DNA from: Arenicellaceae bacterium
GTDB lineage: Bacteria; Pseudomonadota; Gammaproteobacteria; Arenicellales; Arenicellaceae
Length of the DNA: 64,000 nucleotides
Assembly (NCBI GenBank): GCA_029246505.1
Contig: JAQWNC010000002.1
Coordinates: forward strand, 1-64,000
Reading direction: 5' to 3'
Under the pieces are notes generated by a model that made no database searches, was not told where the DNA came from, and worked only from the letters and a program-made list of their open reading frames with translations. Of the stretch, positions 1 to 64,000 are shown in pieces. Position numbers and translations under genes: made by a program. Within the stretch, counting starts at the first letter, position 1. Each line of letters begins with the position of its first letter.

Positions 1-1260
1 TGGAACAAAGATTCTCTTAACAAAGAGTTAGAACGGGTTTACGATATTTGCCATGGTTGTCGCCGATGTGTGAGCTTATGCGATGCCTTTCCGACTTTAT
101 TTGATCTTGTCGATGAATCAGAGACTTTGGAAGTAGATGGAGTCGATAAAAATGACTTTATGAAGGTGGTTGATCAATGCTATCTCTGTGATATGTGCTA
201 TTTGAGCAAGTGCCCATATGTGCCTCCACACGAGTGGAATGTAGACTTTCCACATTTGATGCTGCGAGGAAAAGCACAAAAATTTAAGCGGCAGGGTGCT
301 TCCTTTCGGGATAAATCAATTAGCAATACCGATACTTTGGCAAAACTTTTAACCATTCCTGTGGTTGAAGAAACAGTGAATGCGTTGAATAAAAATAAAA
401 CGTTTCGTAAGACCTTTGAAGAGAGTTTTGGTATCCATCGAGATGCAGTGCTGCCTGAATACAACCGTAAATCCTTGCGTAAGTTATGGGAAGTGCCCGG
501 CCGAGAAGCCGCTCCTGCCGCGGCCGGGGTCACTACAGGAAAGGTTGCTTTATATGCGACTTGTTACGGGAATTATAATAGTCCGAATCTTGGAGAGGAC
601 TTTCGTGAAGTTTATCGACACAATGATATTGTAATTGATTTGGTAGATAAAGAAGCTTGCTGCGGAATGCCAAAGATGGAGCTTGGTGATTTGTATGCTG
701 TCAAAAAACTTAAAGAAAAAAATATTCCGGGGTTGGCAAAAATGGTTGATGAGGGCTATGACTTAATTGCCCCGATCCCCTCCTGTGTGCTGATGTATAA
801 GCAGGAATTGCCGCTTATGTTCCCCGATGATCCTGAGGTGATAAAGGTGCAGAAGGCGTTTTATGATCCGTTTGAATACCTCTTTTTGCGACATAAGAGC
901 GGTTTATTAAATACTGACTTTAAAACTTCACTGGGAGATATATCCTATCAAGTAGCTTGTCATTTACGGGTACAAAAAATCGGATTAAAGACTCGCGATA
1001 TTCTTGCATTGGTGCCTGATACTACTGTGCATGCGATTGAACGCTGCTCGGGGCATGACGGTACCTATGCGATGAAGAAGGAAACTTATGCCACTGCAGT
1101 GAAAATAGCACGTCCCGTTGTTCGTAAAATGTCCCAACAATCAGCGGATTATTTTTCCAGCGATTGTCCGATGGCGGCTGAACATCTAGCTAAACTCTCA
1201 CAAACTACGCAGCAGGCAACCCACCCCATGACTCTGCTGCGCACCGCATATGGAATCTAA
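1..1260 (+). CDS. Iron-sulfur cluster oxidoreductase, HdrD/GlpC-like (5' end outside window)
   Basis: The reading frame is open from base 1, so the start lies upstream. Two ferredoxin-type cysteine motifs occur at the N-terminus: CHGCRRCVSLC at about bases 49-81, and a second CX2CX2CX4CP set at about 178-213. Together they suggest two 4Fe-4S clusters. Further cysteines (ACCGMP near 655, SCV near 781, CSGHDG near 1042, SDCPM near 1162) resemble the CCG-type domains of heterodisulfide reductase D and GlpC. The frame stops at 1260, and a DUF3501 gene follows at once. Genes of this kind usually lie between a rubrerythrin gene and a DUF3501 gene, which suggests a role in oxidative or peroxide defence, but the electron partner is unknown. 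Family assignment is firm; function is inference. Confidence 0.85.
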   Translation, partial: WNKDSLNKELERVYDICHGCRRCVSLCDAFPTLFDLVDESETLEVDGVDKNDFMKVVDQCYLCDMCYLSKCPYVPPHEWNVDFPHLMLRGKAQKFKRQGASFRDKSISNTDTLAKLLTIPVVEETVNALNKNKTFRKTFEESFGIHRDAVLPEYNRKSLRKLWEVPGREAAPAAAGVTTGKVALYATCYGNYNSPNLGEDFREVYRHNDIVIDLVDKEACCGMPKMELGDLYAVKKLKEKNIPGLAKMVDEGYDLIAPIPSCVLMYKQELPLMFPDDPEVIKVQKAFYDPFEYLFLRHKSGLLNTDFKTSLGDISYQVACHLRVQKIGLKTRDILALVPDTTVHAIERCSGHDGTYAMKKETYATAVKIARPVVRKMSQQSADYFSSDCPMAAEHLAKLSQTTQQATHPMTLLRTAYGI

Positions 1261-1273
1261 CCAGGCGAATCAC

Positions 1274-1873
1274 ATGAATAAATTGAATAGAGAGGATTTA
1301 TACAGTCTAGAGCAATACGCTGAAATTCGACCTCAATTTCGAGCCGAAATTATGGAGTATAAAAAGAAGCGGCAGTTACCTTTGGGGAAGAATGCGCGGT
1401 TGTATTTTGAAAGCAAGGCAACCATTCAGTACCAAATACAGGAAGTGCTGCGGGTCGAGAAGACCTTCGATGCTGCGGGTATTGAAGAAGAGCTAGAGGC
1501 CTACAATCCTCTGATTCCAGATGGTAGTAACCTTAAAGCTACTTTTATGTTGGAGTATCCGGATGCAACCATTCGTGAACAAAAAACAGTAGAGTTGCGA
1601 GGGATTGAATATAAGGTTTGGTTGCAGGTTGAGGATTGTGAGAAAGTGTTTGCTATTGCTGATGAGGACTTGGCCAGGGACGATGGATCACGAACCTCTA
1701 CCGTACATTTTATGCGCTATGAGTTGGCGCCTACCATGATAGTAGCGTTAAAAAAAGGCGCGAGCTTAGCGGCTGGTATTGATCATGAAACCTATACAGT
1801 AGTCGTTAATAGTGTGCCGACTAGTATCCGAGAATCATTGACCGAAGATCTCGACGACAGGGCAATTAACTAA
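1274..1873 (+). CDS. DUF3501 family protein
   Basis: This protein of about 199 residues begins MNKLNRED and matches my memory of the DUF3501 family. That family is typically the last gene of a rubrerythrin / Fe-S oxidoreductase / DUF3501 trio. I see no signal peptide or membrane segment. An in-frame ATG at 1250 overlaps the stop of the upstream gene and would add eight residues. I prefer ATG 1274 because the family-like sequence begins there, but neither start has a clear Shine-Dalgarno sequence. Tight packing with the Fe-S gene implies one transcript. The molecular function of the family is not known to me. Confidence 0.8.
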   Translation: MNKLNREDLYSLEQYAEIRPQFRAEIMEYKKKRQLPLGKNARLYFESKATIQYQIQEVLRVEKTFDAAGIEEELEAYNPLIPDGSNLKATFMLEYPDATIREQKTVELRGIEYKVWLQVEDCEKVFAIADEDLARDDGSRTSTVHFMRYELAPTMIVALKKGASLAAGIDHETYTVVVNSVPTSIRESLTEDLDDRAIN

Positions 1874-1874
1874 A

Positions 1875-1910
1875 TGAGCTAAGTTATTTATTTTGTAGCT
1901 ATTTAGCTCA
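1875..1910 (+). terminator. Inverted repeat after the DUF3501 gene
   Basis: TGAGCTAA (1875-1882) and TTAGCTCA (1903-1910) are perfect 8-bp inverted repeats around a 20-nt loop, directly after the stop codon. There is no clean U-tract behind it, so it may be an RNA-end hairpin rather than a strong intrinsic terminator. Confidence 0.35.
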
Positions 1911-2035
1911 ATACTCGATTTCAGAGGTGAGATATTGGCTTCGCTTATAGTCTTAAGGGCTTATAAGTGGTTGCAAAAACAGATCTGATTCGTCGGCTTT
2001 TTTTAAATATGTAGGTCTTATATTGGTCTGCCAGT

Positions 2036-2689
2036 CTATTCGAATACCCTTGTGTAAACGTAATTATCCGGGTCTGGCTTTTGAAAGGTGCCTTCGTAAA
2101 ACTAAAGGTTCGTTGCCCACTTAGTGGTGTTCTTGCCAACCGGCAGGCCCCCATGTAACGACTTGGGATTGAATTCATTGGTGCCATAATTGCAGGTCTG
2201 AAATATTACAATCCGGTCTTTGCGCTGCTTAATTTCCGTATCCAAATGCGGGAAGCCGGTTTAACCACCTTCGGTTACGTCATTTAGAGACATCAGAGCA
2301 GTCATAACGCGCTGTCTTGATGTACCTATGCACTACTTATATTCCGGCTGAGTAGGATCGAAGGCATCCTGGTGCGGCTTGTATTCTTGGCCTTCGTCGT
2401 AGTACACAACTTGAAGGTCTTCTAGGTTATTAGCCGGCAATTCGACTCACGACTTCACTAACGAGTCTATGTTGTGTTTCAAAAACATATAGTCGTTGGC
2501 TCGAATATCGCTTATCTTGCTTCCATCGTCTTCAGTAACGGCGGCGCGCTCGAGTTTTGGTTATGCTAATTCGATTATTCGTGCGCACTCAGGATCCGAT
2601 AAATAATCATCATAAAAATATACTAATGGATCCGCTTCCACAGCTGTGCTACCAATAAACGTTTGTTTTACTTTGGTGTGGTCTGGCAT
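2036..2689 (-). pseudogene. Prolyl-4-hydroxylase-like 2OG-Fe(II) oxygenase, inactivated by several in-frame stops
   Basis: Reading the minus strand from ATG 2689 gives a continuous prolyl-4-hydroxylase-like protein in a single frame. It runs from MPDHTKV through YDDYLSDPECARIIEL, the metal-binding HQD in EYKPHQDAFDP, and the distal histidine and 2-oxoglutarate site region in SLHGGLPVGK, to a final stop near 2036. Five premature stops interrupt it: TAA after IIELA (codon 43), TGA after SLVKS, TAG after PEYK, TAA after TEGG and TAG after TNL. A short stretch also seems to be missing around the TGA. No frameshift is needed otherwise. The residues expected at two stops (Glu in EGGETGFP, Trp near the C-terminus) differ by one base from the stop found. 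The longest intact piece is too short to work, so this is a recent pseudogene. Confidence 0.85.
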
Positions 2690-2709
2690 TTTTATGTTTT
2701 AAAGCTAAT

Positions 2710-3087
2710 TTATATGAACACACCAATAATAGTTCCGACGACTAACACCACGTTGGAAAGAAAGGTGATGATCATTCCTGGGGCACGTTTTTTGGCATCG
2801 TTGGTATAACCTTTAGAGTAGACAAAGCGTCCGATAATAAAGGCAACGCCTAGCACTTGAGCCCATAGAGGGCTAACGTAGGTGCTAAATGTAAAGAGCG
2901 CAGGCATAAAGATAACCAATTGCTCTATGGTGTTGTAGTGCACACGATTGATTCTTTCAAAGTCGGTATTTCCGGTTGTTGCTGGAGCATCTACACCAAA
3001 CTTGGCACGCGCATCACCCACACGCATGGAAAAATAAATACACTGGAGAAGGGCTAACATGGCGATTACGACTGTATATTCTTGCAT
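2710..3087 (-). CDS. MAPEG family membrane protein
   Basis: This 125-residue protein has about four hydrophobic segments: an N-terminal one at about 3-22, a pair around 55-90 and one at the C-terminus. It carries typical MAPEG features, including an early Arg-x-Gly-x-Ala-Arg stretch (RVGDARAKFG) and the conserved RVHYNTIEQ. MAPEG proteins are integral membrane proteins related to microsomal glutathione transferase and are often involved in glutathione or eicosanoid-type chemistry; most bacterial members are uncharacterised. A GAGG about 10 nt upstream of ATG 3087 supports the start. It is divergent from the TRAP genes, with a palindrome between them. Confidence 0.88.
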   Translation of the reverse strand: MQEYTVVIAMLALLQCIYFSMRVGDARAKFGVDAPATTGNTDFERINRVHYNTIEQLVIFMPALFTFSTYVSPLWAQVLGVAFIIGRFVYSKGYTNDAKKRAPGMIITFLSNVVLVVGTIIGVFI

Positions 3088-3140
3088 ACTAAAGTACCTC
3101 GGTATTTACGTAGATGGATAAGCTGCGGCTTAATTTTTAA

Positions 3141-3162
3141 CTAATCTGACTAGTCAAATTAG
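3141..3162. promoter_or_regulatory. 22-bp palindrome, candidate operator between the MAPEG and TRAP genes
   Basis: CTAATCTGACT / AGTCAAATTAG forms a dyad in which 10 of 11 base pairs are symmetrical, with central core TGACTAGTCA. It lies 54 bp upstream of the MAPEG start and 119 bp upstream of the TRAP small-permease start, where a dimeric repressor could control either promoter. I do not recognise the regulator, and no regulator gene is adjacent. Confidence 0.4.
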
Positions 3163-3280
3163 CGTTAATTCACAGATCGTAAATAATACGGATTAAATGC
3201 ATAATTGCACGCTCAAATATACCCAAGGTTTCGGACAGGTAACATTTTAATTAGTTATTCGTATTTCTGGGTATTGGCCC

Positions 3281-3775
3281 ATGCTTAAGCTGTTAGATGC
3301 CATAAGCGCTTTGACCGGGCGAGTACTCATATGGCTTATTTTCGGCGTAATGATCTTTACTTGCGCAGTGGTATTTATGCGCTATGTATTAGGTAATAGC
3401 GATGTAACCTTTTATCAGGAACTTGTGATTTACTCGCACGCATCGGCATTTATGTTATCTGCCGCTTGGACACTTAAGCGTGACGGGCATGTGCGTGTAG
3501 ACGTGCTTTACCGTTCCATGGGTGTTCGATCAAAAGCGTGGGTCAACATTATTGGGGCTTTGGTGTTTTTGCTACCGGTCTCGATATTCCTGTTTTTTAC
3601 TAGCTTTGAATTTGCCAGCCACTCCTGGGCTATACAAGAAGCTTCGGGTGAAGCGGGTGGAATACCAGCAGTGTTTTTACTTAAAAGTGTTATTCCTTTA
3701 GCATCACTTTTTCTGATTATTCAAGGTCTTGCAGAAGTGACACGTAACACCCTTCTGCTGTACAAAACTGGATAA
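3281..3775 (+). CDS. TRAP transporter small permease (DctQ family)
   Basis: This 164-residue protein has four predicted membrane helices, at about 12-35, 45-65, 88-108 and 130-150. Its sequence suits a DctQ-type subunit, including the conserved FMRYVLGNS after the first helix and LYRSM between helices 2 and 3. It forms the membrane complex with the large permease that starts six bases downstream, so the two are co-transcribed. The subunit stabilises the large permease in Na+-driven uptake of organic acids. The matching binding protein is encoded convergently. Confidence 0.9.
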   Translation: MLKLLDAISALTGRVLIWLIFGVMIFTCAVVFMRYVLGNSDVTFYQELVIYSHASAFMLSAAWTLKRDGHVRVDVLYRSMGVRSKAWVNIIGALVFLLPVSIFLFFTSFEFASHSWAIQEASGEAGGIPAVFLLKSVIPLASLFLIIQGLAEVTRNTLLLYKTG

Positions 3776-3781
3776 CTTCTA

Positions 3782-5143
3782 ATGCTTGAGTGGCTTCCAA
3801 TTTTTATGTTTGCAGGGGTCTGTGGCGCTTTGCTATTGGGCTACCCGGTAGCGTTTACCTTGGCAGGGGTTGCCTTACTGTTCGCGTCTGGTGGGATTCT
3901 TACGGACAACTTTGATCCAGCATTACTAAAAGTAATGCCGGAACGAGTATATGGCACGATGAGTAACCAGACCTTAATCGCAGTGCCATTGTTCGTCTTG
4001 ATGGGCATCATGCTAGAGCGTACGGGATTAGCTGAGCGGTTGCTGGACACCATGGCGCGACTTTTTGGTAGTTTATCAGGAGGGTTGGGTTTTTCAGTGG
4101 TGGTGGTAGGTACGTTGTTGGCAGCTAGCACCGGTATCGTCGGTGCTACGGTTGTGGCTATGGGGCTAATGTCCTTGCCTAGTATGTTAAAACGCGGATA
4201 CGATCCGAGTTTCGCTGCCGGTACGATTTGTGCAACCGGCACGTTAGGCCAAATAATTCCTCCTTCGATCGCACTGGTTCTTCTGGGGGACGTATTGTCT
4301 AATGCATATCAGCAGTCGCAGATACGCTTGGGTATATTTAATCCGAAAACTATATCGGTAGGTGATTTGTTTGTTGGTGCGTTACTCCCCGGACTCTTAT
4401 TGGTTTTTCTCTATTTGACGTATGTTTGGTTGAGAAGCTATTTGAACCCATTTGATGCACCAGCGCAAAAAGATGTCCACAAGGTTTCAACTTTCGAAGT
4501 TTTATCAAGTCTGCTGCCTCCAATTGGGCTTATGGTATTAGTGTTGGGCTCCATCATTATCGGTATTGCCACACCTACTGAGGCTGCTGGGGTAGGGGCA
4601 ATTGGGGCAACTTGTCTGGCTCTGTTCTCAAGAAGGTTATCTTTCGCAGTGTTTCAAGAGGTGCTGGTTAAGACATTACAAATGACTTCTATGGTTTTTC
4701 TGATTCTGATAGGGGCTTCATTTTTCTCCCTAGTTTTTAGAGGGTATGGGGGTGAAGAATTAGTTCAATCACTATTTGAGCAGTTGCCAGGAGGAGCGTT
4801 CGGCGCCATGCTGCTAGTTATGGCTGTAGTATTTTTACTAGGGTTCATTCTCGATTTTATCGAGATTACTTTTGTGGTCGTGCCTATAGTGGGGCCAGTA
4901 CTTCTTATTATGGGTATTGATCCGGTGTGGTTGGGAATAATGATAGCTATCAATCTACAAACCTCTTTCTTGACTCCACCATTTGGTTTTGCTCTGTTTT
5001 ATCTTCGTAGTGTAGCGCCAGAGAGCGTTAAAACGATTGATATTTATAAAGGCGTAATTCCGTATATTGGAATACAGCTTTTTGTTTTGGCTATGCTTGC
5101 TCTATTTCCGGTAATTGTTACCTGGTTACCGAGCTTAATGTAG
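3782..5143 (+). CDS. TRAP transporter large permease (DctM family)
   Basis: This 453-residue very hydrophobic protein has roughly a dozen membrane helices and the expected DctM length. Recognisable stretches are the N-terminal LLGYPVAFTLAGVALLFA, the glycine-rich TGIVGATVVAMGLMSLP, GTLGQIIPPSIALVLLGD and the C-terminal LTPPFGFALFYLRS. It is the ion-coupled transport channel of a tripartite ATP-independent periplasmic transporter. It follows the small permease with a six-base gap. Substrate cannot be read from this subunit; the nearby TakP-like binding protein suggests 2-oxo or hydroxy acids. Confidence 0.93.
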   Translation: MLEWLPIFMFAGVCGALLLGYPVAFTLAGVALLFASGGILTDNFDPALLKVMPERVYGTMSNQTLIAVPLFVLMGIMLERTGLAERLLDTMARLFGSLSGGLGFSVVVVGTLLAASTGIVGATVVAMGLMSLPSMLKRGYDPSFAAGTICATGTLGQIIPPSIALVLLGDVLSNAYQQSQIRLGIFNPKTISVGDLFVGALLPGLLLVFLYLTYVWLRSYLNPFDAPAQKDVHKVSTFEVLSSLLPPIGLMVLVLGSIIIGIATPTEAAGVGAIGATCLALFSRRLSFAVFQEVLVKTLQMTSMVFLILIGASFFSLVFRGYGGEELVQSLFEQLPGGAFGAMLLVMAVVFLLGFILDFIEITFVVVPIVGPVLLIMGIDPVWLGIMIAINLQTSFLTPPFGFALFYLRSVAPESVKTIDIYKGVIPYIGIQLFVLAMLALFPVIVTWLPSLM

Positions 5144-5299
5144 ACGATTTTTGAACTCTTTTATGGCGGGGTCTAATTCAAGGTAAGATCAAGAAGGTAA
5201 GGGGGGGTCAAGCCGTGAGGGTATTAAATTGAGCTACCTATAACAACAACCCAGAGCTATAAACTTAACTCGATATTATAATATAATTTAGATTAGGTG

Positions 5300-6466
5300 T
5301 TAATTGTAATCCCTTGTTATATAATATTCTTTTTCTGAAATATCATGATATTTCCTAACGGTTATTTGGAAATTGTTGTACGATTCATAGATCTCTGCAA
5401 ATTGCTCATCTTGAGCTGCTAATTCGGCATAATATTCTAGTGCGACTTCATTTAGGTATTGTAGAACTTCCCGGGGCAGGGCTTTCGGTGTAATACCAAA
5501 ATTTGATTGTAAATTTTGTAGGGCAGTAGCATTTCTGGCGGTATATTCATCCAGTGTATCTTGATTGATTGCTCTAGCAGCAACTTCGATAATTGCTTGT
5601 AAATCTTTTGGAATCGAATTCCACTTATCTTCATTGACTATAAATTCAAGCATGGCGCCAGGCTCGTGCCAGCCAGAGTGATAGTAATGCTCGGCTACTT
5701 CGTGAAGCCCAAAGGATATATCATTGTATGGGCCAACCCATTCAGTGGCATCAATAACTCCGGTTTGCATGCTGGTATATAACTCGCTACCAGGAATGGT
5801 CACACTGGTACCGCCAGCTCTGGAAAATACTTCACCGGCTATCCCGGGTATGCGCATTTTGAGACCTTGCAAATCATCTATGGACCTAATTTCTTTCTTA
5901 AACCAACCGCTCATCTGTATGCCAGTGTTACCGCCAGAAAAAGGTATCAAGCCAAAAGGCTTATAAACAGTGCGCCAAAGCTCCAACCCCCCGCCATAAT
6001 GTATCCAAGCGTTTATTTCCTGGGCATTCATGCCAAATGGAACCGAGGTAAAGAATGGGCTTGCGGGAATCTTACCTTTCCAATAGTAAGCTGATCCGTG
6101 TCCCATCTCTACGCTACCGTTACTAACTGCGTCAAAAATTCCTAATGCTGGTACCAATTCACCGCTGCCATAAACCCTAATTACGAGTCGCCCATTACTC
6201 ATACGCTCAACTAATTTGGAAAACCTCTCGGGTGTCATACCAATGCCAGGGAAATTTTTGGGCCATGTTGTAACCATGCGCCATTCGTATCGTTGTCCGA
6301 GAGAGCCGGGCTCACCATCAATCTGCTTATTGATACTTGTTGATCTAGGAGAGTAGTCTACCGCGCGTTGTTGAACGTATAGTCCGCTTACGCCTACCAA
6401 AGCGGCTAATAATATGACGACCACGATAGAGAGTGTTCCTATCGGGGAGCTACTCGATATAGACAT
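5300..6466 (-). CDS. TRAP transporter substrate-binding protein, TakP-like (DctP family)
   Basis: This 388-residue protein has an N-terminal membrane segment at about 11-30 that acts as a signal peptide or anchor. A DctP fold follows: WRMVTTWPKNFPG, GSGELVPALGIFDAVSNG, GNTGIQMSGWFKKEI, LKMRIPGIAGEVFSRAGG and ATEWVGPYND. These stretches are very close to those of TakP, the 2-oxo-acid receptor of Rhodobacter. The Arg in MRIPG and the Glu-Trp in ATEW match the TakP ligand/cation site as I remember it. A monocarboxylate such as pyruvate, lactate or a branched-chain keto acid is the likely ligand, by inference. It faces the permease genes convergently, with 156 bp between them, so receptor and channel are transcribed separately. 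Confidence 0.9.
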   Translation of the reverse strand: MSISSSSPIGTLSIVVVILLAALVGVSGLYVQQRAVDYSPRSTSINKQIDGEPGSLGQRYEWRMVTTWPKNFPGIGMTPERFSKLVERMSNGRLVIRVYGSGELVPALGIFDAVSNGSVEMGHGSAYYWKGKIPASPFFTSVPFGMNAQEINAWIHYGGGLELWRTVYKPFGLIPFSGGNTGIQMSGWFKKEIRSIDDLQGLKMRIPGIAGEVFSRAGGTSVTIPGSELYTSMQTGVIDATEWVGPYNDISFGLHEVAEHYYHSGWHEPGAMLEFIVNEDKWNSIPKDLQAIIEVAARAINQDTLDEYTARNATALQNLQSNFGITPKALPREVLQYLNEVALEYYAELAAQDEQFAEIYESYNNFQITVRKYHDISEKEYYITRDYN

Positions 6467-6518
6467 ACAGACTCTTTAGTGAGCACAACGTTAGGTGTAG
6501 GTGGTTAAGCTAGAGTTT

Positions 6519-9500
6519 CTAGGACAATGGTTTTATAACGAACACAAGGTCACCGGCATTAATTTGAGATCCAGGTGCTTGATTTATTCGCACCACTTCA
6601 TGCTTAATATCATTGTTATAAATATCCGAGCCAGCGTTGATACTGGACAAACTTAACTGAGTAAAAATCTTCATGGCTTCAATCTGACAAATGGTTTGAT
6701 CGAACTCAATAACATCGCCTACTTTAACGTATTCAGGTTCTGACGGTGAGGGTGTGGTGTAGAAAATACCTGTCATTGGTGAATTAACCCGAAGTTCGTC
6801 TGAACCTTCAATCCGAACAGTACTTTGGTCATCACCGATTTGTTCAAGGCCAGTATCAGCCATTTTTTCGATTAATTTATCACCGTCAATTCGGGCTAAC
6901 ATTTGTGGAAGGTAGCCGGTATCGTATTTTCCTTTTTGGAATACAGAATCTGAAAGTATCTGGTTTAAAAGTGCCAGATTTGTACAAACGCCAGTAATCT
7001 TGATTTTATTGAGTACTTCAATTAAACGTAAAACTGCCTTTTTACGATTAGTAGCGTGCACAATTACTTGAGCAATCATGCTGTCGTAAAATGGTGAAAT
7101 CGTTTTACCTGAGCCTACTGATGACAATATTTCAATATCATCCCCTTCGGGAAAGCTGCATTCAACGACGTTACCTGGAGTAGGGGAAAAATCAATTCCC
7201 CCTGTTGCCGTGTAGACCGCTTTCTCAGCAGTCACTCTAGCTTCGATCGAGTACCCATTGGCTACCGGTTTCAACTCCTTTATGCTTTTACCGGAGGCGA
7301 TCCGGTATTGCTCACCGACGATAGAGATTCCAGTCGTCCATTCAGTTACTGGGTGCTCGATCTGCAATCTTGTATTCATTTCCATGAAATAGATAGAGTT
7401 GGACGGTAAATCGTAGATAAATTCTACAGTACCAGCACCAATATAATCCACCGCATCGGCTAGGTTTCCAGCACAGCGATAGGCCTCTTTTTCCAGCTTG
7501 GCAGGAAGCATGGTAGAAGCTGATTCCTCAATGACCTTTTGATTGTTGCGTTGCACGCTACAATCGCGCAGACCTAGTATGAGCTTATTTCCATGGCTAT
7601 CGCGCAGAATCTGGACTTCTATATGGCGCATGGATTCAACAAATTTTTCGAGGTATAGGTCTCCGTTACCAAAGGCTGCCCGCGCTTCTGCCCGCACTTT
7701 TTGAAATGCCTCTTTTATTTCAGCATCGCTGCGTACGATCTGAATTCCTTTGCCACCGCCCCCGTGCACTGCTTTTAGCAGTACTGGGTAACCAACTTCA
7801 TTTGCGACTTTAGCTGTCGCGTCCGCCGACGTTAGAATCCCGTAGCTGCCTGGCACCACGGGTACGTTATTCGCCATTGCCGTATGAATAGCGTTAGATT
7901 TATTCCCCATGATTTCCATGCTCAGAGCATAGGGCCCGATAAAATTAATTCCGTGCTCACGGACTAACCGTGCATACCGCTCATTCTCTGAAAGGAAGCC
8001 GATACCAGGGTGTATCGCATCTACTTCCTGGCGATCTGCAATTGCTAAAACGCTGTGTGCATTCAAATAGCTTTCATCCGAGGTTTGGCCGCCCAGAGAG
8101 ACCAGTGTGTCTTGCTTACGCATCATGTCGGCTGGTACGGAGTTCATGTCGGGATCAGATTGAACTAATACCACATCAATATCGTTTTCCTGTGCTATAC
8201 GAATGAGTTTGCTCGCTGTGCATCCTCTAGCATGGATTAGGACCTTTCGTACTGGCTTAAACTGATTGGTATTTTGCGATTCTTTTAACGAGTCATTTGT
8301 CGGCTGCTGATCGGGTAAGTATGAGCCCGCTATTACACGCTTAACGACATCTTCTACCGAATCACTCGGTACCGGTATGCTTGGATCGACTTTGCTCAGG
8401 CGCTCATCAAGGTCGCCTGCGAATGGATGCTTTACTAAGCCCTGCATAGCATCGCTATTATTCTTAAAATAATTTGCGATGGTATTTTGAGATGGTAAAA
8501 ACGATGGCACGACAACCCTGCCGGCAAAAGGCATATCAGCCCCACTAAAGTAGTATGTGTGAACCAATGGGTGGGTAACAAAGCTGGCTTGTGAGCCACC
8601 CGTGCAATCACCGAAACCAAAGATAATTACTGGTAAATCGTTATCTCGTATAAATCGGGTAATTCGGTCATTTGTTACCGGCATCGAAAATAAAGCATTC
8701 GGCCCCTCTTTAGTTTGCATGCCGCCGGACGAGACAAAACATATCACTGGTAGTCGTCTAGCGGCGCAATGCACTAGAAGCTTGCATAGCTTGGTGGCGC
8801 CGGCCATATCAAACGCCCCGGCCTGAAAAGATATGTTAGATATAAATACACCAACTTTTCGGCTTTTATCAGCCTCCAATTTTGCGGTTCCCGTTACCAC
8901 GCCACAGGGTGTGACTTTATTCGACAAAGCCTTTTCAACTGAAAGTCGAAACCCCGGAAAATTCATCGGGTTTGAGGTGATCAATTCGGCGTCTAATTCT
9001 TTAAAGTGTTTAAAAAATTTCTCTTGTATTGCATCAACGGTAGTTAAGTTTTGGCTCTTAATATCACGAACAACACGTTGAATACGCATGCTTACCGATG
9101 CAATGGCAAGTTGATTCCAGAAATCTTTACGCTTACCAATATGTACCGGGTTTACAGTGCCATCAAATTCTTTACTATTGTTGTTCGCTGCAAAATACCG
9201 AGGCAACAGACTTTCGAAAAAGAATGTAATTAATACTAGTAGAGCATCTGAAAGGCGCGGGAAGGCGATACGTTTCCATTCTTCCACGTCTTTTAAGAAT
9301 TCTCCTCGGCGCTTAAATGACATGAAAAATATGAGCCAGGATGAAAACTCTGTAGAACTACTCGGGCCGTCTCCGGTGACTATACTGGTGGCCTGCTGCA
9401 TTGAATCATCTAGTAACCGCTTCATAGTATCGGCAGAAAGGGTGTGAAAATTTTCTGTTTCAGCAGCTATTTCATTTAGATTATCTACAAACGTGTTGTA

Positions 9501-11066
9501 GAGCGTATCGAATATTAGAACGTTCTGAAAGTCAGCAATTAAGGTCTCACGCAGTTCTGGAGAGAACATAAGCTCACGCAGACTCAAATCTGCTAAACCA
9601 TGGCCGAATAAGTCATCATCTCTTATTTCGTCACCACTAGATCTAAGGATGGTCTCCTTGAGGCGGCTAAAATTAAATGGGGCAGAGCCTTTCCATTGGT
9701 TATATAAATATAAGCCGATACTTGAACAAAGCTTGCGGCGTGCCTCTTGGTAATTCTTGCCGGGCTCACCCAATATTAGTTTAGCCAGTCGATTTCTATC
9801 GGCACCAAGCTCGTTTCTACGCTGCACAAACCCTTTAAAAGCTTTACATATAGTGTCTATGTAGATTAATTTTTCTGAATCGTCATACCATTGGGTAAAA
9901 GCAGCCTCTTGAGATTTTAGTGTCCGTTGTTCTAAATCCCCTTTAGGTAGTTCTTCATTTGCCAAGCGACCATATGCACTTATATTGGTTGCAGATATTC
10001 GTCGTCGTAAGCCTATATAACGCAGGTATCGACAGCTATGCCCAAATACTCCTGGGAATTGACTGGACCCCTTGGCTGAAGACAGAGAATCTATCTCTGA
10101 CAGAGTTTTTAGCGCGGGCGAAGGATGCACAAAGCGTTTAACGCTGCGTTGGTAGTGCCGCATTATCTCTGGATGCTCTACGGTGAAATTAGCGGAAGCT
10201 TTTTCAATACTAATAATAGCCGAAGTAATGCTTTTTAGCAGTTTACCTATATTGTCTTGATCATTCTCCGGACACCAACGAACAACCCCATCGATAGATC
10301 TGCGCTTTGCTAATTCCCAGGATGATAAGCCAACATAGCGGGCGCTTTCTTGCCATGATAGACCGTACTGTCTCGCGATACTTGCGAGGCCCTGTGGCTG
10401 TATTGTGTTGAAAACACCAGTTTCGAGCGCTAATAATACATTGGTAGAGGCCAATGGGATTGCGCCACCTGAGTAGCCCAACCCATAAATTATGCCTACG
10501 GTAGGAACATGTGTATTGCACATTTCAGCGATAAGGCGAGAAATAGAATGAGCTTGATTAGCGACATTTGCCTCTGCACCAGCGTCAGCACCTGGTGTGT
10601 CAATAAAGGTGATTATGGGTACTCCATGATCACTAAAGTCACGTACGATTTTTACCGCATCGAGGTGATTTTGCGGTTTCCACACGCCATTATTAACCTC
10701 TCGATTTTGAGCTAGAAAGCCAATTCTTCGGATGCCATAGGGCATTTCAATATCGATTTCTGCTGCGTACAAAGCCTCATCTTTATGTTCATGAATAGTT
10801 TTGCCAGGAATTGCTTCGATCACCTTGGCCGCACTCAGGCGTTTCTTGACTTCGGCGGGTTCCAGAACGGCAGCGATGTACCTATCTACATCTAATTGAC
10901 TCAGCTGCTGGACACGTTTGTTGATATAACCTGCACTTGCAAGCCCTTCGATCGGCGAGGCGATGCTCGGTGATGTTTCACCCTGGAAAAGACTGTAATC
11001 GCTGGCTAACTGCTCGGCGGCTTGAAATAATTCATCTGGAGTATATTTTTGAGTTTTGTTCGCCAT
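6519..11066 (-). CDS. Single-chain acyl-CoA carboxylase: CT-alpha, CT-beta, biotin carboxylase and biotin carrier domains
   Basis: This 1515-residue protein would catalyse both half-reactions of a biotin-dependent acyl-CoA carboxylase. In order: an AccA-like carboxyltransferase half at about 80-300 (FIDTPGADAGAE, YGLGYSGGA, ISRLIAEM); a helical linker of about 400 residues with no domain I recognise; an AccD-like half at about 715-905 (CGVVTGTA, FVSSGGMQTKEGP, GGSQASF) without the AccD zinc ribbon; an ATP-grasp biotin carboxylase at about 935-1390 (HPGIGFLSEN, HGGGGKGIQIV, EMNTRLQIEHPVTEW); and a biotin carrier with IEAMKIF, lysine near 1465. CT-alpha, CT-beta, BC, BCCP differs from the usual BC-first order of single-chain carboxylases. 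The acyl-CoA substrate (acetyl, propionyl or longer) cannot be assigned. birA lies immediately upstream on the same strand. Confidence 0.93.
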   Translation of the reverse strand: MANKTQKYTPDELFQAAEQLASDYSLFQGETSPSIASPIEGLASAGYINKRVQQLSQLDVDRYIAAVLEPAEVKKRLSAAKVIEAIPGKTIHEHKDEALYAAEIDIEMPYGIRRIGFLAQNREVNNGVWKPQNHLDAVKIVRDFSDHGVPIITFIDTPGADAGAEANVANQAHSISRLIAEMCNTHVPTVGIIYGLGYSGGAIPLASTNVLLALETGVFNTIQPQGLASIARQYGLSWQESARYVGLSSWELAKRRSIDGVVRWCPENDQDNIGKLLKSITSAIISIEKASANFTVEHPEIMRHYQRSVKRFVHPSPALKTLSEIDSLSSAKGSSQFPGVFGHSCRYLRYIGLRRRISATNISAYGRLANEELPKGDLEQRTLKSQEAAFTQWYDDSEKLIYIDTICKAFKGFVQRRNELGADRNRLAKLILGEPGKNYQEARRKLCSSIGLYLYNQWKGSAPFNFSRLKETILRSSGDEIRDDDLFGHGLADLSLRELMFSPELRETLIADFQNVLIFDTLYNTFVDNLNEIAAETENFHTLSADTMKRLLDDSMQQATSIVTGDGPSSSTEFSSWLIFFMSFKRRGEFLKDVEEWKRIAFPRLSDALLVLITFFFESLLPRYFAANNNSKEFDGTVNPVHIGKRKDFWNQLAIASVSMRIQRVVRDIKSQNLTTVDAIQEKFFKHFKELDAELITSNPMNFPGFRLSVEKALSNKVTPCGVVTGTAKLEADKSRKVGVFISNISFQAGAFDMAGATKLCKLLVHCAARRLPVICFVSSGGMQTKEGPNALFSMPVTNDRITRFIRDNDLPVIIFGFGDCTGGSQASFVTHPLVHTYYFSGADMPFAGRVVVPSFLPSQNTIANYFKNNSDAMQGLVKHPFAGDLDERLSKVDPSIPVPSDSVEDVVKRVIAGSYLPDQQPTNDSLKESQNTNQFKPVRKVLIHARGCTASKLIRIAQENDIDVVLVQSDPDMNSVPADMMRKQDTLVSLGGQTSDESYLNAHSVLAIADRQEVDAIHPGIGFLSENERYARLVREHGINFIGPYALSMEIMGNKSNAIHTAMANNVPVVPGSYGILTSADATAKVANEVGYPVLLKAVHGGGGKGIQIVRSDAEIKEAFQKVRAEARAAFGNGDLYLEKFVESMRHIEVQILRDSHGNKLILGLRDCSVQRNNQKVIEESASTMLPAKLEKEAYRCAGNLADAVDYIGAGTVEFIYDLPSNSIYFMEMNTRLQIEHPVTEWTTGISIVGEQYRIASGKSIKELKPVANGYSIEARVTAEKAVYTATGGIDFSPTPGNVVECSFPEGDDIEILSSVGSGKTISPFYDSMIAQVIVHATNRKKAVLRLIEVLNKIKITGVCTNLALLNQILSDSVFQKGKYDTGYLPQMLARIDGDKLIEKMADTGLEQIGDDQSTVRIEGSDELRVNSPMTGIFYTTPSPSEPEYVKVGDVIEFDQTICQIEAMKIFTQLSLSSINAGSDIYNNDIKHEVVRINQAPGSQINAGDLVFVIKPLS

Positions 11067-11295
11067 TTTAAAACTTTAGTAGACCCTTTCTTAACTGCTT
11101 TTTTATAGTTATGACGGTTTATGAATTTTGGATGAAGCTCGCAAGCTACACGACCGAAAACCAGGCTGGAGAATATTTAAGTTTGCCACCAAGTATAGTG
11201 CAGCGATATTACGTGATCGGGTCAATTAATTCAGTCCTTTTTGTACTGAGCTATGGAGCTATTAGCTTTATTTTCTCGTACGAAACGAGACCCAA

Positions 11296-12279
11296 TTAGA
11301 CCAATCGAAGACTGTACTCAGGATCAACAATCCGGGCTTCTTCAAGATTAGAGTTTTTAATTACCAGGGACCCTTGTGCATCAACACCTGTTACACGGCC
11401 GACCACTTGTAGCCTGCCTTTAGTCGCGATTACGTCGCAGTTCTGGAATAAATGAAGACTGTGCCAGCGTTCGGAATAGGGTGCAAAGCCGTACGATTGA
11501 AATTGCTCACACAGATTTACCCAGTTGTTAACAAGATCTGCAATTAAATGATTTCGATTGAGGTTTTTATGGCCCGCTGTATATAGATCTGTACATTCTT
11601 GATCAATCGCCTGCTGGTCTTTGGCACTGATTTTTATATTTAGTCCGATACCGCAGTTGAGGCGTACTTCGGCACCTGAGTCCCCTTTAATATTTATCAA
11701 AATACCACCGATCTTCGCCCCATTTAGATATAGATCATTGGGCCATTTTAATTGCAGCCCTTTAACTCCTAAATTTCCCAAAACATCGGCGACCATTACA
11801 CCGGTAGCGAGACTAAATGCCGTAATGTCTGTTGGCCAAACAGGAAACTGCCACGCTAGCGAGAGCATAATGTTCTGGAATGGTGTACTGATCCAATTAT
11901 TAGAACGCCTTCCTTTGCCGAGATTTTGTACTTCGGTTGTGACAAACCCTGTTTGCCCAGCATTCAAGAAAATTGACTCAATTTGACTGTTGGTTGAGTC
12001 CATTACGATATGCACTTTCGATTTGGCTAGTTTTGAAATCGTAGATTGGTTTAACAGTTGTAAAATCGAATCCTGATTCAGTGGGGTAAATCCTTTTTGT
12101 AAGCGATAGCCAGTCGCTGCTTTTGTTTCTACAGGGAGCCCAGCAGCTTGCATTACCCGCAAACGCTTACCGATAGCCACTCGACTCATCCCCAATAAAT
12201 CTCCCAGTTGATTACCACTTAGGTAGCTATCAGTAGAAGATAGTGCAGCGATAATCTTGTGATCTTTTGTATCGAACAT
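11296..12279 (-). CDS. birA: Bifunctional biotin-protein ligase / biotin operon repressor BirA
   Basis: This 327-residue protein has an N-terminal winged-helix domain at about 8-65 (LSGNQLGDLLGMSRVAIGKRL). The catalytic domain includes GKGRRSNNWISTP, the biotin-binding GRGRRGR-equivalent loop, followed by KWPNDLYLNGAKIGGILI and the C-terminal SH3-like part. It makes biotinyl-AMP, transfers biotin to the carrier lysine (EAMKI in the carboxylase next door) and, as a dimer, represses bio genes. The HTH domain means it can act as a repressor, and a matching operator lies in front of bioB. It is divergent from bioB and upstream of the carboxylase on the same strand, with 229 bp between. Confidence 0.95.
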   Translation of the reverse strand: MFDTKDHKIIAALSSTDSYLSGNQLGDLLGMSRVAIGKRLRVMQAAGLPVETKAATGYRLQKGFTPLNQDSILQLLNQSTISKLAKSKVHIVMDSTNSQIESIFLNAGQTGFVTTEVQNLGKGRRSNNWISTPFQNIMLSLAWQFPVWPTDITAFSLATGVMVADVLGNLGVKGLQLKWPNDLYLNGAKIGGILINIKGDSGAEVRLNCGIGLNIKISAKDQQAIDQECTDLYTAGHKNLNRNHLIADLVNNWVNLCEQFQSYGFAPYSERWHSLHLFQNCDVIATKGRLQVVGRVTGVDAQGSLVIKNSNLEEARIVDPEYSLRLV

Positions 12280-12437
12280 AGCTATTAAATTTAGATGAAG
12301 TGCCCAATATACCGTGACTTTAAGCAGTGAAACTAAAGTAATATTTTTTTACACCGCTTATATTAAGGTAGCTTCAGGTTGTATCAACCGTAACTTTTCG
12401 CGGCAGGCATTCGTTAGTCGTCTAGTTGCTCAGCATA

Positions 12438-12469
12438 TAGTAAACTGCGGCTGTATAAATAGTTTACTA
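12438..12469 (+). promoter_or_regulatory. BirA operator overlapping the bioB promoter
   Basis: TAGTAAACT (12438-12446) and AGTTTACTA (12461-12469) are perfect 9-bp inverted repeats with a 14-bp spacer. The half-site core GTAAAC / GTTTAC matches the known BirA half-site TTGTAAACC. TATAAAT inside the spacer (12454-12460) is a plausible -10, so bound BirA would cover the promoter. The site ends 13 bp before the bioB ATG. With bifunctional birA transcribed divergently, this gives the classical biotin feedback loop. Confidence 0.8.
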
Positions 12470-12482
12470 ATGATATGTGTTT

Positions 12483-13457
12483 ATGAATGATCAAGTAGTG
12501 GCATTAGATTTACCTGCAAGTGGTTTGCTTTATAGTGAAGATGCGGTAATTGAGTTGTTCGCGTTGCCATTTTTGGAGCTTGTCTTTAAAGCGCAATCAG
12601 TTCATCAAAAGCATTTTAAAGATTCGGGTATTCAGTTAAGTACCCTGATGAGTGTCAAAACCGGCGCTTGCCCGGAAGATTGTTCATACTGTCCTCAAAG
12701 CGCACGATATAAAACTGGGTTAAAAGTTGAGCAGCTCAAACCTATAGATGAAATCATAGCCGCTGCAAAAGCTGCTAAAGCCACTGGTGCGACACGGTTT
12801 TGTATGGGAGCTGCGTGGCGCAGTCCTAAGCAAAAAGATATTAACCATATGGTCAAAGCAATAGAAGCAGTTCGGGCCGAAGGCTTGGAGACTTGCGCAA
12901 CGTTGGGTATGTTAACACCGCATCATGCGGCTGAGCTTGGTGCGGCTGGCCTCGATTATTACAATCATAATCTTGATACATCCCTAGAATTTTATTCTGA
13001 AATAATTACAACCCGTACGTATCAAGATCGCCTGGATACACTTGAGAATGTGCGTAGTGCGGGTATGAAAGTGTGTTGTGGTGGTATTGTTGGCATGGGT
13101 GAGGGACAAAAGGACAGAGCGGGCTTGCTAGCAACACTTGCCAACATGGACCCTCAACCTGAAAGTGTACCGATTAATAATTTGGTTAAAGTTGAAGGTA
13201 CGCCACTAGAAAACGCTCAAGAGCTCGACCCTTTGGATTTTGTGCGAACCTTGGCAGTGGCACGTATTCTTATGCCACGTGCACGTGTGCGTTTGTCAGC
13301 GGGCAGGGAGCAGATGAGTGATGAGATGCAGACCTTGTGTTTTATTGCAGGTGCAAATTCTATTTTTTATGGCGAAGAGTTACTCACTACCGGTAATGCC
13401 ACACCAGAACACGATCGTGGCCTGTTAAAACGTTTAAAACTAGAGGTTTCAGCCTAG
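12483..13457 (+). CDS. bioB: Biotin synthase BioB
   Basis: This radical-SAM enzyme inserts sulfur into dethiobiotin. The SAM-cluster cysteines are in [12 protein letters not shown] (C63, C67, C70 from the ATG). The family's [31 protein letters not shown] and RLSAGREQM segments are all present, the last holding the arginine that binds the second FeS cluster. Length (324 residues) is normal. I chose ATG 12483; a GTG two codons earlier is possible and there is no strong ribosome site for either. It is the first gene of bioBFHCD, directly behind the BirA operator. Confidence 0.97.
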
Positions 13458-13506
13458 CTTTCAGCTGCCACGAGAATCTTTGCGATTTAATTGCATTATA
13501 GCTTAG

Positions 13507-14685
13507 ATGGATTGGTCAAATTGGTTGGCTGAGCAGCAGCTCGCACGACAAAAGGGGAATTTGCAGCGAAACAGATTCGCATACTCAGGTCGACAAGGAA
13601 GTATTTTATCCGTCGGTGAAAGCCAATTTATAAACTTTAGTAGTAACGATTATTTGGGCTTGGCCGGTCATCCAGCATTGTCACAAAGTTTGGCTGAATC
13701 TGCTGCCGTGAATGGTGTTGGTAGTGGCGCATCACATTTAGTTTGCGGACATAGTGAGATTCATCAACAACTGGAAGCGGCTTTGGCAGCGTTTGTGGGA
13801 GCAGAGCGTGTGCTTTTATTATCCTCGGGATATATGGCAAATATTGGTCTACCGCAGGCATTAACCAGCCGAGATGACTTAATCTTAAGCGATCGACTGA
13901 ATCATGCTTCTCTGATAGATGGCATTCGCTTAAGCCGGGCTAAAAAACGTCGGTTTCGCCATTGTGATATTGAGCATGCGCAGCTTCAGGCTGAACAACA
14001 GAAGTTTAGTCGTTGTCTGGTCGTGACTGATGGTGTATTCAGTATGGATGGTGATATTGCACCCATTCAGGAGCTTCGTCTTTTGAGCAACAAAAATAAT
14101 GGATTGTTGTTAGTTGATGATGCGCATGGATTGGGTGTGGTCGGTTCAGGCGGGCGGGGTAGCCTATATGCGAGTACTGCAGGTGGTGAATTTATCGACT
14201 TTGAGAGTGTCCTGTTGATGGGAACGTTGGGTAAAGCTTTTGGTTGTTATGGTGCATTTGTGGCGGGTAACGCGAATCTAATAGAGCATATTTCTCAAAG
14301 CTGTAGAAGCTACATATACACAACAGCACCACCGCCTGCTATAGCCGCCTGTGCCTTATCTGCTTTGGAATTAGTAAAACAGGGGGAATTGACAAAAAAT
14401 CTGCACACGAATATCCAGTATTTCGTTAGCCAGGCTAAAGCATATGATTTGCCAATCCTGACATCTTCTTCAGCCATTCAGGTATTACTGGTAGGAGACA
14501 ATATCAGAGTTATGAACCTATCAAACATGCTCAGAGATAAAGGCTTTCTGGTTGGCGCCATTCGGCCGCCTACTGTTCCCGAAGGTACCGCTCGGTTGAG
14601 GATAACCTTGTCAAGCACGCACAAGGTAGAACAAATTGACCGACTCCTGATTGAGCTAAGAAAAGCGATGGATGATGAGTTATGA
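13507..14685 (+). CDS. bioF: 8-amino-7-oxononanoate synthase BioF
   Basis: This 392-residue PLP enzyme condenses pimeloyl-ACP (or -CoA) with alanine. It shows the family's INFSSNDYLGLAGHP, the His/Asp cofactor contacts (DRLNHASLIDG, LVDDAHGLGVVG) and the Schiff-base lysine near residue 244 in GTLGKAFGCYG. It starts 49 bp after bioB, and its stop overlaps the bioH start (ATGA), indicating translational coupling. Confidence 0.96.
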   Translation: MDWSNWLAEQQLARQKGNLQRNRFAYSGRQGSILSVGESQFINFSSNDYLGLAGHPALSQSLAESAAVNGVGSGASHLVCGHSEIHQQLEAALAAFVGAERVLLLSSGYMANIGLPQALTSRDDLILSDRLNHASLIDGIRLSRAKKRRFRHCDIEHAQLQAEQQKFSRCLVVTDGVFSMDGDIAPIQELRLLSNKNNGLLLVDDAHGLGVVGSGGRGSLYASTAGGEFIDFESVLLMGTLGKAFGCYGAFVAGNANLIEHISQSCRSYIYTTAPPPAIAACALSALELVKQGELTKNLHTNIQYFVSQAKAYDLPILTSSSAIQVLLVGDNIRVMNLSNMLRDKGFLVGAIRPPTVPEGTARLRITLSSTHKVEQIDRLLIELRKAMDDEL

Positions 14686-15452
14686 CAGATATTTGCTTGT
14701 TACATGGGTGGGGGGTAAATCGTGCTGTTTGGCAGGGTATTGAAGATTTCTATGCGGCGTATGGCCGCGTAAGGACTATTGATTTACCTGGTTACGGCAA
14801 GCGTTCCAACGAAACATTTCCAGATCAATTAGATTTGGCGGCACAACAAATAGCGGAGGAAATGCCGGTAGATTCAATCGTTATCGGCTGGTCACTCGGC
14901 GGGACATTAGCTCTGTATATACAGTCAGCCCGGTTAGTGCAGATTCGCGCGCTTCAGCTAATCGCGGCAACACCGAAGTTCGTACGTTCACAAAACTGGC
15001 TGGCCGGTCAACAGCCGGAGACATTTGCAAAGTTCTTATTGGATTTTAAGGGTGATTACCTTACGGCGCTGCGGAGGTTTATATCGTTGCAGTTGCACGG
15101 AGACTCGATGAACTCAGATCAATTAGAAAACTGGATGGATAAGCTAAATGTTTACCCCGAACCAAGTAAAACAACACTAATTAATGGGCTTAACGTTTTA
15201 AATAAAACCGATCTTCGTAAAGATTTAGCGCTGATCAATATCCCAACTCATATCGTTTATGGTAAACGCGATCGAGTTTGCCACCCTAAAGCGAATATTT
15301 ATTTACACGAATCAATTGCTAACAGCCAATTATCTGAATTTAATTGCGGGCACCTGCCATTTTATTCGTGCATAGCGGAGTATAAAACGCACACAGGGTG
15401 TTGGTTGGAGTCATTAGGTTTATTAAATTCGGCAGAATCAGAATGCATTTAG
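14682..15452 (+). CDS. bioH: Pimeloyl-ACP methyl ester esterase BioH
   Basis: This alpha/beta hydrolase of 256 residues removes the methyl group from pimeloyl-ACP methyl ester. It has the HGWGVNRAVWQG oxyanion region, the nucleophile elbow GWSLGG at about 71-76, an Asp region (VYGKRDRVCHP) and the late His in CGHLPFYS. The start overlaps the bioF stop by 4 nt. Its position between bioF and bioC supports BioH over other hydrolases. Confidence 0.93.
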   Translation: MTDICLLHGWGVNRAVWQGIEDFYAAYGRVRTIDLPGYGKRSNETFPDQLDLAAQQIAEEMPVDSIVIGWSLGGTLALYIQSARLVQIRALQLIAATPKFVRSQNWLAGQQPETFAKFLLDFKGDYLTALRRFISLQLHGDSMNSDQLENWMDKLNVYPEPSKTTLINGLNVLNKTDLRKDLALINIPTHIVYGKRDRVCHPKANIYLHESIANSQLSEFNCGHLPFYSCIAEYKTHTGCWLESLGLLNSAESECI

Positions 15453-16306
15453 ACGCAAATACACCTCAGGAAAATTTAGCTACTCTTTATGACGCTGAAG
15501 CAATTCGGGCACATTTTGGTGCTGCCGCGAAGCACTACGACGCTTTTTCTTCGATCCAACAAATCACAGCCAATCATCTTACTGAGCTTATTCCGCATAC
15601 TACGGCAAATATAAAAAATGGAATATTGCTTGATTTAGGCTGTGGTACAGGATCAACCGTACAGAATTTTTATCGTGAATACCAAGGCCATTGTATTGGT
15701 TTGGATTTAACCTATCGAATGTTGAAAAATGCGCATGGCTTAAGCAGTGCTCTACAAGCCGATATGCAACAACTTCCTCTTCAGGCGCAAAGCATTGATT
15801 TATTGATATCAAATTCGTCATGTCAATGGGTGGCACCTAAACTGGTGATTGCTGAAATTCAAAGAGTGCTCAAACCAGGTGGTTATGCTTTTATTAGTTT
15901 GTTTGTTGACGGCAGTTTGCCAGAATTAAAACAGAACTTATCACTGCAGCACCGAATGCAAAAACTGCCTTCTGAAAGTCTCTGGTCAAAAATAATTAGG
16001 GAGACAGATTTATTTCTCGAGTATGAGGAACAGAAGCTGCATCTACAAGAGTTTGTTACGTCAAAAGCGCTATTTGATTCTATTCGAGGGGTAGGTGCCT
16101 CTATTTCCCCTGAGCGACACAAATACCTAGGTAAGAAAACGTACAAAGCTATGTTGTCTGACGAAGGCAATGAAAAGAAACTTAGCTGGCGGACGCTTTA
16201 TCTAGTTTTAAAAGCGCCTGCTATCAAAACTGCTATCAAAACAATTGGTGTTGAAATGATTGCTGAAGGCATGACTGAAACTAACTCTATATTCAAGGTC
16301 GGCTAA
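15443..16306 (+). CDS. bioC: Malonyl-ACP O-methyltransferase BioC
   Basis: This SAM-dependent methyltransferase starts pimeloyl synthesis by methylating malonyl-ACP. The SAM-binding motif is LLDLGCGTGSTVQNF, and ISNSSCQWV and EIQRVLKPGGYAFISLF follow as expected. I start it at ATG 15443 (MHLDANT), overlapping the end of bioH by 10 nt; an upstream ATG at 15398 would add 15 residues with no family likeness. About 287 residues. It ends in a TAATG overlap with bioD. Confidence 0.93.
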   Translation: MHLDANTPQENLATLYDAEAIRAHFGAAAKHYDAFSSIQQITANHLTELIPHTTANIKNGILLDLGCGTGSTVQNFYREYQGHCIGLDLTYRMLKNAHGLSSALQADMQQLPLQAQSIDLLISNSSCQWVAPKLVIAEIQRVLKPGGYAFISLFVDGSLPELKQNLSLQHRMQKLPSESLWSKIIRETDLFLEYEEQKLHLQEFVTSKALFDSIRGVGASISPERHKYLGKKTYKAMLSDEGNEKKLSWRTLYLVLKAPAIKTAIKTIGVEMIAEGMTETNSIFKVG

Positions 16307-16971
16307 TGAATGGATGTTTTATAACCGGAACCGATACGGGTATTGGTAAAACCTATATTGCGAGTTCCTTGTTAAGGGAATTAAAAGTGTTGGGCGTGAA
16401 GGCGGCGCCATTTAAACCAGTAGTTAGTGGTATGGATGAAAATGGCATTAATAGTGATATTCAATCGTTAATTCTGGCCTCCGGTTTTTCCGGGAATGTA
16501 GAAGAAGTGTGCCCTTACGTATTCAAACCTGCGATAGCACCACATATGGCGGCGGAGTTGGCTGGTGAGTCGATAGCACTGCCGATAATACTAAGTGCGT
16601 TTAATCGTCTGGCGACAAGTTATGAAACAGTTATTGTCGAAGGAGCGGGGGGCTGGAGAGTACCTATTTCTGGGGATCACGATATGCAGTCGCTGGCAAT
16701 TGCCCTAAATTTACCAGTAATTGTGGTGATAGGTATTCGGCTGGGATGTATTAATCATGGACTTTTGACCTTGGAGTCGGTCGTCCGGTCCAATGTTCCC
16801 ATTGCAGGGTGGATAGCCAACCACTTAGAAGGTCGCAGTAATGTGGCTGAAAAAAATGTAGAAACATTACGAACACGCAGTCCGATAAGTCTATTGGGCG
16901 AATGCGCGTATGAAAGTAGCGATATTGGTTGGGCACCCGAATTTAATTTAGCGGAATGGATTGATAGCTAG
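16306..16971 (+). CDS. bioD: Dethiobiotin synthetase BioD
   Basis: This 221-residue ATP-dependent enzyme closes the ureido ring of dethiobiotin. The P-loop GTDTGIGKTY lies at the N-terminus, followed by FKPVVSG and the VEGAGGWRVPI segment. It is the last gene of the bio operon and its ATG shares one base with the bioC stop. The operon lacks bioA, so the aminotransferase that makes the BioD substrate must be encoded elsewhere. Confidence 0.95.
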   Translation: MNGCFITGTDTGIGKTYIASSLLRELKVLGVKAAPFKPVVSGMDENGINSDIQSLILASGFSGNVEEVCPYVFKPAIAPHMAAELAGESIALPIILSAFNRLATSYETVIVEGAGGWRVPISGDHDMQSLAIALNLPVIVVIGIRLGCINHGLLTLESVVRSNVPIAGWIANHLEGRSNVAEKNVETLRTRSPISLLGECAYESSDIGWAPEFNLAEWIDS

Positions 16972-17020
16972 ATTTGTAGGTTTAGCTAGCTTGATCAGTG
17001 CGGTGAATCAGCAACGAAAC

Positions 17021-17051
17021 TTGCTGCTAAAATTTTCGCGATCCCTATAAT
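17021..17051 (+). promoter_or_regulatory. Possible typA promoter
   Basis: A perfect -10 TATAAT lies at 17046-17051. A TTGCTG at 17021-17026 could be a -35, but the 19-bp spacer is long. It is 35 bp upstream of the typA ATG and follows the end of the bio operon. Confidence 0.35.
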
Positions 17052-17086
17052 GCGCCGCTAGCTAATCAAAGGCGTCACTACCACTA

Positions 17087-18895
17087 ATGAAACTCAGGAA
17101 TATTGCCATCATCGCGCACGTCGATCATGGCAAAACTACATTGGTCGACAAGTTGCTAGAATGCAGCGGCGCATTAGATGCGAGAAAAGTGCCTATTGAG
17201 CGGATGATGGACAGTAATGACCTTGAGAAAGAACGTGGTATCACGATTCTGGCCAAGAACACTGCCATTGAATGGAAAGACCATAGAATAAATATTGTGG
17301 ATACGCCTGGCCATGCTGACTTCGGTGGCGAAGTAGAGCGTATCTTGTCGATGGTTGATTCGGTATTGCTTTTGGTTGATGCGGTTGAAGGGCCGATGCC
17401 GCAAACAAGGTTTGTTACACAAAAAGCCTTCTCGCATGGATTAAACCCGATATTGGTTATCAATAAAATTGATCGTGATGGCGCACGCTCAAATTGGGTA
17501 ATCGACCAGACTTTTGATTTGTTTGATAGCTTGGGTGCCAACGACACGCAGCTTGATTTTCCGATTATTTATACTTCAGCATTACAAGGCTATTCGACCG
17601 ACGATCCATCTGTAAAAGCAGAGGATATGTCCGGGCTGTTGGACTGGGTTATCGATAAGGTACCGCCACCGGAAGTTTCGTTGGACGGTGGCTTGCAGAT
17701 GCAAATTTCTCAACTTGATTACTCCTCCTATGTTGGCGTTATAGGTGTTGGGCGTATTACTCGAGGTCAAATTAAAACTAATGCAAGAGTTACTGTTGTC
17801 AATAGAAAGGGCGATTCCAGGAATGCCAAGATCGGACAGATTCTAGGTTTTAGCGGGCTAGAGAGAATTGAAATTCCGTATGCGAGTGCGGGTGATATCG
17901 TCGCTATTTCCGGGGTCGAGAATTTGGCTATTTCGGATACTGTATGCGACCGCGACGATGTTCGGGCTTTGCCTCCACTAAGTGTTGATGAGCCTACAGT
18001 AAGCATGAATTTTCAAGTCAACACTTCCCCGTTAGCCGGCCAGGAAGGCAAGTACTTGACTTCCAGGCAGATTCGAGATCGTTTACAACGTGAGCTATTA
18101 CATAATGTCGCGTTGCGGGTAGACGATACTGACGACCCTGATAAATTTAAGGTATCGGGCCGCGGTGAGCTGCATTTATCTGTGCTGCTAGAAACTATGA
18201 GACGAGAGGGATTTGAGCTTGCAGTTTCACGACCGGAAGTTATTTTTAAGGAGGTGGACGGTGAGATCCATGAACCTTTTGAGCTGCTTACGGTTGACGT
18301 CCCTGAAGAAAAACAAGGGGATACCATGAAAGCCCTGGCAGAACGAGGTGGTGATGTACAAAACATGATGCCTGATGGCAATGGCCGGATTCGTTTAGAT
18401 TACATAATTCCATCACGGGGGCTTATCGGTTTTCAAACCGATTTTCTTACGCTTACCTCTGGAGCCGGACTGATCTACCACGTTTTTGATAGATACGCGC
18501 TGCGTAAAAAACCTGATTTTGGGCAGCGTCAAAATGGTGTTCTGGTCTCTATGGCCTCTGGTAAGGCATTGGCTTATGCATTATTTAATTTGCAGGAACG
18601 TGGACGCTTAATGATTAGCCACGCTCAGATCGTCTATGAAGGGCTTGTAGTTGGTATCCATTCACGTGAAAACGATTTGGTGGTGAATCCGTTAAAGGGT
18701 AAACAATTAACGAATGTACGCGCTTCTGGTAAAGACGATGCTATTTTACTGGTACCTCCGGTTAAGCTAACACTTGAATCGGCACTTGAATTCATTAATG
18801 ACGACGAGTTAGTTGAAATCACACCAAAGACGATCCGTATTCGTAAAACCTTCCTCAAAGAGCATGAGCGCAAACGCGCTTCACGTGAAGCCTGA
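17087..18895 (+). CDS. typA: Ribosome-associated translational GTPase TypA/BipA
   Basis: This 602-residue translation-factor GTPase has G1 AHVDHGKTTLVD, G2 with ERGITI, G3 DTPGHADFGGEV and G4 NKID. An EF-Tu domain 2, EF-G-like domains III and V (GRGELHLSVLLETMRREGFEL, SRGLIGFQTDFLTLTSG) and the TypA-specific C-terminal domain ending RIRKTFLKEHERKR follow. TypA binds ribosomes and affects 50S assembly, cold growth and stress responses. The gene appears to be a single transcription unit. Confidence 0.97.
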   Translation: MKLRNIAIIAHVDHGKTTLVDKLLECSGALDARKVPIERMMDSNDLEKERGITILAKNTAIEWKDHRINIVDTPGHADFGGEVERILSMVDSVLLLVDAVEGPMPQTRFVTQKAFSHGLNPILVINKIDRDGARSNWVIDQTFDLFDSLGANDTQLDFPIIYTSALQGYSTDDPSVKAEDMSGLLDWVIDKVPPPEVSLDGGLQMQISQLDYSSYVGVIGVGRITRGQIKTNARVTVVNRKGDSRNAKIGQILGFSGLERIEIPYASAGDIVAISGVENLAISDTVCDRDDVRALPPLSVDEPTVSMNFQVNTSPLAGQEGKYLTSRQIRDRLQRELLHNVALRVDDTDDPDKFKVSGRGELHLSVLLETMRREGFELAVSRPEVIFKEVDGEIHEPFELLTVDVPEEKQGDTMKALAERGGDVQNMMPDGNGRIRLDYIIPSRGLIGFQTDFLTLTSGAGLIYHVFDRYALRKKPDFGQRQNGVLVSMASGKALAYALFNLQERGRLMISHAQIVYEGLVVGIHSRENDLVVNPLKGKQLTNVRASGKDDAILLVPPVKLTLESALEFINDDELVEITPKTIRIRKTFLKEHERKRASREA

Positions 18896-19219
18896 TTTGA
18901 GCAGCTCATACTTGGTAAAGTGTGGTGAAATACTTCTGTGCAATAAGAGCGCTGAGATTTAGAATGCATGGATGCCTGTTGCAATAGGCATCCGTTAACG
19001 ACCAGCTGCCAGTTATCAGCAGTAATGTCCTAGCCCATAGTTTAGATATGCGGGTTAGATATAGGGTTTAGCAATAAGCTTTAAGTAGTAAACGTTAGCT
19101 ATTTTGCTCAGTGCTAGTTTAGGTTTACATGTAGGTTTGGGTGGATTTATGCTTCGAAAATACTTTGATCGAGGAACTCAGTTTGTAGATGCCACTTTGT
19201 GGATCGAGCAGGATTAGCA
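18896..19219 (+). other. Intergenic region with one strong hairpin
   Basis: This stretch of 324 bp between typA and the DUF1178 gene contains GGATGCCT / AGGCATCC (18970-18977 and 18986-18993), a perfect 8-bp stem with an 8-nt loop. It has no T-run after it but is the best candidate for the typA transcript end. A tiny frame at 19149-19217 (MLRKYFDRG, 22 codons) ends just before the next gene; I cannot tell whether it is translated. Nothing else is recognisable. Confidence 0.4.
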
Positions 19220-19660
19220 GTGGTCATTTTTGATCTTCAATGCGAAGGTTTGCATGTTTTTGAGGGTTGGTTTTCATCACCCGATGATTTAAAAGCCCAG
19301 TTAGAGAAGGGAATGGTGATTTGCCCTATATGTGATGATAAAAATGTCCATAAAATTCCTACGGCTTCAAAGCTCGTCCGCAGTTCACCTAGTGAAGAAT
19401 TAAAAGCAGGCGCTAGTACAGCGCTGCTATATAAGCACCAGCAAGACTTTCTTCGTAAAGTTCACACTCATATAGAAAAAAATTATGAAGATGTTGGCAC
19501 TAAATTTGCCGATCAAGCATTAAAGATGCATCAGGGTGAAATGGAGCAAAAGGGCATACGCGGGTCAGCAACCAAGGATCAGGTTCATGAACTTAATAAG
19601 GCCGGAGTTGAGGCAGTTTCTATTCCTAAAAAACCACCTACTAAGAATCAAATAAACTGA
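19220..19660 (+). CDS. DUF1178 family protein
   Basis: This protein of about 146 residues begins VIFDLQCEGLHVFEGWFSS, typical of DUF1178, with a zinc-ribbon-like cysteine set (LQC near the start, then ICPICDDKNVHKIP). I place the start at GTG 19220 because an AGGA lies six bases upstream (19210-19213) and family members start at this MVIFDLQC position. An upstream GTG at 19199 is less likely. The function is not known. Confidence 0.8.
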   Translation: MVIFDLQCEGLHVFEGWFSSPDDLKAQLEKGMVICPICDDKNVHKIPTASKLVRSSPSEELKAGASTALLYKHQQDFLRKVHTHIEKNYEDVGTKFADQALKMHQGEMEQKGIRGSATKDQVHELNKAGVEAVSIPKKPPTKNQIN

Positions 19661-19752
19661 ATTTACAATAAGTTAGCATTAGTGCGTTGAGTGATTAATC
19701 ACCCGAATTTTGGGCGTTCAGGTAGTTCAGTTTATGCGGCTTCTGATACCTC

Positions 19753-21951
19753 TCATTTTGCGCTCTCGATACTAGTCAGCGGGAAAGATATCCGAAACGT
19801 AACACCATCCCCAAGCACGTTATTTCTGGCGCTCACATTTCCCTGATGAAAGCGCGCGATTAAGGTAACGATGTATAAGCCCATACCAAGACGAGTCTTT
19901 TTAGCATCTGACCTACCTAAGGATACTAGGGGTTCAAAAATTCGTTCAGCCATACCTTCAGGCAATATTTTTCCTTGATTGGCAATATCCAATATCACAT
20001 GTCCATGTAATTCTCTGACAATTAGTCGAATTGGTGTGCCGGGTACGGCAAAGTCCAAAGCATTGTCAATCAACTTATCTAACATCTGGACAATGTGATC
20101 TGGGTGACCATCTATATATGACGGTTGTTTGAACACAGAGAAGCGAAATTCGCGATCAGGATGAGTGTGACGACAACCATCAACATAATCTTCAAGCATT
20201 TTCGGAAAGTCGAAGACTTCTCTTTCATCGAGTTGCATGGCTTGTTCTAGGTTTGCAGCTTCAGTAAGGTTTTTTAATATTGAACGAATTCTTTGCAAGC
20301 CAGATTGCGCCCTACTCATATATTTACTGTCTGCCGATAACGGGTGCTCCTTACTTAAATTGTCCAATGAAGAATTGACTACGTTTAGCGGGTTGCTAAC
20401 TTCATGGGCCAACGTATCTGGCAGGCCCTCCAGGTAATTTGTATATTGTGACAAACGCCCCAGCATGTCGTTTACACTTCGTGACAGGTCGCCAATTTCA
20501 TCGCCAGCTTTAGCTTCCGCGGCTACCGCCGTTTGAATAATTCGCCCATCTCTGTCAATTGCACCGTCGGTTGCATTGCGTAATCTGGTAATTCTCAGGG
20601 TTAACCTTGAAGCAAATATAAATATAGCGGCAATTACCCCAATAAGAATGAGCAAGGTGGCACCAATGACTTTTTCTAGCACTGCTTGTTGCTGATACAG
20701 CACCTCATCATCACTCTGTTCAACGACTACAGCCCCAATAACATTATCCGCGAGCCATATCGGATGGGCCGCCATAACGATTACTCGCTCACTATCAGTT
20801 GAGCCCGATATACGGCTTGAACTCGGAGTACCATTCAGGGCTTGTTTTATAATCTCTTGGTTTAGGACGGCATCAGGCTCCCCGGTAAAAGTAATATTTG
20901 CGCTATCGAGATTCGTTTCTCCAATAAGTTCAAATATATAGCTTATTAATAGGTTATATACGCCTTCTAATCGACCTAGATAGCCAAATGTAGAACTACG
21001 GTTAATATTCTCGTCAGGTTGGCTTAACTCACCTAGTACCGTGCGTATATTACCTTCGCTATCCAACACCCAAATACGGCTATCCGGGCGATCAAGTGAC
21101 CTAAGAATTCTGGTAATTTCGGGAGATGACACCACTACGCGGCTCAAGCTGGCAGACTCAAATTCAGGGTTAAACGGTACAATGTCTTGAACGGTTCTGC
21201 CTAGGCTGTCGTCTACGTCCACGATTTCCATTTGTATTCGAGCATCGCTGGAAAGCAAATAACGTGGAACTCGTAATTCAATCCTATAACCGTTATTACT
21301 GTTCTGAATATTAGCGGCCATATCGTAATTAGGGTCCCCACTTAGAGGGTACTCCCAGGCTTGGTCCATCAAATAGACGCTCATTCTGCCGGGCTCCTCA
21401 GCAGTAAATAAATATCGATTCTCGCCTACGGCAGGGCTCTGTAAAGTAATACGAAGTTGATCTGAGGTATCAAGTCGTACCATTTCAATATTCCTGCTTA
21501 CGTAAAAATCATCTTCAACGTCAAAAAATGCAAATACGTAGGCGCCACGGTAACCAACCGTGTGTCTAACCAGTAAGTTTTCAGCCAATTCACCTTCGAG
21601 GTTCATCGCAAATGTGGTTGAACTTAATATTTCCTCACCCCAATCTTCAAGTTCACCATCCAAATTTATGAAACTTGGAAGAGGGTGGGCGTAAATATCA
21701 CCTGGTTCGGCGGTGAGTACCTCTTCTTCGTCACTAAGAAACAGCTCCGGGCGATCATGTAGAACCGTTGCAATCGCCCGCACGGTCAAGGTAAGAGCAT
21801 TTTCCTGACCAGCTAGTAAAAAAGACTTCATATCACGTACGTATACGTATGCTGTCCATGGGATTGTTAATAACAAAATGCTAACCAGAGCGAGCTTGGT
21901 TCGAATCGAAAATCCAAACCTTTGTTGTGTTTTATTGTTAGCTCGCACCAT
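19753..21951 (-). CDS. pdsS: Sensor histidine kinase, proteobacterial dedicated-sortase type (PdsS-like)
   Basis: This 732-residue kinase has TM1 at about 17-36. A long periplasmic domain contains at about 95-250 a stretch resembling carbohydrate-binding family 9 modules (INLDGELEDWGEE, VRHTVGYRGAYVFAFFDVED). TM2 is at about 425-450, then a HAMP-like segment, a HisKA domain with LAHEVSNPLNVVNSSL and a HATPase with LIDNALDFA and GLGMGLYIV. The whole architecture matches the kinase family called marine_sort_HK (PdsS), which normally sits with a sortase and its target. No sortase, vWA/VIT target or PdsO is present here. It follows the regulator with a 2-bp gap. Family call is from memory of the sequence type. 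Confidence 0.8.
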   Translation of the reverse strand: MVRANNKTQQRFGFSIRTKLALVSILLLTIPWTAYVYVRDMKSFLLAGQENALTLTVRAIATVLHDRPELFLSDEEEVLTAEPGDIYAHPLPSFINLDGELEDWGEEILSSTTFAMNLEGELAENLLVRHTVGYRGAYVFAFFDVEDDFYVSRNIEMVRLDTSDQLRITLQSPAVGENRYLFTAEEPGRMSVYLMDQAWEYPLSGDPNYDMAANIQNSNNGYRIELRVPRYLLSSDARIQMEIVDVDDSLGRTVQDIVPFNPEFESASLSRVVVSSPEITRILRSLDRPDSRIWVLDSEGNIRTVLGELSQPDENINRSSTFGYLGRLEGVYNLLISYIFELIGETNLDSANITFTGEPDAVLNQEIIKQALNGTPSSSRISGSTDSERVIVMAAHPIWLADNVIGAVVVEQSDDEVLYQQQAVLEKVIGATLLILIGVIAAIFIFASRLTLRITRLRNATDGAIDRDGRIIQTAVAAEAKAGDEIGDLSRSVNDMLGRLSQYTNYLEGLPDTLAHEVSNPLNVVNSSLDNLSKEHPLSADSKYMSRAQSGLQRIRSILKNLTEAANLEQAMQLDEREVFDFPKMLEDYVDGCRHTHPDREFRFSVFKQPSYIDGHPDHIVQMLDKLIDNALDFAVPGTPIRLIVRELHGHVILDIANQGKILPEGMAERIFEPLVSLGRSDAKKTRLGMGLYIVTLIARFHQGNVSARNNVLGDGVTFRISFPLTSIESAK

Positions 21952-21953
21952 TC

Positions 21954-22652
21954 TTATTTCAACCAGCGATAGCCTACGCCGAACACGGTTTCAATATGTT
22001 TAAAGTTTCTGTCGGCCTCAATAAATTTTTTACGAACTCTACGTACGTACCCGTTTATGGTATTTTTTTCTACGTACGTCTGACGCGTAACCTGCATAAT
22101 ATTATCATATGTTTTTACAATCCCCGGTCTGTGCGCTAAGGCTTCGACTATCCAGAACTCAGTCAGCGTTAGGCTTATTGGGTGCCCCTGCCATGATATG
22201 GACATCGAATTAGGATCAATTATCAAGTCTCCTCTTTCTAGTCGATGTTGATTGGCAATCTCTTCTGGCTCGTTCAAGCTATTTACGATTCGGAATAAAG
22301 AATTAACCCGCACAGTCAAAAACTCCATACTCAGTGGCTTGGTTAAATAGTCCCATGCATCAAGCCTAAGTCCGGATACTCTGTCGATATCACTATCGCG
22401 TGCGGTCAAAAATATTATGGGCAAGCGTGGTGCAATCGCTCTTAAGTCCCGGCATAAATCAAAGCCACCATCCATTTCATTTTCCAGCATGATATCCAGG
22501 ATTGCCAAGTCTGGAAGGTTACTTTTCATACCGGCTAAAGCGCTGGTACGATTCGCATAAGCAAGAACCTCATATCCGTTTGCGACAAGCGCGTCGGCAT
22601 AGTTTTCTCGTTGATCAAGATCGTCTTCAACGATCGCTACAAGCTGTGCCAT
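21954..22652 (-). CDS. pdsR: Response regulator, dedicated-sortase type (PdsR-like)
   Basis: This 232-residue regulator has a receiver domain with acidic pair D10-D11, phospho-acceptor D53 in LAILDIMLE and the conserved Lys in YLTKPLS. An OmpR-type winged helix follows (ISLTLTEFWIVEALAHRPG, NTINGYVRRVRKKF, VFGVGYRWL). The sequence, particularly MDGGFDLCRDLR and LTLTEFWIV, closely resembles the marine_sort_RR family. It is the first gene of a two-gene operon with the kinase. Its targets cannot be seen here. Confidence 0.85.
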   Translation of the reverse strand: MAQLVAIVEDDLDQRENYADALVANGYEVLAYANRTSALAGMKSNLPDLAILDIMLENEMDGGFDLCRDLRAIAPRLPIIFLTARDSDIDRVSGLRLDAWDYLTKPLSMEFLTVRVNSLFRIVNSLNEPEEIANQHRLERGDLIIDPNSMSISWQGHPISLTLTEFWIVEALAHRPGIVKTYDNIMQVTRQTYVEKNTINGYVRRVRKKFIEADRNFKHIETVFGVGYRWLK

Positions 22653-22908
22653 GGATATTTATACCTTTAGGTTTGTTATCTCGATTCTGGCTAATAAAAA
22701 ACCACATTATCACCACTTTTATACCCGCGAAAAGGGTGCTCTATAGTCTTTAATGAGCAACATCGGTAAACATAGCAAAGAAGATGTTGCTGATAAACGT
22801 GTTCAGGCAAAATTGGTTTAAAAAGCGGTATGTCGAGTGGGGCGCGACCCGTTAATCAAATTTTTTTGAGCATAGAGTGATGATAATGCAATTTGGAGTA
22901 CGAAGACT

Positions 22909-23130
22909 ATGACACACCAACTATTTGTCGCCCTCACCGACGATATTCTCTATGAGCACCCCGAGAATATTGACGGCCCGTTGGTTCCATATCAATCAGG
23001 AATGGAATGCCACCATTGGCTTACAATAGAGCTAAACCCTACTACGGAGCCGCCAGTGCGGCGTAAAAAGTTCATTGGCCGAGCAATTACCAATTTATCT
23101 ACGAGAAACCTATCTTTAGCGACACACTAA
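22909..23130 (+). CDS. Small hypothetical protein
   Basis: This 73-codon frame (MTHQLFVALTDDILYEHPEN) has a GGAG about 12 nt upstream, opposite in direction to the two-component pair. Composition looks protein-like: an acidic N-terminal half and a basic C-terminal half (VRRKKFIGR). I do not recognise the family. It could equally be a chance frame, and no coding context supports it. The 256 bp between it and the response-regulator start would hold promoters in both directions. Confidence 0.4.
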   Translation: MTHQLFVALTDDILYEHPENIDGPLVPYQSGMECHHWLTIELNPTTEPPVRRKKFIGRAITNLSTRNLSLATH

Positions 23131-23231
23131 GCCCTTAACGATATTTTTCATAGAGAGAGTGGGGCGGATGGAGGCGCACCTTTTTAGAGCTACTGACGGC
23201 TAAATAAACACGTTTAGTTTAAGGATAAAGT

Positions 23232-24632
23232 TTAAGGATTGAAAAACTCACGCCAACTCGGTGTGAATGATTTATGTATATAATCACCATCACTATTAAC
23301 TTTATAATTATCATTTAAATCTTTGATATTAATCATAATACATTCTAATGATTTAACTAAATAATCAATATCTTCTTGGGTGGTGTACAGCGCAAAGCTG
23401 GCCCTAACCATGCCGCGCTTTCTATTTATGTAATTCTCAAGTTGGTCTTTTGGTATGTCGTCAAGATCAAGATCCCATAATTCACTTTTAAGTAAGGAGC
23501 GAACATATGGGTGAGCGCAAAAGCATGCGTTTCTAACGGCAATTGCGTAATAATCACTTAAAATTGCCGCCACTAATCCATGGTCGATATCGGCAATATT
23601 AAAAGAGATTGCGGCAGCCCTTGGTAAAGCGAGGTCTCCATATACACTAATCTCCGGGACGGTAGCGAGTCGTTTCATGGCATATTCAGCGATTTCTTGA
23701 GAATGCTGTGCGATTGACTTAAACCCCATGTCACTTAATACCTTGAGCGTGTTAGCCAAAGCAATTACTCCTACGATATTTGGGGTGCCCGCTTGCTCTT
23801 TATAAGGACTATCAAGTAGTTCAAAACTTTCCGTGCTAACTTGTTTTACAGACCCACCACCTATATCAAATAGGGGTAGGGCGCTTAAGATCGTCTTCTT
23901 TGCGATTAAAACGCCTGGGGAGGAAGGTGTGTACACTTTATGGCCCGAAAACACCCAAAAGTCGGGCGTCTCATCCTCATTTACGCTTATTTCTGGCCCC
24001 AAACAGGAGGTTGATTGCGCTGCATCCACCAAAACGTACACATCATACTTATGGACTAACCGGCAAATTTCATCAACCGGAGTTTTGATGCCTGTAACGT
24101 TACTTAAGCTATTGATGGCTATGTAGTTTACTCTTTCTTTGTGTTCCTCAAGTAATGATTCGAGTTGATCCAGATCAAGCGCGCCATTATTCTCATTTGG
24201 CGGTTCAATTACGGGTATAAATACAGTTTTTTGGCTATTTAAGCGATGTGGTAGGTCATTGGAGTGGTGTTCCATGCCCGAAATGAACGTCACAGGCCTC
24301 TCAGGGCGTAATTTGGTTAGCCCACGGGCTATCCGATTAAATGCTGCCGTGCTGCCAGAACCTGCAAAAGCTAAATCGTACAATGTTTTCTCGAAACCAA
24401 GAGATTCGAGTATTGATCCTTGTGCCCAGGTATACGCCTCAGTTGTAATGCGTGCACTAAGATGTGCCTTGCTATGAGTGTTGGCGTAGAACGGCAGCAG
24501 TTCGGCGATACAATCCTGGGATGATTTAAGCCCAAGTGGAGATGCGGCAGCATCTAGGTGAACTCTACGATGGGTCTTACCATTAGCAAGAGGGAGTTCC
24601 GTGTCGATACCGACAAACTCAGGTATGTTCAA
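23232..24632 (-). CDS. Class V aminotransferase, SufS/Csd-like cysteine desulfurase homologue
   Basis: This 466-residue PLP enzyme has HLDAAASPLG, GSGSTAAFNRIARGL, GMEHHSNDLPHR (cofactor-stacking His), DAAQSTSC and the Schiff-base lysine near 232 in WVFSGHKVYTPSSPG. A late RNACFCAHPY near 370 offers a candidate catalytic cysteine. It is longer than SufS (about 406) and no suf, isc or csdE gene is nearby, so desulfurase activity is likely but unproven. An AT-rich palindrome (ATAATATATATTAT, 24664-24677) lies about 30 bp upstream of the start and could be a control site. Confidence 0.8.
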   Translation of the reverse strand: MNIPEFVGIDTELPLANGKTHRRVHLDAAASPLGLKSSQDCIAELLPFYANTHSKAHLSARITTEAYTWAQGSILESLGFEKTLYDLAFAGSGSTAAFNRIARGLTKLRPERPVTFISGMEHHSNDLPHRLNSQKTVFIPVIEPPNENNGALDLDQLESLLEEHKERVNYIAINSLSNVTGIKTPVDEICRLVHKYDVYVLVDAAQSTSCLGPEISVNEDETPDFWVFSGHKVYTPSSPGVLIAKKTILSALPLFDIGGGSVKQVSTESFELLDSPYKEQAGTPNIVGVIALANTLKVLSDMGFKSIAQHSQEIAEYAMKRLATVPEISVYGDLALPRAAAISFNIADIDHGLVAAILSDYYAIAVRNACFCAHPYVRSLLKSELWDLDLDDIPKDQLENYINRKRGMVRASFALYTTQEDIDYLVKSLECIMINIKDLNDNYKVNSDGDYIHKSFTPSWREFFNP

Positions 24633-24737
24633 TCTGGTTTATCCTTTATCCATATAATTTAACATAATATATATTATACGACATCTAATAAGTAATATAT
24701 TAGCATCATCCGATTAGACCTTTCGATAGATTACCAA

Positions 24738-25526
24738 TCAAGTTGAGTCAGTTACTGGTTTTGCGTGTGAAAATAGCCTGAAGAAGTTATCTGTAGTGGC
24801 CTCAGCGAGCTCGTTAAAGCTAATCCCTCTCAGTTCAGCAATATATTCTGCTGTATGTTTAACGTATGCGGGCTCATTAGTTTTTCCACGGTATGGTACT
24901 GGTGCCAAAAATGGAGAATCAGTTTCAACCAACAATCTATCTAGCGGTGTGCGTTTGGCGACTTCTTTTACTTTTTTGGCATTTTTAAATGTCACAATTC
25001 CAGACATAGATATATAAAAACCTATATCCAGTGCTTGTTTAGCAACATTCCAGTCTTCTGAGAAACAATGCATAACGCCACCACATTCAGAGGCTTGTTT
25101 TTCCACAAGTATCCTCATAGTGTCTGTTGCCGCGTCACGTGTATGAATTATTAATGGCTTTCCTGTGGTTTTACCTGCTTCTATATGAGCTATAAACCTA
25201 CTGTGCTGCCATTCCAGATCTCCCTCCGAACGGTAATAATCCAAACCTGTTTCACCAATAGCCACAATACGGTCATGATTAGCTAATTCGGTAAGGTGAG
25301 TTACCTCAACAGTATGAGATTCAGGTTCGTTTGGATGGATTCCAACGGACGCAAAGATATGTGGGTGACGTTCTGCAAAACTAAGTACTTGCGGGAAATC
25401 TTGTAGATTCACGCTGACACAGAGCATGTATCCGACGCCATTAAGTTCGGCATTTTTTAGTACAGCCAGTTCGTTTTCTGCGAGATCAGGAAAGTTTATG
25501 TGACAATGAGAGTCGACCAGTTTCAT
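24738..25526 (-). CDS. TatD family metal-dependent hydrolase (YcfH-like)
   Basis: This 262-residue TIM-barrel hydrolase has metal-ligand motifs VDSHCHINF, IGETGLDYYR, LIIHTRDA, MHCFS and LVETDSPFLAP in the order of TatD/YcfH enzymes. Such proteins act as metal-dependent nucleases or D-aminoacyl-type hydrolases. It is the last gene of the fatty-acid/replication cluster. In Pseudomonas a pilZ gene lies between holB and tatD; here only about 80 bp separate them. Confidence 0.92.
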   Translation of the reverse strand: MKLVDSHCHINFPDLAENELAVLKNAELNGVGYMLCVSVNLQDFPQVLSFAERHPHIFASVGIHPNEPESHTVEVTHLTELANHDRIVAIGETGLDYYRSEGDLEWQHSRFIAHIEAGKTTGKPLIIHTRDAATDTMRILVEKQASECGGVMHCFSEDWNVAKQALDIGFYISMSGIVTFKNAKKVKEVAKRTPLDRLLVETDSPFLAPVPYRGKTNEPAYVKHTAEYIAELRGISFNELAEATTDNFFRLFSHAKPVTDST

Positions 25527-25607
25527 GTGCGTAGCACCCGTGCGTAATATTAAGGTATAGTTGAAAAATAGGCCCTATACGGCACTTTATTTACCATTAG
25601 TCGATGC

Positions 25608-26699
25608 TCAGTTAGTTTTTCCAGCATTAGCCAAGTCGAATGCAAGCGACTCGATAATCAGCAACTTATCACTAGAGCCCGCCATCAGTTGGGCTGTTTT
25701 TAGAGTCTTTTGCCACATCGAAAATAGCTTTTTGGAGTTTAGTCGATTTCCCTGTCGGTGCAACCATTGCTTCTGTGCCTTATAAAATGCTGGTTCAACC
25801 TGCTCGCTGACTCGGCAGCGAATTAGGTCTGAAAATAGTTGCTGGGTAAGCTGCACAATTAGCTCTGGAGCGTCTTCATGCCATATCTTTGCTGCGCTTA
25901 GTGGTGCAGTCTTACCCATAAGAACATCGCACAGTTGACGCAGTAGATTCGAGTGCCTCTCTCGATCTCCGGTTTTGTGAAGTGCCAAAGCCAGCAGTGG
26001 AGCCCCGCCCGCGAAGGCCAATAAAACCTCGACATTATCGATGTTTTCTCCCCTTCCTGACTCCGTGCCGTTAGCTCCTGATTGGGTTGATTCTTGCAGC
26101 CAGTTTTGTGTAATTTCGCTACTGGGGCATCTAAAGTAAATCGGTGTACACCGGCTTCTTATTGTTGCAGGCAAGCTTTCAGGTTTATCGCTAAGCAATA
26201 AAAAAACTGTTTCACCAGGAGGTTCTTCGAGGTTTTTTAACAGAGAATTCGCGGCATTCGTGTTCATTGTACTGGCATCAGGTAAAACTACCACTCGTGA
26301 ACCATGGCCCACAGTTGTTGATACTATTGATTGTCTAAGGGAGCGTACCTGGTCTACAGAAATTATTTTCTTGGGCTTACGTGTACCACGTTCTCCCAGA
26401 TACCGGATGGCGAATTTAGCGAATATTGTGTCCGGCTGGGCATCAACGGATGCCTCACTCATTAGTACATGCATATCTGGGTGGGTGCCAGCTTCAAACA
26501 AGTTGCCAGCAGCGAAAGAATCCTGCTGCTCATTATCAAGTAATACATGGCGAGAGTAGGCTTCTGCCAGCGCTTTCTTTCCTAGGCCATAAGCACCACA
26601 AAACAATAAGGCGTGGGGTTTTCTACCTGATTCAGATTTCGCAATTAAATTATCCCAAACTACTTTATTCCATGGATGGATTTTGGTGAGAGGGGTCAT
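25608..26699 (-). CDS. holB: DNA polymerase III delta' subunit HolB
   Basis: This 363-residue clamp-loader subunit has a degenerate Walker A-like CGAYGLGKKALAEA near residue 35 and, further on, SVDQVRSLRQSI, LPDASTMNTNAANSLLKNLEEPP and the sensor-1 like LLLSDKPESLPATIRSRC. The catalytically silent P-loop region agrees with a delta' rather than gamma/tau role. Placed between tmk and tatD as in related genomes. Confidence 0.93.
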   Translation of the reverse strand: MTPLTKIHPWNKVVWDNLIAKSESGRKPHALLFCGAYGLGKKALAEAYSRHVLLDNEQQDSFAAGNLFEAGTHPDMHVLMSEASVDAQPDTIFAKFAIRYLGERGTRKPKKIISVDQVRSLRQSIVSTTVGHGSRVVVLPDASTMNTNAANSLLKNLEEPPGETVFLLLSDKPESLPATIRSRCTPIYFRCPSSEITQNWLQESTQSGANGTESGRGENIDNVEVLLAFAGGAPLLALALHKTGDRERHSNLLRQLCDVLMGKTAPLSAAKIWHEDAPELIVQLTQQLFSDLIRCRVSEQVEPAFYKAQKQWLHRQGNRLNSKKLFSMWQKTLKTAQLMAGSSDKLLIIESLAFDLANAGKTN

Positions 26700-26785
26700 A
26701 TTAGAATAAGTTCAATTTCTCCATATATTAAAAATCAACGGTTTTACCGGCTATTTCAGATATTTACGCTCATAAATTTCATTAC

Positions 26786-27433
26786 TTACGTTGAGCTGAT
26801 GGCATCGGAAAATCTCGCTTCCAGAACAATTTTAATCTCCTGTTGCACAGACGCTAGAGTTCGATCAGCGTTAATGTTAACTATTCGGTCGGGTTCATTT
26901 TTTGCGAGTTGTAAATAACTTTCACGTACCCGAGTTTTAAAATCTATGGTTTCAGCATCAAATCTGTCTGATTCTCCTCGATTAACAACGCGAGACAAAC
27001 CTACATTAACTGACACATCTAGTAATAGGGTTAGATCCGGCTGTAATTCGGCCTGAACCAACGTCTTTAATTGTTCGATTTTAGTTAGGGTCAGTCCTCG
27101 GCCGCCGCCTTGATAGGCAAATGAAGCATCTGTAAAGCGGTCTGAGATTACCACCCTGCCCTCAGACACCGCTGGCTGAATAACTTCTTCAATATGCTGC
27201 GAGCGCGCAGCAAACATTAACAATAATTCAGCCATCGGGGATACGGGTGCGGAGTTTTTACTAAGTAGCAAATCACGTATGTTTTCGCCCAACAGTGTGC
27301 CTCCAGGCTCGCGCGTTAAAACAACAGCGCGTGAGCGAGATTCAAACCAATCTCGTATAAACTCTATGTTACTACCCTTACCCGCGCCATCTGAACCTTC
27401 GACGGTAATAAATATTCCTGACTGTTGGTTCAT
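26786..27433 (-). CDS. tmk: Thymidylate kinase
   Basis: This 215-residue enzyme phosphorylates dTMP to dTDP. It has the P-loop EGSDGAGKGSN, the TREPGGTLLGE motif, the DRFTDASFAYQGGGRG lid/DR(Y/F) segment and LLLDVSVNVGLSR. Length and motif order are normal. It sits between mltG and holB. Confidence 0.95.
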   Translation of the reverse strand: MNQQSGIFITVEGSDGAGKGSNIEFIRDWFESRSRAVVLTREPGGTLLGENIRDLLLSKNSAPVSPMAELLLMFAARSQHIEEVIQPAVSEGRVVISDRFTDASFAYQGGGRGLTLTKIEQLKTLVQAELQPDLTLLLDVSVNVGLSRVVNRGESDRFDAETIDFKTRVRESYLQLAKNEPDRIVNINADRTLASVQQEIKIVLEARFSDAISST

Positions 27434-27559
27434 ACTTTATAGACTATAGATAAAGGTAGTATTGGATAGATTAGATCCGAAAATTTCGATCTTATGATGC
27501 TATCTGGAAGACTTATTTTGTCAACAGCTCTGATAAATAACACTAAGTATTAGTTCTGG

Positions 27560-28576
27560 CTAATGTGACGCGCGCAAGATTCGAAGATAATCTGCAACTG
27601 CTTGGTTATGCTGCTCTAGCGTATCTGAAAAATTATGCCCACCATATCCATCAGCCACAAAATATAATGCAGAAGTAGCTTCCGGGTTTACCGCAGCATC
27701 AAGCGATAACCTGCCTGGTAAAGCTATCGGGCCAGCTGGTAATCCATATCGAGTGTACGTGTTGTATGGCGTATCTGTTTCAAGATCGACGCGGCGCAAG
27801 TTCCCATTAAACTCGTCGCCTAAACCGTAGATAACAGTTGGGTCGGTTTGCAGCATCATTCCTATGCGTAGACGGTTATGAAACACACCGGATATTTTTC
27901 TTCGCTCACCCGCTATGCCAGTTTCTTTTTCGATAATGGAGGCGAGAATCAGCGCCTCATAAGGCGTTTTTATCTGCAGCTCTGATGATAGTGCTGACGC
28001 CCTGCTTGCCCACGCCTCGGCAAGTTGTATTTGCATATTCAGATACGCCTGATACAAAATTTCTGTTCCATTCATACCGTCAGTGTAAAAATAGGTATCT
28101 GGAAAAAACAGGCCTTCAAGCGACTTACCTGCCTCGACTCCAAGGTTCTCAGTTAGGATATTTTTTTGATAATCATCTGCCGGGTGGTTTAGGCGATCCA
28201 GGCTACTGAGCTTGTCCAACATTTCTTGAAAAACCCAACCCTCGGGTATTGTGACCGTATGTTCGATTACCTTACCTATTATCAGCGTGGCAAAAAATGA
28301 TTTCGTATTCGCTCCATTTTTGATCCTAAATTCACCAGCCTTAATAGTATCAATACGAGTTACCCATCGGCCATATAGCTCGACGATAATTTGGTTCAAG
28401 AAGTGGCCTGGAGGGCTTATTTGTGAGGCGATTTTCTTAACTGATGCACCCGGCTCGACGACGTAAGATGATGCCTCGCTAAATAGCGATTGGTTTAGCA
28501 ATTTTTGGGTATAAAAGGCTCCTGTAGTACTGCAGAGAATAAGCAGTAGCGCTAGAACTCCGCCGAGTTTACGCAT
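27560..28576 (-). CDS. mltG: Endolytic murein transglycosylase MltG (YceG)
   Basis: This 338-residue inner-membrane lytic transglycosylase has an N-terminal membrane helix at about 5-22, a LysM-like stretch (YVVEPGASVKKIA) and the YceG domain. The latter includes LEGLFFPDTYFYT, the catalytic-glutamate region ILASIIEKETG, LQTDPTVIYGL and YNTYTRYGLPAGPIALPG. It ends nascent glycan strands near the division and elongation machinery. Its start overlaps the pabC stop by 8 nt. Confidence 0.95.
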   Translation of the reverse strand: MRKLGGVLALLLILCSTTGAFYTQKLLNQSLFSEASSYVVEPGASVKKIASQISPPGHFLNQIIVELYGRWVTRIDTIKAGEFRIKNGANTKSFFATLIIGKVIEHTVTIPEGWVFQEMLDKLSSLDRLNHPADDYQKNILTENLGVEAGKSLEGLFFPDTYFYTDGMNGTEILYQAYLNMQIQLAEAWASRASALSSELQIKTPYEALILASIIEKETGIAGERRKISGVFHNRLRIGMMLQTDPTVIYGLGDEFNGNLRRVDLETDTPYNTYTRYGLPAGPIALPGRLSLDAAVNPEATSALYFVADGYGGHNFSDTLEQHNQAVADYLRILRASH

Positions 28577-29429
28577 TGACCACAGCGCCTATTAGCTTAA
28601 GTTTCGCATGAATTTCGCGGGCAACGCCTATATCAAAAGACTTCCTTTCTAGCTTGCGGACCGGCCACACGCCGATAATGCTATTGGTAAAGAATAATTC
28701 CTGCGCTGAAAGTAATTCGCTAAACCGAACGTCACGGATGATTACCGGGCGGCCTTCATCATTCGCTAGATTAATGATCGCATCTCGAATTACCCCGGCG
28801 ACGCCACAGTAAGACAAGTCTGGTGTGATTAGCTCCTCTTTGCTACCCAAAAAAAAGATATTTGAATAACTACCTTCAATTACCTGATTGCTAGTACTTG
28901 TCATAATGACTTCTGGCCATGCAGTTGGACTGTGTCTTCGAGCCATAACTTGCTCTAGGCGATTCATATGTTTTAGTCCGGCGAGGAGCGGCTGGCGCGA
29001 CAAGTTGACCTTGGAGACACCTGTTTCTATACCCTCCTCTGAGAATTTAGCTAGTCTATGGGGCCAGGGCCTTGTCGAAATAATCATATTTGGATGAACA
29101 ATTTCAGGTGGCTTATATCCTTCGCCCCCCTCACCACGCGTTAGTGATACACGCACGATGCCAAGATCAATACTTTTAGAAGACTCGAGTACACTTTTGC
29201 GTACCATAGCGGCATCAATAGGAATATCAAGTCGTTGGCAGCCCTCAGCAAGGCGATCTATATGCGCGGGGAGTATCAAAGGATAGCCGGATTGAATTGC
29301 GATCGTTTCAAATAGACCATCGCCATATAGGAAACCGCGATCAGAGGCAGGAACCGCTCCTCGTAGAACTGTATCCTTAAACTTGGTTTGTGAACGGCTT
29401 ATACATTTTTTTATCGAAACTCTCTTCAT
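28569..29429 (-). CDS. pabC: Aminodeoxychorismate lyase PabC
   Basis: This 286-residue fold-type IV PLP enzyme converts 4-amino-4-deoxychorismate to p-aminobenzoate for folate synthesis. It shows DRGFLYGDGLFETIA, the Schiff-base lysine in LLAGLKHMNRLEQVMAR and the SNQVIEGSYSNIFF and LITPDLSYCGVAGVIRDAI segments. It is found at its usual place between fabF and mltG, overlapping mltG by 8 nt. Confidence 0.92.
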   Translation of the reverse strand: MKRVSIKKCISRSQTKFKDTVLRGAVPASDRGFLYGDGLFETIAIQSGYPLILPAHIDRLAEGCQRLDIPIDAAMVRKSVLESSKSIDLGIVRVSLTRGEGGEGYKPPEIVHPNMIISTRPWPHRLAKFSEEGIETGVSKVNLSRQPLLAGLKHMNRLEQVMARRHSPTAWPEVIMTSTSNQVIEGSYSNIFFLGSKEELITPDLSYCGVAGVIRDAIINLANDEGRPVIIRDVRFSELLSAQELFFTNSIIGVWPVRKLERKSFDIGVAREIHAKLKLIGAVVNA

Positions 29430-29461
29430 TGTGAAGTGTATGCTCCGCCGGTGTATGTGCT

Positions 29462-30703
29462 CTAGGTGTGCGCTTTAAAGGCAAGCGTGCCATTAGTTCC
29501 GCCGAACCCAAATGAATTGCTCAAGGCCGCTCTAATAGGCATCTCTCGCGCAACATTTGGAACATAATCTAGATCGCATTCAGCTGAAGGATTGTTCAAA
29601 TTAATTGTCGGGGGTGCTACCTGATCGCTAATCGCAAGAGCGGTATACACTGCTTCTACACCCCCAGCTGCACCCAATAAGTGTCCTATCATGGATTTTG
29701 TACTGCTAACAGCTAGAGATTTTGTTGCATCACCAAGACATCTTTTTAGAGCCTTAGTTTCGGCCACATCTCCTTGGGGCGTGGATGTTCCGTGGGCATT
29801 GATGTAGTCAATATCCGATGGATTTAGTTTTGCATGCTTCATTGCCATAGCCATACATCTTGCTGCTCCATCGCCATCAGGGTGGGGAGATGTCATATGA
29901 TGTGCATCAGCGCTTATTCCAAATCCGGATAACTCAGCATAAATTCGGGCGCCACGTGCTTTTGCGTGTTCAAGTTCTTCTAAAACAAGTATGCCTGCGC
30001 CTTCACCCATAATAAAACCATCACGTTCCTGATCCCAGGGACAACTGGCTTTGGACGGCTCAACGTCTCGCGTTGATAGCGCTTTTGAGTTGCCAAAACC
30101 GGCGATACCAGTTTGCGTGATTGCTGATTCGGCGCCACCGGCAATCATTACATCTGCGTCGCCATATTCTATTAATCGTGAAGCGTCGCCTATTGAATGC
30201 GTGCCACTTGTACAAGCAGTCACTATGGATAGGTTTGGACCGCGCGCACCTATTTCTATAGAGACGTTACCGGAGATCATGTTGATAATCGCGCTGGGTA
30301 CAAAAAATGGAGACACCCGTCGGGGACCCCGTTTATTAAATAATCCAGTGGTAGCTTCGATGGTTCTAAGTCCACCAATCCCGGAACCTATATAAACGCC
30401 GACCCGGTCTGAATTATTGTCGGTGATCTCCAGACCGCTATCTTCAAGCGCTGCCAATGAAGTGATATACCCAAGCTGCATGAAACGATCCATTTTGCGG
30501 GCTTCCTTGGCGCTCATGTAGTTGTTTACGTCAAAATCAGCCATTTCACCTGCAATTTTGCAGGAAAAACCTTCTGGATCGAAAGATGAGATAGTGGATA
30601 TGCCGCTGACTCCACCAAAAATATTTTTGCGGTTTTCGGCTAAATCCAATCCTACAGAGGACATAACCCCAAGCCCCGTAATCACTACACGACGTTTACC
30701 CAT
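29462..30703 (-). CDS. fabF: 3-oxoacyl-ACP synthase II FabF
   Basis: This 413-residue elongating ketosynthase has the Cys-His-His triad: VTACTSGTHSIG (Cys near 163), NAHGTSTPQGD and STKSMIGHLLGAAG. It condenses malonyl-ACP with acyl-ACP. Separated from acpP by a 228-bp region rich in hairpins, so the two may be expressed at different levels although they lie in the same cluster. Confidence 0.96.
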   Translation of the reverse strand: MGKRRVVITGLGVMSSVGLDLAENRKNIFGGVSGISTISSFDPEGFSCKIAGEMADFDVNNYMSAKEARKMDRFMQLGYITSLAALEDSGLEITDNNSDRVGVYIGSGIGGLRTIEATTGLFNKRGPRRVSPFFVPSAIINMISGNVSIEIGARGPNLSIVTACTSGTHSIGDASRLIEYGDADVMIAGGAESAITQTGIAGFGNSKALSTRDVEPSKASCPWDQERDGFIMGEGAGILVLEELEHAKARGARIYAELSGFGISADAHHMTSPHPDGDGAARCMAMAMKHAKLNPSDIDYINAHGTSTPQGDVAETKALKRCLGDATKSLAVSSTKSMIGHLLGAAGGVEAVYTALAISDQVAPPTINLNNPSAECDLDYVPNVAREMPIRAALSNSFGFGGTNGTLAFKAHT

Positions 30704-30810
30704 GATTGGTACCTAAAGCCACTGGAACTCAACGACTAGTTTTCAGTCATCAACCCAATAAGCGGACATATACAATTTAGTGCCTAAGTATTCTACCAAG
30801 ACTATCGGAC

Positions 30811-30841
30811 AAAAAAATACCGGCTAACACCGGTATTTTTA
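30811..30841 (-). terminator. Intrinsic terminator/attenuator between acpP and fabF
   Basis: TACCGG (30818-30823) and CCGGTA (30830-30835) form a stem around CTAACA, extended by A:T pairs. On the minus strand it is followed by a run of seven T, so it would terminate or attenuate acpP transcripts before fabF. It is nearly symmetrical and could work in both directions. Confidence 0.7.
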
Positions 30842-30843
30842 AA

Positions 30844-30927
30844 ATTGGGTACGATGTGCTATCACCCAATTCTCTTATCTAAGACTTTTCTTATACTTCT
30901 CCTAATACCTTTAAGTATACTAGGAGA
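30844..30927 (-). other. Two further hairpins in the acpP 3' region
   Basis: ATTGGGT / ACCCAAT (30844-30850 and 30864-30870) and TCTCCTAATAC / GTATACTAGGAGA (30898-30908 and 30915-30927) are stem-loops between the acpP stop and the terminator-like hairpin. They may stabilise the abundant acpP mRNA 3' end. Seen in sequence; role inferred. Confidence 0.5.
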
Positions 30928-30931
30928 ACTA

Positions 30932-31165
30932 TTAAGAATTAGCAGTGACGTAATCAACAGCCTCTTGAACTGTTGTTATCTTTTCAGCCTTTTCATCTGG
31001 AATCTCAGTGTCAAACTCTTCTTCAAGAGCCATCACCAATTCCACTGTATCCAGTGAATCAGCGCCTAAATCATCCACGAAAGACGCCTTAAGCGTAACC
31101 TGGTCTTCTCCAACACCTAGCTGGTCTACAACAATCTTACGTACGCGTTCTTCTAAACTGCTCAT
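30932..31165 (-). CDS. acpP: Acyl carrier protein AcpP
   Basis: This 77-residue acidic protein carries phosphopantetheine on Ser37 in [16 protein letters not shown] start it at ATG 31165 (MSSLEERV) because a strong GGAGG lies about 10 nt upstream and the length then equals that of other AcpPs; the frame is open further upstream but without family likeness. It carries growing chains between FabD, FabG, FabF and PlsX, all encoded next to it. Confidence 0.97.
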
Positions 31166-31428
31166 TAGTATAATAGCCTCCAAAAGTTGAGCTAATCTAG
31201 GCAACATTCACTAGGAATCCGAATCGATTCACAGGCAAGTCACCCGATGTGGGGCGTATTGTACTGATGCACCACAAATTAACAATCGTATTTTATCGTC
31301 TTAAGTTACCCATTTAACATTACAAGCAATTTAGTTAATGGATAATATTGTGACGGGGTTAACAGCTTGTTTTATTAAGTTATTTGCAATGGGGATATAT
31401 AAGCCAATAGCTATGGTAGTAGCCGAAT

Positions 31429-32175
31429 TTAGCTCATATACATGCCACCGTTGACATGTAATGTAACTCCAGTTACGTAAGCTGCCTCATCGCTGGCTAA
31501 ATAGGCTACGGCACTGGCAATATCTTCTGGTTGGCCTAGTCTTCCCATAGGTATATTAGAAACCAACGCGGATTTTTGATCCTCGGACAAGCTATCTGTC
31601 ATATCAGTTTGAATAAAGCCTGGAGCGACAGAATTTACCGTTATTCCGCGTGAGCCAATTTCTTGAGCTAATGATTTGCTAAAGCCGATAATCCCAGCCT
31701 TTGCTGCGGCGTAATTGGCCTGCCCGGCGTTACCAGAGACCCCAACCACTGAAGTTATGTTAATGATGCGGCCAAAGCGTGCCTTAGTCATAGCCCGTAA
31801 AGCAGCCTTACTCAAGCGATAAACAGATTTTAAATTAGTATTCAAAATATCGTCCCACTCGTCTTCTTTCATGCGCATTAGCAAGTTGTCCCGGGTGATA
31901 CCTGCATTGTTAACCAGAACTAAAGGCGCGCCATAAGATTCAGCAATTCGGCTAAACAGGGGGCTTACATTTTCGGCGTCATTCACATTTAAAACTTCGC
32001 CACGTCCGGTAATGCCACCCTCAGTTAAATATGCACTGATTACATCGGCCCCTGCTTGGCTGGTTGCTGTGCCAACGACAATAAAACCGGCATTGCCCAG
32101 CTCGGCTGCTATTGCTTTGCCAATACCGCGAGAAGCACCAGTTACCAGGCTGACTTTTGATTCTTGTTTTCTCAT
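31429..32175 (-). CDS. fabG: 3-oxoacyl-ACP reductase FabG
   Basis: This 248-residue short-chain dehydrogenase reduces 3-oxoacyl-ACP with NADPH. It has the TGASRGIGKAIA cofactor motif, LVNNAGITRDNLLMRM, the catalytic Ser in NITSVVGVSGN and YAAAKAG, and the C-terminal HVNGGMYM typical of FabG. A GGGGA precedes ATG 32175 at suitable distance. The 263 bp between it and acpP hold nothing recognisable beyond the acpP ribosome site. Confidence 0.96.
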   Translation of the reverse strand: MRKQESKVSLVTGASRGIGKAIAAELGNAGFIVVGTATSQAGADVISAYLTEGGITGRGEVLNVNDAENVSPLFSRIAESYGAPLVLVNNAGITRDNLLMRMKEDEWDDILNTNLKSVYRLSKAALRAMTKARFGRIINITSVVGVSGNAGQANYAAAKAGIIGFSKSLAQEIGSRGITVNSVAPGFIQTDMTDSLSEDQKSALVSNIPMGRLGQPEDIASAVAYLASDEAAYVTGVTLHVNGGMYMS

Positions 32176-32240
32176 TAAATTCCCCTATTGAAATTTTGTT
32201 ATTCGCAGGCTTCGATACCGTCACTTAAAGTCCAATAAAG

Positions 32241-33173
32241 TTAGCTTATTGCACCTGCGCATGCCTGCATCGCTTCGGGTGTATCTACATTAAAGGATAC
32301 CGCTTCACGATTAATCCTCTTTATTAGCCCCCCCAAGACCTTCCCCGGACCAGATTCAACAAATGTGTTTATACCATTTGCCTGTATGGCTTGAATTGAA
32401 CTTACCCAATGCACTGGCGAATGTAATTGCTGTACTAATTTTGCTTTTATTGATTCAGCAGTGGAGGCAATAGAACAATCGACATTATGGTAAACGGGTA
32501 TATCAGTGGCTGATATGTTGATGTCCTTAAGTCGTTCAGCAAGCCTTTCTGCTGCAGGTAACATAAGTTCACTGTGTGAAGGAACGCTCACTGGCAACGG
32601 CAATACACGCTTGGCACCTGCGGCCTGGGCATTTGCTGCAAGCCGATCAATTGCGTTCGTATGGCCAGCAACAACAACCTGACCTGGCGCATTAAAATTT
32701 ACCGCCTGTAATACGTCATTCTCGCGATATTCATCACACGCGGCACGCACGCTATCATCGTCAAGGCCAATTACTGCGGCCATACTGCCAACGCCTTGCG
32801 GAACGGCTTGCTGCATATAGCTACCTCTATCACGTACCAATTTAACGGTTTCTGCAAACGGTAAGGCGCCCGCGCAAACCAACGCAGTAAACTCACCCAA
32901 GCTGTGGCCTGCCATAGAGGCTGGTCTAAGACCTATTTCGGTCATCCAGACACGCCATACGGTAACACCGACGGCTAGTAATGCAGGCTGTGTGTATTCA
33001 GTTTGCGATAACTGTTCTCCGGCATCGTTTTGAGTTAAACCCCATAGATCGTAGCCTAGCGCGTCAGAAGCTTCGGAAAAAGTATCATCGACAAGCGTTG
33101 ATTGCTCAGATAGCGCAGCAAGCATGCCCACACTTTGGGAGCCTTGACCGGGAAACACAAATGAAAAATCCAT
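32241..33173 (-). CDS. fabD: Malonyl-CoA-ACP transacylase FabD
   Basis: This 310-residue enzyme loads malonyl groups onto ACP. It starts FVFPGQGSQSVGM, has the nucleophile motif GHSLGEFTAL near residue 93 and the catalytic His in VPSHSELM, plus FVESGPGKVLGGLIKRI. It lies directly downstream of plsX; the 163 bp between them are AT-rich and contain no fabH, unlike E. coli. Confidence 0.95.
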   Translation of the reverse strand: MDFSFVFPGQGSQSVGMLAALSEQSTLVDDTFSEASDALGYDLWGLTQNDAGEQLSQTEYTQPALLAVGVTVWRVWMTEIGLRPASMAGHSLGEFTALVCAGALPFAETVKLVRDRGSYMQQAVPQGVGSMAAVIGLDDDSVRAACDEYRENDVLQAVNFNAPGQVVVAGHTNAIDRLAANAQAAGAKRVLPLPVSVPSHSELMLPAAERLAERLKDINISATDIPVYHNVDCSIASTAESIKAKLVQQLHSPVHWVSSIQAIQANGINTFVESGPGKVLGGLIKRINREAVSFNVDTPEAMQACAGAIS

Positions 33174-33336
33174 AATTATTCACTTTATAATATTTATATA
33201 AAATTTTGTATTTAGTGAGTGTTTAATATAAAAATAGTTTTTTATTATACGTCGACTGTAATGGAAAATAAGTAGCCTAAAATATGCTAGGCAAACTAGC
33301 ACTAATCAATGCTGCCTTAGACTCAATCCAGGTAAA

Positions 33337-34365
33337 TCAGCTCGATGGCGGTAACTCAAAAGACTCTAACTGTCGTTCGACAGCTACACTAATACGTTTT
33401 GGCACACTCATTTTTGCCTGTTTGGCTGCCTCGGTAATTGCGTATTCAAATGCCATAATATCGGCGCCTCCGTGACTTTTTACTACTGTTCCACGTAAAC
33501 CTAGCAAGGATGCTCCATTGTAGCGGCGAGGATCCATTCGCATGCCTGCAGCTCTCATTATTGGTAGTGCAATCAGGGCGACCAATTTAGTAATAAAGTT
33601 CTTGGCAAATTCCTCGCGCATAACGCCCATAATGAACTTTGCCACACCTTCACTCGTTTTTAGCGAAACGTTGCCAGAAAAACCATCAGCGACAATAACA
33701 TCCATACGGCCAGAATAAATTTCATCAGCTTCTACATAACCATGATAATTTAGCCCGGAGTCTGCGATCAACTTAGATGCTTGTTTTACTACCTCACTAC
33801 CCTTGATGTCCTCGGCGCCGATATTCAATAATCCAATGCTGGGTTCTTTAATGCCATCGACTTCTGATGCCAATACAGAGCCCATGATAGCGAACTGCCG
33901 CAGCATATCTGGTCCACATTCGACATTGGCACCCAAATCAAGCATTCGTACGTGACCGCTAAGGGTCGGTAGTTCGCCACAAATAGCCGGACGCTTAAGA
34001 CCTGGTATCATTTTTAGTACAAAATGCGAGGTCGCCATTAAGGCACCGGTATTGCCAGCGCTAACCGCTGCTTGTGCCCGCTCCACTTTAACCATGTCTA
34101 TGGCTACTCGCATGGAGGAATCTTTCTTTTTCTTTAATGCGAGCGCTGGTGGTTCATCCATTTCAACTATTTCACTAGCTGCCTGGATTTCGACCCGTTT
34201 CGCGACATCCGAATAATCGCCTAACTCTTCCTTTATTTTCTCAGCATCACCAACCAGCAGTAATTCGAGATCCTTATCCTGACGTAAAATATTAAGTGAC
34301 GCGGGTACTGTCACTTCAGTACCACAATCTCCACTCATTGCATCAACTGCAATTGTGGTAGTCAT
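33337..34365 (-). CDS. plsX: Phosphate acyltransferase PlsX
   Basis: This 342-residue enzyme makes acyl-phosphate from acyl-ACP for phospholipid synthesis. It starts IAVDAMSGDCGTEVTVPASL and contains VSAGNTGALMATSHFVLKMIPG, RPAICGELPT and VADGFSGNVSLKTSEGVAKF, all hallmark PlsX segments. It sits between rpmF and fabD. Confidence 0.95.
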   Translation of the reverse strand: MTTTIAVDAMSGDCGTEVTVPASLNILRQDKDLELLLVGDAEKIKEELGDYSDVAKRVEIQAASEIVEMDEPPALALKKKKDSSMRVAIDMVKVERAQAAVSAGNTGALMATSHFVLKMIPGLKRPAICGELPTLSGHVRMLDLGANVECGPDMLRQFAIMGSVLASEVDGIKEPSIGLLNIGAEDIKGSEVVKQASKLIADSGLNYHGYVEADEIYSGRMDVIVADGFSGNVSLKTSEGVAKFIMGVMREEFAKNFITKLVALIALPIMRAAGMRMDPRRYNGASLLGLRGTVVKSHGGADIMAFEYAITEAAKQAKMSVPKRISVAVERQLESFELPPSS

Positions 34366-34407
34366 TTGATCAACAACCGCCTACAGCGTTTGTCATAGTG
34401 AGTGAGT

Positions 34408-34431
34408 TAAAGACCTAAAGGGGTCTTTTTT
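34408..34431. terminator. Hairpin between rpmF and plsX
   Basis: AAAGACC and GGTCTTT form a short stem followed by a T-run on the plus strand, at the end of rpmF. On the minus strand, where the genes run, the T-run is short, so this may be a partial terminator or an mRNA processing hairpin. Confidence 0.4.
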
Positions 34432-34612
34432 ACTCTTCGCCTTTAACTTCTACGACTTTTTTGCCCCGATAGTAGCCACTTGCCGTTATTCGGTGCCGCA
34501 AATGTTGCTCACCGGTAGTTGGGTCTATAGACAATGTTGGCGTGCCTAAGGCATCGTGCGATCGACGCATACCGCGCCTTGAAGTTGATTTTTTACTTTT
34601 TTGTACTGCCAT
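34430..34612 (-). CDS. rpmF: 50S ribosomal protein L32
   Basis: This 60-residue basic protein begins [20 protein letters not shown], the L32 signature, and has the [27 protein letters not shown] tail in normal form. It lacks the cysteines of zinc-binding L32 variants. I choose ATG 34612, preceded by GAGAGA; an upstream ATG would add 14 residues outside the family. The usual partner yceD (DUF177) is absent upstream. Confidence 0.96.
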
Positions 34613-34936
34613 GGCAATTTCTCTCAACGTATTATGAATCGACTGAAGACTCACAACTCACTAATTTAGATAACAAACTTATCTAAATAAAAGCTTTTAT
34701 AGCGAGTCAATTATAAAGACTCGGTAGTGCTTTATTTGGGCGCGAATCATATAGACGGGTCGCTGTCCTGTCAAAGCTATTTGGTTCTTTATACATACTA
34801 TTTAAATGTCTTTAAACCCTCATAAAATAAATAGAATTCGCTATGTGGGTTTGGTTATTGGCGTTATTAATGAGACCTGCTTTCAGGTTAAGTCTAATGC
34901 TAAGTAGTAGAGGTATTATTACAAGGTTGACTGGTA

Positions 34937-37900
34937 CTAATGGAAGTCGCGTGAAACAACCGGTAAATCATTTAGATAATGGCTGCAATCTGCCAGATAA
35001 CCAGCAATTAAATGTAGTACGCCTTGTTGAACCTGCAATTGGCCTTTAACCAACAGTAAACGTGAGTAGAGTAATGGCTGGCGGTATTTTTTAGCAATAG
35101 CAGGCCATACGATTACATTTAGAATGCCATACTCATCCTCTAATGAGATGAATACCACACCAGAGGCAGTGCCTGGACGCTGTCTACCAATAACTAAACC
35201 TGTGCAGCTAACATAACTTCCATTTCGTGCCTGCCAACATTGCGATGAGTGGAGGTAACCGAGAGACTGAAAAGATTCTCGTAGTAAAGCCAGAGGGTGA
35301 GACTGCAAACTAAATCCTGTGCTTTGGTAATCTTTAATCACTTCTTCACCAATACCAGGCTTGCGTAATAACGGCGGCGCGTCTTTTCTATAGCTATTTT
35401 GTAGCAAATCGTCATCAACTCCGGTTGTTAGTTTAGTGATATCCCATACCGCCTGATGGCGATGCCCGCTAACCTCTTTTAAGGCATTCGCCGACGCTAG
35501 TGCCTGTAAATCACGCTGTGGAAAATGATGGTTATGTAAATCTCCTGCGGTAATTAATTTGCCCTGCCCATATAACTTACGCCGTAAATTAATAATGCGG
35601 CCTATCGACTTTTTAGACAGCCCCTTAATTTGGCGCAAACCTAAACGAACAGAAGATTTATCAGGAGAGCTATTAGAAGAACTATCAAGAAAGTTATTAA
35701 GAGAGCTATCCGGTTGTTCAACAGAGGTTTTGACCAACTGATTGTCTTCATCGCTGTGCCGAATATCCGCAGGAAGAATTTTGACACCTTGTCGGCGCGC
35801 ATCGTAAATCAACTGCCCGGGGGCATAAAACCCCATTGGCTGGCTATTTAATAAAGCACAGACGAATACCTCCGGGTAATAGCATTTAAACCATGAAGAA
35901 GCGTAAGCCAATAAGGCAAAACTAGCGGAATGTGATTCGGGGAAACCATACTCGCCAAAGCCTTTGATTTGACGAAATATCTGTTCGGCAAACTCTATCG
36001 GATAGCCATTATCAGTCATCCCTTGGATAAGCTTATGTTCAAACTTTTCTAGCCCCCCGCGGCGCTTCCAGGCCGCCATGCTGCGCCTTAGATTATCAGT
36101 CTCCCCTGCACTAAACCCCGCTGCTACCATGGCCAACCGCATCACCTGTTCCTGAAATATTGGTACACCGAGTGTGCGTTCTAGTACCGCCTTTATCTCA
36201 TCATTGGCATAGCTCACCTTTTCGAGGCCGTTACGCCGTGATAGATAAGGATGCACTATATCGCCCTGTATTGGCCCTGGCCTGACAATAGCGATTTGAA
36301 TAACCAGATCGTAGAAGTTAGCTGGCTTAAGGCGTGGTAGCATCGACATCTGTGCCCTTGATTCAATCTGGAATACGCCAACGGTGTCACCTCGTTGAAT
36401 CATTTTATAAACCATCGGGTCCTCAGCTGGAATATCTGATAGTTGCCAGGTTTTACTGGTCATTTGTGACAAATAATTCAAACCACGACGCAACATCGAC
36501 AACATACCCAAAGCTAAAATATCGACCTTGAGTAAGCCCAATGCTTCTAAATCATCTTTTTCCCATTGAATAACCGTCCGGGCTGGCATGGCAGCATTCT
36601 CTACTGGCACTAAATCCGAAAGCGTATTTCTGGCAATTACGAAACCGCCCACATGCTGGGATAAATGTCGTGGAAAACCGATTAACTGCTTGGTTAAATC
36701 TAACCACTGATCTAGCGCTAATTGGGCTGTTGATAAGCCAATTTGTTTGAGCCCTTCATTGGCATCAGAAGACAAGGTTTCCTTTTCGCGCCAGCGACTA
36801 TGAACTGATAAACGATCAATTGTATCGGCTGGTATACCAAATACCTTGCCAACCTCACGTAAGGCGCTTTTAGTTCGGAAAGTAATAACGGTTGCTACTA
36901 GCGCCGCACGATCCCGGCCATATCTTTTATAGATGTATTGAATAATCTCTTCGCGTCGCTCATGTTCAAAGTCGACATCAATATCTGGTGGCTCTTGTCG
37001 TTCCCGAGAAATAAAACGTTCAAACAACAGGCTCATCCGTACTGGATCAACTTCGGTAATATGCAAACAAAAACAGACGACCGAGTTTGCAGCCGAACCT
37101 CTACCCTGGTGTAAAATACCTTGTCTGCGGGCAAATCGAACGATGTCTTCAACGGTTAAAAAGTAATGCTCAAATTTCAGCTCTTTTATTAATGCCAACT
37201 CATGAGTTATTTGTGTTCTAACACGTGTAGGCACACCTTGTGGCCAACGTTTTGATGCACCCTGCTCAGTTAAACTAGTTAACCAGGAAATTGCGCTATA
37301 ACCCTCAGGTACTAATTCTGCCGGGTATTCATAACGTAATTCATCAAGTGAAAAATGACACTGAGCGGCAATCTCTACCGTTTGCTTTAGCCATTCAGGC
37401 GGATATAGTACCTTGAGGTAAGTTCTAGAGCGTAAGTACAATTCAGCATTTTTATGTCCACGATAACCTAACTCAGATAACAAACACCCATGGCGAATAG
37501 CATCGATTACATCTCTTAATGCGCGCCGTTCACGATGATGCATATGCACATTACCGCTAGCACAAATGGGTACGCCAGAGCCAAGTGAGAGCTGCTTGAG
37601 GCGCTGCAGTTGCTTAGATTCCTCGAACTGTAAACTACGTTCAGCAGCCAACCATAAGCGCCCTGTGGCGTATTCTTTTAGCCAGCTCAGGTCTGGGTAC
37701 TGACGCATGCCATTCGGTAGATAAAGTAGTAAACACTCAGAGGTTTGGTGTTGCTGTAATTGTTCACGGCTCAGTTTATAACTACCTTTACTGGCATTGC
37801 GTCGTGCCAGACTAATTAGTGAGCATAATTGCTGATAGCCTTTTCTGGAACGTGCCAGCAACACCAGCCCAAGCGTGCTATCCAAATGAAATTCACTACC

Positions 37901-38098
37901 AATCAATAATTGAATATCTAAAGTCTTAGCCGCTACATGCGCTTTAACAACACCGCTAACACTGCACTCATCAGTAATGGCTATGGCTCGATAAGCCAAC
38001 TCATGAGCACGTTCTACCAGTTCATCCGGGTGTGAGGCACCACGTAAAAAAGAGTAATTACTAATGGTGTGTAACTCGGCATAGTCAGGTAGGGTCAT
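34937..38098 (-). CDS. dnaE2: Error-prone DNA polymerase DnaE2 (ImuC)
   Basis: This 1053-residue alpha-subunit-type polymerase has an N-terminal PHP domain (YAELHTISNYSFLRGASHPDE), the catalytic aspartates in PDIDVDFEHERREEII, the palm and fingers (HVGGFVIA, VFQIESRAQMSMLPRL), a helix-hairpin-helix region and a C-terminal OB fold (VSCTGLVIGRQRPGTASG). Its length and lack of the DnaE C-terminal extension fit DnaE2. It works with ImuA and ImuB as the SOS mutasome for lesion bypass. It lies 71 bp after imuB in the same direction. Confidence 0.95.
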   Translation of the reverse strand: MTLPDYAELHTISNYSFLRGASHPDELVERAHELAYRAIAITDECSVSGVVKAHVAAKTLDIQLLIGSEFHLDSTLGLVLLARSRKGYQQLCSLISLARRNASKGSYKLSREQLQQHQTSECLLLYLPNGMRQYPDLSWLKEYATGRLWLAAERSLQFEESKQLQRLKQLSLGSGVPICASGNVHMHHRERRALRDVIDAIRHGCLLSELGYRGHKNAELYLRSRTYLKVLYPPEWLKQTVEIAAQCHFSLDELRYEYPAELVPEGYSAISWLTSLTEQGASKRWPQGVPTRVRTQITHELALIKELKFEHYFLTVEDIVRFARRQGILHQGRGSAANSVVCFCLHITEVDPVRMSLLFERFISRERQEPPDIDVDFEHERREEIIQYIYKRYGRDRAALVATVITFRTKSALREVGKVFGIPADTIDRLSVHSRWREKETLSSDANEGLKQIGLSTAQLALDQWLDLTKQLIGFPRHLSQHVGGFVIARNTLSDLVPVENAAMPARTVIQWEKDDLEALGLLKVDILALGMLSMLRRGLNYLSQMTSKTWQLSDIPAEDPMVYKMIQRGDTVGVFQIESRAQMSMLPRLKPANFYDLVIQIAIVRPGPIQGDIVHPYLSRRNGLEKVSYANDEIKAVLERTLGVPIFQEQVMRLAMVAAGFSAGETDNLRRSMAAWKRRGGLEKFEHKLIQGMTDNGYPIEFAEQIFRQIKGFGEYGFPESHSASFALLAYASSWFKCYYPEVFVCALLNSQPMGFYAPGQLIYDARRQGVKILPADIRHSDEDNQLVKTSVEQPDSSLNNFLDSSSNSSPDKSSVRLGLRQIKGLSKKSIGRIINLRRKLYGQGKLITAGDLHNHHFPQRDLQALASANALKEVSGHRHQAVWDITKLTTGVDDDLLQNSYRKDAPPLLRKPGIGEEVIKDYQSTGFSLQSHPLALLRESFQSLGYLHSSQCWQARNGSYVSCTGLVIGRQRPGTASGVVFISLEDEYGILNVIVWPAIAKKYRQPLLYSRLLLVKGQLQVQQGVLHLIAGYLADCSHYLNDLPVVSRDFH

Positions 38099-38169
38099 TA
38101 TTTATTAGGCAAGGCCCAAGTGTTATTTTTCTATTATTAATTTTGTAAGTTATGGCTTTGAATAAAAAG

Positions 38170-39900
38170 TTAAGCAAACAATCCATGTAGAAACCAATGC
38201 TGGTTTTCCAGATCACGATAAACCCATACATGTCGCGACTGGGTATCTTGCATAACGTAATAGTCACGTCGCATGTCAACCCCATCCCACCAGCCACTTT
38301 CGATACGCTCCGGGCCAGAAATTCGCTGGTAACTTGCAGGCCAACCGCTGAGTAGCTTATCCAGACGTTGAGCCTTATTGAGTAGCCAGCAAGGCCTTGA
38401 GCCAATTAAGTTATTAGAGGCTAATTGAGATTTGTCTGAAACGGCCTTCGGACATTCAGGTCGGTGAGATAAAGCATCTTCAGACGAAAATAAAGTCAAC
38501 TGTTTTTCTGGTCGGTGGTCTGCCTGCGTATTTAAAAAAAACAAATGACTCTCACCGAGGCGAATAGATAATTCAGCGAGTGTCGTCGACCAATCATCAC
38601 ATCCAGCGAGCGATGATTGTCGAAATAAATCTAGATTTTGTAAATGAGCAGGGTAAACATGCTGGCTATGCAATTGCAGTCGATTTACCGGCTCTACCAA
38701 TACTTGACGTTCCAGGTAAAGATTAAGTAGCGGTAGCCATTGAGATTTATGTGCATTGCCCTGCCGGTTGCCAATATTCATACGTTCAATAACACGATTA
38801 TTGTGCAGAAAAACAAATTCCATTTGACTCGTCACAGCATTAATTGTTCCCAACCAATCACACAATTGCTCTAACAAATGTTCACAGCCGTAGCTTAGCC
38901 ATTGACGACTATCAGTTTCTGTTTCTAGATCCAGCGATTGTGAAAAACAGGGCTTACTCTCATGCGCTGGCCTTACATCTATAGCCTTCCCTTGTATACG
39001 CTCCAATAAGGTAATAAAGTTATCACTAAAACGTTCCTTTAAGCCTGATAAAGGTAAGCGCCACAGGTCTTGTAGGTTATCGACGCCCATGTCGTGAAGT
39101 TGCCGAAAGCTACGTTTGGCATTTTTAACCACACCAGCTAATGGTAAATAGCTCACAGGTAATGAGCTCAGGGCTGTTTTAATCGCCGCTATTTCAGTGA
39201 TCAAAGCCGGCTGCCCCGCACGAGCCAGAATTAGACTGGCTTCTGGTGTAGGCGTTCCTGCTAGTATAAAACAGGGGCTTTCACTTGCTTCTTTTTGACC
39301 TTTTGCGTTGCTTGTTAAAAAGCTGTGTAAGGAATGCTGTAGGGAGTCATACAACGCAGCTAAACCACCGAATAAATTTATGCTATCGCGCACCTCAAGC
39401 AAAATAGCATCAGGCAGTTCTACATGAACCATAGGCGTAAATACCTGTAAATTTTCAGCCAAACTAATGAGGTGCTGCCGCTCTTTATCTGGCTGTCGCT
39501 CACGAACCTGTAATTCGGAGCATAAGGCCTGCGCTGAAAGCAGTTTCATACCTGCTGTAATACCGGCCTCAAAAGCAAATTCACAGGCTGCGTAAACAAT
39601 AGACTGGCCGCGCTTTTGTTCGATAACCAGCCTTGGTTTGCCTGAATCTGAACCTAAATTTAAGCCGATATCATCCCAATCACAAACTGCTAAACAAACA
39701 TCCGGCAGATAAACGGCTAACCAAACAGCTTGTGTCGATGAGACATTATCGGGGTTTACCTGGTCGGCAGACGATAGACCAGCAGTCTTAATACTTGTTA
39801 TACCCGGCGATAAATGCGGGTGGTCAAGCCTGTGTTTGAACCTACTGGGTTTACTAGCGTCTGTTAATGCCAGTTCAGTTGAACGGATACTTCGCCGCAT
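38170..39900 (-). CDS. imuB: ImuB, Y-family polymerase-like mutasome subunit
   Basis: This protein of up to 576 residues contains the ImuB core (WLAVYLPDVCLAVCDWDD, then the Y-family palm and little-finger-like parts; LADSL-type leucine-rich stretches; LWRLPLSGLKERFS). ImuB is a catalytically dead Y-family homologue that bridges the clamp, ImuA and DnaE2. ATG 39900 gives an N-terminal extension of about 60 residues before the core and overlaps imuA by 37 nt, so the true start may be a non-ATG codon further in. C-terminal IWKG-like motif not checked. Confidence 0.9.
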   Translation of the reverse strand: MRRSIRSTELALTDASKPSRFKHRLDHPHLSPGITSIKTAGLSSADQVNPDNVSSTQAVWLAVYLPDVCLAVCDWDDIGLNLGSDSGKPRLVIEQKRGQSIVYAACEFAFEAGITAGMKLLSAQALCSELQVRERQPDKERQHLISLAENLQVFTPMVHVELPDAILLEVRDSINLFGGLAALYDSLQHSLHSFLTSNAKGQKEASESPCFILAGTPTPEASLILARAGQPALITEIAAIKTALSSLPVSYLPLAGVVKNAKRSFRQLHDMGVDNLQDLWRLPLSGLKERFSDNFITLLERIQGKAIDVRPAHESKPCFSQSLDLETETDSRQWLSYGCEHLLEQLCDWLGTINAVTSQMEFVFLHNNRVIERMNIGNRQGNAHKSQWLPLLNLYLERQVLVEPVNRLQLHSQHVYPAHLQNLDLFRQSSLAGCDDWSTTLAELSIRLGESHLFFLNTQADHRPEKQLTLFSSEDALSHRPECPKAVSDKSQLASNNLIGSRPCWLLNKAQRLDKLLSGWPASYQRISGPERIESGWWDGVDMRRDYYVMQDTQSRHVWVYRDLENQHWFLHGLFA

Positions 39901-40580
39901 TGGCTCTTAAGCTTTCTAAAATGAACGGCTAAACCACTTTGGTTTGCTTTTAACTGTAAGCGTATGCTCAGTGGTAAAGACGACTGGTCGTTTAACGAGC
40001 GTGTAAAAACAAAGCCATGTGAGCCACCCGCTTGTGCTGCGATATGTAAGCGGCGTGCCTGCTGAAAATTAAGTTTTCCCCAGAATAAAACCGCACCAAC
40101 ATCGCCACAACGCAACAGCTTTTCTGTACTCCAGAGTGTGTCTAACATTTGTTCTGTCTGAATCCACACTAGTTGTTCGAGGGCTATACCTGCTTGTAGC
40201 ATTGCTGGTGCATAAGGCGTCATTGGAGGCGCTACTAGTGCAATGCGCTTGCCCCGTGCAGCCAGTTCGGCCAAACAAGGCATTAGTAAACGTATTTCTC
40301 CTTGGCCCCACTCAGGTACGGCGATCTCGGTTAATTCAGATGCAGGCCATCCACATGAAGGCAGCAGAGCATCAAGCACCGCGTAGCCCGTACTGACGGA
40401 GCTAACTGAAGAGTCAACCTGAGAAGCGTCTTTTAAACCTTGCTTATAAGATTTATATACTGGTACCTTATAGCGATGTCCTTTCCAAATGTCGGCGCGA
40501 TCCAAACAGGCATCCAAACTAATTCTTTGGCTTCCTTGTCGTTCCAGTTGCTGCTCATTTTCACTAAATAGCTTACCCAT
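39864..40580 (-). CDS. imuA: ImuA, RecA/SulA-like mutasome subunit
   Basis: This 238-residue protein matches ImuA: an N-terminal RADIWKGHR-type motif, STGYAVLDALLPSCGWPASELTEIAV and GQGEIRLLMPCLAELAARGKRIALVAPP. ImuA binds RecA and helps target the DnaE2 polymerase. It is the first gene of imuA-imuB-dnaE2 and lies 115 bp downstream of a LexA box. Confidence 0.92.
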   Translation of the reverse strand: MGKLFSENEQQLERQGSQRISLDACLDRADIWKGHRYKVPVYKSYKQGLKDASQVDSSVSSVSTGYAVLDALLPSCGWPASELTEIAVPEWGQGEIRLLMPCLAELAARGKRIALVAPPMTPYAPAMLQAGIALEQLVWIQTEQMLDTLWSTEKLLRCGDVGAVLFWGKLNFQQARRLHIAAQAGGSHGFVFTRSLNDQSSLPLSIRLQLKANQSGLAVHFRKLKSQCGEVSVQLNWH

Positions 40581-40610
40581 ACCAGCCCTCTTTATATATG
40601 CTCATGTTTT

Positions 40611-40678
40611 CCAGTACTATCTGGTTCTTTCCAAAAGTCCTGAGACTAGGGAACCTTGTTCTATCCAGTAGTATCTGA
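40611..40678. repeat. Imperfect direct repeat pair upstream of imuA
   Basis: CCAGTACTATCTGG (40611-40624) and CCAGTAGTATCTGA (40665-40678) are 14-bp direct repeats differing at two positions, about 54 bp apart, between the imuA start and the LexA box. Possibly a second regulator's sites or duplicated promoter DNA. Confidence 0.35.
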
Positions 40679-40695
40679 TCTAAACGCCAAATATA

Positions 40696-40711
40696 CTGTA
40701 TAGATTAACAG
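40696..40711. promoter_or_regulatory. LexA (SOS) box
   Basis: CTGTATAGATTAACAG fits the gammaproteobacterial LexA consensus CTG-N10-CAG with an AT-rich centre. TATATT beside it on the minus strand and TATTAA on the plus strand are possible -10 elements. It lies between imuA (minus) and the uncharacterised gene at 40771 (plus), so LexA could repress both. Confidence 0.8.
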
Positions 40712-40770
40712 TATTAATGTCTAGTGAAAGCAATAGTAAAGGGTAAAATAAGAAAAGGTGTCGATGACAA

Positions 40771-41271
40771 ATGAAAACAATACATGTAGCCGACATGATG
40801 CAAAAGGATTACTCATATTGCCTTTTGGCGCCGATGGGAAAGAACTTTGATCCCAAATTCACACCAGAGTTAACCCCTAAAAAAATGCTTCAGTTAGGTG
40901 TGTTTGGAGGGAAGTATTTGAATGACTGTAAACAGGAATTTCCTGATAACTGGTTCAAAAATGCAAAATTAAGCAAACAAAAAGATATAAGTCTAAATTA
41001 CTTTAAAGTTGATGCATCACTACCATTGAGTGAATGGGAGAGAAAAGGATGGATCCACCATCAGGATCCCCGAGGATGGTTTCAATGGTATTGTAGATAT
41101 TACATAGGACGACGAACCTTGGACGAAGACTCTTATCAGATAAAACGTTGGTTTGCTTTTAGGCGTCATGTAGGTGCGATTAAAAAGTACTGCGAACGAT
41201 ATGATTTTAATTGTAGAAAGAAACAGAGGCAGGCCTTGTTACATTGGGCATACGATTCTCGAAATCTATAG
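40771..41271 (+). CDS. Conserved uncharacterised protein (GWFQWYCRYY family)
   Basis: This 166-residue protein contains GVFGGKYLNDCKQEFPDNWF, WERKGWIHHQDPRGWFQWY, YIGRRTLDEDSYQIKRWFAF, HVGAIKKYC and a C-terminal CRKKQRQALLHWAYDS. I recall similar proteins in bacteria and fungi, without an assigned function. It is rich in aromatic and basic residues, as nucleic-acid-binding proteins are, has four well-spaced cysteines and no signal peptide. Its start is 60 bp from the LexA box and divergent from imuA, so SOS control is plausible but unproven. Confidence 0.75.
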   Translation: MKTIHVADMMQKDYSYCLLAPMGKNFDPKFTPELTPKKMLQLGVFGGKYLNDCKQEFPDNWFKNAKLSKQKDISLNYFKVDASLPLSEWERKGWIHHQDPRGWFQWYCRYYIGRRTLDEDSYQIKRWFAFRRHVGAIKKYCERYDFNCRKKQRQALLHWAYDSRNL

Positions 41272-41716
41272 TAAGCACTGGACAGATTATTTCACTTTGA
41301 TACTCGGTATTCGTCTATACGCCTTACAATAGCTTAGGGGATACCTTAATAGCAGAGGACCACTTGGGTGAAGTTGATGAGAAATTGAACGCAAAGCAGT
41401 ACTAAGGTTTTGTGAGTTATATAAAAGAACTCGGTGGCAAATAAAACTTAAATATATTTGTCACCAACCCTTTATTTTTACTAACTATTTATAGCTACTA
41501 CTCTTAATAAAAATACTCCAATAATAGTTCGTGTTACTCGATCACCGCCCCTTCATTACTATTCATTGTTGTAACCTTGATGAGTAACAGTCTATGGATC
41601 ATAAGTTATAGCTATTAAAGAGTAAGAATTTCTTCCCTAAAAATCTAAACATCACCTATATTATAAATTGATCCAAAGATATTAAATTTACTATTATCAA
41701 CTAAGGACAACAGAAT
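41272..41716 (+). other. Intergenic region with a possible gene remnant
   Basis: Most of this 445-bp AT-rich stretch shows nothing. One frame at 41301-41444 reads protein-like (YTPYNSLGDTLIAEDHLG, then EVDEKLNAKQY, a TAA at 41403, then GFVSYIKELGGK and a stop). It looks like the tail of an unidentified dead gene. The distal part holds the GST promoter and its AAGGA ribosome site. Confidence 0.3.
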
Positions 41717-42337
41717 ATGCCTCAATTTAAACTAGTTTATTTTGATTTTAACGGTGGCCGCGGCGAGCCGGCCCGCTTAGCCATGCATATTGGTGATATT
41801 GAATTTGAAGATTTTCGATTTACCTTCGAGTAGTTTCCTGAAGTTAAAAAGACTACACCGCTAGGTCAGGTACCTACTCTATTTATTGATGGCAAACAGA
41901 TTACTCAAGGCAATGGTATCAACCGCTATATAGGAAAAATAGCAGGTCTTTATCCTGAAAACCTAATGCAGGCTTTGCTTTGTGATGAAATAATGGGTGC
42001 ATTAGAAGATGTTACTAACAAGTTGGTTGGAACCTTTGGGCTTGAAGGCGACGCACTTAAACAAGCTCGAGAGGAATTATCGGCTGGCCCAATAATGCAA
42101 TATCTAGAATGGGTTGCAGATCGTCTGGCTGAGCAAGGTGGCAAATATTTTGTTGGGGGTACGTTATCTATGGCGGACCTTAAAGTCTTTTCTTGGGTAA
42201 AAGGTCTAAATTCTGGCCGGCTGGATCACATCTCTAATTTACTGGTTAAAGAGGTTGCTCCAACATTACAGGCTCACTGTGATCGGGTTGCTCAATTACC
42301 GAAAATCGCCTCGTATTACGCGTCTCAGCAGGTTTAA
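41717..42337 (+). pseudogene. Glutathione S-transferase interrupted by one in-frame TAG
   Basis: From ATG 41717, with AAGGA upstream, the frame reads MPQFKLVYFDFNGGRGEPAR, a sigma-class-like GST start including the catalytic Tyr region. A TAG follows at codon 39 (41831-41833). The same frame then continues FPEVKKTTPLGQVPTL, the C-terminal helical domain and WVKGLNSGRLDH to TAA at 42335. Everything except that codon looks intact; Glu or Gln is expected there, each one base from TAG. Either a very young pseudogene, a sequencing error or readthrough. A restart at ATG 41966 would lack the glutathione site. Confidence 0.8.
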
Positions 42338-42418
42338 ATAGAGTACTGGCTGGGCTCTTCATCTGTTATGAAGCAATCACCTCTCGAGTTAAGCCACTGA
42401 GTGGCAGATAAAAATACT

Positions 42419-42574
42419 CTAGCTAATTGTACAACTCATACCTTGACCAGAACACATTAGTGATTTGATTTTTCCATGTTCGTTAGGGCATTTTGAAATC
42501 TATACCTCTGAACCATCTTCTTTTGTCAAACTGTCATTAACCAATGGCGTATCACATTTTGCGCACGTTGCCAT
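42419..42574 (-). pseudogene. Small zinc-ribbon protein interrupted by one in-frame TAG
   Basis: The minus strand from ATG 42574 reads MATCAKCDTPLVNDSLTKED, then GSEV, a TAG at 42500-42502 (codon 25), then ISKCPNEHGKIKSLMCSGQG and MSCTIS with a stop at 42419. The cysteine pairs CAKC, KCP, and MC/SC are typical of small zinc-ribbon proteins with the SLTKEDGSEVQISKCP-type core. The TAG replaces what is probably a CAG glutamine. It lies immediately beyond the similarly broken GST gene, on the opposite strand. The remaining 266 bp to the peroxiredoxin gene show nothing else. Confidence 0.65.
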
Positions 42575-42840
42575 TACATCTTCCTCAGTTTTTATCGTTA
42601 TTAAATATTTTCTCTTTTGCAGTAAACATTGTTATATAAAAAATTTAACCCACTGGATGGATTGTATCCTTAATGATCATATAACGCCCTTTAGTTTGAA
42701 TAAAATATGGTGTTAGATCTTGTGTTGCGCAAACGGTCTATATTTCTACCTATATATAAAAAGACAGGGCGCAACCCTAATAGTTGGCCCTGCCAATTTA
42801 TTTCAAATTTTTATTTAGAAGGTGATCTATACCCTAACCA

Positions 42841-43326
42841 CTATAGCGTTGCTAACATGGACTCGGCACTGCTTACAGTGATTTCACCAGCTGGCTCGAG
42901 ACCTATGTGGGATATAACGCCATCTTCAATAATCATTGCGTAGCGTGATGATCGATTACCCAATCCTGCTGCGTTTAGGTCTTTAGTTAAACCTAAGGCC
43001 ATAGCAAGTTCACCACTACCATCGGCCAGCATCATGATATTTTCAGCGTTTTGGGATTTACCCCACGCGCCCATAGTCCAGGCATCATTAACGGATACAC
43101 AAATAACCTGATCAACACCTTTGGCTATTATGTCGTCATAACTAACAACGTAGCCTGGTAAATGAGTAAGACTACATCCGGGTGTGAAGGCACCGGGAAC
43201 AGCAAACATTACGACCTTCTTGCCTGCCAATACTTCTACTAAATTAACTGGAGTTGGTGCTCCCTCGTCATTAAGTACTCTTAGGGTATCCACAGATGGG
43301 ACCCGATCTCCTACGTTTATTGCCAT
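42841..43326 (-). CDS. Peroxiredoxin, Prx5 type
   Basis: This 161-residue thiol peroxidase reduces hydroperoxides. It starts INVGDRVPS and has the peroxidatic cysteine in FAVPGAFTPGCSLTHLPGY, followed by VSVNDAWTMGAWGK and RYAMIIEDGVI, matching the Prx5 / hybrid Prx-glutaredoxin peroxidase domain. No glutaredoxin domain is fused, so reduction must come from a separate partner. Transcribed alone. Confidence 0.94.
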   Translation of the reverse strand: MAINVGDRVPSVDTLRVLNDEGAPTPVNLVEVLAGKKVVMFAVPGAFTPGCSLTHLPGYVVSYDDIIAKGVDQVICVSVNDAWTMGAWGKSQNAENIMMLADGSGELAMALGLTKDLNAAGLGNRSSRYAMIIEDGVISHIGLEPAGEITVSSAESMLATL

Positions 43327-43630
43327 ATCATTTCTCTATAAAACTCAGTGTGGAAAGAGAAGCAATACTAACAGAGCATCCCGCAGGTAAAAAATAATTA
43401 AACCCTATTTACCACTACTCCGGTGGAGGTTACTTAAAGCAACGCTTATTAGTATTTTTTATTGTAGACTGAACTTGAACTGTTTGAGGACACCAATTGA
43501 ACTGGTTTTCATGCAGAGTTTCTTATTCCACGTAGCTTACTGCACGGGGCTTCTACTTGTTTCGCCAGTAAAATCAGTGGGGATTTTCTATGACTATTTA
43601 ACGGTTAATTAACGGCTATGAGAAGAGTTT
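43327..43630. other. Intergenic region, nothing recognised
   Basis: About 304 bp between the fadJ stop and the peroxiredoxin start. It should hold the peroxiredoxin promoter; no hairpin, operator or gene remnant is evident. Confidence 0.4.
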
Positions 43631-46024
43631 CTAATAGTAACTACTAGGAACTTTTCCTTTTATACTAGCAGTTAATCGAGGGCAAGGTTCAAATCGATCA
43701 CCGTAAGTTTTACTAAATTCCAGCAGCTCATTTGCGAACTTATCCATGCCTATGGAGTCAATATATCGAAATGGGCCACCAGTATATGGTGGAAACCCAA
43801 GGCCAAAAATCGCTCCAATATCACCATCACGTGCAGAACGAAGAATATTCTCATCAAGGCAAAATGCTGCCTCATTCAGCATGGCATAAACGCAGCGTTT
43901 TACTATGAGACGGGCAGTGATTTTGCCAGGCTCCGGTATTACCCCAAGTAGGCCATATATAGATTCATCAACCTGCTTGTTTTTAGCTTTCTTTTTATCA
44001 CTGTATAGGTAGAACCCTTTTTGATTCTTTCGTCCTTTTCGTCCGGCAGTAAGAATACGGTTTAGCTTAGTTAATGTTTCGTGACGCTGGCCAAATGCTG
44101 CACTTAAGGTTTCGCTGATATGGGCTCCTACATCCAAACCCACTTCATCCATTAAAGCAATGGGGCCGACCGGAAATCCAAAATCCGTTAGGGCTTTGTC
44201 CACTTCCTCTATTGGTACTCCCTCGCTTATCAAGCGCATTGCTTCATTAGCATAAGGTGACAGAATTCTGGTGGTATAAAAGCCAGGTCCATCATTTACT
44301 ATTATTACGGTCTTACCTTGCTGCCGCCCAAGCTTCGCTGCGGTGACGGTAACCCAATCTGCTGTTTTACTACCCTTCACAATCTCTAATAACGGCATTT
44401 TTTCTACTGGAGAAAAATAGTGCATACCGACTATATTTTCAGGAAATTTTGCTTTGCTGGCGATATCATCAATAGGAATAGCAGAGGTATTTGTCGCAAA
44501 TATAATGCCTTTATCTGTTGGTGTTAGCGATTTGGGGTTGGCTCCGCTCAATGCTTCTACATCGGCGACCATTTGTTGTTTTAGGTCGAGGCTTTCAAAT
44601 ACTGCTTCAATGATTACCTGGCAATTGGATAAACCGGAATAATTAATCGTGCTGCTTAGTCTTGATAGTATTTGGGTACGTTCTAATGCGCTAATACGTC
44701 GACGCTTAAGCATACTGCCTAATACTTTTTGAATGTACTGTATGCCCTGCTCCAGGCCTTTGGAGCTAATATCCTTCAAGCGGGTCTTAATTCGTGCTTT
44801 GTTAATGGTTACCGCAGCGATTCCTGCACCCATTAAGCCGGCACCCAGCACGCCAATTTTAGTTACCGTAGTAGGTTGAACTGCTTTATTAGATGAGCCA
44901 AGGTCTTTTTTAAGCTCTGTAGTAGCAAAAAAAATCCCCATTAGCTGCTTGCTTACAGGTGTCATTATTAGTTCTGAAAAGCTCTTAATCTCAGCTTTAA
45001 AACCTACATTTCGGCCTTCAGATAATCCAAGCTCAACCACATCAATAATTTTTAGTGGAGCGGGATAATGCCCTTTTGTCATCTTGGTGACTTTTTTACG
45101 TGCCTGTTTAAATACAAATCCACGTCCAAACTTATTACCAGCCAGCAACTTGTTTCTGATAGATGATGCTGGACCCTTACGCTTGCTTACAGCACGTTTT
45201 TTTGCCAACCTTAACGCCGCATCTAACAAAGCGTCTGGCGCAGTATAATCATCGATTAACCCGGCTTTATACGCCCTGATGGTATTTAATCGTTTGCCGG
45301 TCAACAACAAATCAAGCGCCCGTTCTAGTCCAACTAATGCAGGTGTGCGTTGTGTGCCACCTCCTCCAGGAAGCACACCAAGCTGGACTTCTGGAAAGCC
45401 TAGGCTTGTTGTCCTATGCTCGGTAGCGATACGCTTATCACAAGCCAGAGCAAGCTCGAGTCCACCACCCAAACATGCACCATTAATTGCTGCAACAGTG
45501 TTTAGGCGTAAAGACTCTATGCGATTGAAAATTTCGTGTGCCAGTTCGAGCGTCTCGATGGCATCCTCTTCAGACTTGATTGAATCCAACATATTAATGT
45601 TGGCACCCGCGATAAAACAGTCTTTCTTAGCAGAAATAAAGATTAAACCATTTAAGTCAGGTTTTTGTTCTACCTCACCCAGTATCCCAACTAATTCTTC
45701 AGCGAAGCCGGTATGCATCGTATTGGTCGAAGCATTTTGGTCATCTATCCAGACTACGCATACATCTTCGCGATATTCCGCAGTGAAAACGTTTTGGGTC
45801 AGGGGGAGGTTCTTGGTAGTTGGCTTGGCAGTGGTGCCAGTATTTTTAACCGTAGTTTTTTTCGCTACGGTGCTACTTGTTAGTTTCTTTTTTGTCGTAG
45901 TTGGCTTTTTTAAAGATGGCTTCTTCGCAGTAGTCTTTTGGGCAGCTTTAGTCTCGGTAACTACCATTTTGATTGGTACTGCTTTAGTTTCAGTCTTATC
46001 TCTAGACTCTTTTTTTGTAGCCAT
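43631..46024 (-). CDS. fadJ: Fatty-oxidation multifunctional protein FadJ-like, with Lys/Thr-rich N-terminal tail
   Basis: This 797-residue enzyme combines enoyl-CoA hydratase/isomerase (AAINGACLGGGLELALACDK, GFPEVQLGVLPGGGGTQR) with 3-hydroxyacyl-CoA dehydrogenase (GVLGAGLMGAGIAAVTINKA, FSPVEKMPLLEIVKGS, a C-terminal GFPPYTGGPFRYID). The order matches FadB/FadJ. The first 75 residues or so are a low-complexity Lys/Thr/Ala tail (TAKKPSLKKPTTTKKK) absent from typical FadJ. I start at ATG 46024, which overlaps the fadI stop (TAATG), so the two are coupled. It catalyses beta-oxidation steps 2 and 3. Confidence 0.9.
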   Translation of the reverse strand: MATKKESRDKTETKAVPIKMVVTETKAAQKTTAKKPSLKKPTTTKKKLTSSTVAKKTTVKNTGTTAKPTTKNLPLTQNVFTAEYREDVCVVWIDDQNASTNTMHTGFAEELVGILGEVEQKPDLNGLIFISAKKDCFIAGANINMLDSIKSEEDAIETLELAHEIFNRIESLRLNTVAAINGACLGGGLELALACDKRIATEHRTTSLGFPEVQLGVLPGGGGTQRTPALVGLERALDLLLTGKRLNTIRAYKAGLIDDYTAPDALLDAALRLAKKRAVSKRKGPASSIRNKLLAGNKFGRGFVFKQARKKVTKMTKGHYPAPLKIIDVVELGLSEGRNVGFKAEIKSFSELIMTPVSKQLMGIFFATTELKKDLGSSNKAVQPTTVTKIGVLGAGLMGAGIAAVTINKARIKTRLKDISSKGLEQGIQYIQKVLGSMLKRRRISALERTQILSRLSSTINYSGLSNCQVIIEAVFESLDLKQQMVADVEALSGANPKSLTPTDKGIIFATNTSAIPIDDIASKAKFPENIVGMHYFSPVEKMPLLEIVKGSKTADWVTVTAAKLGRQQGKTVIIVNDGPGFYTTRILSPYANEAMRLISEGVPIEEVDKALTDFGFPVGPIALMDEVGLDVGAHISETLSAAFGQRHETLTKLNRILTAGRKGRKNQKGFYLYSDKKKAKNKQVDESIYGLLGVIPEPGKITARLIVKRCVYAMLNEAAFCLDENILRSARDGDIGAIFGLGFPPYTGGPFRYIDSIGMDKFANELLEFSKTYGDRFEPCPRLTASIKGKVPSSYY

Positions 46025-47313
46025 TATGCTACCTCCACGATCATTGCCGCGCCCAAACCACCAGCGGCACATGCACTGATTAGCCCCGTAGTTTTATTCA
46101 TTCTTTTTAAATCATGTAATAGTTGAGTCAATTGCCGTGTTCCGGTAGCGGCGAACGGATGGCCTAAAGAAATGGAACTTCCGCTAATATTTAATCGATC
46201 CATATCAATATTGCCTATCGCACTTGCCCTGTTTAAGTGAGTTTTAGCAAACTCTTTGGATTCTAAGGCTTGTATATTTGACAGAACTTGTGCAGCAAAT
46301 GCCTCGTGCATATCAATAAGATCGATATCAGCTAATTTCATCCCGGCATAATCAAGTGCTTTAGGTATAGCGAAAGCTGGCCCCATTAACATTTGCCATT
46401 CAGGGTCAATTGCATGAAATGCGTATGATCGAATATAACCTAAAGGTGCATAACCTAACGCCTTAGCAACTGATTCAGGCATCAATAATACAGCGCTTGC
46501 ACCATCAGTAAGCGGTGAGCTATTACCCGCAGTTACGCTGCCATGGCGTCTATCAAATACAGGTTTTAATTTTTTATATTTATCTAACTCGCTATTCGAT
46601 CGATATAAGTTATCTTTAACCACGGCTTTAAACTTTGGGGCCGGAAATACATTAATGACCTGGTCATCAAACCAGCCTTGCCCCCATGCATGTGCGGCAT
46701 TTTTATGACTGCGATGCGCGAACGCATCTTGATCTTCACGCGAGATATGATTCTCTTTTGCCATTTTCTCAGCAGCCTCCCCCATGGTGTAATTGGACGA
46801 TGGTTCCTTGATAGCGGGTGCCTTTGGCACGATATCTGTTAGTCGAGCGCCACGAAATGCTACCAGCTTGCCACCGAACGAACGCGCCCTAGAAGCAGTA
46901 ACCAATGAACGAGAAAACGATTTACCGATTGAAAGGGGTGCATCACTAATATTATCGGTACCGCCGGCAATGCCGATTTGGCACTGCCCCGATCTAATAT
47001 TCTGAATTACGTTTGCACAAGCTTGATATGCAGTTGCGCAAGCTCGGCTGACACTATAAGCATCAACCCCGACTGGTAAACCACTACCAAGCACCACTTC
47101 TCGCGCAATATTTGGTGCTTCGGGTGACGGAACTACCTGCCCGTAGACCAATTGATCAATTGAGGCTGGCGAAATATTGCTTCGCTCAACCAACTCCTTG
47201 ACGACCCATCCACCCAATTGACGAGGGCTCGAAGCCAAATACGCACCTCCCAGCTTTTGAAAAGGTGTACGAAGTCCAGCAACAACGGCTATTTTTTCGG
47301 TGGTTTCACTCAT
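46024..47313 (-). CDS. fadI: Acetyl-CoA C-acyltransferase FadI-like thiolase
   Basis: This 429-residue thiolase has the nucleophilic Cys in SRACATAYQACANV (near residue 90), the His in GHPFAATGTRQL and the second Cys in SACAAGGLGAAMIVE. It would cleave 3-ketoacyl-CoA in beta-oxidation. Gene order fadI-fadJ with a one-base overlap favours the FadIJ type over FadAB. Divergent from yceF with 177 bp between. Confidence 0.92.
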   Translation of the reverse strand: MSETTEKIAVVAGLRTPFQKLGGAYLASSPRQLGGWVVKELVERSNISPASIDQLVYGQVVPSPEAPNIAREVVLGSGLPVGVDAYSVSRACATAYQACANVIQNIRSGQCQIGIAGGTDNISDAPLSIGKSFSRSLVTASRARSFGGKLVAFRGARLTDIVPKAPAIKEPSSNYTMGEAAEKMAKENHISREDQDAFAHRSHKNAAHAWGQGWFDDQVINVFPAPKFKAVVKDNLYRSNSELDKYKKLKPVFDRRHGSVTAGNSSPLTDGASAVLLMPESVAKALGYAPLGYIRSYAFHAIDPEWQMLMGPAFAIPKALDYAGMKLADIDLIDMHEAFAAQVLSNIQALESKEFAKTHLNRASAIGNIDMDRLNISGSSISLGHPFAATGTRQLTQLLHDLKRMNKTTGLISACAAGGLGAAMIVEVA

Positions 47314-47490
47314 ACAATACGAATCACTATTTATTGAAATTATTTGGCGTTATTATTTTGTAACGACTTTAATTTGTAATTTTAAGGCACAATCTTAATG
47401 CCTCTCAGCCACACTATAAGCGACATGTATTTAACCTTAACGCTTTGTTGTATTTGATGCCAGTTAACGTATGACAACAATTGTGACTTC

Positions 47491-48114
47491 GTGAAAAAAC
47501 CTGATTCCACATTACAAAAATTAATTCTAGCCTCTTCATCTGTCTATCGACGACAACTGTTGGCCAAGCTAGGAGTAGAATTTGAATGTGATGCACCATC
47601 CATTGATGAATCTGCCTTGCCAGGCGAATTAGCACAAGATCTGGTATTACGACTCGCACTGCAAAAAGCGCAGACAGTCGCTAAGCGGCATTCCTTTGGT
47701 TTGATTATTGGCTCTGATCAGCTAGCTGTGCACCCTTCAGGGATAGTAGGTAAACCTGAAAATCATCAGCAAGCAATCCATCAGTTACTCGAGGTCTCTG
47801 GCTTAAAAATCAGTCTTTACACAGGATTAGTATTGTTAGATTCTATAACTGGTGAATATCAACAAGCTGTTATTCCTTTTGATATTCAGTTTCGAAAGTT
47901 CGATCAAACGATAATCGAGGCTTACCTTAAGCTCGAAAAACCCTATGATTGTGCCGGTAGCTTAAAAGCTGAGGGTTTGGGAATATGGTTAATAGAGAAA
48001 TTCGAAGGAAACGACCCAAATGCGCTAACTGGTCTTCCTCTGGTTCAACTAATTAGTATGCTAACCAACTGGAATTATCCTATTTTTGGAAGCAACAATT
48101 ATAAGAACTGTTAA
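47491..48114 (+). CDS. yceF: Maf-like nucleotide pyrophosphatase YceF
   Basis: This 207-residue Maf-family protein begins with a GTG codon and reads KLILASSSVYRRQLLAKLG, FECDAPSIDESALPGE, IIGSDQLAVHP, FDIQFRKF and CAGSLKAEGLGIWL, FEGNDPNALTGLPL. It is close to E. coli YceF, which hydrolyses 7-methyl-GTP. In Pseudomonas and E. coli it sits beside yceD-rpmF; here 13 kb separate it from rpmF. Its stop overlaps the ATG of a dead glycosyltransferase. Confidence 0.92.
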   Translation: MKKPDSTLQKLILASSSVYRRQLLAKLGVEFECDAPSIDESALPGELAQDLVLRLALQKAQTVAKRHSFGLIIGSDQLAVHPSGIVGKPENHQQAIHQLLEVSGLKISLYTGLVLLDSITGEYQQAVIPFDIQFRKFDQTIIEAYLKLEKPYDCAGSLKAEGLGIWLIEKFEGNDPNALTGLPLVQLISMLTNWNYPIFGSNNYKNC

Positions 48115-48893
48115 TGTTTTATCAAATTACACCTTTCATCCTTACTTTGAATGAGGAGATGAACATAGGCCGCTTCTTAGAGCAACTTAGATGTGCCCAT
48201 ATGGTGGTCGTGTTAGATAGTGGATCAAAAGATAAAACCGTTTCAATTTATGCTCAATGTACAAATGTGCATTTTATTATACTAAAGTTTAAAGACCATG
48301 CTTAGCAATGAAGCGCTTCAGTACAGAACCCTCTAGTGAATACAGAGTGGGTCTTGACCCTTGATGTGGATTACATTTTAGATGATGAATTAGAGAGAGC
48401 TCTGATCGTTGGAACCAGACATAACTATCGCAGCTTATGTATCTGCTTTCACTTACCAGATTGATGGACAAGCACTTTCTCAAAGTGTGTATCCGCCAAG
48501 AATTGTATTGGCACGCAGGAAAACCTTAGATTCTATTTAGATGGGCACACGCAGAGGCAAAAAGTATCCCGGCATGTTGAAAAACTATATAGCAAGCTTC
48601 AATATGACGACCGTAAACCAGAGTCGTATTGGCGATTAAGTCAAGCCAAGTACGCAGAACTAGAGGCTATTAAGCTTACTGAATCGATTACATCTAATTT
48701 GTCATGGAGCTCTATTGCTAGAAAACACTTTATATTTAGTCCATATTTAGTCAGCGTGTACTTAGGCCTCATTAAAGGAATGTGGTTTTCTAACTCGAAT
48801 GCTAGGCTATATATACTACAACGAGTATTCTTTGAACGGTTGTTGAAGCAGACGTTAAAATCTAAAAATAATTTTACCAATAAACCAATTTAG
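48114..48893 (+). pseudogene. Family 2 glycosyltransferase, broken by stops and frameshifts
   Basis: The first 63 codons read like a GT2 domain (ITPFILTLNEEMNIGRFLEQ, VVVLDSGSKDKTVSIYAQC) and end in TAG at 48303. The same frame resumes with NTEWVLTLDVDYILDDELE. A second frame then carries PDITIAAYVSAFTYQIDGQA and YPPRIVLARRKTLDS, and the original frame returns with FYLDGHTQRQKV, YDDRKPESYWRLSQAKYAE and a membrane-anchor-like tail. At least two frameshifts and several stops are needed, so it is a pseudogene of a dolichol-phosphate-like or LPS core-type GT2. Confidence 0.8.
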
Positions 48894-48911
48894 CCCAAAC
48901 GGAGAGCCACA

Positions 48912-49910
48912 TTGGAAAACCAAGCATCTACCAATAACAATCAAGCAAGCCAAATAGGCATAGACCCGAGTATTTTAGGTGACATAGCCAAGGACTACTT
49001 AAAAGAGACGCGTAATAAACGGCGTTGGGGAATATTTTTTAAAGTAGCATTTTTGGTATATTTACTAGCCCTATTGGTGATTATATCCCGTCAGGGGGTC
49101 AGCTTAGCGCCTGATGGTGATTTCACCGCAATGGTTAGCTTGGAAGGTTTAATCGCTCCAGAGGCCAGTGCTAGTGCTTCTGTTGTACTACAAGGATTGC
49201 GAAATGCCTATGAAGCAGATGCTAAGGGTATCATTTTGTACGTGAATAGCCCGGGTGGCACAGTTGCGCAATCAGCGGCTATACATGATGGAATCCTGAG
49301 ACTAAAAGAGGAGTTTCCAAGCATACCTATTTATACAGCAGTGGCCGATATGTGTGCATCTGGAGGATACTATGCTGCTGTCGCTACTGAGTATATATAT
49401 GCCCAGCGAAGCAGCATCGTTGGCTCGATTGGCGTGTTGATGGACATGTATGGGTTTAGCGGTACATTAGAGAAGCTTGGCGTTGAACGACGACTTCTGA
49501 CCGCTGGATCCAACAAGGGTATGCTCGATCCCTTTTCTCCGGAAAACCCCGCACATACTACACATGCTCAGAGCATATTGGATGAAATGCACCAACAATT
49601 TATTGAAGTCGTTCAGACCGGCCGTGGAGATCGACTAGCCAGTGATCCGGACATATTTAGTGGACTGTATTGGACTGGGAGCCAAGCGGTTGATCTCGGT
49701 TTGATAGACGATTTCCTTACCCCAAGCCAGATTGCACGCGATGTGATCGGTGCCGAGGAATTGGTAGATTTTACTTTGCACCCAACACTATTGGATCAGC
49801 TCAGCGGCCAATTTGGTATCGTTATGTCATTACTAGGAATTTCAAATAGCACTTCAGTGGTGTTACGTGGAATGCCGATGTTTCTTCCTGCAGGGGCTAG
49901 CCCACTGTAG
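48912..49910 (+). CDS. sppA: S49 family signal peptide peptidase SppA-like
   Basis: This 332-residue membrane protease degrades leader peptides. It has a membrane segment at about 43-62, GIILYVNSPGGTVAQSAAIHDG, the nucleophile Ser in DMCASGGYYAAVA (near 152) and the general-base Lys in AGSNKGMLDPFSP (near 203). I use a TTG start at 48912 because GGAGAG lies seven bases upstream and no ATG is near the N-terminus. It is the single-domain SppA type found in this locus in Pseudomonas. Confidence 0.92.
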   Translation: MENQASTNNNQASQIGIDPSILGDIAKDYLKETRNKRRWGIFFKVAFLVYLLALLVIISRQGVSLAPDGDFTAMVSLEGLIAPEASASASVVLQGLRNAYEADAKGIILYVNSPGGTVAQSAAIHDGILRLKEEFPSIPIYTAVADMCASGGYYAAVATEYIYAQRSSIVGSIGVLMDMYGFSGTLEKLGVERRLLTAGSNKGMLDPFSPENPAHTTHAQSILDEMHQQFIEVVQTGRGDRLASDPDIFSGLYWTGSQAVDLGLIDDFLTPSQIARDVIGAEELVDFTLHPTLLDQLSGQFGIVMSLLGISNSTSVVLRGMPMFLPAGASPL

Positions 49911-49948
49911 TGCTTTAGGAACTGACTAAACCGCGGATTAAACGGAAG

Positions 49949-50314
49949 CTACTGTTCCGGCACTAATTTGTAATTTGTATCGTCGAGGACAATTCTTCCG
50001 CGGTCTTCAAAAACTGCCAACGAAGGCAGCGGCGCGCCAAAACACGGGCCGCCCGCACATGCGCCGCTATCGGGAGCATAAGTTGCGCCATGGGCTGCAC
50101 AAATTAGTAATTCTCCACTGGCATCAAATACATCGCCTGGTCTAACATCCAACGGAATCCCAAGGTGGGCACATTGATTCAGGTACGCATAAATAGTGCC
50201 TTCGTAACGAATTACAAATGCTGGTTTCCGCTCACCGTTTTGCTCAACGGTGAAACGAATTCCTATACCACTATCTTGTAGGTCTACTGATCGGCCTAAA
50301 GTTTGTACGCTCAT
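49949..50314 (-). CDS. Rieske [2Fe-2S] ferredoxin-like protein
   Basis: This 121-residue soluble protein has both cluster motifs: C-x-H in NQCAHLGIPLD and C-x2-H in LLICAAHGATYAPDSG. No membrane segment, so a NirD-like or stand-alone ferredoxin. It is the last gene of rluC-HAD-Rieske, 11 bp after the HAD gene. Its electron partner is unknown. Confidence 0.9.
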   Translation of the reverse strand: MSVQTLGRSVDLQDSGIGIRFTVEQNGERKPAFVIRYEGTIYAYLNQCAHLGIPLDVRPGDVFDASGELLICAAHGATYAPDSGACAGGPCFGAPLPSLAVFEDRGRIVLDDTNYKLVPEQ

Positions 50315-50325
50315 GGGCTGTCGTC

Positions 50326-50988
50326 TTAAATTGCTCGCTCGTTTAGCCAGGTGGCCGCATCACTAAAGCTATCGACAATAGTAATTGGATGGGAGTTTAG
50401 AAGTTGCTCCCTGCTATGCGCACCTTGAGCAATGCCGAGGCTATCAACACCAGCTGAGTTAGCCATATCCAGATCAAATGTTGTATCACCGACCATGACA
50501 GCTTGTTGAGGATCCATAGCGGTTTCATTTAATATCTCGGCAATCATTTGCGGATGTGGTTTGGAGAAGCATTCGTCTGCACAGCGGGTTGTAACGAAGT
50601 GGTGATGCATCGAATTATTAGTTAGTTCACGATCTAATCCAGCACGTGATTTACCAGTCGCTACTGCCATTAACAAGTGATCAGGGTGACCATTTTGAAG
50701 CCAATCTAAAACACCAGGAAATAGACCATGACTGGTAGTATTTCGAAGCACAAACTCCTGCTTATAATGTTCTGCTACCTGTTGGGTAGTGCTGATGTCT
50801 TCGTTTGGAAACAGGATATTAAACCCTTCTTGCAAGCCCAGGCCAATAACTTGTCTGGCTTGCTCTGCCGATGGTTTTTTAAGGCCTGATAAAATTGCAG
50901 ATTGCTGCAAGCACGATACGATCCGTGCGGTAGAATCCATTAAGGTTCCATCCCAATCAAAAATAACCAGTTTATAGCGCTTATTCAT
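50326..50988 (-). CDS. HAD superfamily phosphatase, phosphoglycolate phosphatase-like
   Basis: This 220-residue hydrolase has HAD motif I FDWDGTLMDST, motif II near VATGKS, the Lys in CFSKPHPQ and motif IV MVGDTTFDLDMANSAG. It has a helical cap (C1) as in Gph/PgmB enzymes. The substrate is not known. Its ATG overlaps the rluC stop (ATGA) so the two are coupled. Confidence 0.9.
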   Translation of the reverse strand: MNKRYKLVIFDWDGTLMDSTARIVSCLQQSAILSGLKKPSAEQARQVIGLGLQEGFNILFPNEDISTTQQVAEHYKQEFVLRNTTSHGLFPGVLDWLQNGHPDHLLMAVATGKSRAGLDRELTNNSMHHHFVTTRCADECFSKPHPQMIAEILNETAMDPQQAVMVGDTTFDLDMANSAGVDSLGIAQGAHSREQLLNSHPITIVDSFSDAATWLNERAI

Positions 50989-51971
50989 TGGGTGCCCTGT
51001 AAGGCTAGTAATACACGATCAAGATCTTCCGGAATCTCCGCTTTAAGCGCGAGTGGCACTGGGTTATCCGGTAATTTAAATTCTAATAAATAAGCATGCA
51101 GAAATAATCGGTTTAAGCCTGCTTCTGACATTTTACGATTGAATCGTTTATCTCCGTATTTATTATCGCAGGCGACTGGGCAGCCCATCGATTGTGCATG
51201 CACACGAACCTGATGAGTACGACCAGTATGTAGATCTACCTCACATAGCGTAGCCAAACTAGCCGGCCATGAAACTGGCCGAAATGTGGATGCCGCTACG
51301 ACGCCATCAGGGTGTACGACAACAATCCGTTCACCGTCATGTTTACCCTGGCGATACAGTTTATGTTCAACTTTAGTTGTTTGCTTCATCCTGCCTTTAA
51401 GGAGCGCTAAATAGCACTTTTTTATCCCAGAATTAGCTTCAGTTTTCTGTTTAAATAAATTATTTAAATATCTGTTTAATTGTCGTTTTTTAGATATTAA
51501 AAGTACGCCTGATGTCTCTCTATCGAGCCGATGGCATAGCTCCAGATCAGTACCCGCTGGATGTATTTTTCGGAGCAGCTCAATTAAGCCATAGGCGATT
51601 CCGGTACCCGCATGAACAGCGAGACCAGAGGGCTTGTTAATCGCCAGTAAGCCACCATCTTCATAAATAACTCTATCTAGTAGATAAGCATGTTTATTAA
51701 CCGCTGAGTCAGGTACTTCCCCAGGTTCTAGAATCATTACAGGCGGAATACGCAATAAATCGCCTATAACTAACCGCGTCGTTGGTTTGACTCGCCCTTT
51801 ATTCACTCTGACCTCTCCACTACGAATCATTCGATATATGCGCGATCGTGGCACACCTTTTAGGACACGTAAGAGGTAATTATCCACACGCTGCTGATCG
51901 GCATTATCTTTAATTTCAACTATGCGAACGTCCTTGTGGGAAATCTTGCTTGTTGGATTGAGTCTACTCAT
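50985..51971 (-). CDS. rluC: 23S rRNA pseudouridine synthase RluC
   Basis: This protein of about 328 residues has an N-terminal S4 domain (RVDNYLLRVLKGVPRSRIYR) and the RluA-family catalytic motif CHRLDRETSGVLLISK (Asp nucleophile), then HLQV-type HTGRTHQVRVHAQS. It modifies U955, U2504 and U2580 in 23S rRNA in E. coli. I prefer ATG 51971; an ATG at 52001 adds ten unrelated residues. It is divergent from rne. Confidence 0.93.
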   Translation of the reverse strand: MSRLNPTSKISHKDVRIVEIKDNADQQRVDNYLLRVLKGVPRSRIYRMIRSGEVRVNKGRVKPTTRLVIGDLLRIPPVMILEPGEVPDSAVNKHAYLLDRVIYEDGGLLAINKPSGLAVHAGTGIAYGLIELLRKIHPAGTDLELCHRLDRETSGVLLISKKRQLNRYLNNLFKQKTEANSGIKKCYLALLKGRMKQTTKVEHKLYRQGKHDGERIVVVHPDGVVAASTFRPVSWPASLATLCEVDLHTGRTHQVRVHAQSMGCPVACDNKYGDKRFNRKMSEAGLNRLFLHAYLLEFKLPDNPVPLALKAEIPEDLDRVLLALQGTQ

Positions 51972-53017
51972 GGGCCGCGGATGATACCGCAAGCAGCACA
52001 CACAGCTAAAGGTTTAAACAAGGTCTATGATTTAAAGTTAAGTTTTGCGTTGGTTACACGCAGTTTTATTGCATAACTTAACCGTATTTCAGGTATATTT
52101 ATTTGAGATTGCTGAGTTTTAGAGCAAAACTACAATCTTTATGAAAGAACATTAACTCCATGTAGTTTGCTACTGATCAGACTCACTGTTATAGTCGCGC
52201 CCGCAGTATCGAATAAGGTACTGGCAAGGATTTCTGGATAGTGCGTTAAGCATTATCTTTCGAAGCCCGCAGGAACAAGATTCACCCTTACCATATATTT
52301 TTAAAACCCGGTACAAATATTTAAGGGTTTGGTTTTGGGGTAAAGTAGATTCGTTCTACTGTGAAGCTCTTCTAGCTTGCTAGGTTGTACTAATGGTTAA
52401 TAAACGAACCACAAAGGTTAAACCAAATTTAGTAGTGCTAGAGAAATAGCTTCCCGCCTGAATAGGAGCATGCTTAAGTGCCTCAACCGATACGGATTCA
52501 AGGTGCATCAAAAACTGCAGGTTCGATAAAACGTTTCTGGTAAGAAACAGGCTTAGTAAAATTTAACAAAAACTGCACTTAACTCGAACATCGCTTAAGG
52601 TTTTAACCGTAATTGATCTGCTAACAGCCGATCATACTGTGGCGATTGAATTAGGATTGTAGAAGAGTTTTAACTAATAAGCGCATTGTTGCGTATTAGC
52701 CTGCACAAAACCAAAGCGTTAGCTGTATTACTAGTTATTAGCGGCTAACGTGGTATTCGCCTAATACCACTGGTTTGTCTTACCCCAAACATTGGGCGTA
52801 ACCGGTGTACCGGTTTTACGGCATACAGTCGTAATTGTCAGGTACATTCAAAACCGGAAATCCTTTCTAAGCCTATTCATACTGCATTGAACACTGCGTT
52901 TGCGTCGTGTGGAATTTCCCACCCGATAAAATTAGCGCAGACAATGAACAGATTTATGCGTACGCCTGACTAAGGTTTATACCAGAGGCTTGCGCGATTA
53001 GGTCAATAGGAATAAAA
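51972..53017 (+). promoter_or_regulatory. Long structured leader of rne
   Basis: About 1 kb without a gene separates divergent rluC and rne. It holds many inverted repeats: CTAATA...TATTAG with an inner CGCA/TGCG (52674-52699), CGTTAGC/GCTAACG (52717-52723, 52744-52750), GTGGTATT/AATACCAC (52750-52757, 52763-52770, loop CGCCT) and AACCGGTGTACCGGTT (52800-52815). A long structured 5' UTR is how RNase E controls its own message in E. coli, so the same is likely here, though the hairpins have not been compared. The rne ribosome site AGGAAT lies before ATG 53018. Confidence 0.55.
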
Positions 53018-55657
53018 ATGAAAAGAATGTTATTTAATGCGACTCAACCGGAAGAGTTGCGTGTTGCCATCGTAGATGGTCAAAAGCTCCTCGACTTGGA
53101 TACCGAGGCATCAAACAATCAATTTAAAAAGGGTAATGTTTATAAAGGTCGTGTTACTCGTGTCGAGCCAAGTCTGGAAGCGGCATTTGTAGAATACGGT
53201 GCCGATAAACAAGGGTTCTTACCGCTAAAGGAAATTTCGAGAGTCTACTTCGATAATTACTCATCCAAAACTCCAATGTCTCAGGTACGTATTAAAGACG
53301 TACTGAAAGAAGGTAAAGAGCTGGTAGTTCAAGTCGAAAAAGATGAACGTGGCAACAAAGGCGCGGCACTCACAACGTTTATAAGTTTAGCCGGCCGTTA
53401 TTTGGTGTTAATGCCAAATAATCCAAAAGGTGGTGGTATTTCCCGCCGCATTGAAGGCGATGAACGCACCGATCTTCGGGATGCTTTAAAAGATATTGAA
53501 GTGCCCAAGGAACATGCGTTAATTGCGCGTACCGCAGGTATCGGTAAATCAACCGAAGAATTGCAATGGGATTTAGATTACCTGCTCCGCTTATGGGAAG
53601 CGATAGACGAAGCCACTAATAAAAAAGCTCCGTACCTCATTTTTCAGGAATCTAACCTTGTAGTTCGCGCTATTCGGGATTATTTGAGAACGGACATTAG
53701 TGAAATACTGGTTGATGATCCTCAAATATTTGAACGTGCGACGCGTTTCATGAATCAGGTTATGCCGCATAATTTAGTTAAGTTAAAACTTTACGAAGAT
53801 TCTATCCCCCTATTCTCCCGGTATCAGGTTGAAAACCAAATCGAATCGGCTTACAGCCGGGAAGTAACATTAACTTCAGGTGGAGCCCTTGTTATTGATC
53901 ACACTGAGGCTTTAATTTCGATTGATGTGAATTCAGCCAGAGCCACCAAAGGGTCAGATATTGAAGATACAGCCTTGCGAACCAACCTCGAGGCTGCCGA
54001 AGAAGTTGCGCGCCAGCTTAGAATTCGAGATTTAGGTGGTCTGATTGTTATCGATTTCATCGATATGATGCAGAACAAGAATCAGAGGGCGGTAGAAAAA
54101 CGAATTCAAGACAGTATGCGGATGGACCGTGCCCGTGTTCAGTTCGGGCGGATCTCAAAATTTGGCTTATTAGAGATGTCTCGTCAACGGCTTCGATCAT
54201 CAATTAGTGAGGCCAATTATTACTCCTGCCCACGCTGTGAAGGTACCGGTAGCATTCGAACAGTTAGGTCTTCAACGTTGAATATTTTGCGTATTCTTGA
54301 AGAGGAAGCACTGAAAGAAAATACTGAGGCTATCATTGCGCACCTTCCCCTCAAGTCGGCTACTTACCTGTTAAATGAGAAGCGCCATGAGGTAAGTATG
54401 ATCGAGAATCGATTGGGTACGCAAATTACTATCGTACCTACAAATGAACTTGATACTCCGCATTTTCGCTTGCAGCGCTTACGTGGAGAAGATCTAGCTA
54501 ACCTCCCAGATGTGCCGAGTTATAAGCAGGAAATAGTAGAAGAAAAACGCGGTCGACAACCGGCAAGGTCTCGACAACCGGCTCAAAGGAAAGGGCAAGT
54601 AGAGGAAGCTGCCGTTGGTATAGATTCGGTGAAGGTTGATGCTCCACTGCCACAACGGAAACCCAAAAAGGCTTCAGGTTTGATTGGCGATTTCTTTAAA
54701 AAACTGTTTGGTAATGACGTAACTGAAGATAAAAAAGAAGACAATAAACCCAGACGGAATACCCGTAGTCGAGGCGATAGAGATAATCGTAATGAGAATC
54801 GAGGTAAACGTGGAGGGAATCGTAGCGGTCGTTCACGCGATCGAAACGATAATCAAAATCGTCGAACTGGTAACAAGCAGAGCGATAATAAGCAAAAAGA
54901 TAGAAACGATAACCGTAGTAACCGTAATTCGCAGGGCGATGGAAACAAGCCGCCACGGAATCGTCGTGCTGACAATGGCAATAAGCCCCAGCAACGCATG
55001 AATAAGGCTGGGTCAGAAAATAAGCCGGTAAATCGTAATCGTTCAAGAAATCGAAACAATAAAAAACCTGAACATACTAACCAAGGCAACGAAGCGGATG
55101 TTCAAACAGTTGTGACTTCGAACGTAGATGCAAACGCTATTGAATCTAAAGCTTCGGTGGCACCAGTCAAGATAGATACTGCCCCTGCACCTAAGGTTAC
55201 AGAAGCACAAAACACCGAAGCTCAGGTTGAGAAGAAGCCAGCACCAAGACGGCGTAAAAAAGCGGTAGAACTTTCGGCCAATTCGGTAGAAACAAAAACT
55301 GATTCTAAGCCTAAAGTTAATGAGCAAATCGAACCTAAGGTTGACAGCAAGGTTGAGAGTAAAACCGAAAATAAAGTCGATTCTAAACCAGCGGCTAAAT
55401 CTCCGACTAAAGCAAAACCCAAACCTAAACCTGCTACTAAGCCTACAGCAACAGGAGCCCGCAAAAAACCTGCGGCCAATTTGCTCCAGATCGAAACATC
55501 AAGCTCGATAACCAAAGCTGTACCCAAGCCTGAAAAGGAAGGTAACGTAACCCCTGTCGTAAAAAAAGAGAAAGTCGTTCGTAAAAAGCGTGTCGCCAAG
55601 CAAGAACAAGCACCGCTAAAACAGGTAGAAACTCAGTCTGCTACTAAAAAGGAATAA
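53018..55657 (+). CDS. rne: Ribonuclease E
   Basis: This 879-residue endonuclease has the S1 domain ([23 protein letters not shown]) in the N-terminus, the catalytic aspartates in [12 protein letters not shown] and [11 protein letters not shown], and the zinc-link CPRCEGTG. The C-terminal 370 residues are disordered: an Arg/Asn/Gly-rich stretch at about 570-690 that should bind RNA, and a Lys/Pro/Val tail. This matches the degradosome scaffold layout, although binding sites for partners cannot be read here. It makes mRNA decay and rRNA/tRNA maturation cuts. Confidence 0.96.
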
Positions 55658-55685
55658 TTAGACTTTCTGTTATCTTAATCAGTAC

Positions 55686-55717
55686 AAAAAACGGGCCCCG
55701 ATGGGCTCGTTTTTTTT
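55686..55717 (+). terminator. Intrinsic terminator after rne
   Basis: ACGGGCCC and GGGCTCGT form a GC-rich stem with loop CGAT, followed by eight T residues on the plus strand, 28 bp after the rne stop. The preceding A-run makes it usable from the opposite direction as well, downstream of rlmD. Confidence 0.85.
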
Positions 55718-55752
55718 GTTTAGCAAAAAGTAAGTGGCTGATTTACCCAGTT

Positions 55753-57075
55753 CTATAATTCGAATACTGCGATTGATTCAACATGCGCGGTATGTGGGAA
55801 CATATCTATCACTCCCGTTTGTTTGAATTTGTAACCGTGAGTATTAACCAAAATATCAGCATCTCGAGCAAGTGTGGCAGGGTTACAAGATATATAAACA
55901 ATACGTTTAGGTGCAAAATTATTCATTCGCTTACACATTTCAAAGGCGCCTGATCGTGGTGGGTCCAACAAAACCTTGTCATAGGTCTTATTAGTCCATA
56001 CGTGCTGGACATTTTCTATAAATAAATCGCCTAGATGAAATGTAACATTGTTGAGTTGATTTTTTGCGGCATTCAATTTTGCACGGTTTATTAAGCCAGC
56101 ATCGCCTTCTACACCGACCACTGTAGCTCCAGAGCGCGCTAACGGTAATGTAAAGTTACCTAGGCCACAAAAAAGATCGAGCACTGCCTCACCAAGCTGT
56201 GAGTCCAGGATGGAGCACGCCTGGGTTATTAATGCTTCGTTGATCGAGCCGTTGACCTGAATAAAGTCAGTTGCTTTAAATGTCATCTCGGTATTAAAAC
56301 CTTGATGCCGATAAATTAACTCTAGTCCTTCAGTTGGGTACAGTGGATGTACTGAATCAATATTACCAGGCTGTAAATATAAGGCTACGCCGGCCACTTC
56401 AGCAAAATGACTTAGTAAAGCCAAATCTGTATTGCTTAGTGGCTCCAAATGCCGAATAATCATTATCACGCCATTATCGCCCTGGGCTACTTCTACCTGG
56501 GGTATTCGCTTTCGACTGGAAACTTTTTGGAGCGCTTTTGTTAATGCCGGGATATGTTTAGCAATATCTGGATGCAGTACTTCACAATTGTTCATGTCGG
56601 TTACAAAGCTGCTGTTTTTTTCTCGAAAACCTATCAGAAGAGCACCCTTTTTTTCGACATCACGCACGCCCAAGCGAGCTTTACGCCTATAACCCCAAGT
56701 ATCACGCTGCATTGGGGCCAATACCGTTTTCGCTTGTACATGGCCAATTTTCTCCAAATTCGAAATTAACTGGTCTTGTTTGGCGCTTATTTGATCTTTA
56801 CTGCCTAAATGCTGCAGACTACAGCCCCCACAGGTTCCAAAATATTCACATTTGGGCTCAATTCGATTTTTCGCAGCTTCAAGTACCTTTATGGTAGTAC
56901 CTAAACCATAGCCCTTTTTACCGCGTAGGGGCTGATATAGAACTCTTTCCCCAGGCAGCGCGTAATCAATAAAGGTTACCTTTCCGTTACTATCTCGGCC
57001 TACACCTCGGCCATCATGAGATAACGAATCTATGGTAATTTCTGCTGGTTCTCGGCGTTTATTTTTTGCAGACAT
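55753..57075 (-). CDS. rlmD: 23S rRNA (uracil-1939-C5)-methyltransferase RlmD
   Basis: This 440-residue enzyme has an N-terminal TRAM domain (EITIDSLSHDGRGVGRDSNGK), the 4Fe-4S cysteines CEYFGTCGGCSLQHL, a SAM motif (VLDLFCGLGNFTLPLA) and the methyl-accepting PRSGAFE and ISCNPATLARD motifs. It methylates U1939. Convergent with rne. Confidence 0.94.
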   Translation of the reverse strand: MSAKNKRREPAEITIDSLSHDGRGVGRDSNGKVTFIDYALPGERVLYQPLRGKKGYGLGTTIKVLEAAKNRIEPKCEYFGTCGGCSLQHLGSKDQISAKQDQLISNLEKIGHVQAKTVLAPMQRDTWGYRRKARLGVRDVEKKGALLIGFREKNSSFVTDMNNCEVLHPDIAKHIPALTKALQKVSSRKRIPQVEVAQGDNGVIMIIRHLEPLSNTDLALLSHFAEVAGVALYLQPGNIDSVHPLYPTEGLELIYRHQGFNTEMTFKATDFIQVNGSINEALITQACSILDSQLGEAVLDLFCGLGNFTLPLARSGATVVGVEGDAGLINRAKLNAAKNQLNNVTFHLGDLFIENVQHVWTNKTYDKVLLDPPRSGAFEMCKRMNNFAPKRIVYISCNPATLARDADILVNTHGYKFKQTGVIDMFPHTAHVESIAVFEL

Positions 57076-57225
57076 CTAATTCAATAATTTAAATTTGGGT
57101 TTCAACATAACAATTTAGTGATCCCTTTAAGTAGGTAAAAAATTGCAAGGAACATGAGCTATAAACCAATTTGGTCAAGAGCAGTGCAAAAGTTTAAAAA
57201 AATAAACTAAAGTAACCTAGCTACG

Positions 57226-57990
57226 TCATGCCGCTAAAAACTCCTGCAAATAAGGTTCTGCCCCAAGCAATACACTTTCCACCATCTTGGTTTCCTCATC
57301 AAACTGGGAGGCGGATAATACGCCTTTCATGCGTTGCCAGTGTAAGTATATTAAGTAGGTATTTAACGCATCAGTTTCGCAATAATCACAGATGGCTTTA
57401 ATTTCACCATGCTGGTACTGCTGCCAAACTTTCGAACCACTCATGCCCATTTTACCGGGTAAACCAAGTAGTACGGCAATCTCATCGAGCGGTGCAAAGA
57501 TGCGATTTTGATAGCCGGCTAATCTGTCCATTAGGTCGGTATGCCGTGCGTCAAACCGGGAAATATAGTTATTCCACTTAAAATCCCGATCATCATCACC
57601 CTGGTCCCAGTAGCGGTCTGCGGTAACGCCGTTGATAAGCCCACGATGGTGCAACACCGGCAAATCGAAGCCCGAGCCATTCTAAGTGACTAGCGTCGGT
57701 GTAAAACGCTCTACGCCTTCATAAAAGCGTTGGATTACCTCCTTATCGCTTGAACTCTCTTCTCCGAGAGTCCAAACCTTAAACGTATTACTCGCTGTGT
57801 TTCGATACACAGCTTAGATAGCAACGACTTTTTAAATGTGAGTGGGCAAAAAATCGCTAGCTATTTTTTCTCGACGCAACTGAAACATAGCTTCAGCAAC
57901 TTCACTATCCGCTAGACCGTCAAGATCATGTAATGCGCGTCCGCCATCAACATCAGGAATAGTTTCAATGTCAAATGCAAGTACATTTAT
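57226..57990 (-). pseudogene. 3'-5' exonuclease (PolB exonuclease-related), broken by three in-frame stops
   Basis: The minus strand from about 57990 reads INVLAFDIETIPDVDGG with its DIET metal motif, RALHDLDGLADSEVAEAM and REKIASDFLPTHI. TAA, TAA and TAG stops follow (around 57835, 57817 and 57682), yet the same frame continues FKVWTLGEESSSDKEV, PTLVT-stop-NGSGFDLPVLHH and DEIAVLLGLPGKMGMSGSKV, CETDALNTYLIYLHW to 57226. All stops fit single-base changes (for example Trp in SWNGSGF to TAG). The expected ATG before NVLAFD reads ATA. Homologue of the predicted PolB-type exonuclease family found between cysM and rlmD. Not functional. Confidence 0.85.
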
Positions 57991-58012
57991 ATAACGATAC
58001 TCAAAATTGATA

Positions 58013-58897
58013 CTAGTCTGAATAAATGCCGGTTGATATGTAGCGATCCCCACGGTCACAAACGATTGACACTATTTTTCCACCGGGGTTTTCTCGAGCT
58101 ACATCTAGTGCTACTTTCATGGCTCCACCAGAGGAGACGCCGGCAAATATACCTTCAATTGATGCTAACTTACGCATTACTCGCTCAGACTCCTCTAGAG
58201 ATACGTCAATTATACGATCGACGCGTTCTGGCTGATAAATACGTGGTAAGTATTCTACCGGCCAGCGTCGAATTCCAGGGATACTGGCACCCTCTTCCGG
58301 CTGAACACCAATAATTTGAACCTCTGGATTCCTTTCTTTCAGGTAGCGTGAAACTCCCATGATCGTTCCGGTTGTGCCCATAGAGCTAACAAAATGAGTT
58401 ATATCTCCTTCAGTGTCTTCCCATATTTCAGGCCCGGTGGTCTCATAATGTGCACGCCAGTTATCCGGATTGGCAAATTGGTCCAGAACGATACCTTTAC
58501 CTTCCTGTTGCATTGTTTCAGCTAGATCACGAGCACCTTCCATGCCCTGTTCTTTGGTAACGGCAATAAGCTCCGCGCCATAAGCCTTCATAGAAGCTCT
58601 TCGTTCGGTACTCATATTTTCTGGCATGATCAAAATCATACGAAACCCCATAACCGCCGCTGCCATGGCTAAGGCGATGCCGGTGTTACCACTGGTCGCT
58701 TCAATTAGCGTGTCACCTACTTTAATATCACCTCGTTCAGCAGCTCGCTTTATCATGCTTAACGCTGGGCGATCTTTTAATGAACCGGCAGGGTTATTGC
58801 CCTCGAGCTTTGCATACACCACTCCATCAATATCGTTGGTCATACGCTGTAGTGCGACCAGTGGTGTATTACCTATTGCATGTTCTATTGTTTTCAT
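58013..58897 (-). CDS. cysM: Cysteine synthase B CysM
   Basis: This 294-residue PLP enzyme joins O-acetylserine with sulfide or thiosulfate. The Schiff-base Lys is in NPAGSLKDRPAL, with EATSGNTGIALA, SSMGTTGTIMGVSRYL and GVSSGGAM typical of CysM. Length is close to E. coli CysM. Neighbour order cysM, exonuclease, rlmD resembles Pseudomonas, although the exonuclease is dead. Confidence 0.93.
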   Translation of the reverse strand: MKTIEHAIGNTPLVALQRMTNDIDGVVYAKLEGNNPAGSLKDRPALSMIKRAAERGDIKVGDTLIEATSGNTGIALAMAAAVMGFRMILIMPENMSTERRASMKAYGAELIAVTKEQGMEGARDLAETMQQEGKGIVLDQFANPDNWRAHYETTGPEIWEDTEGDITHFVSSMGTTGTIMGVSRYLKERNPEVQIIGVQPEEGASIPGIRRWPVEYLPRIYQPERVDRIIDVSLEESERVMRKLASIEGIFAGVSSGGAMKVALDVARENPGGKIVSIVCDRGDRYISTGIYSD

Positions 58898-59057
58898 AGA
58901 GTAATTTTATCGGAAATCAAGCACTAAGGCACGACTGAATCTTGGTGCCACAATATCTAATGAAAAATTTAATGTAATCGACTTTGTTGAGATTTCAAGG
59001 TTAGGTATACTCTATTAATGTCTAAATTAAATCCTACCTAATAGAGGAATTTGAATA

Positions 59058-59531
59058 ATGAGAAAATTAATCGTCAGCGCCGCATTAGGCAGCTTACTTA
59101 TTGCCAGTATCGCCGATGCTCAGGAGCGTGATCCTATTCAGGCTGAGATCAAGTACCGTCAAGCTGTATATACTTTGATCGGAGCGCATTTTGGTCCAAT
59201 TGGCGCTATGATGCGTGGTCGCCAAGATTTTGATCTGGCAGCAGTGCAATCCAATGCTGCAACATTGGCGGCGGTTGCCCCACTTGCGGTTAATTCGTTC
59301 ACACTTGAAAGTCATGCTGAAAATTCTGATGCGTTATCGGCTATATGGGAAAACAGAGCAGATTTTGACGAAAAAATGAATAACCTCCAAATGGGCGTGG
59401 CTGATTTTGCTGAAGCCGCTGCAACAGCAACGGGAGTAGATGATCTTAGAGAGGCTTTCGGAAATGTCGGTGGTACATGTAAAGCTTGTCACGATGACTA
59501 TCGTGCTGAACCTCAAAATAGAGTTCGATGA
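59058..59531 (+). CDS. Cytochrome c', secreted
   Basis: This 157-residue protein has an 18-22 residue signal peptide (MRKLIVSAALGSLLIASIADA) and the C-terminal haem motif CKACH (C141, C144, H145) typical of class II cytochromes c, with a four-helix bundle pattern between. AGAGGA precedes ATG 59058. Such proteins bind NO or transfer electrons in the periplasm; the role here is unknown. Transcribed alone, ending at a terminator. Confidence 0.92.
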   Translation: MRKLIVSAALGSLLIASIADAQERDPIQAEIKYRQAVYTLIGAHFGPIGAMMRGRQDFDLAAVQSNAATLAAVAPLAVNSFTLESHAENSDALSAIWENRADFDEKMNNLQMGVADFAEAAATATGVDDLREAFGNVGGTCKACHDDYRAEPQNRVR

Positions 59532-59627
59532 AGTGCTAGTAAAGTAATAGTTTTAGCACGTGTAGTCCTAGAATTTAAATTATTACGGTCTTAGACGTGT
59601 AGATTCGGTTATAAAATGCTGGATAAG

Positions 59628-59657
59628 AAACCTGTCGCATTTTTGGGCAGGTTTTTT
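59628..59657 (+). terminator. Intrinsic terminator after the cytochrome c' gene
   Basis: AAACCTG (59628-59634) and CAGGTTT (59648-59654) form a stem followed by a T-run, on the plus strand, about 100 bp after the stop. Confidence 0.7.
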
Positions 59658-59699
59658 TACGCCATCTGGATGCGTTTTATAAAAACCTTAAAATAGTAG

Positions 59700-60425
59700 T
59701 TACTCTGAGGTTTCTAACGAATAACCTACTCCATAGACAGAACGAATTAATTCTTTACCTCCGGTTGCCGCTACTTTCTGTCGAAGATTTTTGACGTGTG
59801 AATCAACCGTTCGATCAGATACTACTCGATAGTCATCGTACAGAACATTCATCAGAGCATCTCGCCCAAATACTTTGCCAGGTCGAGTCGCTAGGGTCAT
59901 CAGTAGACGGAACTCTACCCGAGTTAAATCTAGGTCAACACCATCCAAGCTAGCTCTGAAAGCTTCTTCATCGAGCTGCAATCGAGCTGATTTTTGCTGT
60001 GCAGTAGCCAAAGGTTCACGCCTCAATACGGCTTTTACCCGCGCAACCACCTCTCGGGGGCTATAAGGCTTACATATATAGTCATCAGCACCCATTTCGA
60101 GACCGATCAAGCGATCTATCTCTTCAACTCTGGCAGTGGTCATTATTATTGGTACATTTGAGAACTGCCGAATTTCTTTACACACTTCAATACCATCTTT
60201 ACCAGGTAGCATTAAATCGAGCAGTACAAGGTTCACCGGGTTTGTCTTTAGAGCTTCAACGGCTTGATCACCACGTTCGATGCAAACGGTAGAGTAACCG
60301 GCGGAGTCCAGATAATCTTTTAGCAAATCTGCGAGCTTAGCTTCATCCTCGACAATCATTATCAACTGTTGCGTATCTTCACCTATAGATGAGGTGCTCG
60401 TAGGCTTTTCGTTCTGCGTACTCAC
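59700..60425 (-). CDS. BaeR-like OmpR-family response regulator
   Basis: This 241-residue regulator has a receiver with phospho-acceptor D70 ([13 protein letters not shown]), the Lys near 120 in [24 protein letters not shown], and a winged helix ([31 protein letters not shown]). The C-terminal receiver segment is almost identical to BaeR, which controls envelope stress and efflux genes. It follows the kinase with an ATGA overlap. Confidence 0.9.
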
Positions 60426-62008
60426 GGGTGATTTCCGATAGGGTTTATAGGTAAAACAACCACGACAGTTAGACCGCCATATTTAGATGCTGCTGCCGAT
60501 ATAGTCCCACCATGCGCCTCGGTAATATTCTTACAAATAGCTAAACCAATTCCAGCACCGCCGGTCGTGCGATTACGTGACATCTCCACTCGAAACAATC
60601 GATCAAATAAATGGGGAATGTGTTCTTCAAGCACACCTGGCGAACTATCGCTAACCATTAGTTGAATTGCGTCCGCAGCTGAAGCTGAGCTCAGCGATGA
60701 AGCTGGAGACAAGCTCACCACAACTTTACCTGGCTTATCTGTGTAACGAACACTATTGGTTAGTAAATTTGATACAAGCTGTGCGATACGGTCCTCGTCC
60801 AAAGACATTAGCTGTGTTGAAACAAGTAAATTTTCAAATTTAACGTCCAAACCTTCTCTGTCTGCGGTAACCCGAAATGAGTCGACAATACTCTGAACGA
60901 TTTCGACCAGATTACATGGGCGAAATTGGTACTTTAATCCACCAGCATCTGACAACGATAATTCATACAAATCATTCACCAAACGAGATAGGTAAGCAAC
61001 TTCTTCCAATAAAGAACTCAATGCAGTTTCGTTAACTTTTCGGGTGCCGTCCTGTAGCGCCTCAATTTCGCCACGCATAATGCCTAGAGGGGTCCTTAAT
61101 TCGTGTGCGATATCCGCTACCCATCGGTCCCTAGCCGACTTGCTCGCTTCAAGCGAACTGGAAAGCTTGTTAAACAAACCAACAAGTTCACCAAGTTCGT
61201 CTTTTCGATGGTTCTTTAATTGCAACCCAAGTTTGCCACCAGCTAGTTCCTGAGTCCCTTTGGATAAGCGATTTATTGGAGATAAAAAATACCTGCCTAC
61301 GGCCCAAGCCATTAATGCACTGAACATCAATAAGACAATGGCAGTTATATAAGTCAAACGTCTTTGTGCTGCTTGAAAAGCGAGTTCGAATTCGCCCTGT
61401 AGAAGTGCAATTCTATTAACCGTTAGTTGACCGACAGACTGTCCGTTGTACTCTAAAGTAAAAGCTTGTGCATTGGGTGCCGGATTGCGCGGTCCCGCCA
61501 CAAGCAATCCTCCTTCATCGAGTAATCTTATACGTCTTCCTAAATTTGTCTGTGGACGTCGCCTTGGGGCTGGAGGCCGAAATCTAAGCTCATTATTGCT
61601 GGCTTCCCTATTCCTAAGAGCATTATTGTTTCTGCTGGCATTATTTCTATTCGGAGCACTTTCATTCGTACCATTTTCGTTCTGGGTTGAGCGTGCAGTT
61701 TCAATTATTTGCTGAAGCCCTCGTCCCCTGATATTGCCTACTGAAGTTTCTATAAAAAGTTGCCATGCGCGATTAGTTCCCTGAAATAAATTCCAACTTT
61801 GTTGTTCAGCATAAAAGCTTTCAAGATCATCGTGTATGTCCAATACCTGTATTTGCTCACGTTGGTTCACATAATTCAGCAAACCATCTCCACTGGATAC
61901 AATTAAGACCAAGGCGGCAACGGAAGCAAAACTAAAAAATACAAAAATTATCACCAACTTAGGCAACAAACCTAGTGTAATGAGTTTTTGTATTCGTTTT
62001 TGAAGCAT
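60422..62008 (-). CDS. BaeS-like sensor histidine kinase
   Basis: This 528-residue kinase has TM1 at about 13-36, a periplasmic region and TM2 at about 215-235, HAMP ([20 protein letters not shown]), HisKA with [19 protein letters not shown] and HATPase ([28 protein letters not shown]). An Asn/Arg-rich insert in the sensor domain ([18 protein letters not shown], then a RPPAPRRRP segment) is unusual. The operon runs kinase then regulator. It is divergent from an EF-hand protein gene. Confidence 0.92.
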
Positions 62009-62168
62009 GTGTAGTTTTAAATTATTTATAAACAGGAATAGTATAGCGCTTCCATGTGCTTAGCGTAGCCCAGATTAATTCTCCACTATTTCTCCTTATT
62101 CCCTCCACGCTTAATCAATTCTTGAGACTTAGTATGTCACTTCACTTAAAACACAGAGGTTATTCGAC

Positions 62169-62669
62169 ATGAAAAATCCAAATACAAAATTCCTGATATT
62201 ACTCATGGTAACAACAGCGAGCCTTTTAACAGTGCAATCTTATGCTCAATCCAAAGGGCCTGGTGGACCACAACGGGGCCTAGATTTTAGCATGCAGAAT
62301 GTATTGGAGCAGTTAGATTCAAATGGCGATGGTACGGTGACAAGAGATGAAATTGATGCTCGTCAGCAGGCTCAACTAAAAGAGTTCGATTCAAATGGTG
62401 ATGGTTCAATGAACCTTGAAGAGTTTTCAGTGCTGTGGAGTTCGCTTAACAGAGAGCGCATGGTTAATGCCTTTCAGGCGATCGATAATGATGGAACAGG
62501 CGAACTAACAGCAGATGAGTTGAATGCTCGCACAGAAGGTTTAATGAGACGATTGGATCAAGATCGCGATGGTTCAATCGTACTTAGCGAAATACTTCGA
62601 GGTGGTAATCGGAGTTACCGGGATCGGAACGAAAGCGACCGATCGCGCAGAGGCCGTAAAAGCGAATAG
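62169..62669 (+). CDS. Secreted EF-hand (calcium-binding) protein
   Basis: This 166-residue protein has a signal peptide (about 1-26) followed by four EF-hand loops: DSNGDGTVTRDE (50-61), DSNGDGSMNLEE (73-84), DNDGTGELTADE (near 105) and DQDRDGSIVLSE (near 131). Three are canonical; the first and second are textbook 12-residue loops. It should bind calcium in the periplasm. It is divergent from a BaeSR-like pair; a role in its signal is possible. AGAGG precedes ATG 62169. Confidence 0.9.
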   Translation: MKNPNTKFLILLMVTTASLLTVQSYAQSKGPGGPQRGLDFSMQNVLEQLDSNGDGTVTRDEIDARQQAQLKEFDSNGDGSMNLEEFSVLWSSLNRERMVNAFQAIDNDGTGELTADELNARTEGLMRRLDQDRDGSIVLSEILRGGNRSYRDRNESDRSRRGRKSE

Positions 62670-62730
62670 GGTTACCAGCGTAGCTGGCGACATTCAACAG
62701 CTGACCTAAAAGGTTTATTCTCCTTCTTGG

Positions 62731-62757
62731 GGCCAGGACGTAAGTCTTGGCCTTTTT
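62731..62757 (+). terminator. Intrinsic terminator after the EF-hand gene
   Basis: GGCCAGGAC and GTCTTGGCC form a 9-bp stem with a four-base loop, followed by TTTTT on the plus strand. Confidence 0.8.
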
Positions 62758-62802
62758 CCCCTACTTATTAACCAATAAAGCTATAAGCATAAAATAATAT
62801 CC

Positions 62803-63006
62803 TTAAGACTCTTCGTATTTATTGTACGAGTACATGACAAGATAGTGACAGTAAGTATAGATATAACCGGCTAGAATAACGTGAAAACAAGTAGGTAGTA
62901 GTTGCCCAAACCAAGACTTATCTGGTGAGCTTGCCAGCGCGAATACGAAGCTTGCAACTATTGATAGGCAATACAGGTAGCTAAACCAATAAAGACGATT
63001 ATCCGC
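62803..63006 (-). pseudogene. Remnant of a small membrane protein
   Basis: The minus strand is open from 63006 to a TAA at 62803. It reads RLYWFSYLYCLSIVASFVFA, LASSPDKSWFGQLLPTCF and HVILAGYIYTYCHYLVMYSY, NKYEES: two membrane helices ending in a polar tail. There is a stop (TGA) just upstream and no usable start codon, so I think it is the C-terminal remnant of a dead membrane-protein gene. I do not recognise the family. The rest of the 394-bp gap (62670-63063) holds the terminator and nothing else. Confidence 0.4.
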
Positions 63007-63063
63007 TCACTAAACTCTGTTAGAGAGTGGCAGAGTAGCCGCTAGCTAAACAGCCTCAGAGGC

Positions 63064-63714
63064 TTACCAGGTAAAATAAAACCCAAGCGCGCAAGTAACA
63101 GAAAATATCGCTAATGCTACCCATGGAGAGCGCATTTCCGGTGCAACAGTTACTTTATCCGTTTGTTTGTTGCCGGTTATCATCGAACCAATTAAATTCT
63201 TGCCTTTAATCTGGTAGACAATAGAAGCTAGGATATGTATCCCAATCAATATCCACAGATAGTCAATGTTTCTATGATGCATGCCGTTCAGCCAATCTGC
63301 TAAATCTGCATCGACGGAAAAAAAGAATGGCCCAGAGTAATAAATATTATCATCCGCGAACAACCCTGTTGTCGCCTGCATCAACAGCACCAGCATTAAT
63401 GCTAGAATCATCCATCCGCCAGCAGGGTTATGCCCTTCCGTCCGACTAGTATCCTTACCAAATAGATAGCGAATACCACTAAATGGCGAGCGGATAAAGT
63501 TACTAAATCGCGCCGTGGTACTACCGACAAAGCCCCATATAATCCTATAAACTAACATGCAGAGAATTAGTCTACCCACAATCATATGATACTCCATCAG
63601 GTCGAAATCGCCAGAGCTGTACCACATGAAAGCGATACCTATAAGTAGTGCCCAGTGAAATATACGTGTCGGAATATCCCAAACTTTTATTTTTTTCATA
63701 TTAATTCTGCTCAT
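63064..63714 (-). CDS. Cytochrome b561-type membrane haem protein
   Basis: This 216-residue protein has four or more membrane helices and begins KIKVWDIPTRIFHWALL with its haem-ligand His, then EYHMIVGRLI, GFVGSTTARFSNFIRSP and a late GMHHRNIDYLWILIGIHILA. It belongs to the cytochrome b/b561 family that pairs with a periplasmic cytochrome c or nickel hydrogenase. ATG 63714 or the internal ATG 63699 could start it. The cytochrome c' at 59058 could be a partner; no direct evidence. Confidence 0.88.
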   Translation of the reverse strand: MSRINMKKIKVWDIPTRIFHWALLIGIAFMWYSSGDFDLMEYHMIVGRLILCMLVYRIIWGFVGSTTARFSNFIRSPFSGIRYLFGKDTSRTEGHNPAGGWMILALMLVLLMQATTGLFADDNIYYSGPFFFSVDADLADWLNGMHHRNIDYLWILIGIHILASIVYQIKGKNLIGSMITGNKQTDKVTVAPEMRSPWVALAIFSVTCALGFYFTW

Positions 63715-63758
63715 GGTAATTTGATAAGTAGATTAAATAATTTGAACTAGTTCATCGT

Positions 63759-64000
63759 CTAATCTTTGGCGCTATGCTGGATATGTTTGACCATTAATTG
63801 AAGTGTGTCAACGCCCTGCCAGTAATTGATATCGAGGCTATATACCACTTCAATTTCACCCCTTGGCAATTCGTCATAATTCTTTAAGTAACTAAACGCT
63901 ATAGCATCCATCAATTTACTGCCTTGCGGTGTTCGAAGCTTCAGTTTGGCATGAATCCCACCTACTAAGCGCGCCTCCTCCACAATGAATTTGCCACTGA
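63759..64000 (-). CDS. recJ: RecJ single-strand DNA exonuclease, C-terminal part (gene continues beyond the window)
   Basis: The frame is open to base 64000 on the minus strand and ends at 63759. It encodes FIVEEARLVGGIHAKLKLRT, FSYLKNYDELPRGEIEVVYS and YWQGVDTLQLMVKHI, which matches the C-terminal OB-like domain of RecJ. RecJ degrades 5' ends of single-strand DNA in repair. The catalytic DHH domains lie outside the window, so only family membership can be claimed. Confidence 0.8.
   Translation of the reverse strand, partial: SGKFIVEEARLVGGIHAKLKLRTPQGSKLMDAIAFSYLKNYDELPRGEIEVVYSLDINYWQGVDTLQLMVKHIQHSAKD

Follow-up and report, generated by a model that had tools for sequence, protein, structure and literature searches.

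The gene at positions 6519-11066 on the minus strand of the window, by which we mean the whole 64,000-nucleotide stretch of DNA that was analysed, is very probably an orthologue of accS from Shewanella oneidensis, and hence a gene for a homodimeric acetyl-CoA carboxylase (ACC) that provides malonyl-CoA to type II fatty-acid synthesis. The encoded protein is thus a further member of the AccS/AccADCB family, which has already been named, studied genetically and solved structurally. The gene, the parts of its product and the biotin-related features beside it are as follows.

6519..11066, minus strand: accS/accADCB, probable single-chain acetyl-CoA carboxylase of 1515 amino acids (intact ORF and full-length match to PDB 9kkm)
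10197..10709, minus strand: AccA-like carboxyltransferase (CT)-alpha core, amino acids 120-290, with an oxyanion-type glycine pair at amino acids 200-201 (PF03255; E. coli AccA, 31%)
8997..10169, minus strand: helical linker domain, amino acids ~300-690 (AlphaFold model and 9kkm match)
8511..9011, minus strand: AccD-like CT-beta core, amino acids 686-852, with a glycine pair at amino acids 823-824 and without a zinc ribbon (TIGR00515; E. coli AccD by BLASTP)
6891..8252, minus strand: biotin carboxylase (BC) domain, amino acids 939-1392 (PRK08591, 481 bits)
6525..6788, minus strand: biotin carrier domain, amino acids 1427-1514 (PF00364; AccB, 44% identity)
11296..12279, minus strand: birA, helix-turn-helix (HTH) plus biotin protein ligase (PF03099, PF08279), upstream of accS across a 229-base gap
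12477..16971, plus strand: bioB-bioF-bioH-bioC-bioD operon (Pfam), divergent from birA-accS, with names taken from family and gene order
12438..12469, unstranded: candidate BirA operator, a 9-base inverted repeat TAGTAAACT-N14-AGTTTACTA with perfectly matching arms, lying shortly upstream of bioB

The ORF begins with ATG and runs for 1515 codons with no internal stops. Searches with Pfam, NCBIfam and BLASTP against E. coli K-12 proteins agree on the domain order A-linker-D-C-B in one chain, which confirms the arrangement given in the initial annotation, wherein an AccA-like half is followed by an AccD-like half and both precede the biotin carboxylase and carrier. The first half is indeed AccA-like, as indicated by the Pfam ACCA match (amino acids 120-290, E 7.8e-27) and by the alignment with E. 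coli AccA (amino acids 125-262, 31% identity, E 2e-18). At amino acids 113-231 the protein also matches Carboxyl_trans, over positions 294-416 in the C-terminal half of the profile. The AccD-like half is recognized by NCBIfam accD at amino acids 686-852 (E 1.3e-10, 41-44 bits, under its cut-off) and by E. coli AccD at amino acids 746-829 (25% over 84 residues, E 2e-5). The remaining domains are found with Biotin_carb_N (amino acids 939-1048), CPSase_L_D2 (1056-1264), Biotin_carb_C (1275-1387) and Biotin_lipoyl (1427-1472), and with E. coli AccC (941-1391, 39%, E 2e-101) and AccB (1427-1471, 44%, E 3e-11). The two CT halves are not canonical separate AccA and AccD proteins, given that they reach only 76 of 319 bits and 41 of 317 bits with the respective NCBIfam models and lie in one fused ORF.

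A fused ORF of this kind could in principle be an assembly or annotation artefact that unites separate genes. Nothing was found in favour of this explanation. We assign it practically no probability, and it is ruled out by independent homologues: the one-ORF layout is present in all 80 independent loci, a few of which end at contig edges, and a protein of 1517 residues with the same layout has been solved.

That solved protein is PDB 9kkm, entered as 'Acetyl-CoA carboxylase multifunctional enzyme AccADCB' and 1517 residues in length. In a phmmer search of solved structures, residues 4-1514 of the accS product align to 9kkm 10-1515 with 1609 bits and an E-value of 0. The entry title describes an acetyl-CoA carboxyltransferase holoenzyme dimer from Shewanella oneidensis; the structure is of mutant E1238A and was released on 2025-11-19. 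It follows from organism, name and length that this protein is SO_0840, the 1517 amino acid AccS that is reported to replace AccABCD in S. oneidensis (PMC4793157). AccS has been described as an ACCase with several domains, arranged in an order unlike that of eukaryotic ACC (Xu et al. 2024, PMC11602165). It is seen as a biotinylated band of ~170 kDa, and E. coli accA, accD and accBC, supplied together, relieve the impaired growth seen at low accS expression (PMC11602165). By its own standard, the initial annotation would not hold for a well-described enzyme with a known substrate; 9kkm, PMC11602165 and PMC4793157 show that the protein belongs to an enzyme already described, S. oneidensis AccS/AccADCB, to which acetyl-CoA is assigned as substrate. 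Its 'permuted' CT order does differ from that of PCC-beta and eukaryotic ACC, but it is not new, being the order of AccS/AccADCB. The word applies only if fused CTs, PCC-beta for instance, are taken as the reference, since the same A-D layout would also arise if separate genes were fused with accA ahead of accD. For the window protein, acetyl-CoA specificity, the dimeric state and an essential role would be expected by analogy with the S. oneidensis orthologue.

The genome from which the window is taken (2.64 Mb, 97.5% complete) was searched for other ACC genes, as the initial annotation had advised. ACCA, Carboxyl_trans and Biotin_carb_C each find the accS ORF and nothing else, and there is no separate accD or accB above cut-off, such that no separate copies of the four genes are found. 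In this genome, the four-gene ACC is replaced by accS. Because the genome has no other ACC, the earlier designation 'acyl-CoA carboxylase' stands with regard to carboxylase and is narrowed to acetyl-CoA carboxylase. The genome carries another biotinyl protein (contig C25, ~3545-3757), which was assigned by eye as oxaloacetate decarboxylase alpha-like and adjoins an OadB-like gene. It is the only other biotinyl-type protein recognized there, lipoyl-type dehydrogenase components aside.

We also considered whether the accS product might be an acyl-CoA carboxylase with another main substrate, such as propionyl-CoA or a longer acyl-CoA, and be unrelated to fatty-acid initiation. The CT halves have diverged from E. 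coli AccA and AccD, and it is general knowledge from PCC and ACC that few changes can shift CT specificity. However, with the only CT and the only BC gene of the genome assigned to another substrate, acetyl-CoA carboxylation would be missing. Moreover, E. coli ACC stands in for the orthologue in S. oneidensis, and ketoacyl synthase genes adjoin accS in some relatives (as the gene immediately upstream in 7 of the 39 loci sampled). A different main substrate is therefore quite improbable.

The catalytic parts of the preferred enzyme, a single-chain ACC, are well conserved in a family alignment of 80 members that includes the window protein. All nine E. coli AccC active-site residues that were checked are kept in 80/80 members, and both CT glycine pairs are likewise invariant (80/80). 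The biotinyl lysine is amino acid 1466 (bases 6669-6671, minus strand), located within EAMKI, and it is kept in 78 members while the remaining two have gaps at the site. The carrier domain also contains a TPSP segment that resembles the thumb of E. coli AccB. A point against the assignment is the AccD-like half, which is divergent, falls below the accD cut-off and has no four-cysteine zinc ribbon of the AccD type, but this is so across the whole family, and none of the 80 members has the ribbon. Given that the catalytic residues are conserved across the family, the ordinary two-step reaction is expected for the accS product. BirA would attach biotin to Lys1466, and the BC domain would then carboxylate this biotin with ATP and bicarbonate. 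The C-terminal carrier would swing to the predicted active site made up of the two CT halves, and there the carboxyl group would pass to acetyl-CoA to yield malonyl-CoA for type II fatty-acid synthesis. Such swinging-carrier steps are general to biotin carboxylases.

The least familiar part of the protein is the linker between the CT halves (amino acids ~300-690). There are no matches to Pfam families in this region of the window protein and nothing convincing in 41 relatives. The commonest weak match was to LepB_N (6 of 42 sequences, best E 0.0014), and these scattered hits were rejected as helical noise. The long helical linker proposed in the initial annotation is borne out by an AlphaFold model that is all-helical, with a moderate mean pLDDT of 74.8 over a model of more than 400 residues. 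When a linker profile was compared with PDB sequences, only 9kkm was matched (E 9e-176). Foldseek and VIA-align searches with this moderate-confidence model also gave 9kkm as the only real match (residues 291-675, VIA-align Z 31.3), and the runners-up (Foldseek E 0.3, Z 4.0) are at the chance level for helical models, although similarity to further folds may escape a model of this size and confidence. No match to eukaryotic ACC was found for the linker. Thus, the absence of a Pfam family agrees with the earlier view of this region as unassigned, but its structure has already been solved.

We infer that the linker most likely serves as a scaffold that sets the positions of the BC domains and of both CT halves within the dimer. 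Another possibility is that the enzyme is the same but the linker does more than this and regulates or targets it, for example through membrane or partner binding. The linker is long, it has no family match, and its 441-residue stretch retains 35 invariant columns across 42 sequences. In addition, 39 of the 80 aligned members carry an insertion of ~115 residues after window amino acid 481, which yields chains of ~1640 residues; these include Thalassolituus, Bacterioplanes and Oleispira, and loci L043, L046, L047 and L049-L060 among others. Nevertheless, dimer packing explains the conservation equally well, and residues 291-675 are ordered in 9kkm. There is no sign of the targeting role suggested earlier, and no targeting domain was recognized. 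We therefore consider a role beyond scaffolding unlikely. Slightly less likely again is the specific proposal that the linker is a regulatory or docking module peculiar to AccS, further elaborated by the ~115-residue insertion in one branch. If this were true, these bacteria would control ACC in a way that the four-subunit enzyme does not show.

BirA here has an HTH domain, and therefore may repress the bio operon via the candidate operator at 12438-12469, where a pattern scan finds agreement with the E. coli-type operator at 14 of 18 positions. The tie to birA proposed earlier holds in that birA adjoins accS in the window, but none of the 80 related loci, of which 72 include at least 2 kb of upstream sequence, yields a birA-like match, and coupling to birA was rejected as a family trait. 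The bio operon is located within 5 kb of accS in only two of these loci (L011, L012). For biotin supply the birA/bio layout makes sense, but it is local. An AccR/LysR gene was likewise rejected as the usual neighbour of accS, as it is found in only 1 of 39 sampled upstream genes. Downstream of accS, at 3281-6466, are genes for a TRAP-type transporter, comprising small and large permease-like ORFs on the plus strand and a DctP binding protein on the minus strand. This accS-DctP-permease neighbourhood is retained in an 83%-identical relative (L010).

There are 32 genomes with an accS homologue in which standalone accA was sought; it is absent from 27 and retained in five. Strict replacement of accA by accS is thus not universal. 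An ordinary accA is found in most of the 274 sampled genomes of the class, and two near-complete genomes in this sample (G137 and G203) have no ACCA matches. Homologues of accS also occur in metagenome-assembled genomes labelled Desulfuromonadales/Desulfuromonadaceae, SAR324 and Deltaproteobacteria (L034, L035, L029, L042 and L061). These labels, being outside the Gammaproteobacteria, extend the range past the gammaproteobacterial genera of the published description. Standalone accA is also present in the genomes of L029, L034 and L035, and it is not found in those of L042 and L061. The gene described here extends a small known family to an uncultured lineage whose genome appears dependent on the accS product for malonyl-CoA. 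This may be of interest for ACC evolution or for ACC-directed antibacterials, while the overall picture is unchanged.

Among known systems, the closest is S. oneidensis AccS/AccADCB (SO_0840; PDB 9kkm, 9w4a). It has the same A-linker-D-C-B order, a nearly equal length (1517 versus 1515 amino acids) and end-to-end homology that includes the linker, and it is likewise the ACC of its genome. However, the two proteins differ at many positions of the full-length alignment, and the context here is birA plus the bio operon whereas accS in Shewanella is transcribed away from accR, a gene for a LysR regulator (PMC11602165). All four components of the heteromeric E. coli ACC (AccA, AccB, AccC and AccD) are recognizable in the window protein, which keeps the BC active site, the CT glycine pairs and the biotinyl lysine. 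The E. coli enzyme is made of four proteins and has the AccD zinc ribbon, whereas the window protein is one chain with no ribbon and an extra helical domain. Eukaryotic single-chain ACC also unites both CT halves with BC and biotin carboxyl carrier protein (BCCP) in one polypeptide, but in the order BC-BCCP-CT and with the AccD-like half ahead of the AccA-like half, an order that is reversed here. PCC/MCC-type carboxylases and partly fused bacterial ACC catalyse the same chemistry, and their BC and CT folds are homologous to those here. Unlike the window protein, they have CT on separate chains, as with the Chloroflexus BC-BCCP fusion (PMC11077971), and the PCC/MCC CT beta chain places the AccD-like half first.
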